Positions 1 to 64,000 of a stretch of DNA of 64,000 nt are shown here, in pieces (the stretch's first letter is position 1; each line of letters begins with the position of its first letter). The stretch lies in contig JAJJXM010000028.1 in assembly GCA_024516155.1 (NCBI GenBank), forward strand, positions 372,001 to 436,000, read 5' to 3'. This DNA is from Pyronema omphalodes. Its lineage: Eukaryota > Ascomycota > Pezizomycetes > Pezizales > Pyronemataceae. The translations under genes were made by a program, and so were the position numbers. The notes under the pieces are model-generated. The model saw nothing but the letters and a program-made list of their open reading frames with translations, made no database searches and was not told the origin of the DNA.

Positions 1-2154
1 TGCGACGCCAATGCCATCGATTTTTACTACTGATACCTTACGTTGTTCCTAACTCTCAACTTGCTTTTAGTCTCCATTTGACGTCGTAAAAGTTGTGAGG
101 CGGATGACCTGTATCGCTGATCCCCTTTGGCATTCCGAGTTCGCAAAAGCACGGCAATCACTACCGTGGCACGTTTTCTTCTAATGATTTGGAAGTTTCA
201 TCACCGGAATGCAACGTTGAATGAACAGACTTGGCACCTTGTCAAATTTCTATGATGGTTTTCCGTAACTACCAATTCTGGTGCTATCTGATGGAATCAG
301 TAATGCGAGCGGCTTGTCAAGACCACAACGCAACCACAACGCAACCACCACTTTACTCCACTACTTCGGTATTTGATCCAGCAATCGGTAGCCATCATAA
401 TAATCCGATTGCACGTTTTTTTTTATATCAAAATCCGCCGAGACAAGGAAGGTACTGTCATCGATAAGCTACGTAGAAGCCGAAGAACCCATTACGAAGC
501 ACGGCGTTTAAGACTTCCCGCTATACCATAGTAGCATCACCGCTTGATAGTCCGTAAAACAGCCATACCATTTAATGGTCAACCATGGCGAAGAAGAGTA
601 CACCGGTGAAAGGGCGTATGAAGTAGAGTTAGAAGATCGACCTGTCAGCACCATAAATAATCTACAACATTGCTTGAGACTTATCCAGTTATAAATTTAT
701 AAACGACCCCGCAAGACAGCCGGGGGGAGGGGGGGGGGGGGGGGGTATCATTCATATGAAGCCACTGTAGTATCCCTCACAGAAATTAGCCAACATTACT
801 CTAGCTGCTAGCAATCCAAAACCATCATCCACGTTATTTTCCTTTTCCATAATTTTCTTAACGAAACCAAGATAATACTTCAGATTGATTTCGCCGCATC
901 TCTTCTTTGAATCGCTTGACTGCAGATCACATTACCGACACCGCCGACGAGTCACGAATCTCACAGCAAAAAGGAAACCCCCAAAACCAAAGCCCAAAAA
1001 CCAAAACCCCAAAACCAAACCCCAAACCAAACAAGGTGAATCCCCGAATTCAAAAACCATCCAGTTATTTAATCCCCAGCTCTAAGCTATCCACATAACC
1101 GCACATTCCGAAAGAGAACTTTCCTCCGCATATTTCATTCCAGTGATTTCCCATCGACCTGAATTCCCGGTCACTGTTCGTGCCTAGATCTACTCCTGTC
1201 CTGCTTTGATGTAGTTTAAGTAACGAATAACGAGGAACTAATAACCTCCGGGCTCTACTGGCTCTTCAGGCTTATGATTTCTCCAATCGTTAAGCTTCGT
1301 TAAACTTTGTTAAACTGAACTATTATTCAGAAGTTTCGTTATTTGTGTTTCGGGATTCTACGCTCCGGAGAGATTTCTTGAGGGCCGAGGATGTAATGGA
1401 CCTAATGGTATGCGTGACTGTATGCAGAATAGTATGCATAACGGTATACGTGACTATATGCATAATAATATAGTATTATTCAGCACATCAATTCGCCGTG
1501 TAGACCAAGATCAAAACTCTCCATGCTCCGTCCAAGACCGTGTGGCATTCTAGTCCAGACCGCATTCCATGATCCCGTCCTGTCCGCGGTGAAGGGAAGC
1601 CGTAGCATGGAAGTCCAATGCGGTGAGCCCAGCTGGACCAGTAAACTATACCGGACCATGGAAGACAGGACCATGGGATACGGGAGGACAGTGGGGATGT
1701 AGCATCTGACTGTCTGACTGTCTTGACACTATATATTGGAAGGCGTAAGTCATCCGCATTTCATGCGACGTAAACCCCGACAAGAAATTTTTGAAATGCA
1801 AAAAGCTCAGGGATACCAAAAATGTCCAGGTTCAAGAAGAATGAAATTGACGGTGAAGAGAAACTTTTGGAAACCAAAAACAAATACAGAGTAGGTACAA
1901 TGGAATGTTTGAAGAATATCATTCAAGATGTTGGAAGCAAAGGCATATATGGTAAAAAAAAACGTTGATATAAGGAAACGAAAAAGTCATTTATTTTCTA
2001 TTTTTACAGTTATCGTTCAGACACGATGTAAGACAATTTCAACAAGGCTTCATTAAAGTGAATACAAAAAACACCATCGAGAGTACAAAAAAACCAGAAT
2101 TTCCAAACAAATCAAGCCGTAATAGTAATATACTCACTCATACACCCGCGAACA

Positions 2155-3559
2155 TTAGTAAATCGACGAGCCCTTCTGAAGCAAAAAAGAATTGTAATGT
2201 TCAAGGGTAGGAAGGAGCTTCCTTTGCCCGATATGGACCTTTGCTCGGCCATATACTCCTTTCCGTTCAAGATCTTCGATGGTATTCCTTGGACATACCA
2301 TTTTGCCACCACTGTACCTGTTTCTGGTCTGCAAGAGTTTATCCCCACAGCCATGATCATTCCTAGTATGATTGATGCTTGGGAGTTTTTGGAATCTCTG
2401 GGCCAAATCAAACGTTCTCAAAATAACCCAATCCCTCTTATTGGCTGTCAAATATCCATTTTCAGGATGCACTGCACATGGTATGCAAATGACTGGCAGC
2501 TTCCAGTATGTAATCCCAAACTGGGTGGACGCTCGGAAACATCTGATATCATCGACGGTGGTCGTTTTTATTGGAAACGGTTTTTTAGTGATGATAGCCT
2601 CGATTCCTTTTCCAGATGACATGATCCGAAAATACACGTTGCGGATACTGAACTTGAACTTCGAATTGACGTGTGCCGCAATTGCGTAGTTCCAGATATC
2701 TTCGCAATCTTCAGGCGAATAAGAAAGCTCGTCGGCTTCATCCTGTAGGATGATCCGTTTGAGCGGTTTCTTTTCGTAGGATATCACTAGAGCGTTGAGG
2801 TCCTGATTTATTTGGAATAATGTTAGCTGTCAATTTCATTGAGGAATCTTGATAAAAAATACTGGATACATACCTCCCAAGCTCTGATATTGTGAAAATC
2901 CATCTGAAGCGGATATACGTGCTTTCTTATCGCGTAGTCGGCATCTTCCACCGTGTCCAAGAAATGAAAGCCAATGGGGATGGTGTGCTGGAAGGCTTCT
3001 TGATCATACATGATGCTGTCTCTTGTGGCGGAAATTTGGACCGTACATACAGGGCGCGTAACCTCCACCCACATATATTTTATGCAAGCACCTGACATAA
3101 AATCATGAAGCCACCTCCATCGCTTTTCTATTTCCTCCTTGGAGTGGCAAAAGGATATGTCTTCTGGCGGGTATAGATGATTCTCCTCCCTCAACGAGAC
3201 TTCGCATTGAGGCGTTAGATCGATGCACTCAAGCATGACAAGGTCAGTGTATTTATGTTGCAAATTTCTTGATGGCTCTCTGTTGAGACTTTGCAATTCA
3301 TTCAGGATTTTCTTCAGACTGGTCAGCATCATAGGTCGTACACGATTGGCCATTTGAAGCCAAGAAACACACAGACAACTCAATATGGATCATGGGAACT
3401 CACTTCAAAATCCTCATCCCATACCCCAGAAATCTGAAGTTGGCGTCCAATGCCCCATTCGTTTAGAAGATATCGCAGATGATTATCTTCGCGTTTCTTG
3501 TTCTGGACCATGTAATCTACGTTTACCTCCAAAAGGTGTCCTTGAGACAGTGCCATCAT
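2155..3559 (-). CDS. Orphan family protein, copy A (three exons, 413 aa)
   Basis: Spliced model: complement of join 2155..2802, 2874..3311, 3404..3559 (216+146+52 codons including the stop). Introns have GTATGT..CAG and GTGAGT..AAG ends; the second acceptor follows a GCTGAC branch-like site. The start is an ATGATG at 3559, chosen because an in-frame stop lies just upstream. I recognise no domain, signal peptide or membrane segment. Visible traits are a charged, W-rich centre (KRWRWLHDFMSG), a conserved FHFLDTVEDADYAIRKH stretch, a CIPCAVHPEN motif and an invariant C-terminus ending FLLQKGSSIY. Copies at 24141 and 27022 have exactly the same exon lengths for exons 2 and 3. About 12 residues differ from copy C. 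Intact frames in three copies argue that it is, or recently was, a real protein. Function is unknown. Confidence 0.75.
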
Positions 3560-3599
3560 ATATATCGCTCAACAATTCCGTAGTGAATGCTTCCTGCAG

Positions 3600-4330
3600 T
3601 TATATCTGGAGTTCTAGCACTCAACGTCAGTAGGGTAAGGAAGCAGCCCAGAGGAAGTGCACACATACCAAGCAGATGATTCCAGGCAATCTATTCCCAA
3701 TAAGCAAGTTGTTATTGAACCGTGAAGTAGCCGAAAGATCAGATTCACAACAGTCAATGCCGGATGCACGAATCGATTCCTGAAATTATATCTGGGATTC
3801 TAGCACTCAACGTCAGTAGGGTATGGCGGCATCACAGAGGAAGTGCACACATACCAAGCAGATGATTCCAGGCAATCTATTCCCAACAAGCGAGTTGTTA
3901 TTGAACCGTGACGTAGCTGAAAGACGAGATTGGTAACAGTCACTGCCGAATGCACGAATTGATTCCTGAAATTATATCTTGGGTTCTAGCACTCAAAGTC
4001 AGTAGGCTAAGGAGGCAGCCCAGAGGAAGTGCACACATACCAAGTAGATGGTTCCCAGCCAATCTATTCCCAATAAGCAAGTTGTTATTGAACCGTGAAC
4101 TTTCCGAAAGATCAGATTTGCAACAGTCAATGCCGGATGCACGAATCGATTCCTGCAAATATATCGGGGGTTCTAGCACTCACGTCAGTAGGATAGAGAG
4201 GCAGCCCAGAGCAAGTGCACACATACCTGGATTGTTCCTAGCCAACGTATCTTGAATAAACAAGACGCGATGTTCTTGGACCGTTATGTAGCTGAAAGTC
4301 GGCATGCTTAACCGTCGATCAAGGCTGGAC
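3600..4330 (-). repeat. Tandem array of about 185 bp exon+intron-like units in the leader of orphan gene A
   Basis: Four clear units start (plus coordinates) near 3612, 3796, 3983 and 4170, spaced 184-187 bp. A more diverged copy lies at the promoter-distal end. Read in gene direction, each unit begins with an intron-like block of about 54 nt: GTATGTGTGCACTTCC, a CTGAC branch-like site, and a TAG acceptor. A block of about 130-133 nt follows and ends at the next GTATGTG. The exon-like blocks are not multiples of three, so they are more likely leader than coding. Orphan copy C has two such units and copy B has one. Confidence 0.75.
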
Positions 4331-4683
4331 TGCGGACGATGGAAATGTCACCAAAAGGCGTGGAGATGTGGAAGGGCTACAAGACAAAGGAGAGGAGTAT
4401 GATACAGAGCATATGGAGGTGGTATATGTATAACAAGCGGCCAATTACTATTCTTTAACCGCACTAGTTCAGTATTGTCTGCATACATAGGTACCTAATG
4501 TAACTAGAGAGATATATTCCAATCAGCAATCTCATCGCATAAAAATATCGCCGTTGGATAGTAAAGAAAATATTTCAAGTTGTACAACCTCTTTAGACAT
4601 GCGAAATTTTTGTTACGGTAACCATTTACAGATGTCAAATGTTTTACAATAACAAAGCATTGACCGGTGCACTACATTTTCGA
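4331..4683. other. Non-coding part of the left repeat arm
   Basis: Upstream flank of orphan gene A. It matches about 26340-26640 in inverted orientation (for example the string containing gcggttaaagaatagtaatt on the right). No gene is seen here. Confidence 0.5.
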
Positions 4684-4691
4684 AAGACCAG

Positions 4692-5588
4692 CAGAGTTCG
4701 GCACGGTCCGTCTGGTCCCATCCTGTAGGAGGACCAGGACCGACCATCCTGGGGGCACCATGGACGGGACGGACCGCGGGTGACCGTGGGTGACCGTGGA
4801 TGACCTCGACTATCGCCACCACCGGTTACTCGCAAACGGCGGTTTTTTACTACGACTTATGGTGTTTTGCTTAGATCATTTCGATGCATCGCACAAATTA
4901 AAGTCAGCTATATGAAATTTCTCGTAAAAATCAAAACTATGCTGATGAATAAGTATGCTACTTCTGCCCCCACGAAAATGCATTCTTGCCCATCCCTCTC
5001 GAATGAAAACGACTTTTGAGAGGACAGGCAGGATGTTCTGCTCCTGATCTGAACAGGTGTAGAGGACGGCGACGAAAATATTGGTATATTCTTGCTCTTC
5101 TGGGAATGGAGTGCTGGCTGTTGATGTTCGACTTCAACGGTAATGAAAAAAGTGGAAAATTCCTGCAGGTAGAAAAAGGAAAGGTGGAAGATGGAATGTG
5201 AAGGATAGAAGAAATATTTATAGCGGGATCCCACTTTACTAAGAAATAAAAAACTACATCAAGCTACCATAGACGGTCAAATTATTGCTGGGTGGAGCGT
5301 GCACCTGCAGTGGAGTGTAAAAGTATTACTAAAGTGCAGCATACTACGGTGCTGAAAACGTTGCTGCTGCGGCCCATAATGTCTGGCAAACTTGAACCAA
5401 TCGTCCACTGCAAACTCGCTCCCTGAAACTCACGGTGCTGCCGTCACACGCCGTCCTGTCCGGTCTTTTCAAGTTTGCGGACGCGACAGGACCACATAAT
5501 GACCGTCCGTCCAAAGTTGTGGACGGGACCGGACGACCAATGTGGTTCCATCCGGTCCGCCGTCCTGAACGGACCGTGCCGAACTCTG
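4692..5588. mobile_element. Non-autonomous hAT-type element (897 bp) with TIRs and 8 bp TSD
   Basis: The ends are inverted repeats. The left end reads CAGAGTTCGGCACGGTCCGT, and the reverse complement of the right end gives the same first 19 bases. The flanking 8-mers are aagaccag (4684-4691) and aaaaccag (5589-5596), a target-site duplication with one mismatch. The homologous arm near 26290 has the empty site (reverse complement cgaaataccag). TIRs starting CAG with 8 bp TSDs are characteristic of the hAT superfamily. No ORF inside resembles a transposase, so it is a deletion derivative or MITE. The interior is rich in GGTCC/GGACC words. Confidence 0.85.
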
Positions 5589-6583
5589 AAAACCAGTTGT
5601 TGCAGAATACGAAAATATTCCTGATCACACTACCATTTAGACATTACGCAACATCTATCTCACGAATACACTTTAGACCCCATCTTCTAACGCGTGACAT
5701 ACATATTTATCGAAAGTCTCTTTGCCTCAACGATAACATGTTAAACCCGTCAGGTTACGCCTCTGAATTCATTTTCCACCCCCATATTCTTTACAACTGC
5801 GCATACTATCACAGCCGCAATAAATCTCTCCGTGCAATATAATCCTGCCACAAAAAGCCAGAACCTAGAAGTCTTTATACACCAGTCGAATTTTACAATA
5901 CCCATAAATCCCAACTCCAAACATATGTTTTACACACCGAAACCTTTCTACCAAAGCATCATATTTCGCCTCCAAGTACCGTCTAATTACCGTCCAAGTA
6001 TAAACAGAAAGCACCAAAAAAGAACCAAACAACAAACCCCGATATAAAACAACAAAACCCATAAAACTCTCTCCAGACCTCATATCTCAGTAGCCAGAGA
6101 GAACAAAAACATGCAACAAGCGATACTTGACAAATATGTATCATAAATTACAATCCACAACAAAACACAATCGAAAAAAAAAATTACCACATGAATCCCA
6201 ACCCCTCTTTCCAGCATCCCAAAAAACAACATCCATCACCCATCCACCACCCATCCATCACCCATCCACCATTCATCTCAGCCATCCACCACCCATCCAG
6301 AATTCCCAGGTCCCAGGTCTTCTTTACGATTCCACGACCAAAATCCCAAACCCTAGTCCTGACTTCCGATCCTTTAAATCCCCAAACTCCGGTGCTGTAA
6401 TGTCACCACCAAAAAGTTCAAACAAGCCGGCATGATCAAGAATATTCTATGAGCTGTTTATAAAAACTAAAGCGCTTGAATTAGGGAAAAGATAAAACTC
6501 AGGGAAAAGAAACCAGGCAAAACGGCTCCAACCAGGGCAAAGAACCCAGGTAAAAAATAAAGGGCCATACAAAACAAATGACA
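5589..6583. other. Intergenic: end of left arm, then A/C-rich low-complexity DNA
   Basis: Up to about 5955 this is repeat arm (match to 25928-26280). Beyond it the sequence is A/C-rich, with catcacccatccacc-type simple repeats at about 6225-6300. No gene is seen; ORFs here are composition artefacts. Confidence 0.5.
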
Positions 6584-6683
6584 GGCTCGAACCAGGATTT
6601 GAACCTGGGACCTCTCGCAAGCCGATGTATCGGTGCTTAGAGTGGAACCCTAAGCGAGAATCATACCACTAGACCATCCGAGC
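6584..6683 (-). tRNA. tRNA-Pro(AGG), copy 1, with 28 nt intron
   Basis: On the minus strand the mature exons form a complete cloverleaf: acceptor GCTCGGA/TTCGAGC, discriminator C, anticodon stem CTCGC/GCGAG, loop TTAGGGT with AGG at 34-36, and T-arm CCAGG-TTCAAAT-CCTGG. A 28 nt intron follows position 37. The intron contains ACTCTAAG, which can pair with the anticodon loop as expected for nuclear pre-tRNA. Mature length is 72 nt. Downstream T-runs can terminate Pol III. The exons are identical to the other three tRNA-Pro copies. Confidence 0.95.
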
Positions 6684-6757
6684 TATTAGTATACCCAGCA
6701 TTCAGCGTTACATTCTAGTGCTAATAATAAAAAAATAAGCGGGTGAAGTGAGGATGG

Positions 6758-6908
<151 letters not shown>

Positions 6909-8500
6909 AATTTTTAAACGTTCCCAACCGTAAGGTTATTACGTGGTCTGTGTTAATATACATCTTTAAGCCCACGTCTATAATCCCGGAGGCCTACTGG
7001 GAAAAGCCCCAGAGCATTCTTGGTTGTTTGGAGCCACAGCACCCTGGTATTCTCCATGCTGATTTTCTTTCGCCTCAATATAGTCTAGAGCCCTGTACGC
7101 TCGGTTATTATTCCGCTGGGTTGTTTCCATTGTTCCTTTTCCCTTGCCTTCATATCTAAATCCTCCTTTTTTTTTTTCTTTTTTTTTTTCTTTTCTTGGG
7201 ACTTATACTGCTACCGGGCTGCTTCTTCCCCTTCTCTCCTCCTCCGTCCCTCCGCCTGCTCGGGCCTTCTTTTTTAGCCTTCGCGCTGCCCCCCCCCCCC
7301 CCCCCCTTCCCTCTCTCTCCGGGCTATTGTCGTCGATGTGATTAGTTGAAGGTGGTCGCTGCCTAAGACAATCTGAACATTAATTCCTCGACTTTAGACA
7401 ACCTCTACCCAGGTTTTCTTTGTGGGGGTAGTTGTTGGTTTAGGTTGGTAGGTGCTCTTTCCCCTCCTACCAGTCTTTGTTGTTGGGGTTTTGTCGTTAT
7501 TTGGAGCTGCCTTTTGGTTGCTTGTCTGTTCAGTTCTCCTCTTCCTCTGCATTGTCTTGCCTTCCACTGTCTTCCAACCTACGCCATCAGCAGGGGCAGT
7601 GCTAGGGATGTCCGGTAGAGTTGTGGCCTGAGGAAATACTTGAGGAAGAGAGTTGGGTGATGTTTCGGTTGTAGTTATGGCAGGTGAACGGGGGATACTG
7701 GATCTTTGGAGCATCAAGTTCATGCTGGGCAGTGGTAGTTGCATGTATGGAGTGTATCAGGCTATGCTCTGGTGATGCATTGCGTCGTTGTTTGTGGGTT
7801 ATCAGTCGTTAGGTTGTGTCAGATGTTGGTTCGATGTCTTGACGGCCGGAGCGTCGCTTTCTCTTAGTGTTCGGGTTGAGAACGGTATCCAAGACATCTT
7901 GGATATCATTGTGGACGATGGACAGTTGCATTGTCATCTCCTCCATTGCGACAGAGGGGGCGATGATCTCCGGGGATGGAGAGGCTGACTTTTCTGTGTG
8001 CTCGTTAAATTTCTGAGTGAGGGCGTCCGTAGCAACTTTTCGGGCTGCCGTTTCTGTTCTGGAGGCCTCATTCGGCTTGCGCAGTATATTGTTCTCAAAC
8101 AACACTGCCACCATCTGCTTCAGGGTACCTTGTAACATATTGTTGAAGTGCTCGAGGTGTGAATTTTTACATCTATCCATCCAGACAATTGTATCACGGA
8201 TTTCTTTTGTTGCCTCCGAGGTACTATGGATATAACTCAACATTTCTTTTATCGTTTCAGCGCATAGGATCGCTATTTTCGCCAGGGCCACGTTCGCTGT
8301 CCGGACAGCCTGTGAGTGTGAGGCCTCATCATCGTCATCTCCATTGTTGCTTCCATCGAGAGTAGAATTGGTCTCATCGAGAGGAAGGTCTCCAAGTGCG
8401 TGAAAGACGTTGCCTGACTGTTTCAGTCGTGCGGCGTTATTCGAGCGGTGTTTCCGTGGCATTTCGCTTGCTCAGGAAAGCCAAGAGGAATGGTAACTCT
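6909..8500 (-). mobile_element. LINE-like non-LTR retroelement, internally deleted, no reverse transcriptase
   Basis: It runs on the minus strand from an ORF1-like reading frame (start 8462) to a 3' end with an (AATC)n tail. Sequence 7032 to about 7900 matches the plus strand at about 63150-64000. The last stretch, including a gctctggggc motif and ggttgggaacgtt before the tail, also matches 62160-62260. No reverse-transcriptase or endonuclease frame is present between ORF1 and the tail, so it is a deleted or non-autonomous copy. It contains an 18-C run (7289-7306). The 5' boundary is uncertain (about 8470-8610). A possible short target duplication, aggatgg, flanks both ends (about 6752 and 8600) but is too short to rely on. 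Confidence 0.7.
7394..8462 (-). pseudogene. Broken ORF1 of the LINE-like element
   Basis: A 217-codon frame (8462 down to 7809) begins MPRKHRSNNAARLKQ and is acidic and then helical. It stops at a TAA where the related copy at 63149 has CAA. After a further 2 nt difference the homologous protein continues in another frame (7744-7394) with the basic, Thr/Pro/Lys-rich tail KGKSTYQPKPTT-like and ending KKTWVEVV. The pattern (coiled-coil-like N-terminus, basic C-terminus, no enzymatic motif) suits an ORF1 nucleic-acid chaperone of a non-LTR element. No CCHC knuckle is visible. The nonsense change plus frameshift indicate a dead copy. The family assignment is inference from the tail, truncation and repeat structure. 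Confidence 0.65.
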
Positions 8501-9087
8501 GGTTTCGCGATAGAAATCGACGAAATCTAAGTGAATCTCTCTGGAACTTCATAGAGGTACGCAGCCGAGTGCTGAGAGTCAGAATCCAATTGGAGTCAGG
8601 ATGGATAAGGAAGGATTGGGGTATGTATTCCTCAATTCCTCAATTCCTCGATTCAGAAATTCAAAACAATGATACAAAAACATCCAATAACCACAAAGCA
8701 TCCACATCACCCTCTACAATCAAAAGATAATGGTAATTGATATATTGATATTGATATAATGATATGTGATGATGGTATTGTGTGCTTATGCTTATGCTTA
8801 TGCTTCATCATTTTCATTTCCATGTTCCCTTCTCCCAACTCTCCCAACTCTCTCACCTTTCCCCTTCTTCACTTCTCCCCTTCTCCCCTTAATCCTCCTA
8901 GCTCTTTCATCCTCCGAGCTCATTCATCCTCCTAGCTCATTCAAGCTCATTCAAGCGCCCATCTTCTCCCCCTTCTCCCCCGTCCATCCCGCTCCCTTAA
9001 GCCTTCCTTAGCCTCTGCCTTGCTTCAACCTCCGCCTTGCTTCAACCCCCGCTCCTCTCCGCTCCACTTCGCTCCACCCCACCCCTC
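8501..9087. other. Intergenic, pyrimidine-rich 3' flank of SKI2
   Basis: Contains simple repeats (ttccTcaattcctc, gcttat repeats near 8785) and a long C/T-rich tract at about 8815-9085 on the plus strand. This is probably the SKI2 3' UTR and terminator region. No gene is seen. Confidence 0.4.
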
Positions 9088-12000
9088 CTACAAATACAAA
9101 CTAGCACAATGACAAACATCCCTCTTAATCATTTCCTGACACTTCTGCATTTTCTCATAGAGACCCGGATCACCAATAATCCTAGCAGCACTTTTAACCT
9201 CTCTACAAGTTTCATCAAGTCTCGTAATAACCCTAACAATAGTTCCTTCTAGCACATCCGTCAATTCCGTAATCTGACTAAACGACATACCCTTAGCCCA
9301 TTCATAGACGACTTCCATTAGCCCAAATCTCGGTCTAGTAGAAAAGTCATCATTTTCATTATTTAGTAAAACCTGATGATTAGTCTGCACGGCATTAATT
9401 CTGTTTGCGACGTCCAGGATGGTTTTCATTCCCTGGTCGAGACGAGCAGTGATATTTGGGACGGTATCAGTTTTTTCCTGGAAGACGAAGCAGGAGAGAA
9501 GGGCGACGATTTCTTCGGGGTCGTAGTCTGCGAGGACGTTTTCGAGGATGAGTTCTGTGAGGACTAATTCGTTTGCGGAGTTAATTTCGCATGCTACTCG
9601 ACCTTTGAGTTGGACGGCGCAGTTTTCGTCGATGAAGGCTAGTTCTTTGAGAACGGCGACTCGCTGCTCGTAGTCGGGGAGAAGTTGGAGGTTTTGGTCG
9701 GAGATCAGTTGCTTTAATTGCTCGATCGCGGTGGCGAGTGTGTATTCTTCATTGCGCATTGCGTACTGTGGTAGAATATGTCAGCATCATAACCATCCAA
9801 CAGCCTTACACCAAGTCTCAAAGGCTCCCGGGATAATACTAACATGTTTATGAAATTCAGGACACTGTGGGGCAATAGAATTAGCCGCAATAGCCAATTG
9901 TTCACGTCTCTTCTCGACAATCTCCAAAAATCCCAAGTCCTTAACTTTAGTCCAATCCATTTCCAACCACTCGGAAAAATTCCAATTGGTAGCATAATGG
10001 TTGAGTTCCTCCTTGGCTTGTTGAAGAGTTACAGTATCACCTGCGATACAAGCATTGATATCAAACTTGACTTGAGTCTTGGTAACACATTCAATTGCAG
10101 TAATCGGGATGTGAGTACCGCGGATTTGCCAACCCTGGGTGTTGAGAGCAGGGATCTTGAACTCTTTATGCAGAAGGAAAGGCAAGAGATCAGAGGGTTG
10201 CTTCCGGTTAAGTTCCTCTGTAGGCTTCAACAACAGAACCTTTAGTACAGGCTGAGGGCCAGCGTGGATTCCAACAGCAGTAAGAACTCCAATAGTTCTA
10301 GTGCCTTGTTGCTCGTTAATAACCACCAAACGTCCAGCACTGAATAACTTCTGTCTCTTGGCAACGAGGTACCCCTTCATGATCATCTCCGCGTTCAAGG
10401 TACTAGCTTTAATCGCGGCGGCATGGCAGGCTTCCAGGTCGGTGGAACAGATGTCGCAGTTTACTCGGACCAACTTCTTCAAATCTGCCTCACTCATTTG
10501 TACCTTCCGCTCGTGTTCGGGGAGAAGCATCTGAGTTGTGTTTTCGGAGAAGGAGCGCTTGATCATCTCCTCGATCTTGAGGGCTTCTACTCGGAGAAGG
10601 TTCAAGATCATGGTGTAAGTGAGACGGAACTGTGACTGCAGCTTGGTTGGGTCTCCAAGAATCATAGCTTTAAGCATATGCTCCTATAGTATTTTCGTTA
10701 GCAATCCATCTATATCCTCAGCTTCGAGGGGGTAGGCTTACTGCAGGGGCTTCGTCCTCGCGAGAGACGATAATGACAGTACCTGAGCTGTCCAAACCAC
10801 GTCTTCCAGCACGTCCAGCCATCTGAATATATTCTCCAGGATGCAAATCACGGAAAGATCTTCCATCATGTTTTCTAGTTCCCGAAAAGACGACAGTTCT
10901 AGTCGGCAAGTTAAGACCCATAGCAAAAGTCTCAGTCGCAAACAACACCTTAACCAGGGTCTTTGCAAAAAGAATCTCGACCAACTCTTTAACAATGGGC
11001 AATAAACCACCATGGTGCACCGCCAAACCTCTACTCAACAACTCCCTAATCCTTCTGATCTGCGGCAACTGTCTGTCCTCAGGCTTCAGTCTAGCAACAC
11101 TCTTCTCAATAATCATATGAATCGCGCTCTTCTCAGTAGCGTTACAGTAATCGATATTACTCAACGCATCCGCATTCTCTTCACAACGTTTCTTTGAGAA
11201 AACGAAAACAACAGCCGGCAGCAAGTTCTCTTTCTTGAGATGCTGGATAAGATGAACCCAAATATTCCGGTCTTGGTTCATGCTACGCATACCGCTGGGT
11301 GCATTCCTAGGAACCACAGCGGCCTGCTTGGCACCTCGCGGAGCACCACCACCTCTGCCTCCTCTTTGGTTAGGGCCACCACGCTGGTTAGGACCTCCCC
11401 GCATGTTGGGACTACCTCTTCCAGCTGGTCCACCCCGTCCCGCTGGACCACCGCGAGCGTTTGTCTGCGCATCAGCACGGGTATCCTTCTTCGGTTTCAA
11501 AGCTGCATCAGCATCCGCTCTTCCCTGAGAAAGGAACTGCTTTTCAGCATTGACGATCTTAAACATCTGTTTATTCGCCCACAAGAAATGCTCAAGAGGA
11601 ACCGGTCTCTTGGGGGTAGCAATAACATAAATATCCTTCTTCTTAGTTCTTCCAACCCAGTTGGCAAATTCCTTAGTGTTTGGAACTGTAGCAGAAAGTA
11701 GAATTAGGTTGACATGCTCGGGAAGCATAATGATAACCTCCTCCCATACGACTCCACGCTCGGCGTCGTTGACGTAGTGTACTTCGTCGAAGATGACGAA
11801 TTCGACGTCTCGCACAAGATCCGCTCCACGGTAGAGCATGGATCGGAGAATCTCAGTGGTCATGATAAGACAGGAAGCTTCTGGGTTGATTTGGACATCT
11901 CCTGTTAAAATACCGACGTCGTCGAAGATGCTACGGAAGTCACGGAATTTTTGGTTGGAGAGTGCCTTAATGGGGGAGGTGTAGATAGCCCTGTTACTTT

Positions 12001-13218
12001 GTCAGTCCTGGTATCTCTCTAGTGGGTGAATTCTAGGATTGGGGTTGAATATAGGGTTATCATGGGGTAGGGGCCCTACTTTGTCATATGCTTAGCCGCC
12101 AATGCAATCGCATATTCAGCAACCACCGTTTTACCAGCGGAGGTATGTGCAGCCACGAAAACCGAATCGCCCTGTTCCAAATGATAAACCGCCTCCTTCT
12201 GGAACGTATCAAGTTCGAAACTCCACTCCTTCGCCATAACCGGTACCAACTCTCTGAAATTCGTCAACTCCTGATTAACATCCACCATATGCGCCCACTC
12301 CTTATTTTTCTGCTTCACAAGCGGGGCATAAAGATCTCCTCTTGGCGCCAGCATTGGGAATTCGACAGGAAGGAGGTCATCCATTGAGTCGAGCTCCGAA
12401 ATCGGCTTATTATCATCATCCTTAGCAGGTGCGGAAGAGGCTCCCTTGCGTGCTCGCTTCGGTTGAACATCTCCAAACGTAAACTTCTCCGCCTCGACAT
12501 CCTCCTCTACCTCGGACACATTTTCAGTTTCAAACTTCAATCCTCTGCTCATTCCGGGGGCAACTCTGAGAAGTCCATCCCTTCCAATTCTCTCCTCCAT
12601 CTCGGCTTCATAGCGCTCAAGCTCCTCAGCACGCTCGTTGGCGGAACCAGCATCCACTCCACCAGGGGAAAAGGGAAAGAATCCGGCTTTTCCGCGGACA
12701 AAATCCGCCTTGGAGGCGGGCTTGCGTAACAATGAGGTGGAGTTCTTAGCAGTGATGGATTGTGCGGGAACGGTCACTTCTTTGTAACCGGTCACTTTGC
12801 CTTCGAGACCTTCGCGGGTGAAGCGGATTACGGTGCGGGACATGGTTGGGGCAAGGCCCATTAGGGAAAGGTAGTCTTCGGGTTCATCCCATCTTCTGTA
12901 GAAAGAAACCAAACATTAGTAATCGGACAATATAAGAGGTTATAAAGATATATCAAGTCGGTTTCCGTTGTAAAACATCCCACAATAGCTTGATACGAGG
13001 TTGATGGGGTACACGTACTGCTGTAGTCTATTCAACCACTCTGTTCCAAATCTTTGACTCGGCTCTAGGAAAGTCTTCTCCAGCTCCTTCCTTCTTTCCT
13101 CATCACTAGGCTTAACCCTCTTTCTAGGTCTCGTTTCCTCCAAGATACTATCAATCCAAGTATCCGACTCCAGATCCAGGTTTGAGACCGCCACCATGCA
13201 GTCTAGGATATCGGTCAT
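9088..13218 (-). CDS. SKI2: Ski2-type DExH RNA helicase (superkiller complex), 1260 aa
   Basis: Model: complement of join 9088..9765, 9844..10683, 10742..11990, 12080..12895, 13019..13218; all junctions close in frame (1261 codons). Residues around 318-323 carry TSAGKT (Walker A), about 406 has DEVH, about 437 has SAT, and about 728 has [10 protein letters not shown] (motif VI). The junction at [21 protein letters not shown] reads through cleanly. About 40 residues rich in RGG lie between the RecA lobes near 520-560. The C-terminal third contains the arch-type insertion and a DSHCT helical bundle ending [11 protein letters not shown]. Family knowledge: Ski2 is the ATPase of the cytoplasmic Ski complex that feeds mRNA to the exosome and restricts dsRNA virus expression. 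DEVH with [14 protein letters not shown] favours Ski2 over Mtr4. Length fits Ski2 (about 1250-1290 aa). Confidence 0.95.
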
Positions 13219-15348
13219 TGTGGCTGTCTGATTTGCTCGTAGTCTTGTAGTTTGTTGCGAGATAGCTTGATCCTCTGGATTCGTGGAGCTCTGGGATCGC
13301 GAGGTGCTCGTTCAAGTCGCGTATCTAGAGTCCCGCAAGGTGGGGCAGGCTACTCTAATCGACAGGGATCGTGACGTACCAATGGTGCAGTCTGACAATC
13401 GGGCCGATTTGTGCCAAGCCTGATGAGTACTCGTGGGTATGGTGGCCGTCAGCTCACTCCTCCGAAAGCGCGAACGGCTGAGCCAGGCGCTGCTTAAACC
13501 GGGTTTTGCCTCAGCCTGGAAGTCCTGTGCAGCCGTGTCCACATCAGGGAATACAACTACAGACGCCGACAAGCGAGATACTAGAGTTTAATATGGATGG
13601 CTTGAGCGATGGACAGCCGCCTGAACCAGTCCGTGCGGCTTTAAAGTTTGGGGTTAAGGATTTAAGTTTAACGCAGCCTTACAGCGTGGACCAACTGCAC
13701 GTCGATGGGAGGTTATGTACGAGAAGGAGCAAATGTACGCTGACGGAAGGCTATGATGAGGTGAAATTGCATGCTGAGAGAAGGTTTTAAGGAAGCGGAA
13801 CTGTACAGACGGCTAGATACGGATGGTAACTTATTAATCCAGTTCTTCTTCGCATACACACATGCATCCCCAACGTGGAATTGGTGCAACAAGAAACTCA
13901 TCTCCCGCCCGTGTGCTTTGGTTTGCGTTGCATCCTTTAATTTCGGATTGAGACAAATGATATCATGGCTCAGTTTGGAATTGTGCTTTTACTGCTCGTG
14001 TACCTGGAGTGTTGAATTTGGAGATAGGCACTTGAAGTAGTTGGTAGAGTGGAGGCAAATGAAGAGTCTTTCTGAGTCGATAGAGGAGTTTGCCGTTTTA
14101 GCTACATCGCTCTTCGTCCTCTTTGTTTCAACTCCTTCCACACATCCCGCCTTCCGCCTCCCGCCTCCCGCCTGCCTTTCAGTGCCACCAACCGTCGCGT
14201 GCCCCTTCCCTGTCGGGACCATTGTGTTTTCACGTGCTCAAAATGTGTTATTTCTTTGCCAAGGCCACAGTCTGGTCTGGTCTGGTCTTCACGATCACTG
14301 AACTGACAGGTTCCTGACGCTACGAGTACGGACTGTTGTTTTCATCTGTTGCACCTTCCATCCGGGTAACTCTTCATCCAGTTGTTCTCCTCGTGGTGGT
14401 GCACATTTACCCACCGGGGACTTGCGTGTCGCAAGGATAAATTTGACGTGCATCCTGCAGCGAAAGTTGGTTTCGGTCTAGGGGAAACAAATAATTTTTC
14501 TTCGTTCGGTTTTTCTCCAAGAATTCAGATGCTGGTGGTTGACGCAGGGTCAGAGAGCACGTTTCTGTTGGCGGGGTGTGCTCTTTCGTCTCTTCTCTTC
14601 TCGTTGGTCCACCACCACAGTGCCGACTTGTCTGGCCAACCATGTCTGTTATGTAGATGGATAGATTCAGAGGATCCCCCATCCTCAACTGAACCCCTAA
14701 CCCCCCCGCCCCGCCCCTGACAAAGCCTCCGTCCTCATCCAAAGACCTTAGCTGGCCCATCCCCCTCATTAGCATCACCCCCACTCGACCCACTAAGCCC
14801 AGCCCTGCCCCAAGCGATGCAAAAACAGTTTAAATAAAAAAAAAATTAATCCAAGTCGAGCAATCGTATCTGCCCAATTCAGATGGTGAACAAGACGGTG
14901 TGAACGGTTTAGAGAAAAATAAGTGTCAATTTTGCTGAGATCAACTGTTGCCGGGGCGTTGTTGGCGCCGGACGCGAGCATCCCATTGGAGCGTGCAAAA
15001 GCCCTAAAGATTTTTTGCGAGGACCCAAATCTGCCCCTCCTACTCATCTTCCCAACGGGCAGCAGCACCAAAACCCAACGCCAACTGAACCACCTGTCCT
15101 CCTTCCTCCTCCTCCACAACACTCGCTCACTACAGTCGAGACGAACAAGACACCGAGTTGAGCTGAACACCTGTCGCCACCACCCCGCGACTCAAAAAAT
15201 CCATATTCCGCAGAGCTCACTTTCGCTGCCATCTCTTCACGTCCGACCACACACCTTGACCGGACATTCTGAGGCTCGCGAGCTTGTATAACCAGAAAAC
15301 ACACCTCGCCGAACTTATTAATCTTTCTTTAACCAAAAATTCACAAAA
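13219..15348. promoter_or_regulatory. 2.1 kb divergent intergenic region between SKI2 and the importin gene
   Basis: It separates the two start codons (SKI2 at 13218 minus, importin at 15349 plus), so it must hold both promoters and 5' UTRs. Pyrimidine-rich stretches occur at about 14100-14200 and 15035-15130, and an A-run at 14830-14845. The ORFs present have no recognisable domain. I identify no specific binding site. Confidence 0.4.
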
Positions 15349-18300
15349 ATGGACGCTGGAGCTCTCCGCGAATGCATTGCCTCAACTTTGAGTGCCAACG
15401 CCGACATTAGACGACAGGCTGAGTTGCAGCTCAAGTCGGTAAGTCCCGTCGAACAAAAATTTCGACCGCGGTCCCAACAACCGTACGAAAAGTGCAAGAA
15501 CTGATTGTATGGATTTCGTTTTCTGCAGGCGGAAGTGCAAAATGGCTTCGTCGCCGCCCTCACAGATCTTATCTCATCTGACCCCGATGTGAACCTACGC
15601 TTGTCTGGTGAGAGCCGCAAAGACCCCGCCCCCGCTCGTCTGGGTATTAACATTGTGAAGCCGTCGTCTACCTCAAGAACAAGGTTACCAGATCTTGGGA
15701 ATCCAACGAGGAGTACCCCAAGGTCCCCGCAATCCCCGAGGAGGAGAAGGCTATTCTCCGCGACCGCCTTATCCCCACTCTCGCTACCGCCCCCACAAAC
15801 ATCCGCCAGCAGCTCGTTCCTCTTATTTCCAAGATCCTCCACTACGATTTCCCCGAGAGATGGCCTCAGTACATGGACATCACCATGAACTTGTTGAACT
15901 CCAACGACATCCAGTCCGTTTACGCCGGAGTTCAGTGCTTGTTGTCAATCTGCAGAACCTACCGCTTCAAGCGCGACACCGACAAGCGTGAGGAGTTGGA
16001 CCGTGTTACTCAGGCTACTTTCCCCATTATTTTGAACATTGGAAACAGATTGGTCGACGAGACCAGCGCTGAGGCCGGAGATATGTTGAAGATGATTATT
16101 AAGACCTACAAGCACGCCGTATACGTAAGTTTGAAATAATCGCAGAGGCGAGCTTGGAGTGGTGGGCTGATATTTCCTAGTTTGAGCTTGCCGCACACCT
16201 CAGAGAGCAGTCTTCCATTCTTGGTTGGTGCCAGTTGTTCATTCGCGTCGTTCAGAAGGAGGCCCCCGCCGAGTCTATGTTGGAGGACCTTGACGAGCGG
16301 GAGATTCACCCCTGGTGGAAGGCCAAGAAGTGGGCCTACGGAAACCTTAATCGTTTGTTCGTTCGGTATGTATCAGATAAGGAATGCCGGATGATAGACG
16401 TGAGAAACTGACAGTTAATAGCTACGGAAACCCCGGTGCGGTCACCAGCGGCGCTAACGGCGAGTCTTACGAGGAGTTTGCTAAGGGATTCATTGAGACT
16501 TTCGCCCCCGAGATTCTCAAGGCCTACCTTTCCCAGATTGAGCTCTGGGTTTCTAAGCAGCGCTGGTTGTCCAAGATCTGCCAGTCCAACATCATTGCTT
16601 TCATGGACGAGTGCATCAAGCCTTCCGCTACCTGGAAGCACTTGAGCCCCCACGTCGAGACTCTCATTCAGCACGTTCTTTTCCCCCTCCTTTGCCAGTC
16701 TGATGAGGACCTCGAGCTCTTCCACGACGAGCCCGCCGAGTACATCCACCGCAAGATCAACTTGTACGAGGAGATCTCCTCTCCCGATGTTGCCGCCACC
16801 AACTTCCTCATGACCCTTACCAAGTCCCGCAAGAAGCAGACTTTCACCGTTCTCAACTTCATCAACGGCGTTGTTAACCGCTACGAGGCCGCCTCTGAGC
16901 AGGAGAAGAACCACCGTGAGAAGGAGGGTGCCCTCCGTATGATCGGAACTCTTGCCTCCATCATTCTCGGAAAGAAGTCCCCCATTGCCGACCAGGTTGA
17001 GTACTTCTTTGTCCGCCACGTTTTCCCCGAGTTCCGCAGCTCCCAGGGATTCCTCCGTGCCCGTGCCTGTGACGTTTTGGAGAAGTTCTCCGAGTTGGAC
17101 TTCCAGGATGAGAACAACATTGTTTTGATTTACCAGAACATTGTCCAGTGCTTGAACGACCCTGAGCTCCCCGTCAAGGTTGAGGCAGCTCTTGCTCTCC
17201 AGCCTTTGATCCGTCACGACTTTATCCGCACCTCCATGAAGCAGAACATTGCCGACATCATGCAGCAGCTTTTGAAGCTCGCCAACGAGGTTGACGTTGA
17301 CTCGCTCGCCACCGTTATGGAGGAGTTCGTTGAGGTCTTCGCCGCTGAATTGACTCCCTTCGCCGTCCAGCTTACTGAGCAGCTCCGTGACACCTACCTC
17401 CGTATCATCTCCGACGTTATTGAGAAGGGACAGGGTAACAACGACGATGATGACCTTGACAACTACCTCGACGACAAGTCCATCACCGCTCTCGGAGTCC
17501 TCCAGACCATTGGAACTCTTATCCTCACCCTTGAGAGCACCCCCAACGTTCTTCTCCACCTCGAGCAGATCCTTGTTCCCGTCATCACCATCACCCTCGA
17601 GCACAAGCTCTCTGAGCTCTACAACGAGGTCTTTGAGATTATTGACTCTTGCACTTTCTCTGCCAAGGCTATTTCTCCCACCATGTGGGGAATTTTCACC
17701 CTCATCCACCGCTCCTTCAAGGACCGTGCTGAAATCTTCATTGAGGAGATGCTTCCTTGCCTTGACAACTACGTTTCTTACGGTCACGAGCAGTTGAAGG
17801 CCAACCCCGAGTACATGGAGGCTATCTTCGACATCATCACCACCATCTTCACCAACGAGCGCCTCGGACCCATGGACCGTATCTGTGGATGCAAGCTTGC
17901 CGAAGCCGTCCTTTTGAACATGCGTGGACACGCCGACAAGTACCTCAACCACTTCATTGAGATTGCCATGTCTTGCTTGACCGACAAGGCCGAGATCAAG
18001 TCTTACCGTGTTCACCTTTTGGAGATGGTCATCAACTGTATCTACTACAACCCTGCTGCCACTCTTCAGATCCTCGAGTCTCACGGATGGACCAACAAGT
18101 TCTTCTCTCTTTGGTTCTCCAACATTGAGAACTTCAACCGTGTCCACGACAAGAAGCTTTCCATTGTTGCCATTGTTGCGTTGATTCAGCTTTCCCCTGA
18201 GCAGGTTCCTCCCAGCATCCAGCCTGGTTGGGTCAAGTTGATGTCCGGAATTGTTTCCCTTTTCGCCACTCTTCCTCTTGCCATGAAGAACCGTGAGGAA

Positions 18301-18797
18301 ATGTCCAAGGAGTCTCTCAACTTTGATGAGGAGTTTGGTTCCGACTCTGAGAACGAGTGGGATGGAGAGAACAACTGGGACAAGGAGGGTGAGGAGGGTG
18401 ATGAGGTCGATATTCCCGATGAGAGCGCTGCCTACCTTGACTTCTTGAACCAGAGCTCAAACGGCAACTTCAACTTGGACGACTTTGATGATGAGGATGA
18501 GTCCCTTGAGGAGGAGACTCTTCTCGAGACTCCTTTGGATTTGATTGAGCCTTACCAGTTGTTCCGCGGTGCTATGTTGAGTATGTATTCCAGGGATTGA
18601 TTGATGGTGAATATTTTGCTAACTTCTTTACAGACATCCAGGCTACTCAGCCCGCTGTTTACGACGCCCTCACCAAGGAGCTTTCCCCCGATGAGCAGAG
18701 CATGATCAACAACGTCTTCCAGGAGGCAGAGCAGAAGCGGTTAGAGCAGGAAGCCACCGCACTCGCCGCCATGCAGGCTCAGCAGGCTGGAAACTAG
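15349..18797 (+). CDS. Importin-beta family karyopherin of the importin-7/8 (Sxm1/Nmd5) type, 1046 aa
   Basis: Model: join 15349..15438, 15529..15607, 15661..16124, 16181..16365, 16422..18580, 18634..18797; 1047 codons with all phases matching. The short 5' exons give MDAGALRECIASTLSANADI, typical of an importin-beta N-terminal (IBN) region. AVVYLKNKVTRSW at the exon 2/3 join and HPWWKAKKWAYGNLNRLF at the exon 4 end are hallmark strings of the Sxm1/Nmd5/importin-7 group. The rest is HEAT-repeat helices, ending in two acidic tracts (SDSENEWDGENNWDKEGEEG and DDFDDEDESLEEE). Family role: RanGTP-regulated import of ribosomal proteins, histones and other cargo. Length matches Nmd5 and importin-7 (about 1040-1050). 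Codon use is strongly biased to C-ending codons, suggesting high expression. Sxm1 and Nmd5 cannot be separated by eye. Confidence 0.93.
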
Positions 18798-19621
18798 GGA
18801 CCCAAGCCTGGAAAAAGCCGATATGCGCAGCGACTCGACGCTATAGCTATGTAGCTGCTATAGCTAGATTGAAGTCTCCAGATTGAGGATAGATGAAGTC
18901 ATGCAACTTTCAGCGGGGATAAACAAAATGGGGTTTCAGTTTTTTTTTTTTTCTTTAACTTATGTTCGGCTCTGATCTGTTTTTTTTAAGGGATATATGG
19001 ATAAGGGGGTTCTAAGGGTATCTTGGTTAATTCTTTTGTTGGGGTTCTTTTTATGTTTTTTTTTTTTGTTTACTTTCTGTTTTTTTTTATCGATTTATAT
19101 TTCTTCTTTCTGTTTTTTTCTGTAGTTTTTAGGTTCCTTTTTCGCCTTTTTTTTTATGGGGATTTTTTTTTCCTTCTCTTTTATCATCATTGAATCGTGA
19201 TTTTGCTTTGATATACGTGAAATTATGTGATATATATTAAAAAGTTGTGAGGAAACCCGATAGTACAGCGGCAAGCAGCAAGCGGCTAGAGGCTAGCCAA
19301 GACACCCATCACCCGCGACCAAGGATCTGGATCTGGATATGTATGGTTATGCCGATATGTATACGCGCGGCTATACAGCCTCCAACGTCGACGGTTCTTC
19401 ATCGTATCTCATTCATCAGCTCATACTCCCTTTACCCATCCCATCCAATCCCCCATCTCCACTTATGACCCCCCCACCAAACCGGAAAAAATTCCCGCAT
19501 AACCACATGCAACATAACATCATATATCCCATATTCTATCAACAACAACCTTCCCTTCCCTCCCTTCCCTCCCTCCCTTCCCTCAAAACGAAAGAGCGCC
19601 AGGAACCAAAACAAAACAAAA
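18798..19621. other. 3' flank of the importin gene, T-rich
   Basis: Runs of T on the plus strand (18940-19190) are consistent with a 3' UTR or terminator zone. C-rich low-complexity DNA (cccttccctccc) lies just before the tRNA at 19622. No gene is seen. Confidence 0.4.
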
Positions 19622-19725
19622 GGCTCGAACCAGGATTTGAACCTGGGACCTCTCGCAAACTATAGTGTAGCTGATACTTAGAGTTAAATCCCTAAGCGAG
19701 AATCATACCACTAGACCATCCGAGC
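19622..19725 (-). tRNA. tRNA-Pro(AGG), copy 2, with 32 nt intron
   Basis: Exons are identical to copy 1 (acceptor GCTCGGA/TTCGAGC, anticodon AGG). The 32 nt intron after position 37 is the longest of the four and differs from the others except for the ACTCTAAG pairing segment. It points away from copy 3, which lies 712 bp further on the opposite strand. T-rich sequence follows its 3' end on the minus strand. Confidence 0.95.
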
Positions 19726-20437
19726 TGTGACTGTTGTTTCGGGGGGGCGTTTATGGGGTTGTGGCAGAGGATGGGATTGGGGGTGAGGCTGGGGGGGATG
19801 GGGGATGAGGCATGGAGGATGGGGGATACTCATTATACATATTATGGCCTCTAGATAATCGGCTACGGTTAAGTTTTTGGGGTATGAATTAAAGGTTTTG
19901 GGGTATGTATCTTTTGCTTGTAGTAAAGTCAAGTTAAGTCAAGTTAAGTCTATTTTTACAAGTTCCCGTAAGCAAACTGGTATAGGGGTGGGGGTGGGGG
20001 GGGGGGGGGGGGTGGGAGTGAGAGTGTTAGGGAATAACATAATATTATCTAACCCACAGAGGTATGAAATATACGTTCAATCGTGTAATTTCTTTTCAAT
20101 CAATCACACCCTGGGGTACTACAAATATTCGCCATCTAAAATCTAAAATCCACAATTCACAATTCACAATCTACAACTATTATCAGTTCTAATCTTCAGT
20201 GATGATTAACTTATCTATATACATAGCATAGTGCATAACCCGGCCCAGCCCAGTGCAGTGAAGCTCAGTCCAGTCCAGTACAGTCCATAACACCCCTAAA
20301 ACCCATCCACAAGAATCTCTCCAACTCAAAGCCCAAGCCAATAACCCTTTATCTCCCCATTCACCCTCCCTTCCTCCTCCTGACGTATGGTCCGAAATTT
20401 AGCGATCAAAAACACCAACACCCCTGTCAAATAACAA
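19726..20437. other. Spacer between divergent tRNA-Pro copies 2 and 3
   Basis: Holds the 5' flanks of both tRNA genes, a G-rich block (19741-19830), a 17-G run (19996-20012) and cagtccagtccagtacagtcc-like short repeats near 20265. No protein gene is seen. Confidence 0.4.
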
Positions 20438-20534
20438 GCTCGGATGGTCTAGTGGTATGATTCTCGCTTAGGGTTGACTCTAAGTACCGATTACGGTTTG
20501 CGAGAGGTCCCAGGTTCAAATCCTGGTTCGAGCC
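20438..20534 (+). tRNA. tRNA-Pro(AGG), copy 3, with 25 nt intron
   Basis: Complete cloverleaf with anticodon AGG at 20470-20472 and a 25 nt intron after position 37; mature length 72 nt. A and B box sequences are intact and a TTTTT terminator follows within a few bases. Exons are identical to the other three copies. Confidence 0.96.
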
Positions 20535-20760
20535 TTGTTTTTGGGGTTTTGATGGAAGGGAGAGGCTTTTTTTTGTGGGAGGCTTGAAGGGGTTGAAGGG
20601 TTGGTGGGGTTTGTTGATTTCGGTGGGGTGGGGGAGAGATGGTATTATTTATTGGAGGAGGGAACAAGAACGTTTCGCAGTGACAGAATGATATAGAGTA
20701 GGCAGAATGAAGTGTATGAAGAATATACTAGGCAAGATCTTGGAGTAAGATGATTACTTA
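20535..20760. other. Short spacer between tRNA-Pro copy 3 and the TIR element
   Basis: G-rich flank of the tRNA followed by AT-rich DNA. No feature is seen. Confidence 0.3.
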
Positions 20761-22822
20761 CACTTGCAAAAAAAGGGGGGTTTTGAAAATGTTTTTGAAA
20801 TGTTTTTGCACGCGAGAAAGGTTTTCAGCGCCATGTAGACATTTTTTCACGCTGGAAGCGTGTAATATCGAAAGCGTTCTTTTGTGCAGACTCTTTGAGC
20901 GCTGAAAACACATTGCGGCATCTAAACATAGGCATACTTAGAGAACGCCATAACACTTCGTATGTTTTAGGTGGTCTGTAGCGCTCTTTCCAATAATCCA
21001 TTTTTGAATTCAGTACTGTATATACTGTCGAAATGTTTTTTCAACTGCTGCAAAATATATAATCGCATCTTTAGTGTTTACCACGCGAAGATAAACGTCG
21101 AAGAAAACAAATTGGCTCTGGTCTAGACGTGTAGTTCTCACGACAGCATTTGCATCATCACTCCTGGAGTACTACAACCGCTTTGTGCTATGTGGAGGCG
21201 TTTTTCTCCTTCCAATTTTTTTCTACAACGTCGGAAGTGATATGAAGAATCTGCCTTTCACTCTAGCTTCTGTGAGGCCAAACTCCAGCAGTGGTTCACC
21301 ACCGCTGAGTGCTGGCAGAAGGTATACCTCGCCATGATGCTACAGTGTAACAGTTGTGTGAGATGTATGAGAAAATAAATTCTTATCACTCATTTCCCAC
21401 TCAATTTGAATTAGTAATTTGGCAATTGATGCTGTTGAAACCCTTTGTGAACAAAGCTGAGAAGCTACAAGTCTACACTTCGTGATGGTTTCCCCAGCAT
21501 AGCATACCGGGGGATGCAGAATCAAGTAATGCCGCATTAACTCAGCCCCCGATCTTCTTGTGAAAAAAATATAGATACTGAGGCAAGTTGATTGAGTTGT
21601 CTCTTTGTTCTTGACCCTTTATGCGTTTGTGAACCTTTCATTTTGATGACAAGTACTTGTCCAGCGATATTCCAACACTTCTGTTCCTCCACACTCTTCC
21701 ACTTTGTCTGCCATGAGACTTCGCCTTTTTGTCCCGGGCTATCACATTTCTCTCACTCCAACATCCAACCCCCCAATCGCCACCTCCACCTCTTCCCCGC
21801 GCACCGTGGACAAAGTGCTAATCGAGTAACAGGTACAGTCTTTGCCGAAAAAAATTCCATATTTGCATACGCAGTTCAGGTTAGCTAGGACAAATTGCGG
21901 ATTCTACCACAACCGCGCGAATCATTCCTGCAAGCATCAGAGGGCTGACACCTATCCAGGCCGATGCATTTTCATAGGATTCTAAAGAACCAACACTGAG
22001 TAAGAATTTCACTAATAGACACTGCGTGTGGGAATACGTGTTGACTTTATTGTAGCAACTTCGTGGGGCTACCCCCGATGCCTGATTCTCTCTGGGATCA
22101 GCCATATTCAGTAAGCAACCATTTTACAAAACCACCTTCAGGAAATTCAACTCAAAAAATCACATTTGATGTATACAATAGGTTTCAAGAATCTTCCGAC
22201 ACGATGCCCTGGTGATAGGCCATTTGAAATAGATGAAGATAAAATGATCGGACTGGATGTCACCTTAATACCAAGGAAATCGTGTCTGTATCTCAAGGAA
22301 TGTTCATCATCCGTGTGACTTGTTTTAATTGTGGTGCTAGTAATGTGGATAATCACGTGAATTTAAATGAATCGGCCTTTCAAGTGAACTCAGTGCAGAG
22401 ATAATGTGATGCGGCTAGTCCTCATTCAGGAGTTGTTCTCCAACCGTTCTTTTTCAAAAAGGGTTGCATACTGTTCAAAACCGCTTTTGAAAACGCTTTC
22501 GAAAACGCATCTGAAAACTCTTCCGATTGAAAAATGCTTGTGGCGGTAACCATTCAAAGATGTTACATGTTTTGCAAAAATAAAGCATTTTTCAGTGCAT
22601 AATGTTTTGGAAAAACTAGGCATTACAAATGCTTAGACATTTTCAATTGCAATACCGGATAGAAATGACTAAACATTTATCTTATGTATACGCATTGCAC
22701 CCGCCTTCTAACTCTTTTTTGATGCTACCGCCCGAAGACGCCTTACCCTCAACGATAACGCGTTAGACCCGTCAGGTTACGTCTGTGGATGCGTTTTCAA
22801 AACCCCCCCTTTTTTGCAAGGG
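20761..22822. mobile_element. TIR element, 2062 bp, TA-flanked, no transposase
   Basis: Left end (20761-20789) and right end (22794-22822) are inverted repeats of about 29 bp. The core is CTTGCAAAAAA(A), then G6-7, then TTTTGAAAA. Both ends abut TA (20759-20760 and 22823-22824), the target duplication expected for Tc1/mariner-type DNA transposons. No ORF over about 100 aa lies inside, so it is non-autonomous or decayed. The right-hand 250 bp or so (about 22540-22790), reverse complemented, matches the repeat arms near 26090-26370 and 4600-5780. Shared strings include acctgacgggt and an atgtttagtca/gttgcgtaatgtc region. The superfamily call is inference from TSD and TIR only. Confidence 0.65.
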
Positions 22823-24074
22823 TATGCTTATGCAATTGCGAAAGCGTACTCGGCGTTATTGATATGGTTCGCTCAGTGCAACTAGGGAGATTAATTCTTC
22901 GGAGGTATTACGCAGGTTCTCTTCTTGGGAATGTTTGGTGGATCATATTATCGGCATTGAAAGAGGAAGCACATATGAGGAAACAAAAGGAAGAAACAAA
23001 AGCTAAAGCTTAAGATGAAGTAATTAAAATTATCACTGTGATGCTGGAGGTATTCAAGTGTTTAATCCTTAGCTATGTATGTAGGTGTGTAGGGACAAGC
23101 GGGACTTTAATCTTAGTTTGTACACTCGACTTCCGTTTCATATAAGTTTGAATTTGTGGCCATGCCTACTTGTGCCCTGCTTGGGTGCATGTCTCCATTA
23201 CCTTTCTTCTGTAAAATATGCTACTCACAGTCTGTCACTTATTTTCTTCTCTGTCTTATAGAATTTGGAGAGAAGTTTTGTCACGCGTTTTTGAAGCTAC
23301 TAAGTTTTGTTTTCTGATTTTCTCTTCGTTTTTCTCATTTTGGCAGCTTTTAGAGATGGTCTACCGTGCTCTGATAAAAAAAGGTTTACCGATAATACTG
23401 AAGCTGGGGGCTTTTGTACATTGTTTAACTCAATGTGTGTGTTGTTAAAGCCCCTTCTTCTCATGCCAAGATTGTGTTTTTCAGATGGCTGTATTGAGGC
23501 TGTAATGGTCCACTCTTAGAACGGGGATTCACGGTGCTATCAAAAGTGCCATGTTGAATACCGTATTAGCACTATTTACTAGATTACTTACCGGCTATGC
23601 CATTAGTACTTGATAAAATATGCTAGATATCCATCTCATGATGAACATCCGTGATTTGGATACCATCTACCGTCTGTGGTTCAATGTATGAATGCTTAGA
23701 TCTGGGTGTGAACCGGAATATTTTCTTATGCAATGTGCCTTTGTACTTATGTTAGATATGTAAACAATATGGAACTAGTGAGTTTTAAGAACAACCGCTG
23801 ACCTCGTACCATGCACACCCCACCAAATTCATTTACTATGTATCATCATCCTCTATCGTGCAACCTTTCCACCATCTCCACGTTTTTTGGTCCACAATCT
23901 TGTCATCGCCATCATCATCGCCGTATTCCACAGTTCAGCCTTGATTGACGGTTACGCAGACCGATCTCCAGCTACGTCACGGTCCGATAGAATTTTGCTT
24001 GTTAAAGATAAATTAGCTACGACCCCCCTGAGTATGTCTACACTTCCTCTGCGCTGCCCCCTTCCTTACTAACG
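22823..24074. other. Non-coding 5' flank of orphan gene B
   Basis: No gene is seen in 22823-23790. From about 23790 the sequence resembles the leader upstream of copy C (ccaccatctccacg, cagccttgattgacggtta). It contains a single copy of the leader module: intron-like GTATGTCTACACTTCC...TAG at about 24033-24085. Confidence 0.5.
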
Positions 24075-24140
24075 TTGAATTCTAGAAGTCCCGATATCTT
24101 TGCCAGAATTATCCACCCCAAAACTGTTGATCTATCGACA

Positions 24141-25514
24141 ATGACACTGTCTCAAGGACACCTTGTGGAGGCAACCGTAGATTTTCAGATTCGGCACATG
24201 GAATATGATCGGTGGGTGATTGGACGTCAATTTCAGATTTCCGGGGTGTGGGATGATGACGTTGGGGTGAGTTTACACGACCCCTGTTTCATTGACTTCG
24301 TTTTTTGTGGCTCACGTTGTCCAACCAATTACGATTTATGATGCTGATCAGTCTAAAGGAATTGATGAGTGTGGTTAAATTTGTTACTGAACAACTACCA
24401 CATAGATGTCAGCATAGATATCTCGAGCATGGTCTACTTGAGTGCATTGATCTGGACGCCGACCAGGAAGCCTTTTTGAGCAGGGAAAATGATTCGTGTC
24501 CGACAAAAGGCCTCTTCTTTTGCCAATCCAAGGAGGAAAAAGAAAAGAGATGGAAATGGTTTCACAGTTTCATGTCGGGAAAGTTCATGACATACATGTG
24601 GGTGCAGGTTACGTGCTGTTTCTGTAGGATCCATATTTCCGCCACGAGGAATGACATGATGTACGACCATGCTATCTTTGCAATTCCAATTCCAATTTGC
24701 TTTCACTTCTTGGACACTGTAGAGGACTCCGACTACGCGATAAGAAAGCACGCACATCCGCTCCAGATGGATTTTCATGATATAAGAGCTTGGGAGGTAC
24801 GTATCCAGTATCTTTACCAATATTGACCTATGAAATTCACAGCTAACATAATCCCGAATAAATCAGGACCTCAGAGCTATTGTGAAATCGTTCGGAAAGA
24901 AACTGCTCAAACGTATCATCCTACAGGACGAAGAGGATAAAATACCATATTCGCCTAAAGATGGCGAAGATCTCTGGAACTATGCAGTTGCGGCACATGT
25001 CAATCCCAAGTTCAAGTTCAGCATCCGCAACGTGTATTTTCGGACCATGTCATGCAGAACTGGAATTGAGGCCATCGTAACCCAAAAACCGTTTCCAATA
25101 AGGACTACCACCATCGATGATATTAGATGTTTCAGAGCGTCTACCCAGCTTGGGATTACATATTGGAAGCTGCCAGTCGTTTGCATACCTTGTGCAGTGC
25201 ACCCTGAAAATGAAATTTTGAAAAACAATAAGCAGGGTTGGGTTATTTTAGGAAGCATCGATCTGGACCAGAGGTATCAAGAACGTCAAAACCTTAAGCA
25301 TAGGTTGGATGACATGGAAAGACAATACCAAGCATTGTCAATCAAAGAGGAATACAGACCGCGTAGAATGGTACGTCCCAAGAATACCATTCGAGATCTT
25401 GTTGTCAAAGGAGTATACGGGGACGAAACGATTGATATCAGACAAAAGAAGCTCCTTCCCACTCTGGATCATTATGATTCTTTTTTGCTTCAGAAGGGCT
25501 CGTCGATTTACTAA
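24141..25514 (+). CDS. Orphan family protein, copy B (three exons, about 403 aa)
   Basis: Model: join 24141..24266, 24359..24796, 24867..25514. The start at 24141 (MTLSQGHLVEA) aligns with the starts of copies A and C; an in-frame ATG at 24075 would add 22 residues. Exons 2 and 3 have exactly the lengths of the other copies (438 and 648 nt) with the same intron phases. Donors are GTGAGT and GTACGT; the second intron has a GCTAAC branch site. Roughly two thirds of residues match copy C by eye. The frame is open throughout, so substitutions have accumulated without disrupting the protein. Best conserved are FHFLDTVED, KFKFSIRNVYFR, GITYWKLPV.CIPCAVHPEN and the C-terminus LLPTLDHYDSFLLQKGSSIY. 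The segment at about residues 330-365 is almost unalignable but equal in length. No known domain is recognised. Confidence 0.75.
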
Positions 25515-25927
25515 TGTTCGCGGGTGTATGAGTGAGTATATTACTATTACGGCTTGATTTGTTTGGAAATTCTGGGTTTTTTGTACTCTCGATGGTGTTT
25601 TTTGTATTCACTTTAATGAAGCCCTGTTAAAACTGTCTTACATCGTGTCTGAACGATAACTGTAACAATAGAAATCAAAAAACTTATCCCATGGAGAGTT
25701 TTGGTCTTTGTCCATACGGAGAATACATGTGCTGAATGATTATATACCATTATGCATACCAGTACGCATGCCATTACAGCCTCGGCCCTCAAGAAAGATA
25801 TCCCGGGCGTGAAATCTTGACACAAACAAAGGAGAAGCTTCCGAGTAATAGCTCGGGGTTAATGATTCAGAAAACCATTGTGAACCTGAGTATTGTTAAT
25901 GGAGCTGTCAAGACGCTTGGTATGAGT
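25515..25927. other. 3' flank of orphan gene B
   Basis: The first 150 bp or so after the stop match the 3' flanks of A and C nearly base for base (cactttaatgaagcc, cgtgtctgaacgataactg). The segment then jumps to sequence found about 470 bp further downstream in C (atggagagtttcggtc...cccgggcgtgaaatcttgac). No gene is seen. Confidence 0.55.
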
Positions 25928-26689
25928 GGGGTTTCGGTGTGTAAAACATATGTTTGGAGTTGGGATTTATGGGTATTATAAAATTCGATCGGTGTATAGA
26001 ATATTCTGACTTTTTGTGGCAGGATATTATATTGCATGGATAGATTTATTGCGGCTGTGATGGTATGCGCTCTTGTAAACAAAAATATGGTGGTGGGGAA
26101 CGAATTCAGAGGCGTATCCTGATGGGTTTAACATGTTGTTGTTGAGGGAAAGGAATTTTACGGTAAAAGCATCAATAACGCGGTACAAGGTGGGGTCTAA
26201 AGTGTATTTGCGAGATAAATGTTGCGTAATGTCTGAATGGTAGTCTGATCAGGAATACTTTTTTATTCTGTAACGGCTGGTATTTCGAAAATGTAGTGCG
26301 CCGGATAATGCTTAGTTGTTGCTAAACATGTGACGTCTTTAGATGGTTGCCGTGACAAATATTTCGCAGTTGTACAACTTGAGATACCCCCCGTTACTAC
26401 CAAATAGAAATGTATCTATGTGATGGGATTTCTTATTGGAATGTGTCTTTCTACTTATGTATGTATGCAGACAATACTGAACTAGTGCGGTTAAAGAATA
26501 GTAATTGGCCGCTTGCTATACATATACCACCTCCATATGCTCTGTATCATACTCCTCTCCTTTGTCTTGCAGCCCTTCCACCATCTCCACGCCTTTTGGT
26601 GACATTTCCATCGTCCGCAGCCCAGCCTTGATTGACGGTTAAGCATGCCGACTTTCAGTTACATAACGGTCCAAGAACATCACATCTTG

Positions 26690-26995
26690 TTTATTCAAGA
26701 TACGTTGGTTAGGAACAATCTAGGTATGTGTGCACTTCCTCTGGGCTACCTCCCTACTATACTGACGTGAGTCCTAGAACCCTAGATATAATTGCAGGAA
26801 TCGATTCGTGCGTCCGGCATTGAATGTTGCGAATCTCGTCTTTCGGAAAGTTCACGGTTCAATAACAACTCGCTTGTTAACTGGGAATAGATTGCCTGGA
26901 ATCATCTGCTTGGTATGTGTGCACTTCCTCTGGGCTGCATCCTTACCCTACTGACGTTGAGTGCTAGAACTACAGATATAACTGCAGGAAGCATT
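26690..26995 (+). repeat. Two-unit leader array of orphan gene C
   Basis: Two intron-like blocks beginning GTATGTGTGCACTTCCTCTGGG (truncated here to its core) start at about 26725 and 26911, spacing 186 bp. Each has a CTGACGT branch-like site and ends CTAG before the exon-like block. This is the same module as in gene A (four or more units) and gene B (one unit). Confidence 0.7.
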
Positions 26996-27021
26996 CACTA
27001 CGGAATTGTTGAGCGATATAT

Positions 27022-28426
27022 ATGATGGCACTTTCTCAAGGACACCTTTTGGAGGTAAACGTAGATTACATGGTCCAGAACAAGGAACGCGAAGATAATC
27101 ATCTGCGATATCTTCTAAACGAATGGGGCATTGGACGCCAACTTCAGATTTCTGGGGTATGGGATGAGGATTTTGAAGTGAGTTCCCATGATCCATACTG
27201 GGTTGTCTGTGTGTTTCTTGGCTTCAAATGGCCAATCGTGTACGACCTATGATGCTGACCAGTCTGAAGAAAATCCTGAATGAATTGCAAAGTCTCAACA
27301 GAGAGCCATCAAGAAATTTGCAACATAAATACAGTGACCTGGTCATGCTTGAGTGCATCGATCTAACGCCTCAATGCGAAGTCTCGTTGAGGGAGGAGAA
27401 TCATCTATACCCGCCAGAAGACATATCCTTTTGCCACTCTAAGGAGGAAATAGAAAAGCGATGGAGGTGGCTTCATGATTTTATGTCAGGTGCTTGCATA
27501 AAATATATGTGGGTGGAGGTTACGCGCCCTGTATGTACGGTCCAAATTTCCGCCACAAGAGACAGCATCATGTATGATCAAGAAGCCTTCCAGCACACCA
27601 TCCCCATTGGCTTTCATTTCCTGGACACGGTGGAAGATGCCGACTACGCGATAAGAAAGCACGTATATCCGCTTCAGATGGATTTTCACAATATCAGAGC
27701 TTGGGAGGTATGTATCCAGTATTTTTTATCAAGATTCCTCAATGAAATTGACAGCTAACATTATTCCAAATAAATCAGGACCTCAGCGCTCTAGTGATAT
27801 CCTACGAAAAGAAACCGCTCAAACGGATCATCCTACAGGATGAAGCCGACGAGCTTTCTTATTCGCCTGAAGATTGCGAAGATATCTGGAACTACGCAAT
27901 TGCGGCACACGTCAATTCGAAGTTCAAGTTCAGTATCCGCAACGTGTATTTTCGGATCATGTCATCTGGAAAAGGAATCGAGGCTATCATCACTAGAAAA
28001 CCGTTTCCAATAAAAACGACCACCATCGATGATATCAGATGTTTCCGAGCGTCCACCCAGTTTGGGATTACATACTGGAAGCTGCCAGTCATTTGCATAC
28101 CATGTGCAGTGCATCCTGAAAATGGATATTTGACAGCCAATAAGAGGGATTGGGTTATTTTGAGAACGTTTGATTTGGCCCAGAGATTCCAAAAACGCCA
28201 AAGCATCAATCATACTAGGAATGATCATGGCTGTGGGGATAAACTCTTGCAGACCAGAAATACACACAGTGGTGGCAAAATGGTATGTCCGAGGAATACC
28301 ATTCAAGATCTTGAAGGGAAAGGAGTATATGGCCGAGCAAAGGTCCATATCAGGCAAAAGAAGCTCCTTCCTACCCTTGAACATTACAATTCTTTTTTGC
28401 TTCAGAAGGGATCGTCGATTTACTAA
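27022..28426 (+). CDS. Orphan family protein, copy C (three exons, 413 aa)
   Basis: Model: join 27022..27177, 27270..27707, 27779..28426; exons of 156, 438 and 648 nt, identical in length to copy A. The start is the first ATG of ATGATG, with an in-frame TGA a few codons upstream. About 12 residues differ from copy A over 413. Eight of these fall in a window of about 60 residues near the C-terminus (around residues 330-390), which is also the region most diverged from copy B. No known domain, signal peptide or transmembrane helix is visible. The composition (many W, H, D and R, few low-complexity runs) is that of a folded soluble protein. It could be lineage-specific or cargo of the surrounding repeat. 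Confidence 0.75.
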
Positions 28427-30625
28427 TGTTCGTGGGTGTATGAGTGAGTATATTACTATTACGGCTTGATTTGTTTGGAAATTCTGGTTTTTTTGTACTC
28501 TCGATGGTGTTTTTTGTATTCACTTTAATGAAGCCTTGTTGAAACTGTCTTACATCGTGTCTGAACGATAACTGTAAAAATAGAAAATAAATGACTTTTC
28601 CTTTTCCTTATATCAACGTTTTTTTTTACCATATATCCCTTTGCTTCCAACATCTTGAATGATATTCTTCAAACATTCCATTGTACCTACTCTGTATTTA
28701 TTTTTGGTTTCCAAAAGTTTCTCTTCACCGTCAATTTCATTCTTCTTGAACCTGGACATTTTTGGTATTCCTGAGCTTTTTCCATTTCAAAAATTTCTTG
28801 TCGGGGTTTACGTCGCATGAAATTCGGATGACTTACGCCTTCCAATATATAGTGTCAAGACAGTCAGACAGTCAGATGCTATAGTCCCACTGTCCTCCCG
28901 TATCCCATGGTCCTGTCTTCCATGGTCCGGTATAGTTTACTGGTCCAGCTGGGCTCACCGAATTGGACTTCCATGCTACGGCTTCCCTTCACCGCGGACA
29001 GGATAGGGTCATGGAATGCGGTCCGGACTAGAATGCCACATGGTCTCGCACGGATCATGGAGAGTTTCGGTCTTTGTCTACACGGCGAATTAATGGGCTG
29101 AATAATACTATATTATTATGCATACCAGTACTCATGCTGTTACAGCCTCGGCCCCCAAGAAAGGTATCCCGGGCGTGAAATCTTGACACAAACAAAGGGG
29201 AAGCTTCTAAATAATAGTGCGGGGTTAATGATTCAGAAAACCTATGAATCTGAGTATTGTTAATAGAGCTGTCAAGACGCTTGGTATGAGTAGATGATGC
29301 CACCAATGATTTATGTTGATGTAATGCTGATTGATGGGTCTACTAGATCTTCTTTGTGAGCACCTTCACTTGTGTACAATTCTTCCGACTTCGCAATGGT
29401 TGACTAATGAATGGGATGGCTGTTCCAAGGATTAATAAGCGGTGAAGCTATTAAGGTATATCGGTAACTCTCAAATTTAGTGCTTCGTAACTGGTGTTCT
29501 TACTTCAGCGCGGTTTGATAGAGTGTCTGATAGGGTTGCTATAATGGTTACTGAGTGCTGATTTAAACTTCAAAATAGTGGAGTAAAGTGGTGGTTGCGT
29601 TGTGGTCTCCGAAAGCGCTCTCAATGTTTCTATCAGCTAGCACTAGAAACGGTAAGTTATAAAGCTCAAACCTTGATATATACGCAGTTTTGAATCGATT
29701 TGTTGAAGCATACGCTGGATGAGATCTAAGGGTTCATGCTGGATAAGCTAAAAACTTTAGGGATGGTAGTATGGAATAAGTGACATCGCATGATCTAATA
29801 TAAACACATTTAGTAGCCCTGCTATATGACTTGTATGTGCTGCTTGTTGGCATAAAGGGCAGGGGGGGGGGGGGATTTCGTCTGGTAGTGAGCACAATAG
29901 TAGCGTTTCATAAACAGATGGTGCACATACATAATGTCCAATCCTGCTCTAAGAGATGTAGTTCCAGTTTGACTTTTCGAACTAAACAAACAATTCCTAA
30001 GAGAAAGACGAAGATATGCACACTCCTGCTATTGCTTTTTTAACACGGCCATTATGAGCTTGCCTCTGAAGCCAAATTGGACAAGTTGTAGGTTCCCATC
30101 CGTAAATAATGAACCACATTGGTTTGATATGCATATGCCGTTAAATTATAGTCTGAACAATCTTTTTTTTTCGTCTAGTACCCATGTATACAATATGTCT
30201 CTATACCCAAGCTTCCCAGGTTCTCCAAAATCGGGTTGAGATAGAGTCCTAAAAGGGATAAGATTCTGGATTCTACATCAGGAGCGGGAATCCCGGTAGT
30301 CTCCTAATAATGACAAGGTCTCTCGGTTCGGACGGGATTCCAAGATTTGGACCTTTTTTCTATAAGTATTTTGCAAGATCCTACCACGACAGACGACAGA
30401 GAAAAAAAGAGAAGAGAGGGGAAGGGGTGACAACCGGTAGCCCGGGTGGGTAGAAATTGGCAGACAATGAGGAAGTCGCCAAACGCGGGAAGAGGCAGAT
30501 GAGTGGTAAAGGAATTTCACGTAATTCCGGCCAGAAATTCATAAGACAAGGGTATCTTGGCCATATCTCTATTGATATCTCAGCCAGTATCCTCATTAAT
30601 TAAACCCCCCCCTCCCCCCTTCTCC
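28427..30625. other. 3' flank of orphan gene C and downstream AT-rich spacer
   Basis: Up to about 29100 this is shared with copy A's 3' flank, including a GGTCC/GGACC-rich stretch at 28880-29060 resembling hAT-element DNA in composition. From 29100 to 29290 it matches 25750-25920 (bases after copy B). A 13-G run lies at 29862-29874. The end (30590-30625) is C-rich and precedes the CSM3 stop. No gene is seen. Confidence 0.5.
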
Positions 30626-31802
30626 CTAGTTTTCAATCTCCATCATGGCCGCCAACGCATCCTCATCATCATCGTCAGCTACGTTCTTCTGCGTTCTCTG
30701 CTTTTCCTTCTCCTGTTCTTCCATAGCCCTCAAAATCTCCATTTCATCGTTGTCCTCGTCTACCTTCCTAGCTGTCGCTAGGGGATTAATATTTGCGGCT
30801 GCAAAGTCCATTAAGTCATCATCATCGTCTCCAAAGTAATCTTCCTCCCCTCTAGTTGCCGCTGGTTTCGATGTAGAAGATATAGCAGCTGCGTTCGATG
30901 ATGTACTGGCGGTAATATTCGATGTAGATCCGGTAGTGTTGATTGTACCAGCAGCCTCCAAAGCCCTCAACGCCTCAATATCGAAGTCATCATCATCATC
31001 ATCACCGTCTGGCATATCATCATCCGAATTCTCTTCAGCGCCCAAGAATAGCGCATTAGGATCCCTGGCATCCGTCTCTTTACCCTTACCCTTATCGTTT
31101 GTTCCTGGCGTAGTGTGGAGATCGTTGTTACCGTCATTAGCAGCTTTCTTTGCAGCCCTCCGCTCGATTCGCTCCTGTAGTTCTTCAGGGTCCTCCGCAC
31201 GCACACCAGCATTTCTTCTTGCTTCATTCCTACGTTCTCCAATCCATTCTTCCCGCTGTGTTTTTATTTTTCTTGTATGTCCAAGCTTTTCAATAATTGC
31301 TAACGTGTCTCGGAACTTTGCTTTCTTGAATAAGTCGTCCGCCCAAAGTTGGTAGTAATTCAGGAGGCGCGTTGCGTCTTTATACTAATTCATACCATTA
31401 GCTTTCACCCTCACTGCCTAAAAAATTTCGCCTTTCAGGAAATCAAGTCGGTATGAATTTGTAGCATACCTCATGTCCCTTTCCCTTGAACTTTAGAACC
31501 TTACCCGCCTCCTTCCTTAGTCTGGGTAGCCCCTTCGCCGATAATAAACTGCGTTCCAGTCAAACTCTGCCGCATACATCTCGGATAGATTTTGCATACC
31601 GCTCCTCATCTAGCTTAACAGTAACGCGTCTCTTCTTCACTGTAACATCTTCTTCCAGTCCGAGATCATCCTTTTTTGATTTTCCTTTCGACTTGTTATT
31701 GGCAGCAGGGGAAGGGGCGCGAGGTAATGGTTCGGGTTCTGGGATTGCGAAATCGATTTCACGGTCGGAAATATCGTAGTTGAAAAGATCGTCGTCGGAC
31801 AT
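30626..31802 (-). CDS. CSM3: Csm3/Swi3 (Tipin-like) replication fork protection protein, 346 aa
   Basis: Model: complement of join 30626..31384, 31470..31548, 31600..31802; 347 codons, phases 2 and 0. The acidic N-terminus MSDDDLFNYDISDREIDF is followed by a basic patch. The Swi3 domain (about residues 63-150) includes LLSAKGLPRLRKEAGKVL, KFKGKGHEYKDATRLLNYYQ, LWADDLFKKAKFRDTLAIIE and KLGHTRKIKTQREEW. These strings are diagnostic of Csm3/Swi3/Tipin. The C-terminal half is acidic, with several Asp runs and Ser/Thr-rich linker. Family role: with Tof1/Swi1 it stabilises stalled forks and mediates the S-phase checkpoint in the nucleus. A naive reading of exon 1 runs into a stop; the intron donor inside GAGCG/GTATGC restores the domain. 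Confidence 0.9.
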
Positions 31803-32839
31803 GGTGGTGAGGTTGAACAGGTACGTGGAATCAGGGCTGAGACGGACGCGTTCGGCGCGTAGAGTGGGTGCGACGCGACCGGGGAGGGCTAACCACTTGG
31901 GAATGGGTTATGTGGTGCACCATATACGCGAGACTGCGAGACTGCGACGGAGAGCTTAGCTTTAGACAAAATTCGACCAAAGTTAAGGCGATAGAGACGA
32001 ATAGATAAATTGACATAAAGCAATGGGCTTGGACACTGGAGACACTTATTAAAAATTATATATGGATTTTTTTTCTTCTTGAGTTGGGATTCCATGAGGC
32101 CAGTCTACCATAGACCATCAATTCGGAATGATAAGCTACCCTAATAAGGGTTAACTTTGTGCTTGAATATGCTTGATGGAATCCTCATCAAAAACCGGAG
32201 ATCTGATTCATGGGTATAACGTTTCATTCCCATCTTTCATCATGGATCAAATAGATCTTGGGGTTCGTATCAAGTTATTCTTCACACCTCCTTGCCACAG
32301 ATGTTTAATTATAACATTCTTCCTCCATTGGCTCCTTCACCTCTATGGTGTCTACACAGATCCACCCGGACTCCGGGGGACGTGAGGGGACATGTGAGTT
32401 TCCTTCTTTAAGTATGCTACAATTGAACAACAAACTCCTCGAGAAATCTATTCACCTTCAATGTAGCCCTTTATTTCATTGTTGATATTTTTCTGCTAAA
32501 AATTTATGAACTCAAGATCGAGTTTCAAGAATTATGGATGCGCTACCAAGTAACCCGCTTTTTTGATTTTGGGTCTGGCATAAGCATCGTTCTCCACCCC
32601 AGACTTTGATGATACACGGACTTCACTGTAACTGATCACAAAAGCGAACATCTTAACCATGCATTACAATACAAATATACATGCCAGATATTATGGACCT
32701 TCACCGATGAGCTACTGCAGAAGTCCATCGAGGTCAGAGACACTCTCTTGAACTGACAAATGGGTTGATTCGAGTTTGGTAGAAACTTCCACTTACCAAG
32801 ATTATATAATGTTATAGTTTACCTTGTGTAACATCAACA
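31803..32839. other. CSM3 upstream region and spacer
   Basis: The first few hundred bases hold the CSM3 promoter (not resolved to sites). The remainder is AT-rich and no gene is seen. Small ORFs lack any recognisable motif. Confidence 0.35.
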
Positions 32840-32936
32840 GCTCGGATGGTCTAGTGGTATGATTCTCGCTTAGGGTTCACTCTAAGTACCAGCACTAGTT
32901 TGCGAGAGGTCCCAGGTTCAAATCCTGGTTCGAGCC
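32840..32936 (+). tRNA. tRNA-Pro(AGG), copy 4, with 25 nt intron
   Basis: Same mature sequence as the other three copies: acceptor GCTCGGA/TTCGAGC, anticodon AGG, T-arm CCAGG/CCTGG. The 25 nt intron carries the ACTCTAAG pairing element but otherwise differs. A run of eight T follows the 3' end, a strong Pol III terminator. Confidence 0.96.
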
Positions 32937-33440
32937 GTCTTTTTTTTCTCATCTCAGGATCAGATAGTCATATCTTTTGCGCACGGGCCTTGCTCCCCCC
33001 AGCGACTCTTACGAGGATGATGATGCATGGAATGCTTCACAACGTTTTTCATCAGAGTAAGTAACAATGTTTTCTGTTCTGAAACTTTTGTCGAGCATTC
33101 TTAGGAAAAACAACGCACTGCATACTTAGTGGGTGTCTTCCATAGCTTGGCCGTAGCCAACACAATTCGAACATAGCCATATAACAGCTATAACTTCAGA
33201 GGTTTTCTATGAAAGGGTGAAGAATCAAGAGCCCTATAACAAATGGCTAATTCTACCCATCATCGCCAAAAGATATTTTCTGCCCCATGACAGATGATGG
33301 TCTTGGCATCTATCATTCTATGGAGGTATAAAAGCCGAGCGCAGTGATACAACAGAGCGTCTAACTTGCCCTGACACCCTATGTATGTGTAGGGTATTGT
33401 TATGGAGGATATGATAGGAAAAATATGGTAAAAAAAAATA
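32937..33440. other. Spacer between tRNA-Pro and tRNA-Glu
   Basis: AT-rich with no ORF of note and no repeat recognised. Contains the terminators of both tRNA genes. Confidence 0.3.
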
Positions 33441-33526
33441 TTCCGTTACGGGGAATTGAACCCCGGTCTGGCCGGATTAATGCTCTGCTTGAGAGCGGCC
33501 GATGCTAGCCACTACACCATAACGGA
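33441..33526 (-). tRNA. tRNA-Glu(CTC) with 14 nt intron
   Basis: On the minus strand: acceptor TCCGTTA/TAACGGA with discriminator A, D-loop GTGTAGTGGCTA (A box), anticodon stem GGCCG/CGGCC, loop CTCTCA plus C with anticodon CTC, and T-arm ending GGGGTTCAATTCCCC. A 14 nt intron sits after position 37. A run of eight A on the plus strand just below it gives T8 termination. Typical eukaryotic tRNA-Glu sequence. Confidence 0.94.
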
Positions 33527-36500
33527 TTATATTTAAATTTGCACATAGCTATTATAAACTAAAACAATAGCTATGTAATTTGAATTTTCATTCAACATTC
33601 GTTCTCGTATTGCATATTTGTACGATTTCATAAAATATGTTGCTGTCATCTTTGGAACTAAGACTATCGTACTACCTTGCCTCGTTTGTTTTATCAGGAT
33701 GCTGAAGTTATGAATGTAGAGGCTCTCATTCGTGATCCGTTTTCGCTAGGCAGCATACACACCATTTCTTGAATCTGGAATATGAAATGGTATGTTCCAA
33801 TCTCTAGATAACCAGAAGTGTAGATCTATTTTTAGGGCTGCAGAGGTACTGGAGCAGGTGTTTTTGAGTCTTAGAACACATAAAAATGCTTGCCTAGAGT
33901 GAGACATATTGAATGTGTCAATAAAATGTTATTTCATGCTCCATTGCAATATATATATTTCTATATGTTAGCATTGCTTTATTATTATTCCTTCATCGAA
34001 GTTGGAAGTATTGAAGCGATCAGTAAATCGAGTGCCTTTATCCCTGAAAGTCGTCAAAACATCGGGTATTACGGAATACGGTTTCGAGTCAGCACATCAA
34101 TCTAGCGTAGACAAAAGAGCCATATAATCATGTGTTTGGTACTTTTGGGATACTTGAGAAGGTATCAGTAAGCCTAAAACTAGGAGGTCTAGTATTAAGT
34201 TCGACTCTAAACTATTATGGTCCATCTTCAGAATCTCTTAGTACAAAAACCTTCCGTGCATGCCACAGCAGCTTATCGAGGCCCAGGCTTTTATTCTTAT
34301 AACACCTAGACATCATTTTTCCAGAAGGGTCAATAATTACCGCGACCCATACCATTAGCTATCCCATAACTGAATCATAGTGTCACACGCGATCTCGAAA
34401 TTTGGAGTCGAAGCTAATCGACGCTAGTCAAAGCTAGTCGCAGACTCAAATTTAGCCCTGAAGCCTAGATCAATAAACTCATCAATTGAACAACGACCAG
34501 TTAAATTTATTTAGTCGGGAGATTTCTATAGAAATAGACTACAGTGAATTGATTAGAAATAGTTTTATTGCAATTCAATATGAATTCTACTAAATAGAAA
34601 GGCTTAGAAGTTGGAAGACGTAAACGAGTCTATCATAATGTATCACCCGCTCAGCCTACGTCATCCGTTTCAGTCTTGGTATGTCATAGGATATCACTTG
34701 TATTTTGTTGATGTTTATGAAAAAGAAGTTGAGGGTATGATATAGGGAAATACATGCAGATAAGTATGGTATAGTAGTAACTGGCAGTGAAGGTCACGGT
34801 TATATGTCGGCTGTAGAGGGTATCTTTGTGCTACTATTTCGAATAACTCGGGTTGTGGTGAAGTTAAAGGGCTACAATCATGAATGTTACAGGTACATCG
34901 TAATACTGATTATTCTTTAAGATGCGTTTTATGATGCATCATTAGTACAGATTCTTCACATAATGTCTTACTGTTAGATGCTTTTGAGAGTGCTCTATCA
35001 ACGGCTTTGAAGATTACGCGACGATTAGTCATGAGTTATCACTAGGCTTAAAACTATCTAAAATCATATGAGGGGGGCGAAATTTGGATATTGATTATGG
35101 TATTGCGGATAATTAAGGATTAATTTTTTGAAGCCACGGGGGCAATGATTAGATGAGATACGACTCGTTTGTATGACGCTTTTCACTACTAATTGGGTAT
35201 TGCTATGCGCTTTGAGCGTTCAGCCACATTGTGAACGTATTAGGTTGGTCCAACAGAAACTCATTAAGTCTAGAATAGTACTTTTGATCCTGAAAAATAC
35301 CCGGACGAGATCGTATTTTCGTCTCATTGAAATTATGCAAGATATGGGTGTTACAAGCGTATGAAGAATGCGAATATCACATTTTCAGATGATTTTATCG
35401 GGGGTCTCTTTTGAAAATGTCTAGATTATCATGTGAGTAGGTATGTACAGTAACGACTTTTTAAGCTGCAATATTTCCCTACATAGCCGGAATATCAGAT
35501 CATCCAATTCAATGCTTCCAAGCCATGTAGCCCGAATTTTCCAAATTCAGAAAAAAAAACGTTAATATTGTTACAGAACCTTCTTTAGAATTATCGATAA
35601 ATTTAACTGCGCCGTAGCAACCGCGCCGCAAGTTCTCAAACAGCCCAAAACACATTTTGGCCATTACAGGAACACAGCGGGTGTAGATCATTCTACGCCC
35701 AAAAACCAAACACCGCCATTGCACTTTTTTCAGCCAGTTTGGATGCCGCGCATACATACACAGGCTGCGCCTACACCTCCCGCAGTTGTGGCCTATGTAA
35801 CTCCTCACTTCGGGATCTTCCAGTTAGCCTTGTTATTCTCCCTTGAGCTTAGGGAGATATAGTTAGTCCTGCCGTCAAACAGAGCCACCCCACGCTAATT
35901 GTGGAACGGAGATACCCTATAGCACATTTACATAGACAGCGGAGATAACTTGGTTAGCGCTAAAATGGCACCTCATCAAGACAGCGCTTGAAGCTTCCGA
36001 AAGGTGATTCACTGCCTACAGTTGCCGTGAATACACGAGTGACTCGATGTGTAGTCTCGGAGATATTTTAGAAAATCAGCTACAGAAGGCTAGCATAAAA
36101 TTTGAACGCCATCAAAAACTAATTCCGAAACTACGAACCATGGAAGCTTTTGAGACAATCTATCTCTAGCACCACCATAATGGCGCCGTTTGGCGTCATA
36201 GATGCTCTGCGCAAGTGATCGCTCAGCTAGGCGGAGGCCATGGTATGTAGCTGAGACGTCGAGTCGACGACTGTCGCGGTTCTTTGGGGATCCTTCGACG
36301 AACCCCTTGCATTATTCAGGCATATCTGGCAGGTACATACACGTAAAGCAGCCACTCCGCAGTCACTTTGCACTATTGACACGCATTGCCCGAGGCATCT
36401 ATAGCTACATAGCCCTAGCGCCATCAACTATATACAATCATGGAATCTCATCTCCTCATTAGATCTGTCTCATTTGCCTATCCAACAATGTTTTCCTTGT

Positions 36501-39500
36501 GTTACAAGGTTTTTTTCCCAGATTCCATAAAATACCGGCAAGAATAGTGCAATGTTATTGTCGTACGATTGTCATACAGTTTACCTCAGTCCGAGAATTC
36601 CATCATGCTTTCTCCCTCCTTGTGTTATGATCATCGTGATCCTCACCCCCCCTCCCCCCACATACACGGCACCGGTGAGTTGGATTCATGGAAGTTAACT
36701 TGGTTGGGTAAGTGCATTTTCCTAGCCAACGTGAACAGTAACGTAGCACGATTTGAATTCGGGAACATACATGGGGGATGATGGGAATGGACAGGCATCT
36801 GACTGTGCTGCGGTTTCTTCGTTTGCAAAATACAACTTTGAATTTTATTGTACGCCATAAACTGCCGAAACTAAGCTTACTGCACTGTGATATGCGTAAG
36901 GTAGAGTAGGACTGTCGGCGGCGTTAACTACTGTCGGGATTTCTCCCACGTATATACTAGCGTTGCTTTAGTTCGCTCGCATGACTTCGACATGATATCT
37001 CTGGCGAATTTTTGCGGCGGCCCGGTGGCCGTGGATTGATTTTTTGTTCTCCGATTTCTCCGTTTTTTTTTTCCAAAATTATTACAATCGAGGAATAAAA
37101 AAAACACGGTAGGCTTTACGTATACAGCACAAAAAATGTACCGCGGAGTAGCCTCAAATGGATAGAAGGAAGAAATAACCATATTGTCGGGTGAACTACA
37201 TGTATGTTAGATCCCGCTGATACGCGCCACCGGGCCCGGCTGTTTACATCACATACATAGCCCTGGCTCGGAACCTCTTGCATTTTTCTCATGCACAGTG
37301 TTATTTTGTCCACACATACCAGTAATCGAATGAGTGTTTTTGCTTTCATATCTGAATTGAGGAACGTTCTTCGAATCCTTCGATGGTAGAACAGAACGCA
37401 CTTTACAATGATCTACAAGTTTAATATGGAGGATTTCTTTTTGTACCTTGCAGCTGAAGCTAGGCTACATAGCTAGTCAAATCCGCGTGTGGTTACGATC
37501 CTGCGGAGCTACCGTTCGTAGCGCCGGAAACGGAAATTAGGGTAGACGTCGCAGACATCGCCGAAGCATTGGCTGGGCATCACTGGACCGGCGCGGAGCG
37601 AGGAGCGGGCGGGCTTGTTGGACTTGGTGTAGAGGGTAGATCAAGCGCCGGATAATACTGGAAGAGACAGACTATTTTTTTATGGCCCGAGACGGGATGA
37701 TACCTACCTAAAAGGTATCTAGAATATTTGGAATAGATCTTTAACTAATGAGCAGATATCGGCAAGATCGATTACAAATTACACCGAGTGATCACGAGTC
37801 TCAATACTTTACCAGCCGTTATGATAATTTCACCGGCTGTTGGTTGGTAAAAGATGGCCTGGTTCCAATTCGCTAAAATAATATCCCCCTATTGTGACGA
37901 CAAGTTCAAGGCCGCATGTTGACAGCCGACTTTGTGTTCATTGTGCCTCACTCCGCATCACCTCCCGATGCAACCCTAGGCTCAGGGACAAACCTGCGAC
38001 GTTTGAAGTCTCGACTGCGCCCGAGTCTTCTCAGACTTGAGCCTGTAATTAGAAGTCATCCTCAGGGGATTTTATCTTGCCGGAATAATTATTACCCAAT
38101 CTTTATTCAGTATTTTATGACCATTCCGGCGTGGTGATTCACAAATTTACGTTTTAGACTATTGTAGTTTTTGCTGCTAGCGGAATATTTGTGAAGCTAG
38201 AAAATCATCGTTCGATTTTCAGACTCGCCGGAAACATCTGAACCGATAATGAACAGCCGAGACTATTCTTCTCATCAAAAAAGCCACAACAACCGAAATA
38301 GATTTCCTTGTGAAGGCCGAGCTCTTTTTTCGTACCGCTAACGACTATTTTCTTTTCCTTATCCTGGGTCCTTGACCACGTGCTAGCGCCCGCCGGCCCC
38401 GGTAAGGCTGGTGGCTAGAGCGACTAGAAAACCTCCTCCGAACGGCGGGATTCGGGCAGACAGCCGCCATGAGAACTAGTCATACACAAGAGCAAAGGAT
38501 CTTCCCGCGACGGAGGCTAAAGTAATCGGGCCAGTGGTTGCCCGTTTTATAAGGATGATTTTTAAGCTTCTTTTGATTAATATTACAACCGTTGTATTTT
38601 ATATTTTGTCGGGAGTAATTACGAAGGTCCCGGACGGGCATGACGCAATTTAATAGCTATACACTAACCATTACTTCTGTTTCGCATGTGAAGTTCGGAT
38701 TTCCTACAAATAATTCCTAGGGCATTTTTGGCTGCGTAATATCATCCTGCCATATTCAGGTACACGCCGGTTCTTCTCGTCTTTCCCTAGGAGTCCTCCG
38801 AAATACAGCTCCCAAATCAGCTATAGTTTCTAACCATCTTTCCAGCTATTCTAGGACAGTCCAAGGGGTTTTTTTTATCGAAATTCCGGAAACCAAAAGA
38901 ACGCGCTTTTTTAGTCCGGATCCTCCGTTTCGATGACATGGAAATCTGATCTTAGCCGAAACGACCATGAACCTTCCAACGGAGCATTTCGCCAATTTCG
39001 CTTAGTTTGTTTAGTTTCCATTAGTATCGTCTTTCTTAGCTCAGAATGCCCGTACGGCGAACGAATTCCCGATAATTCAGTATCGGAAAGTTTCTCATAA
39101 GATGATTACTTTAAGCATCGGAATGTTTCCCAAGCTATCGAGTGCAGAGATGTGACTAGCATTACGTTGATGCGTGGCTATGTCATGATATCTGCAGTGC
39201 ATCTGATTCCCTACCGACGTTTCGGCTCTGAGGAAGCGACTGCTGCGACCTGTGGATATCACCATCATGAGCCATATCGTGACGAATTATTATTCACGGG
39301 TCAACAGTTTTTTCCCCATGAGACGCGGAAAATCCTCCAAGCGGGATTTAAATTTCATAAATTTCCCTCCCACAAGCAGAAGAAGTTGCCGAAAGCTCTC
39401 GTGATGGATGATCCGAGTACGTTGTGAGTCGAATCCAGCATTCCCACATCCCCACTACATCCCCGCACTGCAGGTAGAACGCGGAGTCCACTGTTCAGAT

Positions 39501-41672
39501 GGGGTTTTCACGTCAAAGAATTGTGCTGGCGAGTTATCATCGACCACAAAACAACAACGCGACCTGATCAAGTCTCACATCATTTCCCCCTCTTCAACGC
39601 ATATTCCAATATCTCAATTCTCGAATTCATGAACGTTGGTCGTTCACGTTTACCCTAACCCCGTCAATAACGCCGCGCATCACGTCACCGCAAAAAGCAA
39701 ACACGCGGGAGAAAAAATAGAGTGGTTCCAAATTGTGTTCAGAATCTCTAGCGAATAATTAACGAGTTGAGGGAACGTCGCGAGATAAAATTTTCTGCAA
39801 GACATCTGTAGCAAATTGTAGAACATCGCGAGATTGGTGCTGATGAAAATTTACTGCATAACATCCATGAGAAAAGAAGAGGGGCAATGACGTCGATGGA
39901 CGGCCCACGAATCTTTGAGGTGTAAAGACACGAAAAAAGATGACGCTGTACTGCACTGCGAAAAGACGTGTACAAAACATTTTTTATGCTGCTGTGAGAG
40001 AGTATGTATCCGATAGGAAATGTATAACGATTGAATAATATTCTGCGTTTTCACGGACATCGGAACACGGAATATTGTGATGGGGTCCTTGGGGGGAATC
40101 AAATTATGATTCATCAGCCATGAAATGGAGACTCTTTGAGGTGAAGGCAGACAAAAATGCGAGCAATGCTCTGAAATGCAAGCAATGCAAGTCCCTGCAG
40201 GTATGCATGCCACAAACCAACCCACGATTCGTCGGTTGCGCAGCCTTGACATGTGCGAGATTATCATGTCTGCGCACTAGAAGACGCAGATGTCTAAGAC
40301 AAAATGGAAATCAGGCAATTCGATTGACCCCCAAATGATCCAGATTTCCAAGGCCCACCACAGCAGCTTGTGGGATATCCATCGACGAGGTCAAGAGGCG
40401 TAAATAGTATCGAACTAACCATTTTGTTCCCGGGGCATCATGGGTAAAGCTGGGCGAAGCACAGGTGCATCATGCTGGCAATCATTGACGCCCGTGAAAT
40501 CCGAAGTGAACACCTCCTCCTTTCCAGCCCAACAACCACAACACCTCCTTCACAAACGGTACGGAACGGATTATGAATGAACAACCCTCGACAACACATC
40601 GATGCCTGGACCAAAAAACATGCCTTATCATGAGGAATGATTGTGACTATCTGCAACTCCCGTTTCTGCAACAATCGATGGTCAACATCCGGGAAAAACC
40701 ATCCGGGTGTACCCTGGGTATTATCCCAGCATCCCTCCCATCCCTCCACCTCCCGAGCTCCAGGGCTTCGAAACTCCGGGCTTTCATGGCCCTTGTCACC
40801 CCATCACGAATTCCCCCCCACCCACTTTGTAGTGTCTTCATTTTCGTAGCTGGAACCACCAAAATGCACTGAGAAAGAAAAAGCAAAACCTCAGACTCAC
40901 AGCGGGTTCCTGAAGGCTGACGCACCTAAAACCTTCAAATCAAATCAGCGAAGTGTTTTACACAAGCGAATGTACTATTAGAGCCATAGTCAAAAGTAAA
41001 AGTAAAATGAATGTAAAATCGAGGAGAATATATTCAATCCAGCCATTCACGAATCACGAGTAAAAATAACCCCAAAATGAAACAAATAAACAACCCAGCT
41101 AAAAAATAAAGGACATTGAAACAATCCCAAAACATGAAACATAAATACACAAAAACCCCCACCACCCGCAAATCCGGAATCTTCAAGACTCAGTTTTTTT
41201 TCTTCCGCCTGCATAACCATACAAAAATAAGACAAAAATTCATATCCATATAAAAAATAGACCTAATACCTAGAGAAAAAATTGGACCAATAAAAAAACC
41301 CCCCATGCAAAGACTCTCCAACCAGATATCCAATATAGACATAATAACCATAAAGCTATACCCAGAGTCACCTCCCAATACCCCCATACTTGCGTGATCT
41401 CCTGATCTCCACTGCAAATGCCCCTCTCTGCCTGTTCCCGCATCAACCACCCGTCTCCTCATGACCAGACCCTCGGCAAGCCGCCTTTGAAAAACTTTAC
41501 CCCTCAACAGAGGCCCATCCTATCAACGTCGTTCCCTATCCGAATCTTTCCTATCTCTCGACCCCTGAACGTTCCTCGAAAGTCAACCTGCAACCTGAAA
41601 TCCCCCCCCCCCCCCCCCCCCAAGCCCCCTCCACCCACCCCCGCCCCCATCCAAACTTCGTAATCATCTAAC
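33527..41672. other. Gene-poor 8.1 kb stretch
   Basis: I find no ORF with a recognisable domain or convincing exon chain. Local features are a GC-richer island at about 38380-38470, short imperfect repeats around cgcgaga and aaaattt/ctgca/acatc at 39775-39870, a C-rich patch (36640-36660) and a 20-C run (41602-41621) just below the homeobox gene stop. The lower end (about 40900-41672) is probably the 3' UTR or flank of that gene. Decayed transposon DNA is possible but not demonstrated. Confidence 0.35.
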
Positions 41673-43492
41673 CTAACCCCCCTCAACCCTCGCAACACCA
41701 GCTATACTAGGTGGCGGGTGTGAACTACTCCGTTTCCGTTGATGTCCCACCTCCCGTCCATAAGCTCCCCTATCTCTCCATGCCCCAAAAGTAGTCGTAT
41801 CGGCCGGCGCACTCATCTGCGGGATTGGATACTCCTGCTGAAAACCTGCGGTGTGAGGTGTCAAAGGGGGATGTTGCGATGTGCTGTATTTGAACTCTGA
41901 TAGTGTTAGAGGTGGGGGAACAGGAGGATATGATGCCCTGTGGTTGATGTGTGTAGTGTGTGGTGTATGATGAGGAGAGTTGTGGTGAGGAGATGGGTAC
42001 GGTTGGAATGGTGCGGTTACTATTGTCGTTTTGTTAGAGATTGGAGGATAATGATGAGGAGGAAGGAATCGCAGTACCTGGTGAATAACCCGAGGCCTGC
42101 TCCGGTGGTACGCTACGAGGTGGCTCGTTTGCGCTGCCGAAAAGTCCATATCCTGTGGAGTGTTGTTGGTATTCTTCGTGGCCACCATATCGATCCTCTT
42201 GTAACTGCAAACGCGGGACTGAACCAGAGTTGCGGTAATCCGTTTGTGTGTGAGATCGAGAAAATGGATTGTTACGTTGATGCTGAGATGTGGCCATGTA
42301 GCTGGCCATATATCCATTTCGATCGGTGGATGTTGATACCGGTGATAGCTCTGAGTTTGAGGTTTGGCCTGTGAGGGAAAATCCGTAGGAAGGAGTTGTG
42401 GGGGAGACATTGACGCTGCTTCCATTTCCTAGGCCTACTCCCACATCATGGCGACGGATATGGTAATCAGTAGGAGAGGGGATTGGGGTGCCGAGAACTC
42501 CACGGGGGTATTGCAATGTCTGGAGAATCGGGAATTCTTCGGGCAAAGCACGCGATTTCATCATTCGCTCACGGTCATCGGAAGACATACGCTTCAGCTT
42601 TGCACGGCTATGAAGATTATCGTTAGCTTATTGTGCTTTAGATCTGCATGATAGAGTTTGAGTTAATGTGTTGGGACGTTGCATGTGTCGTCGAGTGGGG
42701 GCCGTTTATCGGGAGCTAGCTAGGCAAGGCCGTATTCTAGCTCCCGAGAAAGGATCCACTTGCTCCACAGATCAAGATAAAATCCACATCGATGATGACA
42801 GGAGCCGAAGAAACTGAAAACTAGATGATAAAAAAAACTCACCGGTTCTGAAACCAAACTTGCACCTGTCTAGGTGATAACCCAGGAATTTCCCGAGCAA
42901 GTCTCTCCCGATGTGCAGCATCAGGATGAGCCTGTCTGGCGAATTCACTCATCAAAAATCTTGTCTGATTGTGTGTTAACCTATTTGAAATGGTTAGCTT
43001 GTGCTTGATTCAATCAAGACGCCCCTGGATAGAGATGCCCTTGCTTTCTGAGGAGAAGATGTGAAGATATTTTTCACACTTTCAAGGGGATCTTTTGTTT
43101 CTCCTTGAGGAATAGCCCCATCCCCACCTCAGTGCAATTCGAATCTGGCTTCTATCTCGAGAACACAGAAAAAAAGTGATTAAAGTCGAGACTTACCTAA
43201 ACCTCTTCATTTTTCTCTTTTCTTGCCTTCTCTCGGATATGGTCATCTGGTGTCCATCCGTGGCGCCCATATCCACACTTCTTCGGTGCTGCTCACTCTG
43301 TGCCGAAATAGGACTGTCCATCATTGATCCGGAGCTACCCTGGGAATGAGGAGATCCAACTTCATGTTGTTGCTGCCAGTCGTCGTGTTCTGATGCTCCT
43401 GCGGATCCCATGCTGTGAGGAGGTGGGGTATGGCTGTGAGGATAGTTGTCGTAACGAGGCTCGGTGAAGTGGGGTTCGGCAAAGTCGGCCAT
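41673..43492 (-). CDS. HTF1: HTF1/HOY1-type homeodomain transcription factor, about 436 aa
   Basis: Model: complement of join 41673..42019, 42078..42607, 42843..42980, 43197..43492; phases 2, 2 and 1 all match. The homeodomain spans three exons (about residues 94-155): KRKMKRFRLTHNQTRFLMSE, then AAHRERLAREIPGLSPRQVQ, then VWFQNRRAKLKRM. It is followed by MSSDDRERMMKSRALPEEF, the extended tail typical of Pezizomycotina HTF1/MoHOX2 proteins. The rest is Pro/His/Ser-rich and disordered. Family knowledge: orthologues control conidiophore or phialide development, and the related Hoy1 controls hyphal growth. The start at 43492 is the first in-frame ATG of MADFAEPHFTEP. The frame stays open for about 40 further upstream codons with no ATG, so an upstream coding exon may exist. 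Confidence 0.85.
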
Positions 43493-46400
43493 ATTGTGGA
43501 GTGACGGGAGGTTGAATGAGTCTTGTTGGTGATGTGGCAAAGGTTGATTCTCCCGGTTACTGGCGTATAGGCCAAGGCCCAAGGGAGACTGGAGTAGTGC
43601 AGGCACCGTGGTGGTGATAATAGAGATGGAAATGGTTGGTGTTGAAGGATGGAGCGAATGCTAATTAATATGAAGATGCAGGGTGGTTGTAATATCGTAG
43701 CCGAGAGAGGATGGGAGGGTATTATCGCACCACTAGATAGGATGCTATGGAGATTGATTGAGGTGCTGTGTCTTGGGGCCCTGACTTGATATAAGGTGCG
43801 GGTATGTGGTTGTATATGTTGTAGTTGTGGTAGGGTGTAGCCGATTATTGGTCACTAGTCAAGTCCCTCGTTGAGTCCGTTCCCGGTACTGCTGGATGTC
43901 GATTGTAGTTATGTACGAAACCACACCGGGTTCCTTGGGAAATAATCCCTCTGGTGTCTGTCTTATCCTAGAGTATTGTTGCACCGTGTGTACTACTGCA
44001 GCTCGATTGCAGCGGAAGACAATTTTTCTGTCCGTGGAAATCCTAAGAGTAGTTGGTAGTTGCCTATAATCTGATCTGCAGGCTTAGGACCGGCGGTGGA
44101 GGGGTACCCGTTGCTGTTACGGCAGCGTGGCAAAAACCGGTTATATATAAAATTGCTGGTTGCTTGAGGCCAGTGTTGTAAATCTTGGATGCTGGGTGTG
44201 TGATTTTTGAAGCCAGGGTTGATTAAAAGAGTGAAGAACCTAAAGCTAGCTAGAGCTAATAGATCTATCGTAATTGCTTCTTGCTAAATTCTCCGAAGAG
44301 ATCTGGGGTCCGAAGAAAAGGAATATGAATATTCGTCAAAAAAAAGAGCGACAGTTCGAAATTCGTGATCCAGCACAAGCTACAAAGAGAGACAGACGAT
44401 AGTGAATGGTACACACTTCGAGGATGGAGATTAAGGTATATATGATGATAAAACGCCTGGTGGGCGTCCCGTGTCGGGGTTCTAGAAAGGTACAATCTAG
44501 GGGTTGGAGATGGGGCCTGCAAGGGAGTGATTTGTTTTAAACAGGCGATATTTTGGTAGCCGAGTTTACTAGTCTCTTGTGGCTGGATCAAAGGGCGAGG
44601 ACAATGGGGGCCCGAAGAATTATCTGTTTAGCGAAGGAAGGCTGCGAAGAACTTTGATGGTGTTGGATGGGATGAGAACGAGATGGATACTAGAACGAAA
44701 CAATTGGTGGTACTGGAATGTCAATAGATACCGCGGTACGTCTCCACTAGCTGCTCGGGAGCCAGTGTCAGGAATAGCTAGGGGGAGAAGGGGGATGATC
44801 AAGTGTAGGAGTTGCTTTGGCGTTGGGCTTGTGTGGGAGTGGCTAGCTAGTTCGTACTCTTATTTTTTGGCGGCGAGGGACGTCAGTTTCGGTGTGCTTG
44901 GTGTTTGAGTGTTCCGTAATTTTCTTATGCCCATAGAAAATCAAAAGAAAACCATAAACAATTGATAAAAGCCCCAGGAAGACCTTTTTTTGTGGGGAGC
45001 GTTCAACAGGTAGTGCTCGAAGGTCAATGAAAAAGATAAATTGTGGGGAAAACAGCGCAGCAGATAAAAACAGCTCTACATAGTGCTCGAAAAATCAAAA
45101 ATAACGGCCCAATCGGCAGCAATCACAAGTTACTCAGTGCAGTTCCTAGTCCGCACAGAACTCCTCTACCTTCAAATAATCCTATACAGGACCATGACAG
45201 TCTGACTTACTGACCCAGTTCGGCACGGCCCAGAAAAGGCACTTTTTTGTCGTGCCTAGTGTACTGCACTGCATGCATGGACAATCCGCAGCTCACCCCA
45301 GCAAGCAGCACAACCGGTTAGTACAGTCAAAGCAAGCTGCAGCATCACCAGCTTGATCAGTCCAAACAAAATAGCACTTCAACCCGAAGGTCAGAACCCA
45401 TTTGATTTTCTTCAATTTCCCTTGATCTCTCTTGCAGTAGGTTTCCTTCGGCTACGACTATCCGTGGAGGACACTCCACACAAACAATTGCACACCGTAC
45501 GTGTAAGTTATAATGTTTCGGTGTACACTTACGGCTCACTGACGGGTAAAGATACGGATTAATCGGACGTGGGGAAATAGGAGTGAGGACCGGGAAGCGT
45601 TTCAGGTTTATCACACGACGTTTGCACATAGTTACGCCAGACTTCTCCAAGCTCGGTCGTATCTGATGCCGGGGGTGGCGCAACGGTGATGGTTGAAGCA
45701 TCAGAAGCACCATCACCTACGAGATTTGTTGTACCTATCTCCATGGCAGTAGCTATCGCCATGGCATCCGCAGCCTTCGGAAAGCTCGGATTTAGGGCTG
45801 ACGGCCGGCGAAAACGACTTCACTGGATAGATCTCGTTGTCGTGCATCTGGATAGGGGAAGAAGCTCTGTCGTTCCAATTGGCGATTAAAATGAATGCTG
45901 TGCAGACGGATGATGTGACTTCAGTGTTGTTTTTTTTTCGTTGCGATGATGCATGTTTGCTGTCGTACCCCGGGATTATTGAGGATCGGCGATACCAAGG
46001 AGCTTTCTTCTTTGTGGTTTTGTTTTCTCAGATGATTGTAATGCTGATAATGATGGTTGACCTGGCCAAATTCTGCCTGCCTCTGCCTTCTGTGAACTGC
46101 ATGCGCCTGCAGAGCAAATTCGAACGTGTGGAGATAGACGACCGGCGCCGAGGGATGTGACTGAACAGCTCACAGACAGCCCATGAGACCTGTGAAGAAG
46201 CCCGTACATTGGCATGAGGGGAAGTGCAAAAGAGTTTCTCCGCAATTGTATACGGATATCCGTCGTGTCCAGAACGTGCAAAAAATAGCTGCTTCCAGGA
46301 GTAATTTTCTCGATCAATCCAAAAAAACGTCGTAGTGGCTTTCGAGGGTTCACCCAGGATCGACCAAGGGTCCACCGAGGGGTCTCACTTCTCACAAATT

Positions 46401-49400
46401 TGGCAGTTTCTCAAAGTGGTATCCGCTCTCCTGACGAGTACGACCGGCTAGAAATTCGATGATGACTGCTCAGTCAGTAGATAGCTCGCGTAGCTTAGGG
46501 ACCACTGCAACAGCGCGCGTCTGCCCTATAGACTAGTGGTCAATCGCCCGGTTTGTCCTAACCCTAGAAGGTAGGTGTTAACCTCCTTCCACATCCTCCA
46601 CTCCCTCCCCCTCCATGCTTGTCATGCCCGCCTCCACCCTCATGCCATGGTTGACGCCGCGGCGTAGCAAAGTCTGTGCGCAGTGAAGCGCCGCAGCGAC
46701 GCCAAAACTTCCGACATCCTCCTCTTGGCACGGACTTTGTTTTCAGGATCCCTCGTCCTTCAGCATCCAGGGTAACCTAGGCTTAACAGGACCGATGAAT
46801 CCTGGGTCATCAGCGGCTCCAGAGGTAGAGGTGTCGCCCGCTGCAAGCAAGGCGTATTACACAAAGCCCCGGGAAATTATCAGGGTGGTCGTAGTCACGC
46901 CGTGTTTCACGGGAGGCTTGCGGAGTTCACAAGGGTCTTGAGGGCCGCGGAATCTCAAGGCCGACGTATAGACGGTGGGTACGGGCTCCCAGGGCTGTAT
47001 CAGGGCTCTCAGGTCGGAGTGGTGCGATGATTCGTGGTGGCGGAGGTTGTGTGTGGTGATGATCACTTTGGTGGTGGTTCAAGGCGGCAGAAGAATCGGT
47101 AGGCCGAGGACTTGACTCCGAGTTCTGGATTCGGTTCTGAATTCGTCATCTCGTTACGCCACGAACGTTGATGTGATGCCAATTCCACGACGAAACATGT
47201 TCAATCACAATTCTAGATCAACGGATATTGCTCATAAAAAGTAAACACAAACCGTCACGCGACACCTCGTCTAATAGAATAATAATCAACGCGGAGAATA
47301 AATCTTTGTCTGATCATAACAATCACGTCTAGCTGCCTCTAGTTTACCGGCGTACCGCTGTACATTATCGCTAGAGTTGAGGCCATCTAAAAACTTCGTC
47401 ACGTTCAGTACGTCTTTGCGACGGCCGATTGAATTCATCACAAGTTGGGTAATAGCCAGAGAATCACCAGAGAATAGAGCAAGGTTAGTGACGGCAGCCC
47501 CACTTCTTGACATTGTAAAAAGTCCCATGATGTTTACCATACATCCGAGCCACTCGCAATTCAAACCGGCAAGGAGTTTATCTTGTGGGCCCCACATAGC
47601 AGCCTGTAATCAACAGTACTTTTCTGAAGCTTCTAAGCCCTGTAAATTCTTAATCACAGCCGTAGAAAACTGGTGCGATAGAAGCCGTAGGATGTGGTTC
47701 GCAAATCCCACCCGAAATTTCAGACATCATGCAATTAATCATTAATCTATCTCTATATCTTGCTATCTACAAAAATGCCTTAAAAAGACGATAGATGTAT
47801 ATGATCCTTCTTTATGAAAATCATCCAAAGTTTCGAAGCCACACAGACCGCGGATTACTGGGTACATGTCAAGGGGAATATGGGCTGGTGTTATGCCCTT
47901 CGGGGTACCAAGGAACTCAGGGACTGCGCAACCACTCGGACAAAACCACCCCCCGGGCCCGCTATGCACCCCCAGGCGTGCGACATTCGGCATTTCGCAA
48001 TACGTATTCGCGTTGAATGATAGTAACGGTTGGTTTTGCGTCAACATCCGGTAAATTGGCGGGGGATAGGGAAGTTTAAACCGGGATTCCTTGGAGGTGA
48101 AAAAGATGTCCGGGGTAGAGAGGCATCATGGGGGAACCCGGCTAAAGAACCTAAGGAAATCAGTACACTATTATCTCGGCGTGTTAGAGCTGTTTAATGG
48201 GCCGCCTCAAAGACGCGCGCTTCATGAATCCGAAGCTACTTCGCTACAGAATAACTACCGACAGTAAGTAGTATTCTTTTAATCTTTAGATTGGCAGGCC
48301 ATATTCAATGTGGCGTTGTATACGCCGTAAAGTGCTCGTGAAGAAGGGAAACAATCTTTCATCAATCAAGCTTTCGGCGCCCATAGTAATTCGTACAGCC
48401 TTCGCTAGCTATATTCAATAGATTGAATCTAGATAGTAATCTTTTCATTCAGATCTTGCCCAACGTTTCCTATCCGAATACTCTAAGGTGATTAATAGCT
48501 AAGCAAAGAAGATCTCCACCAGTGGGGCTGTGTGTAACTTTCCGGAGGTGGGGGTAAGATAGAGTAGTCTGAGACACTCGCCTTACTGGGTGCTAGGCAA
48601 AGCTTGCTAAATCTGGACCGACCGGAGACCACTAGACTATGTGAGCTAATTGACTAGCTTCTAGAAGCCTTCCTATTTTGTCCACCGAGAATAAAAGGTG
48701 CGACACTAAGACGGAGTTATTGCCGGTATTTCCTGCGCCGGAGATCCTGCGCTATTCCGTAGTTGGCCATAAAAGCAGGAAGCCCATACAAGAAAATAAA
48801 AATGAAAATAGCGGCAAAATAATATCACCATGAACAAGAAATCAGAAATCAGAAATAATAATCGGAATTCAAAAAAAATAAAATAAAATAAAATAAACCC
48901 CTCCCGCAACGCCCGAAACAGAAAACTGGCCCGAAGTACTCTGTACACCGCCCATGAACTTCTGTCGGAGGTAGGCAGCGTAAAGGATATTCGGCGTAAT
49001 GCCCGGATGAATACAATACGAAAACAAACTTAATGTACTTCCTGCTACTGCCTGTTCACCTACTGCCGCTTGGGTCACTTACCTGGTGATGCCATTTTTA
49101 TCCCATGGGCCATAATCAGCAACCAGCTGCGCTTACTCGGAATCCGGAGCAGGCCATCCTGCGGTTCATACTGCGGTTAATCCTCGGAGGACACTTTAAG
49201 TTACACAATTTTCTTTTCACTTATTTTATCGGATCTCGGCGATGAGGGCTTTCGGACTTCTATGCCTAGGGCATCGAGAAGGATTCAGGATTATGACTTT
49301 TGTCAAGGTAGTCCATGGTTGAAGAAAGCAGTGAGTATTGGCGAGTAACCGGGAGAAAGGAATGAATTGTTTGCGGTTCACTGCAATATTCAAGGGATAT

Positions 49401-52400
49401 TCTGCAGACTACCTACAGCACCTCTAGTTTACAGGCACCAGGTCGGAAGGAAGAAACCAATCCAAAAGATGCCGAGTCTGTATCTAAAAGATAGAAACAA
49501 ATTAGCAAAAGAAATTTGCCGTGGCCTTGCTTCCAAATAATATCTATAGAGCAGCGAGCCGCGGGAAGGTGATTCACCTTGAACCTTTTGATGCTGCTGT
49601 CGGCTTCAAATGTATCAGATGTATCAGGTATAGTATTCCTTTGATATAGCCCACTCCACCCTAAAAATGGTCTCTCAGAAATACTCGCCGATTCCCACAG
49701 TTCCGGTTAACGTTATTGCGTTTGGCTCGTGATTGATAACTCCTACCCCAAGATTTCCCGGGTTGGATGCTGTTTCCCCACGGTCCAAGCCTTGAGATGG
49801 AAACTTCCAAGGTTAATGGACTTGGTTACTGTCGTCGACTGCAAAACGCCATAAATTTGGGGTGATTGGGAAGGTTCTGCAATGACGCACGTTCTCATTC
49901 TAGTTTTGGAAGGGAAGCTGCACACGCAATGAGCAAGTGTGGTTCTGCAAATTCGATGCAATCTTCTCAACTTACAGTCGAACAGCACGACCCAATAATT
50001 ATGAGATATATGTATGTGTTCATGGATCGTCCAGCTTCAGATTTATTGGCGTGAATTTGGATTATTTTCTTCGTTTCGAAGAATTGTTTTGTATTTGGTT
50101 TTTCGCAGTCAACTCTAACCGCTGTCTACAGGTTGACAGCAGATAATCGCCCTGACACCCTTTTTGTTTACATCAGAGAGGCATATAAGCACAGAATTAG
50201 CGTGTTGTTCCTCATTTTCTTCCATTGGTTTCTTCGCCATCAAGGTTTTGGTTTGGTATCGTGGCATTTCTTTCTGTGGCAACAAGGCTAAAGAAAAAAC
50301 GTGCTTTGTTGCAGAATCGCCCTATTCTGTAGGACTGGGTCGAGGTGTCCAGACTACAATGAAGATACCGCTGTCTCAACCAATCAACGAATTTATTCCG
50401 TCAGGATGGTACAGTAAGGCCCCTACTCATCTCCAGACCCTATCCGATGTAGACGTAACGAGGCATTTACCATCCCGCAATCAGCCATTAAACTTTCCCT
50501 CCCACCACCAGGACATCCAAATTTTATGGCCGTACTTTGCCTGCACCCATGATTAGCCAGTAGATTTTCCTCGGCCAGTAACTACCTCTACCGAAAACTT
50601 AAGACTCAGTAAATGGTAAGAATATATCCGCCACCCCAATAAAGGAGTTCCTAGTTACTACACTTTTTCTCCTTTGGTTAAGATATGGTCATGAGGTATC
50701 ACTCAGACGACCGCCACCAAAATTCCGATTTCCGAACAAAAACTTGCGTGGTATGTAAAACTGTAACACATCATCCAAATTACTCCTCAGCACTCATTCC
50801 GGCATTCAATATTTTACCGCATCACACAACTGTAAAATACAATAGTGATCATTCCTAGAATACAGACGGCAAAAACGGCCCAGCGCTCAGAATCTCAGAG
50901 GCAACCATCATCTTCTTCCTACCCCTAATAAAAGTCTCTAGTCAACTCCAAGTCGGATTCCCTCACTCTACGTGTTCACCTGCGGATCATCACTGCAGCA
51001 AACGCCGGTGAAGTCATGGTATCGGACCAATCATAAAGCCTGGCATTCTCTGTATCTCGGCTGGATGTAAGAGGGGATGGTGGGTGCCCGGGGGAGCTCA
51101 GGGAATGAGAGAGAAGTGAAACGTGCAAGCATGTGTTGTTTCTCCACGGGAGATGATAGGTTAGATAGAGATATAAAAGGGATTGCATGATCATTGCGCA
51201 CACCCTCTTGGATGAATGAGGTGGGGTGAAAGGATGTAGGGTGGACAGGATTGAAACTGCCGAAAAAAGGCTGTATTATATAGTCAGGCAGTGCAGTCAG
51301 CGGTAAAACGGTGCTCGAGCCATTCATCAAGGCATTTTGTGCAGACCGCAGTTATCCTCTAACTTACTCTGGCCTGAAGCGAGTAGATATCTTCATCGTG
51401 GCCCAATTATCACTCCGCCTAGTCTGTCCTACTGTGCCCGCCTAGGTTACCCACTGAAAAAATTCTGTGACCGTAACTTTTCACAAGAAGGTTTTGATTG
51501 GAATGATGATCAGTGACTCGGGAAGTGCTGCAGAAAGCCTTTTAATGCCTGAAAAATGCCTGGTATCGTTGCACCGAAGAAGTGAGAGGATTCAAGGCCT
51601 GCACTGCACGATGAACCATGAGCTCATTAGGCTACAAACGTTGCAATTTTGCAACAACCACGGACGCCCGGGTGCGGAATGCCACCAGAATACCCCATCA
51701 AGCTTGGAAATACTAGAAGTGCGGTAAGACCGTCAGTTGTTTCTAGTATGTACAGCAAAAAAAGAAAAAATAATATTCAAGGCTCATAATTTGACCAGGT
51801 GATGCAGAACTCCCAGAGGTGTCGAAGGAATCATGCGTCAAAATCTCGATGTGTAGTTTGATGCAGGTGCATGTGTATCGGGATGTCGCATCAGAAGTTC
51901 GTGTTGTTGGTAATAATATCGTCAGTTTTCAAAGTTGAAGGCCAAACGTTATCGTAAAATTTTCTCAACAGATTTCGTTTTTTGTCCATCACCCAGAGAA
52001 GTAGCAGTGAGCCTACATAAAGTCGTAATCCGGTAGTATCATACTCGAATTTATTTTTCTTCTTCCCAAAAACGAAGATTCTCCAGCCGGTAATTGAAGG
52101 GCAGGTTTCATCTGTAACTCATCGGTAATGGTACATGTAGTACTTAGGAAGAGTCACGATGGAAGAAACATCGTGTGCGTACATCACGTACTACCAGCAC
52201 TTTGTATCGTGCAAACCATTACTATCGAAGCCGTATTAGCGAAGAGCTCGCGAATCCTGCAAACTCCTGGGTGTCCTAGGTGCCCATATTGAATGAAGCA
52301 TGTATACTCCATGATATGCGGGGCAAATCGGCGGCTGTCAATATAACTAAACTCCCCAGTTCACTTGTCCGTTTTCCAGTCGCGCGGGATGAACCTGCAT

Positions 52401-54538
52401 AGATAGTTTTTAGTTACAATGAACCGTCCGTCTTGGATGGTTTCCAAAACATTTTCAAGTTCTCGCTTCTCATAGCCCAAAGCTAACTTAGGAATGTTGT
52501 ACGACCTGCCGAACTTCTTCTACAGAATCATTTATCCGTCCTAATCCGTGTGTATCAAGTGAACAGTAAATACCTGACGATCATACACATTGTGCATCTT
52601 TTTCCAATGTTCTCCGGTGCCTCGTAACCCTTTTGAGGCCAAGTGAGCATTGGAAAAATCGTGGCTTCCACTGATTTCGTAGTTCATCCTAAAACGCTCA
52701 TAAAGTCGGGATCCTCTTTGCATAGGGAGCGTCTACCGTGGCTAGCGGCGGCAGACCAAGAAGAATTTCGGGACCTCATGCATAACCCCCCAATATAGTC
52801 ATATCTCCTGCAGTTTCTGCAAATTCCCGTAAATGCACCAAAAATGTGGGGTATGGTAGTAATGTTCGAAAATTGACTTGTGTATCCAAAGCTACGTGCT
52901 TGCAAACGAGATTTTTATCGCACCCAGAGTGGGCGCAGTGCTGTATATACCTGCGGGTGCGCGAATGTATGCCGTTTCCAGGGCTTCCACGTGATACATT
53001 AGGTTCGAATATCTTGCCGGTTGAGACATGTCTGAGTGGCCAAATAGGCCAAAGGAAGGTTAGAACGAAGATTTTCAGAAAGTGAAGTGGAAGTAGAACA
53101 TGCGTGCTTCATTGTGCTTTCGCAATGAAACTCAAAAGCGAGAACTGGAGAGGCGCAATAGAGCCAAGCCTACGACCAATTCCCAAGGCAGTCTCAAATA
53201 GTGTCACACTAGAGAGATTTCGTGGCTGTTCTAACACTTAAATTTAGTTTCACTCGGAGAAATAGGAGGATATTAGGGCATTGAGAACCCTAATTGTGAT
53301 AAAGTTCTTTGAATTGCTTATTCCAAGCTGGCGTTGTGAGTAGAACATATTTGGCGGGATTTCGCGAATAATCTCCTATGCCGCGAGGTAACGTAACTCA
53401 GACTCCCTAGTTTTCACCAATTCTGAGGTTGGATTAAGGTCTAATGTGAGCAGAACACGTGAACGCCGAGATTTCAACATTGGTTGTCCATTTCCGGACA
53501 AAAAGTCGAAACAAGACGTCTTGGTATGGCTTGGTATGGCCTGGCTTGGCAGGATTCAGGAAAATTTTCCTCAAGAACGAAACGATGGGACTTAACACAG
53601 CTGAAAACAATACTCAGGCAATTTTCATGGCACAAATTACCGCTCGGCTAGCGCTGTTGAACAAAGATACTGGTTAGTAAAACGTGCATGAAGTGGCGTA
53701 ACAGCGGGCGATCTGCAGAGGCGTAACACTAATAAATCAGATGTAGAGTGCGAATCCATGAAGATCTTGTGGAAACTTATCGATAAGCTTGATGTATCGA
53801 AACTCCCGTGCTCTGCGTCAACGCCCTGGCCTGATAAGCTGCTATTATAATAGCTGCAATAAAAACCGCACGTCAATCTATCTCGGTGTCAAAATCTTCG
53901 GTACCAGAGGTAAGTGAATGGCTATGAACTCGTTGAGCTGAGTACATCGTAGGCCGGCACCACAGCACGTTAACATGAAGGTCTCCACTTTTGCGGTTGG
54001 GTCCGATAGAGGATCCTGTGACTGTTTTAACCATCCGCTATGAGGAAGTCCTGCCTCTGTTGCCTAAAACGGTTCAACAGTGGTATGTCATCCATCACGC
54101 AGTCCTCCAGTCTGTGACAGAATCCGCCACACCTAAGGACGGCGCGAAAATAAGGCGTACAACGAGTATCATAAGTCTCTATTATCAGCAGATCATCGTC
54201 CAGGATGATTGCGTTTATTAGGGATGAAAGCGGATGATCAATATCTATTTATTCAGAATCCCTGCCGTCCATATTAAGCCACATCCTTGTCCCTCGTCTT
54301 CATCGGATATCATACCGTAAAACAAAACTTTTTCCTTTCAAACGCAGCAAGAACAAGAAAAAAATATCGGGATAAAATAGTACATACAGGGGAAATTCCG
54401 AACGCCCCGAAATAAAAATTAATAGACATTGCAAGACCTCTGTTCCCTTTCCCATTCTCCTTCATTCTCACAATATTCACCCTTCGCATTTCTTGTGTTA
54501 TGTTAGAACGGAATCTCCATATCAGCCCCGAGTGCGTA
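43493..54538. other. Gene-poor 11 kb stretch upstream of the homeobox gene
   Basis: The first 1-2 kb is likely the homeobox gene's promoter and long leader. Beyond that no recognisable gene is found. Possible coding traces are a 106-codon stretch at 47286-47603 (-), listed separately, and short proline/threonine-rich ORFs near 45559-46395 (-) that I cannot link into a gene. The segment starting CAGTTCGGCACGGCCC at about 45216 resembles one hAT-type TIR without a partner. The last 300 bp is the HPR1 3' flank. Confidence 0.35.
47286..47603 (-). CDS. Possible orphan exon or gene remnant
   Basis: A 105-residue open stretch begins after an acceptor-like TTGATTACAG and runs to a stop at 47286. The sequence is protein-like (FTMSRSGAAVTNLALFSGDS, LNVTKFLDGLNSSDNVQRY) with alternating helical character and no low complexity. 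Upstream, about 20 further codons (minus strand, 47660-47607) read FSTAVIKNLQGLEASEKY before a stop. I recognise no family and cannot find a convincing start or partner exon. It may be part of a decayed or lineage-specific gene. Confidence 0.25.
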   Translation of the reverse strand, partial: AAMWGPQDKLLAGLNCEWLGCMVNIMGLFTMSRSGAAVTNLALFSGDSLAITQLVMNSIGRRKDVLNVTKFLDGLNSSDNVQRYAGKLEAARRDCYDQTKIYSPR

Positions 54539-56728
54539 CTAAGCAGCTGGGGTTGTTGTTGTTGCGGTTGCTATCACTCTGGGCTTTAAATCTTCCTGTG
54601 TCTTCTCTTCCAACATCTTTATATCGTTCCTTGTCTCGTCGAACCGGTCATCGAATCGGTTGAAAACATGTAATCGGCTTCCGGAGGCGAGTCTTAACGC
54701 TTTCCAGGTCTTCGTTTGGATGTTATTGTGACACTCGTCAATGTCCGCTGGGAACATGGCATCTTTCAGTTCCTCAAGATCATTATCCACGCCTGCTGAG
54801 AAAGACTCGACAGTAGGAACACGTCGCCTTGAAACAAATCAGTACAACGAATTATTTTCCGTGGGCGGCGAGCATTACCTATCCTCGTCCATCAAATCAT
54901 CAATATGTAGCTGACGACCAGTATCAACCCACAACCTGTTAAGAGTTGGTGTACCCATGGTGTAAGGGAATGGGCGCTCTGCTTTACAGTGGTTCATAGC
55001 CTTCACTTCGGCACTTTCTACTTCCTCCTTCTTCATCGCAGGAATATCGAACGGGTGACACCCTTCCGTCTTCCAAGCGATCCAGTTCTTCTCACGGGCC
55101 AATACAGTGTCGATCAGACGCATAAAGAGTTTACCTTTTTGCTCGGCTTGAAGGTAGCCACTCATCTGATCTTTAGTTTTGGTAACCCAGGCTTCCTGTT
55201 ATTTGTTAGAAAAAGCATAGGGACAGAGGGTACGAAAAGGAGTTACATCTTCGGGACCGAGAGTAAATGCATACTGAACTGCACGATTTGTGTTCTTAGG
55301 ATCACTCCATTTCTCCTTAGCAGCTGGTGTCAAGCTCAATAAAAAATCAAGCAAGATCATAGCTTGAACTAAGACATTCCGCCTGAAGGTTAAATCGTAA
55401 ATCTAAGCGTGAAAATGTTAGCAGGTACCCGCAAAGAGGATAATATACGCTTGCATTGGTACGGTACGCAGGAGCCGACTACGCTGCCGAATACAACCGA
55501 TCACCCGAGCCCAACTTGAAGTGATGCAATCAATTCGAGTTCTTGTGAGAGTCAGGGATTGACTTACTTCTAGTTCAAACAGCTCCCTACTGGTCAGGTA
55601 TTTCGGGTTGAAACCTTCCGTCTCAACGTCTTCTCGTTTCCGCTTAGTGCCCGCTACCGGTGTTGTCTTACTATCATCGGAGAGACTTTTTGATGGTGCC
55701 ACAGGTTCCGCCTTGGTTGAATCACCAGTTGATTCTCGCGTTTGCTTTTCCGCCTCTTTGAATTTCTGCATAGTGGCAGCTAGCGCGTCCTTGAATCTCT
55801 GGAAATTTTCGGTATTAAATAGTCTGGTTGGGTCCGCGAAGTCATGCTGCATTGACCAGAACATGGTGTAAAGCTTGTCTATACTGATTGACTTTTCACC
55901 ATTGATAGTGGATTTTGTTTTATCGTCACTGCTTGTTGAATCGACAACCGGCTGAACAACCTTCATGTCATCATCAACTTCCATGGAATCTACGTTCTGA
56001 GCTGATTGCTCTTCTGAGGTTTCCTCCGGAATATCGTCAAATATGGTGACATTCTCAGTGTTGAATTCACCTCTAAGGTTAACTGCTGACCTTTCGGCAA
56101 TGGGGAAACTTTTGCTAAGGAAAATTAATATTCGGCCACAGAAAATGGTATCTTCGGCTTTCGATAGACGTCGTAGGAGCTCATTGCAAAGTCGTAATAG
56201 TACAAGAGCTTTACCCTTTCCGCCCTCCATACCGACCGTTAGGCGTTCGACTCGTGACTCGAGGTAGTTGAATAACCGTTCCGATGCCGGGATCGTTTGT
56301 GTGTCGAAAAGCTCCTCCAGCAAGTTAAACGGAAGGCCTTCGACCAGATCAAGCTCGGTGCATATCAGGGCGAGATCCATGAGGTTTGCAAAGTCGACAA
56401 TAATCTGTTCATCGTCGGGATTTTGTTCTTGCTTGACCTATGGAAGGTATAAGCAGGTGCGATGTGTAGCAGAGGTGACGGAGGCGCAAACAGCAATATC
56501 ATAGAGAACAGCCTTGTGGGCAGCTTCGAGTGAGCTCTTGTAGTAATCGTCGACCTCGTCGGAGGGCTTAATCTTGTCGAATAGCTCGGGATCGAGATCG
56601 TTTACGGTAAGTGGCGGGTCGAGGTGGGTCTTGGTGATGGATCCTAGTAGCTCTTTCATGCCTTGTACGAGGAATTCAGGTGATTTAGCCTCCACCAATA
56701 CTGGTGAAGCTTCGTCAAGAGCCATCAT
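54539..56728 (-). CDS. HPR1: THO complex subunit HPR1/THOC1, 622 aa
   Basis: Model: complement of join 54539..54827, 54879..55195, 55247..55402, 55568..56437, 56492..56728; 623 codons, all phases closing. Diagnostic THOC1 strings are IIVDFANLMDLALICTELDL, LLRLCNELLRRLSKAEDTIF, GRILIFLSKSFPIAERSAVN-type, and across an exon join ELEIYDLTFRRNVLVQAMIL. C-terminal to these are a GPED/EAW junction and a region with TLNRLWVDTGRQL. A Lys/Arg NLS-like TKRKRED lies before the third exon join. Role: nuclear THO/TREX complex, coupling transcription to mRNP assembly and export and preventing R-loops. The first intron needs a non-standard donor (GTTTGC at 56491) to skip an in-frame TAG. The intron at 55403-55567 is long (165 nt). 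Confidence 0.88.
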
Positions 56729-57189
56729 GTCGATTTGACGAGAACCAGACGCGGTGTCTGAAAGTAGGCTGTAGCTCGTTGTAGAAGTCGCGTGTCGTGG
56801 ATGGTGCTGAGCAGACGCGATATCGGGGATTATTAGAGGTTCTTGTTATAGCAGCGGTGAACAGTAAGGACTCTGGCGTATGCTTTGTCCTTGTTTGCTC
56901 AAAAGTCGCGTTCTTGGATCCGGTCGGATTGCCCTTGTAAGTGTCGTGAGCGATCAGGTTGGTTGGTTCTCTTTGACATCGTTATGCGTGTTACGTGTGC
57001 TAGCCTAGTCACGTGCTCGCCAAGAATGCATTTCGTGCAACCCGCGAATTGAACTGGCTGAGCAAGCTGTTGCAACTGTCGCGCGAACATTCACGCATCA
57101 GCACCGAAACAACCACGAAAGATACCCACCACCTGCCGTTCCCGCCGCCTCCGTCTATCTGTCCGAATACGTAGTCGGTCCGAACCATC
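56729..57189. promoter_or_regulatory. 461 bp bidirectional intergenic region, HPR1/aquarius
   Basis: Separates the HPR1 start (56728, minus) from the aquarius start (57190, plus) and so must serve both. I see no clear TATA box. The sequence contains repeated CACGTG-like and ACGTG words (cacgtgctcgcc near 57011). Pairing of a THO subunit with a spliceosomal helicase suggests co-expression, which is inference. Confidence 0.5.
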
Positions 57190-60100
57190 ATGAGCAAGGC
57201 TCCCACGCGAAACTCTCTGGCTGCCGACGATGGACGACCGACGATCCAGGAACTGCAGGGCGACGGTGTGTTCGCCCAGGCCGCACGGCGTTGGTGGTTA
57301 AGAGAGAAGGCCGTAAAGTTCAATCCCGACGTGTTACGGTCAGAATTTTATGAAGTCTTGGAGAAACAGAGCTTCGGGTTGAAGTCACTTCTCATTCTGG
57401 AGAATCTGCAGTTTTTGGAAAAGTATGAGTAGCTGTGAATATCACCGTGGAATTTTGCTTACCGCGTGCACAGGTTCTTATGGCCAAACTTTTCCGAGGA
57501 CGCTTCTTATATGCATGTGATTTTGATTGCATTGATGATTAATGTGAAACGACGAGAGAACCTACCGATATGGGGTATGACAATTCGCAAGTAAGACGTT
57601 GTACGGCCAGTTGGACTAACTGGTATAGAACACCTTGAATCACCGGCGTCCCACTTCTCTATTTTATTCCGACGAGTTTTACACATGTGCCTCGACCAGT
57701 CACTACAAATTTCCATTCGTCTCCATCTGTTGAGCTTTATCGTTACTGCTTTCCAATCACTCGACAGCGCACTTGTCAGAAAAGAATGTGCACCATTAGT
57801 TTCTATCGCCATCTGGCACAATTTATCATCTGAGGAAATCCGCAATGCCCAGTTGGATGCCTATCCCCAGAATCGGAAAGCATGGAGAGCATCGACAAAG
57901 AGATTTGATGCTGCGGACGACGAGGCAAAGGTTCGGTTACAGTTTGAGAGGGGTTGGTTATATTCCATGATTTTGGATTTCCTCAATCTCATGTATAAGC
58001 CAATTAACATGGAAGAGGATCCCAAACAAGTTTTGCTATACTGCGAGCGGTTTATTGAGCTTCTCACCGACTTGGAATCACAGTTACCAACAAGGCGTTA
58101 TGTCAATTTTCTGTTGAAGGATCTTCATGTCTTGACAGCTATTAAACTCTCACCCTTATATTCAAGCTCCGATGACAGGCTTATTCGGGATTTACATGGA
58201 ATGCTGGAGCACTTTGTACACTTCTCCATCGACGATATTACTGGAATGCAGCTTTCACAGGAGGAATACCGCCAGCTGCATAATGCTCGCTTAGCTAAAC
58301 TCCAGAGAATTGCCTTCCGGGATTTCAAGGACAAGCTATTAATCCTTGCACTCGCCAACTACGGCAGTCTTGGACAGCCGTCGGATCTTTCTGGACACTT
58401 GGCTGATCTTACGGACGGTGAAATGGTTCAGTTGTGCCAGCGTCTTGGTTTACGAACATCGTATCCGAAGTCGGTAGTTTTCGGAATTGACAGGGCGTTT
58501 TTGACAGATGCTGTGATCAGTGCTCACCTCCGCCGGAAGACATTCCAGGAACAGACCAAATCCATGTCTGTACTACCTAACGAAACTACTCTATTTGACG
58601 AATCATTTGTCCGAGATGGATTTTATGACGGCACTCGGCCATTGGCTATCCCCAAGCTAAACCTGCAGTACCTTACAGTTGGTGACTTTTTGTGGAGATC
58701 ATTCGTCCTTTACCGGCATGAGGCATACTACGGTATCCGTCAGAGTATCGAGGACTCTTTTAAGAAAATGACCCCGAAAATCAAGTACCCTTCAATGGAA
58801 ACCAGTTTTACCGGATTCTCTAAGATGGCACTACAAATCAACAGACCTTCAATTCTGGAAGTACTACCGCCGAAGGTGGGAGAGGAGTACCCAGCAGCTG
58901 TTCGTGCTGAGGTTTCATTAGAGCTTGGTCGTGTATCAACTGATGTTTTGAGAGATTGGGAATCTTTACTAACTGGCGATGTTGTGTTTCTGCTTGCTGT
59001 TAAGGGTACCGATGAGGGAGATAAGATGATCACTAATGGTGGGTCTGATAAGGTCAACCCCACAGAGAAATACGGTATTAAGCACTTGAGAGCTGCGGAG
59101 GTTGTATCGGTAATGGACTCGCAAGGACGGCAAATTGGTACCGGCGAAAACAAAATCAAAAGCTCACGTGGTCACGTCAAGCTTCATCTGAAGCTAGACG
59201 CACAGATGTACCAGGTATTTCTCACAGGCTGTTTTTCCAATTTTCAATGACTAATTTTTCCCAGATTGATAGTGATAATATTAAGGCCGGAAAGCCCGAC
59301 ATTTACGACTCCATTAATGTCATCATCCGCCGGAAAGGAAGAGAGAATAATTTCAAGCCAGTACTCGAGTCCATCCAGGACTTGACTCAAACAGATGTTC
59401 CCATGCCAACTTGGCTGGAGGATGTCTTCTTGGGATACGGAGACCCGGCTGGTGCTACCAATCTTCCCAATGCCCCCCAGAGGGTGGACTTCCGGGATAC
59501 GTTCCTCAACTGGCAACATGTTCTGGAAAGTTTTCCCGATATGACTATCGAGTCTGAGGGAGAAGTTGATACTAGCAACGGCCCGCCATTTGTCATTTCA
59601 CAGAAAGCACCAGTGACTACAAAGCCTTCTAAGAAGCGTCGTCGTGAGCAGATGGACGAGACTGTCAGCATTAACTCATTGGGAGTCTCAACTTACCATT
59701 TGCCCAACATGGGTCCTTACCCAATCGATCAGCCAAAGATGAACTCCACCCGATTTACGCCGACACAAATCCGGGCAATCCGCTCTGGAACAAATCCTGG
59801 GCTTACCGTCATTGTTGGACCTCCTGGAACCGGAAAGACTGATGTTGCTACTCAGATCATCAGCAATATCTACCACAACTTCCCTAACCAGCGGACACTT
59901 CTCATTGCACACAGTAATCAGGCACTTAACCAGCTCTTTGAGAAAATTACTGCTTTAGATATCGATCAGCGTCACTTGCTTAGACTTGGACACGGAGAGG
60001 ATGGTCTCAACACCCTTCACAACTACAGCAAACAAGGTCGTGTGGAGTCTTTTATGGATAACCGTGCCCGCTTGCTTACAGAGGTCGATCGCCTTGCTGC

Positions 60101-61481
60101 CTGCCTCGGAGCTCCGGGAGCCCATGGTGACTCCTGTGAAACCGCTGGCTACTTCTACCAAGTCTACGTCCCCTCTGCATGGAACAAATATAGGACCGCG
60201 ATCGAAGAGGCCGGTGACAACGCAACCGTTGAGCAAATCAGAGATACCTACCCATTTGCCACCTACTTCTCCAACACACCCTCCCCCATGTTTCCCGCCG
60301 AACTCACCGTCGACGCCGCCCTTGAAATCGCCCAAGGTGGTTACCGTCATATCTCCAAGATCTTCTCGGAGCTGGAGGATATTCGTCCCTTCGAGCTTCT
60401 ACGTACCCCCAGAGACCGCCAAAACTATCTCCTCAAAAAGGAGGCCCGTATCATCGCTATGACTTCTACCCATGCGGCAATGAGAAGACAGGATATCACC
60501 AAGCTTGGCTTCCACTACGACAACATCATTATGGAAGAAGCTGCGCAGATCACCGAGATCGAAACCATTATCCCCCTAGCGCTCCAGAAACCCGTGGATG
60601 GTGAGCCACCCCTTCAGCGAGTGATCTTGTGCGGAGACCATCTTCAGAACTCCCCCATCCTTCAAAACATCCACTTGAAGCAGTACGCAAATCTTGACCA
60701 ATCATTTTTCGCACGCTTGGTACGCCTTGGGGTTCCGGTCATCTCACTTGACCAGCAAGGTCGTGCCCGTCCCTCTATCGCCAACTTGTACTCCTGGCGT
60801 TACGAAAACCTCTCAACCCTCCGCGCTTTGTCTTCGCAGCCAGAATTCCAGCGCCCCAACGCAGGTTTCGCACATGATTTCCAGTTCATCAATGTCGGCG
60901 ACTACAAGGGTGCCGGCGAGATCGAGCCGCAGAAACACTTCGTCCAGAATTTGGGAGAGGCGGAATACGCCGTTGCTGTATATATGTACATGCGTCTGCT
61001 TGACTACCCTGCAAACAAGATTACAATTTTGACACCGTATGGTGGCCAGCGGGCGTTGATTAGGGATGTGCTAGAGAGGAGGTGCAAGGGTAATCCGGTC
61101 TTTGGACTGCCGAAGGTTATGACCGTGGACAAGTACCAGGGAGAGCAAAACGACTATGTTATCCTGTCCTTGGTACGCACAAAGAGAGTTGGTTATCTAA
61201 GAGATATTCGCCGTATGACTGTGGCTTTCTCTAGAGCGAGATTAGGATTATATGTATTAGGTCGCAGAGAGGTATTTGAGAGTTGTTGGGAACTGAGAGA
61301 GGCATTTAAGAGGCTACTTGAAAAGGGAGATGGAAGATTGGAATTAACAGTGGGAGAAATGTATGGAGCCGAAAGAACTGAGGAGGCTCAGAAGGTGGTT
61401 ATGGAGGGTGTCGAGCATCTTGGAAAATATGTGTATGAGATGACACAGGAGAAGGTAAAGGCGTTGCAGGCGAGGTTGTAG
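57190..61481 (+). CDS. Aquarius/Cwf11-type intron-binding spliceosomal helicase, 1378 aa
   Basis: Model: join 57190..57422, 57474..57574, 57629..59214, 59265..61481; 1379 codons, phases 2, 1 and 0. N-terminal two thirds: ARM-type helical region with PTIQELQGDGVFAQAARRWW and FLWPNFSEDAS, then YLTVGDFLWRSFVLYRHEAY characteristic of aquarius. The helicase is SF1 Upf1-like: GPPGTGKT near residue 825, IIMEEAAQITEIETIIPLAL (motif II, EEAA as in other aquarius proteins) near 1063, CGDHLQNSPILQN, QQGRARPSIANLYSWRYENL, and VDKYQGEQNDYVILSLVRT plus RRMTVAFSRARLGLYVLGRR (motifs V and VI). Role: nuclear spliceosome component (intron-binding complex, S. pombe Cwf11). Human AQR is about 1485 aa. The large final exon is intron-free. 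Confidence 0.95.
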
Positions 61482-61819
61482 GAGAGAACATTTGCTGTAA
61501 TTTAGACGGGGAAAAGATATACCTGGCGCTGTTTCAGAGCAGATTATTATATATCCGGCGTTCAATTTAATGTTTGTACAGCCATTTATTTCTCCATACT
61601 CGTAAATTATGACGCAATGAAGTGATATTTCAATCATAATAAATTTTGTCAGCAGCCATCCAAACAACCATAATATGTAATATTTTCTGTGAAAATACCT
61701 ACTCGCATGGAGAATACCTCATGTATCTATGCTCAGAAATATCTTACTAATTGATTTGTCATCGAACAAATCGAAAAATAATATCCCATTAGGCTGCTTC
61801 ATGCACCAATCACATGCCC
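61482..61819. other. 3' flank of the aquarius gene, ending in the target site of a retroelement
   Basis: AT-rich 3' UTR-like DNA. The last 15 bases (61805-61819, accaatcacatgccc) recur at 62282-62296 and mark the insertion site. No gene is seen. Confidence 0.5.
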
Positions 61820-62281
61820 GGAGAGAAGAGGAGAGGCGAGGAGAGAAGAGGAGAGGCGAGGAGAGAAGAGGAGAGGCGAGAAGAGAAGAGGAGAGGCGAG
61901 GAGAGAAGAGGAGAGGCGAGGAGAGAAGAGGAGAGGCGAGGAGAGAAGAGGAGAGGCGAGGAGAGAAGAGGAGAGTTAAGGAGAGCATAGGAGGGCAGAG
62001 GAGAGCAGAAAAGAGCAAAGACAGGGTAAGAATAACGAAGTGAGAGTGTAGAGTGAGAGTGCCGGGAGGGAAAAGAGCAAACAGGGCTCCAAAATGTAAC
62101 GACGAGAATGAAAACCAGCAGAAGGAAGAGAGGTGGCAACAGGCCCAAGAAATGAAGTACGCTCTGGGGCGGATCCCAGCGAGACTCCAAGGTAACAGCT
62201 GGAGCCTCGAAATGTAAATAGACTGTGGCATACGTCATAACCTTAAGGTTGGGAACGTTCAAGAAAATCAAATCAAATCAA
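61820..62281 (+). mobile_element. 5'-truncated LINE-like insertion (462 bp) with 15 bp TSD
   Basis: Bounded by a perfect 15 bp duplication, accaatcacatgccc (61805-61819 and 62282-62296). The 3' end reads aaggttgggaacgtt then an (AAATC)n tail, matching the 3' end of the element at 6909-8500. The gctctggggc...tcccag block is also shared. Long variable TSD, 5' truncation and a short repeated tail are the signature of target-primed reverse transcription. No coding sequence is retained. Confidence 0.85.
61821..61980. repeat. Minisatellite, eight 20 bp units (gagagaagaggagaggcgag)
   Basis: Eight near-identical 20-mers in tandem, directly after the 5' target-site duplication of the truncated retroelement. 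The third unit starts with one substitution and the last degrades to gagttaag. Purine-only strand. Long ORFs across it on both strands are artefacts of the 20 bp period. Confidence 0.95.
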
Positions 62282-62296
62282 ACCAATCACATGCCC

Positions 62297-63130
62297 ATTA
62301 ACATCACGAAATATGACTCGACTTACTACCATGCGAAAAAGACAATGTACTCTTGCCATTTCTCGGGAAGCTTATCTGCTTCTCCTTCGCAATGTGGAAC
62401 ACATCACAGGTAAGAGGATGCGCAATCGAGGCCGCCTCAAAGCTGTGGATCTTTTCAGCGATGAGCGCCTCACCGAGCCTCTTCGTACGTACCTTTTGGC
62501 GACCAGGAAGGTGGGCCAACGCTACGAGTGAGCGCTGGTGATGAGCGACGGAAGGGATTGGGGATTGGGAATGCGGGGATTACGGGAAAAAGGCGGTGGT
62601 GATTCTTTTGGTTTTCTGTTTTCTTGTCTTTTCTTTCTGTTTTTGTGTGTTTTTTCTTTCTCGATATTTGTTTGCTTGCTTGAAGTTCTTTGTTCGTTTC
62701 TTCCCTTTTCTTTTCTTTTCTTGTACGGGGGCGGAGGGGGATAGAAGCGAGCGAGGGGTTTTTACAGAGGTCATGGGGACGCGGTGATGGAATGTGCGTG
62801 GGGGTTCACTCGGGGGAGTTGTTTGGGAAGGGGCTTTTTTCATTGACGCAATGGGGACTGTACGATTTTTTCTTTGGCGGTGTGGGTGTAGGAGATTGGG
62901 GGACCTCATTAGGTGGTTTAGATCACGAGGACAGAATTCGGATGTTGTTTTAGTCCTGCATAGGCATTTCAGGCCTCGGTCAGCGTATGATTAGAATTAA
63001 ATCAAATCAAATTCTGACATTTTTACACATTGAATTTGAGACCCTCTCTTATCCATTATCCATTAGATATAACATGTTATTACCAACTTTTCAACCGTTG
63101 AAATCTTTAGCCGGGCGATTTCGGGAGTTG
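62297..63130. other. Spacer between the two retroelement insertions
   Basis: A 72-codon ORF (62313-62531) starts at an ATG and reads smoothly (EAYLLLLRNVEHITGKRM), but it has no recognised domain and may contain a donor site (CAG/GTAAGA). A T-rich block follows (62600-62725), then G/T-rich DNA. A short aaatcaaatcaaa run at 63000-63012 resembles the retroelement tail but lacks the family's 3' end sequence. Confidence 0.35.
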
Positions 63131-63139
63131 TGAGCCATA

Positions 63140-64000
63140 CGTATTGACTTGCACTTCGTTCTCAACCCGAACACTAAGAGAAAGCGACGCTCCGGCCATC
63201 AAGACATCGAACCAACATCTGACACAACCCAACGACTAATGACCCACAAACAACGACGCAATGCATCGCCAGAGCATAGCGTGATGCACTCGAGACATGC
63301 AACCACCGCCGCCCAGGACAAACTTGATACTCTAAAGATCAAGTATCCCCCATGTTCACCTGCCATAACCCCAACCGAAACATTACCCAACTCTCTTCCT
63401 CAAGTATCTCCTCAGGTCACAACTCTACCGGACGTCTCTAGCACTGCCCCTGCCGAAGGCGAACGTTGGAAGATAGTGGAAGGCAAGACAATGCGGAGGA
63501 AGAGGAGAAGTGAACAGACAAGCAACCAGAAGGCAGCTCCAAATAACGACAAAACCCCAACAACAAAGACTGGTAGGAGGGGAAAGAGCACCTACCAACC
63601 CAAACCAACGACTACTCCCACAAAGAAAACCTGGGCAGAGGTTGTCAAAAGTGGAGGAATTAATGTCCAGATTGTCTTAGGCAATGACCACCTTCAACTA
63701 ATCACACCGACGACAAGAGCCCGAAGAGAGAGGCAAGGAGGGGCAGCGCGAAGGCTCAAAAAGAAGGCCCGAGAAGGTAGAGGGACGGAGGAGGAGAGAA
63801 GGGGAAGAAGTAGCCCGGCAGTAGTATAAGGTCCAAGAAATAAATAAATAAAAAAAAAAAAAGGGATTTAGATGTGAAGGGAAGGGAAGAGAAGAGGAAT
63901 GAGGTGAACGACTAGGCGGAATAATAATTGAGCGTACAGGGCTCTAGACTATATTGACGCGAAAGAAAATCAGCATGGAGAACACCAGGGTGCTGTGGCA
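63140..64000 (+). mobile_element. 5'-truncated LINE-like element running off the window
   Basis: Begins within the ORF1 coding region (homology to 7877 downward on the minus strand) and continues to the window edge through the A-rich block at 63838-63862. It reaches sequence equivalent to 7032 of the other copy (caccagggtgctgtggca). Its tail and any target duplication lie outside the window. 5' truncation is typical of LINE insertions. Confidence 0.75.
63149..63829 (+). CDS. Partial ORF1-like protein of the LINE-like element (C-terminal 220 aa)
   Basis: The frame is open from the truncation point to a TAA at 63827. The natural protein would start further upstream, as in the copy at 8462, so the first residues here (MHF) come from flanking DNA. 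It preserves the region broken in the other copy: NPNTKRKRRSG basic patch, Thr/Pro-rich linker, KKTWAEVVKSGGINVQIVLG, and a basic RRLKKKAREGRGTEEERRGR end. No zinc knuckle, RRM or enzymatic motif is visible to me. It probably encoded an RNA-binding ORF1 protein, by inference from composition and element structure. Confidence 0.6.
   Translation: MHFVLNPNTKRKRRSGHQDIEPTSDTTQRLMTHKQRRNASPEHSVMHSRHATTAAQDKLDTLKIKYPPCSPAITPTETLPNSLPQVSPQVTTLPDVSSTAPAEGERWKIVEGKTMRRKRRSEQTSNQKAAPNNDKTPTTKTGRRGKSTYQPKPTTTPTKKTWAEVVKSGGINVQIVLGNDHLQLITPTTRARRERQGGAARRLKKKAREGRGTEEERRGRSSPAVV

Follow-up and report, generated by a model that had tools for sequence, protein, structure and literature searches.

The 64,000-nt window analysed here, the whole stretch of DNA taken from the soil fungus Pyronema omphalodes, carries three copies (A, B and C) of a gene with three coding exons each, and every copy is preceded by a leader containing one or more short intron-like blocks (Table 1). 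For copy B, our gene model and the deposited protein agreed residue for residue. For copy C, the deposited model (P0003, BZA77DRAFT_294070) is shorter and begins at an inner methionine at position 27570, without the leader. This model also omits 123 nt of copy C exon 3 (28283-28405), a stretch of 41 codons in frame that is bounded by GTATGT and CAG and may represent either an alternative intron resembling an exitron or an error of gene prediction. At the protein level, A and C hardly differ (dN 0.013). By a simple count, dN/dS was 0.37 for A-C, 0.37 for A-B and 0.34 for C-B, values that indicate purifying selection on the coding regions of all three copies, which therefore look like working genes. 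An AlphaFold model had a mean pLDDT of 29.6 and was useless for assigning a protein function.

Table 1. Coding regions and leader features of the three gene copies, in window coordinates
Feature	Position	Strand	Remarks
Copy A coding region	2155..3559	-	3 exons; introns 3403-3312 and 2873-2803; 412 aa counted from 3556
Copy A terminal leader exon	3560..3613	-	reaches ATGATG start; in-frame TGA inside
Copy A leader intron 4, 55 nt	3614..3668	-	GTATGT / CTGAC / TAG
Copy A internal leader exon 3-4, 131 nt	3669..3799	-	between introns 3 and 4
Copy A leader intron 3, 55 nt	3800..3854	-	GTATGT / CTGAC / TAG
Copy A internal leader exon 2-3, 131 nt	3855..3985	-	between introns 2 and 3
Copy A leader intron 2, 55 nt	3986..4040	-	GTATGT / CTGAC / TAG
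Copy A internal leader exon 1-2, 132 nt	4041..4172	-	between introns 1 and 2
Copy A leader intron 1, 54 nt	4173..4226	-	GTATGT / CTGAC / TAG
Copy A exon 0, first leader exon	4227..4395	-	3' part aligns with internal exons; upstream end assumed
Copy B single leader intron, 54 nt	24032..24085	+	GTATGT / CTAAC / TAG
Copy B coding region	24141..25514	+	3 exons; protein identical to BZA77DRAFT_355091 of P. omphalodes
Copy C leader intron 1, 54 nt	26724..26777	+	GTATGT / CTGAC / TAG
Copy C internal leader exon, 135 nt	26778..26912	+	between introns 1 and 2
Copy C leader intron 2, 55 nt	26913..26967	+	GTATGT / CTGAC / TAG
Copy C terminal leader exon	26968..27021	+	reaches ATGATG start; in-frame TGA inside
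Copy C coding region	27022..28426	+	3 exons; 412 aa counted from 27025

Searching the assembly with the protein gave 11 matches, comprising the nine exons of the three copies and two antisense fragments beside A and C. Two public protein searches, which cover only proteins inside one length band, returned the P. omphalodes entries P0001, P0002 and P0003 and one further relative of 155 residues (P0004, source 'jgi'), encoded on a 4,484-base contig that probably comes from a metagenome; copies B and C had no Pfam match. In the searches made, the family appears small and confined to the genus, in keeping with the label 'orphan' under which it had been described. Orphan genes are described as numerous in the genome of P. 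confluens, with many of these showing upregulation in sexual development, and its median 5' UTR is given as 156 nt (PMC3778014).

Copies A (1457-4692) and C (26276-29124) form an inverted duplication about 22 kb apart that is 96.7% identical over 2.4 kb. The two antisense fragments (1834-1983 on the plus strand and 28598-28744 on the minus strand) lie just past the 3' ends of A and C, are 38-39% identical to the C-terminal part of the protein, contain one TGA each, and are perhaps remnants of a further degenerate copy that was duplicated with A and C. Elsewhere in the window, we found another inverted duplication, about 850 bp long (7033-7884 and 63157-63999, 88% identical), and four tRNA-like stretches (6572-6687, 19613-19728, 20437-20542 and 32836-32947) that resemble one another, measure about 100 bp and occur in both orientations. 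A tRNA finder using the bacterial code called one of these four, without an assigned type.

The preliminary description had reported one, two and at least four tandem units of about 185 bp upstream of B, C and A, respectively, spaced at 184-187 bp in A. We confirmed this series, with one intron-like block in B, two in C and exactly four in A, and a donor-to-donor distance of 186 bp all three times in A and 189 bp in C; Tandem Repeats Finder reported a period of 186 with 3.4 copies and 87% matches at 3591-4227 (score 992). The block had been characterized by a GTATGTG donor, a CTGAC branch and a TAG acceptor within about 54 nt. The length (54-55 nt) and the acceptor (seven of seven) held throughout, whereas GTATGTG and CTGAC were each present in six of the seven blocks, with both exceptions (GTATGTC and CTAAC) in copy B. 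The exon-like part had been given as 130-133 nt and not a multiple of three; the three in A agree with the size but the 135 nt in C exceeds it, and divisibility fails for the two of 131 nt but not for those of 132 and 135 nt. The stretch before the first intron of A is a diverged copy of the exon part of the unit. A second AG lies about 20 nt past each TAG (one base further in B) and would give introns of 74-75 nt with internal exons of 112, 111 and 111 nt in A and 115 nt in C, so that the exact acceptor is uncertain.

All 13 splice-signal columns were invariant over the seven blocks, against 36 of the 55 columns overall (hypergeometric P 0.0016, an optimistic value because related columns and copies are treated as independent), and of the 55 cyclic shifts only the true register was fully invariant. 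The block of copy B is 77-83% identical to the other blocks, with its splice signals still intact. Among the units of copy A, the exon and intron parts were 84-91% and 87-94.5% identical, respectively, and these similar divergence rates are what drift with retained splice sites would give. We then considered 264 kb of sequence, consisting of the window and 20 extra stretches (10 of them on the window's own contig) and representing 0.4% of the assembly. On both strands, the strict pattern GTATGT..CTRAC..YAG had 14 donors, seven of which were these leader introns, and five first-order Markov controls gave 0-3 occurrences; the blocks are therefore not due to chance. Four tandem arrays with a period of at least 80 were present in the same 264 kb, with intron motifs in only the copy A leader array; as a control, this sample is small.

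Throughout the 60.8 Mb assembly, the 731-base array region used as a query gave three matches, namely the leaders of A, C and B. A genome-wide query with one unit, which had been proposed as a check, gave six matches, all within the A and C leaders. With up to three mismatches allowed, the initial 20 bases of the intron were found at nine places, consisting of the seven introns and two others at three mismatches, and a reversed-pattern control was found at one place. Since these searches score the best candidates only, distant copies could escape them, but within that limit the three results indicate that the unit is not a dispersed repeat, and the block seems to be confined to these three leaders. 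Wide occurrence of the unit as a satellite unrelated to the gene, which would have told against the preliminary description, was not seen in the assembly; with matches at the A, C and B leaders, a satellite or minisatellite apart from the gene family was not supported by these best-candidate searches. Introner elements are near-identical introns dispersed among unrelated genes. The Pyronema block resembles them in its several near-identical intron copies and differs from them in being found at three leaders only, and within the same limit the assembly searches did not support this explanation.

The array had been placed in a 5' leader, and the blocks do precede the start codon. An in-frame TGA three codons ahead of the first ATG of ATGATG in copies A and C means that the leaders of these two copies add nothing to the protein. 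In the modelled spliced leader of copy B, no in-frame stop occurs from the leader intron to the ATG, leaving 25 open codons without an ATG. The sense strand of the four internal exons contained 0, 0, 0 and 1 ATG, against Markov means of 2.7-4.3. Over ten leader exon parts, we counted 3 ATG and 30 CAT, a contrast that is optimistic in that the copies are related and the outer leader ends are assumed. With C and the other two internal exons of A left out, B and three A parts had 1 ATG versus 15 CAT (P 0.0005), and copy B alone had 0 versus 5 (P 0.06), both P values again being optimistic through the treatment of related copies as independent. Upstream starts do persist in the spliced leaders modelled for A and C, since an ATG in exon 0 would open upstream ORFs of 74 codons in A and 28 codons in C, and the ATG in the internal exon of C a further one of 13 codons.

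Taking these features together, we consider it likely, at a probability of roughly 75%, that the blocks are genuine leader introns that were multiplied by tandem duplication and are spliced like other short fungal introns. Traces of such a duplication were sought in the leader exons by shuffling. For exon 0 against the internal exons, none of 300 shuffles reached the observed score in 8 of 12 comparisons, and 2, 5, 23 and 29 did so in the others; for the terminal exons of A and C against the internal exons, none of 300 did so in all 8 comparisons. The similarity was weak for the terminal exon of copy B, where 0, 239, 15 and 113 of 300 shuffles reached the scores. Because 40-49% of sites differ when exon 0 is aligned with the internal exons at full length, their homology rests on the 3' part. 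An internal exon looks like about 30 nt of the last leader exon joined to the 3' part of exon 0, and such a fusion is expected when a tandem duplication spans a leader intron that was already present. Each unit holds a donor, a branch and an acceptor together with parts of both flanking exons, which fits an internal duplication that included an entire intron.

Under the duplication model, the ancestral leader would have had a single intron, flanked by the first exon and a short final leader exon, the arrangement that copy B still has. A duplication starting inside the first exon, running across the whole intron and ending about 30 nt into the last leader exon would have added an internal exon and one more intron, and unequal recombination would later have altered how many units the A/C lineage carries. 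This model takes the single-block copy B as the presumed ancestral state, the alternative being that its single block is a derived loss, and it places the putative transcription start upstream of the array. The blocks would then actually be spliced, with the pre-mRNA expected to be processed at each unit. Splicing would take out the GTATGT-borne ATG at each donor and leave a leader with few upstream starts, and unit number would therefore mainly alter the length of the leader and the count of splicing events. Intron gain from exonic sequence of the AGGT type was rejected, as each unit contains a full intron that is already present in single-block B. C-to-T repeat mutation (RIP) was not supported as the source of unit divergence, with 58 transitions versus 71 transversions summed over six pairwise comparisons.

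The units of A and C differ more than the sequences around them. The near flanks differ at 5 of 200 sites at 4478-4279 and 12 of 1200 sites at 3609-2410 (1-2.5%), whereas unit 1 of C differs from units 1, 2 and 3 of A at 20, 23 and 21 of 185 sites, respectively (about 11%). The 20/185 for unit 1 of A against 17/1400 for the neighbouring A-C sequence gave a Fisher P of 2e-10, where the latter figure covers these two flank windows only and the outer windows diverge more. Per 100 sites, the outer windows had 6 differences twice at 2409-2210, 18-25 beyond 4479 and 10-18 below 1610, and the sharp rise beyond about 4479 and below about 1610 may reflect recent homogenisation of A and C. Across the last intron and the terminal exon, 2 of 112 sites differ. 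The facing units of A and C therefore lack a simple orthologous relationship: either different units would have been lost in the two copies from an array that was once older and longer, or the array evolves faster than its surroundings. A simple two-parent mosaic of A units as the origin of the C unit was not supported, since the three mismatches it saves were equalled in 1461 of 2000 permutations. As the A/C units diverge more than their surroundings, Pyronema strains may differ in unit count.

A further proposal is that the leader introns are real and that their number is under selection and sets or conditions protein output. Every leader block brings an ATG inside its GTATGT (7/7) that retention would expose, and retained introns in copy A would give ORFs of 14, 32, 6 and 36 codons, the TGA of the last overlapping the ATGATG start; the exonic parts are ATG-poor, and A and C differ in block number despite their nearly identical proteins. 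These features would, however, hold for any leader intron with a GTATGT donor, and the similar exon and intron divergence, with units diverging more than flanks, gives no sign of selection beyond the splice signals, so we regard selection on number as unlikely. The same low credence applies to the idea that the cassette leader is an evolvable dial with which paralogues could be set to different outputs or different responses to splicing efficiency, for example in sexual development, the ATG of a retained intron being what would let splicing efficiency act on translation. In such a dial, recombination would add or remove cassettes faster than the gene changes, each cassette contributing one splicing event and one ATG exposed on retention.

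To a similar degree, we doubt that the array is a relic of an old tandem duplication that is unspliced or lies upstream of the transcription start, with inherited signals and no consequence for the mRNA. The deposited models of B and C, which begin at or after the main ATG, would accord with a relic, but inheritance would hardly keep the signals intact in all seven blocks, including the diverged block of B, or confine the scarcity of ATG to the sense strand. A relic is also opposed by a stretch common to A and C upstream of exon 0, with a TATA-like element and a CT-rich tract, that resembles a promoter and would be one by our inference.

Tandem repeats ahead of genes can serve as promoter or enhancer elements, and a unit of this kind with intron-like letters arising by chance would make the array a transcription-control repeat. 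Neither splice signals in seven of seven blocks nor a strand-specific scarcity of ATG would be expected of such a repeat, and we consider it very improbable. That the units are repeated coding exons for an N-terminal part or a second protein is close to untenable: although one frame is open across most of each internal exon and the second acceptor makes two exons of 111 nt, neither the series 132/131/131/135 nor 112/111/111/115 keeps a frame, dN/dS between the copy A units is 0.60-1.29 over the frames with few changes, and the three internal exons of A have no ATG. We rejected the coding reading on the frame, the in-frame TGA of A and C and these ratios, and an N-terminal extension in A and C is refuted.

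If the units are spliced as leader introns, the three genes would offer a natural series of one, two and four copies of one leader intron, with two of the genes nearly identical. Such a series would be a ready-made test of 5' UTR intron number against expression, and also of the way in which tandem duplication multiplies whole introns outside the coding sequence. Even if their number is neutral, it would still be a clear case of leader intron multiplication.

The array had been presented as having no described fungal counterpart. At the level of mechanism this was too strong, as duplications inside genes are known in which a whole intron is copied together with adjoining exon sequence (Knowles & McLysaght 2006; Gao & Lynch 2009, cited in PMC4974935); the position in a leader and the 1/2/4 series do remain unusual beside the cases described there. 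Tandem exon-intron units in the leader of a protein gene were absent from the literature matches listed, which is weak evidence as the search used narrow phrases in open-licence titles and abstracts. Head-to-tail units of a non-coding exon and an intron occur in the snoRNA host transcripts SNORD116/SNORD115 with IPW exons, as described in PMC8037846, where the introns carry snoRNAs and the transcript is non-coding, whereas the Pyronema introns are 54-55 nt long and a protein gene follows. With introns of this size, and with Rfam giving no match at E values up to 5 for 3400-4800 (copy A leader only), we rejected a snoRNA host-gene array. In the Schizosaccharomyces cases described in PMC3629103, intron number was likewise raised by tandem duplication, but under the AGGT model it is a duplicated stretch of exonic sequence, carrying proto-splice sites, that gives rise to the new intron, while the Pyronema unit already held a whole intron. 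The array is also like the internal duplications as outlined in PMC4974935, in which a pre-existing intron is multiplied by a tandem duplication spanning parts of both flanking exons; the Pyronema array differs from them in that the duplicated exon is leader and not coding and that intron number runs from one through two to four among the paralogues. In sum, the kind of event is known, and its location in the leader of a protein gene and the 1/2/4 series among paralogues are unusual.
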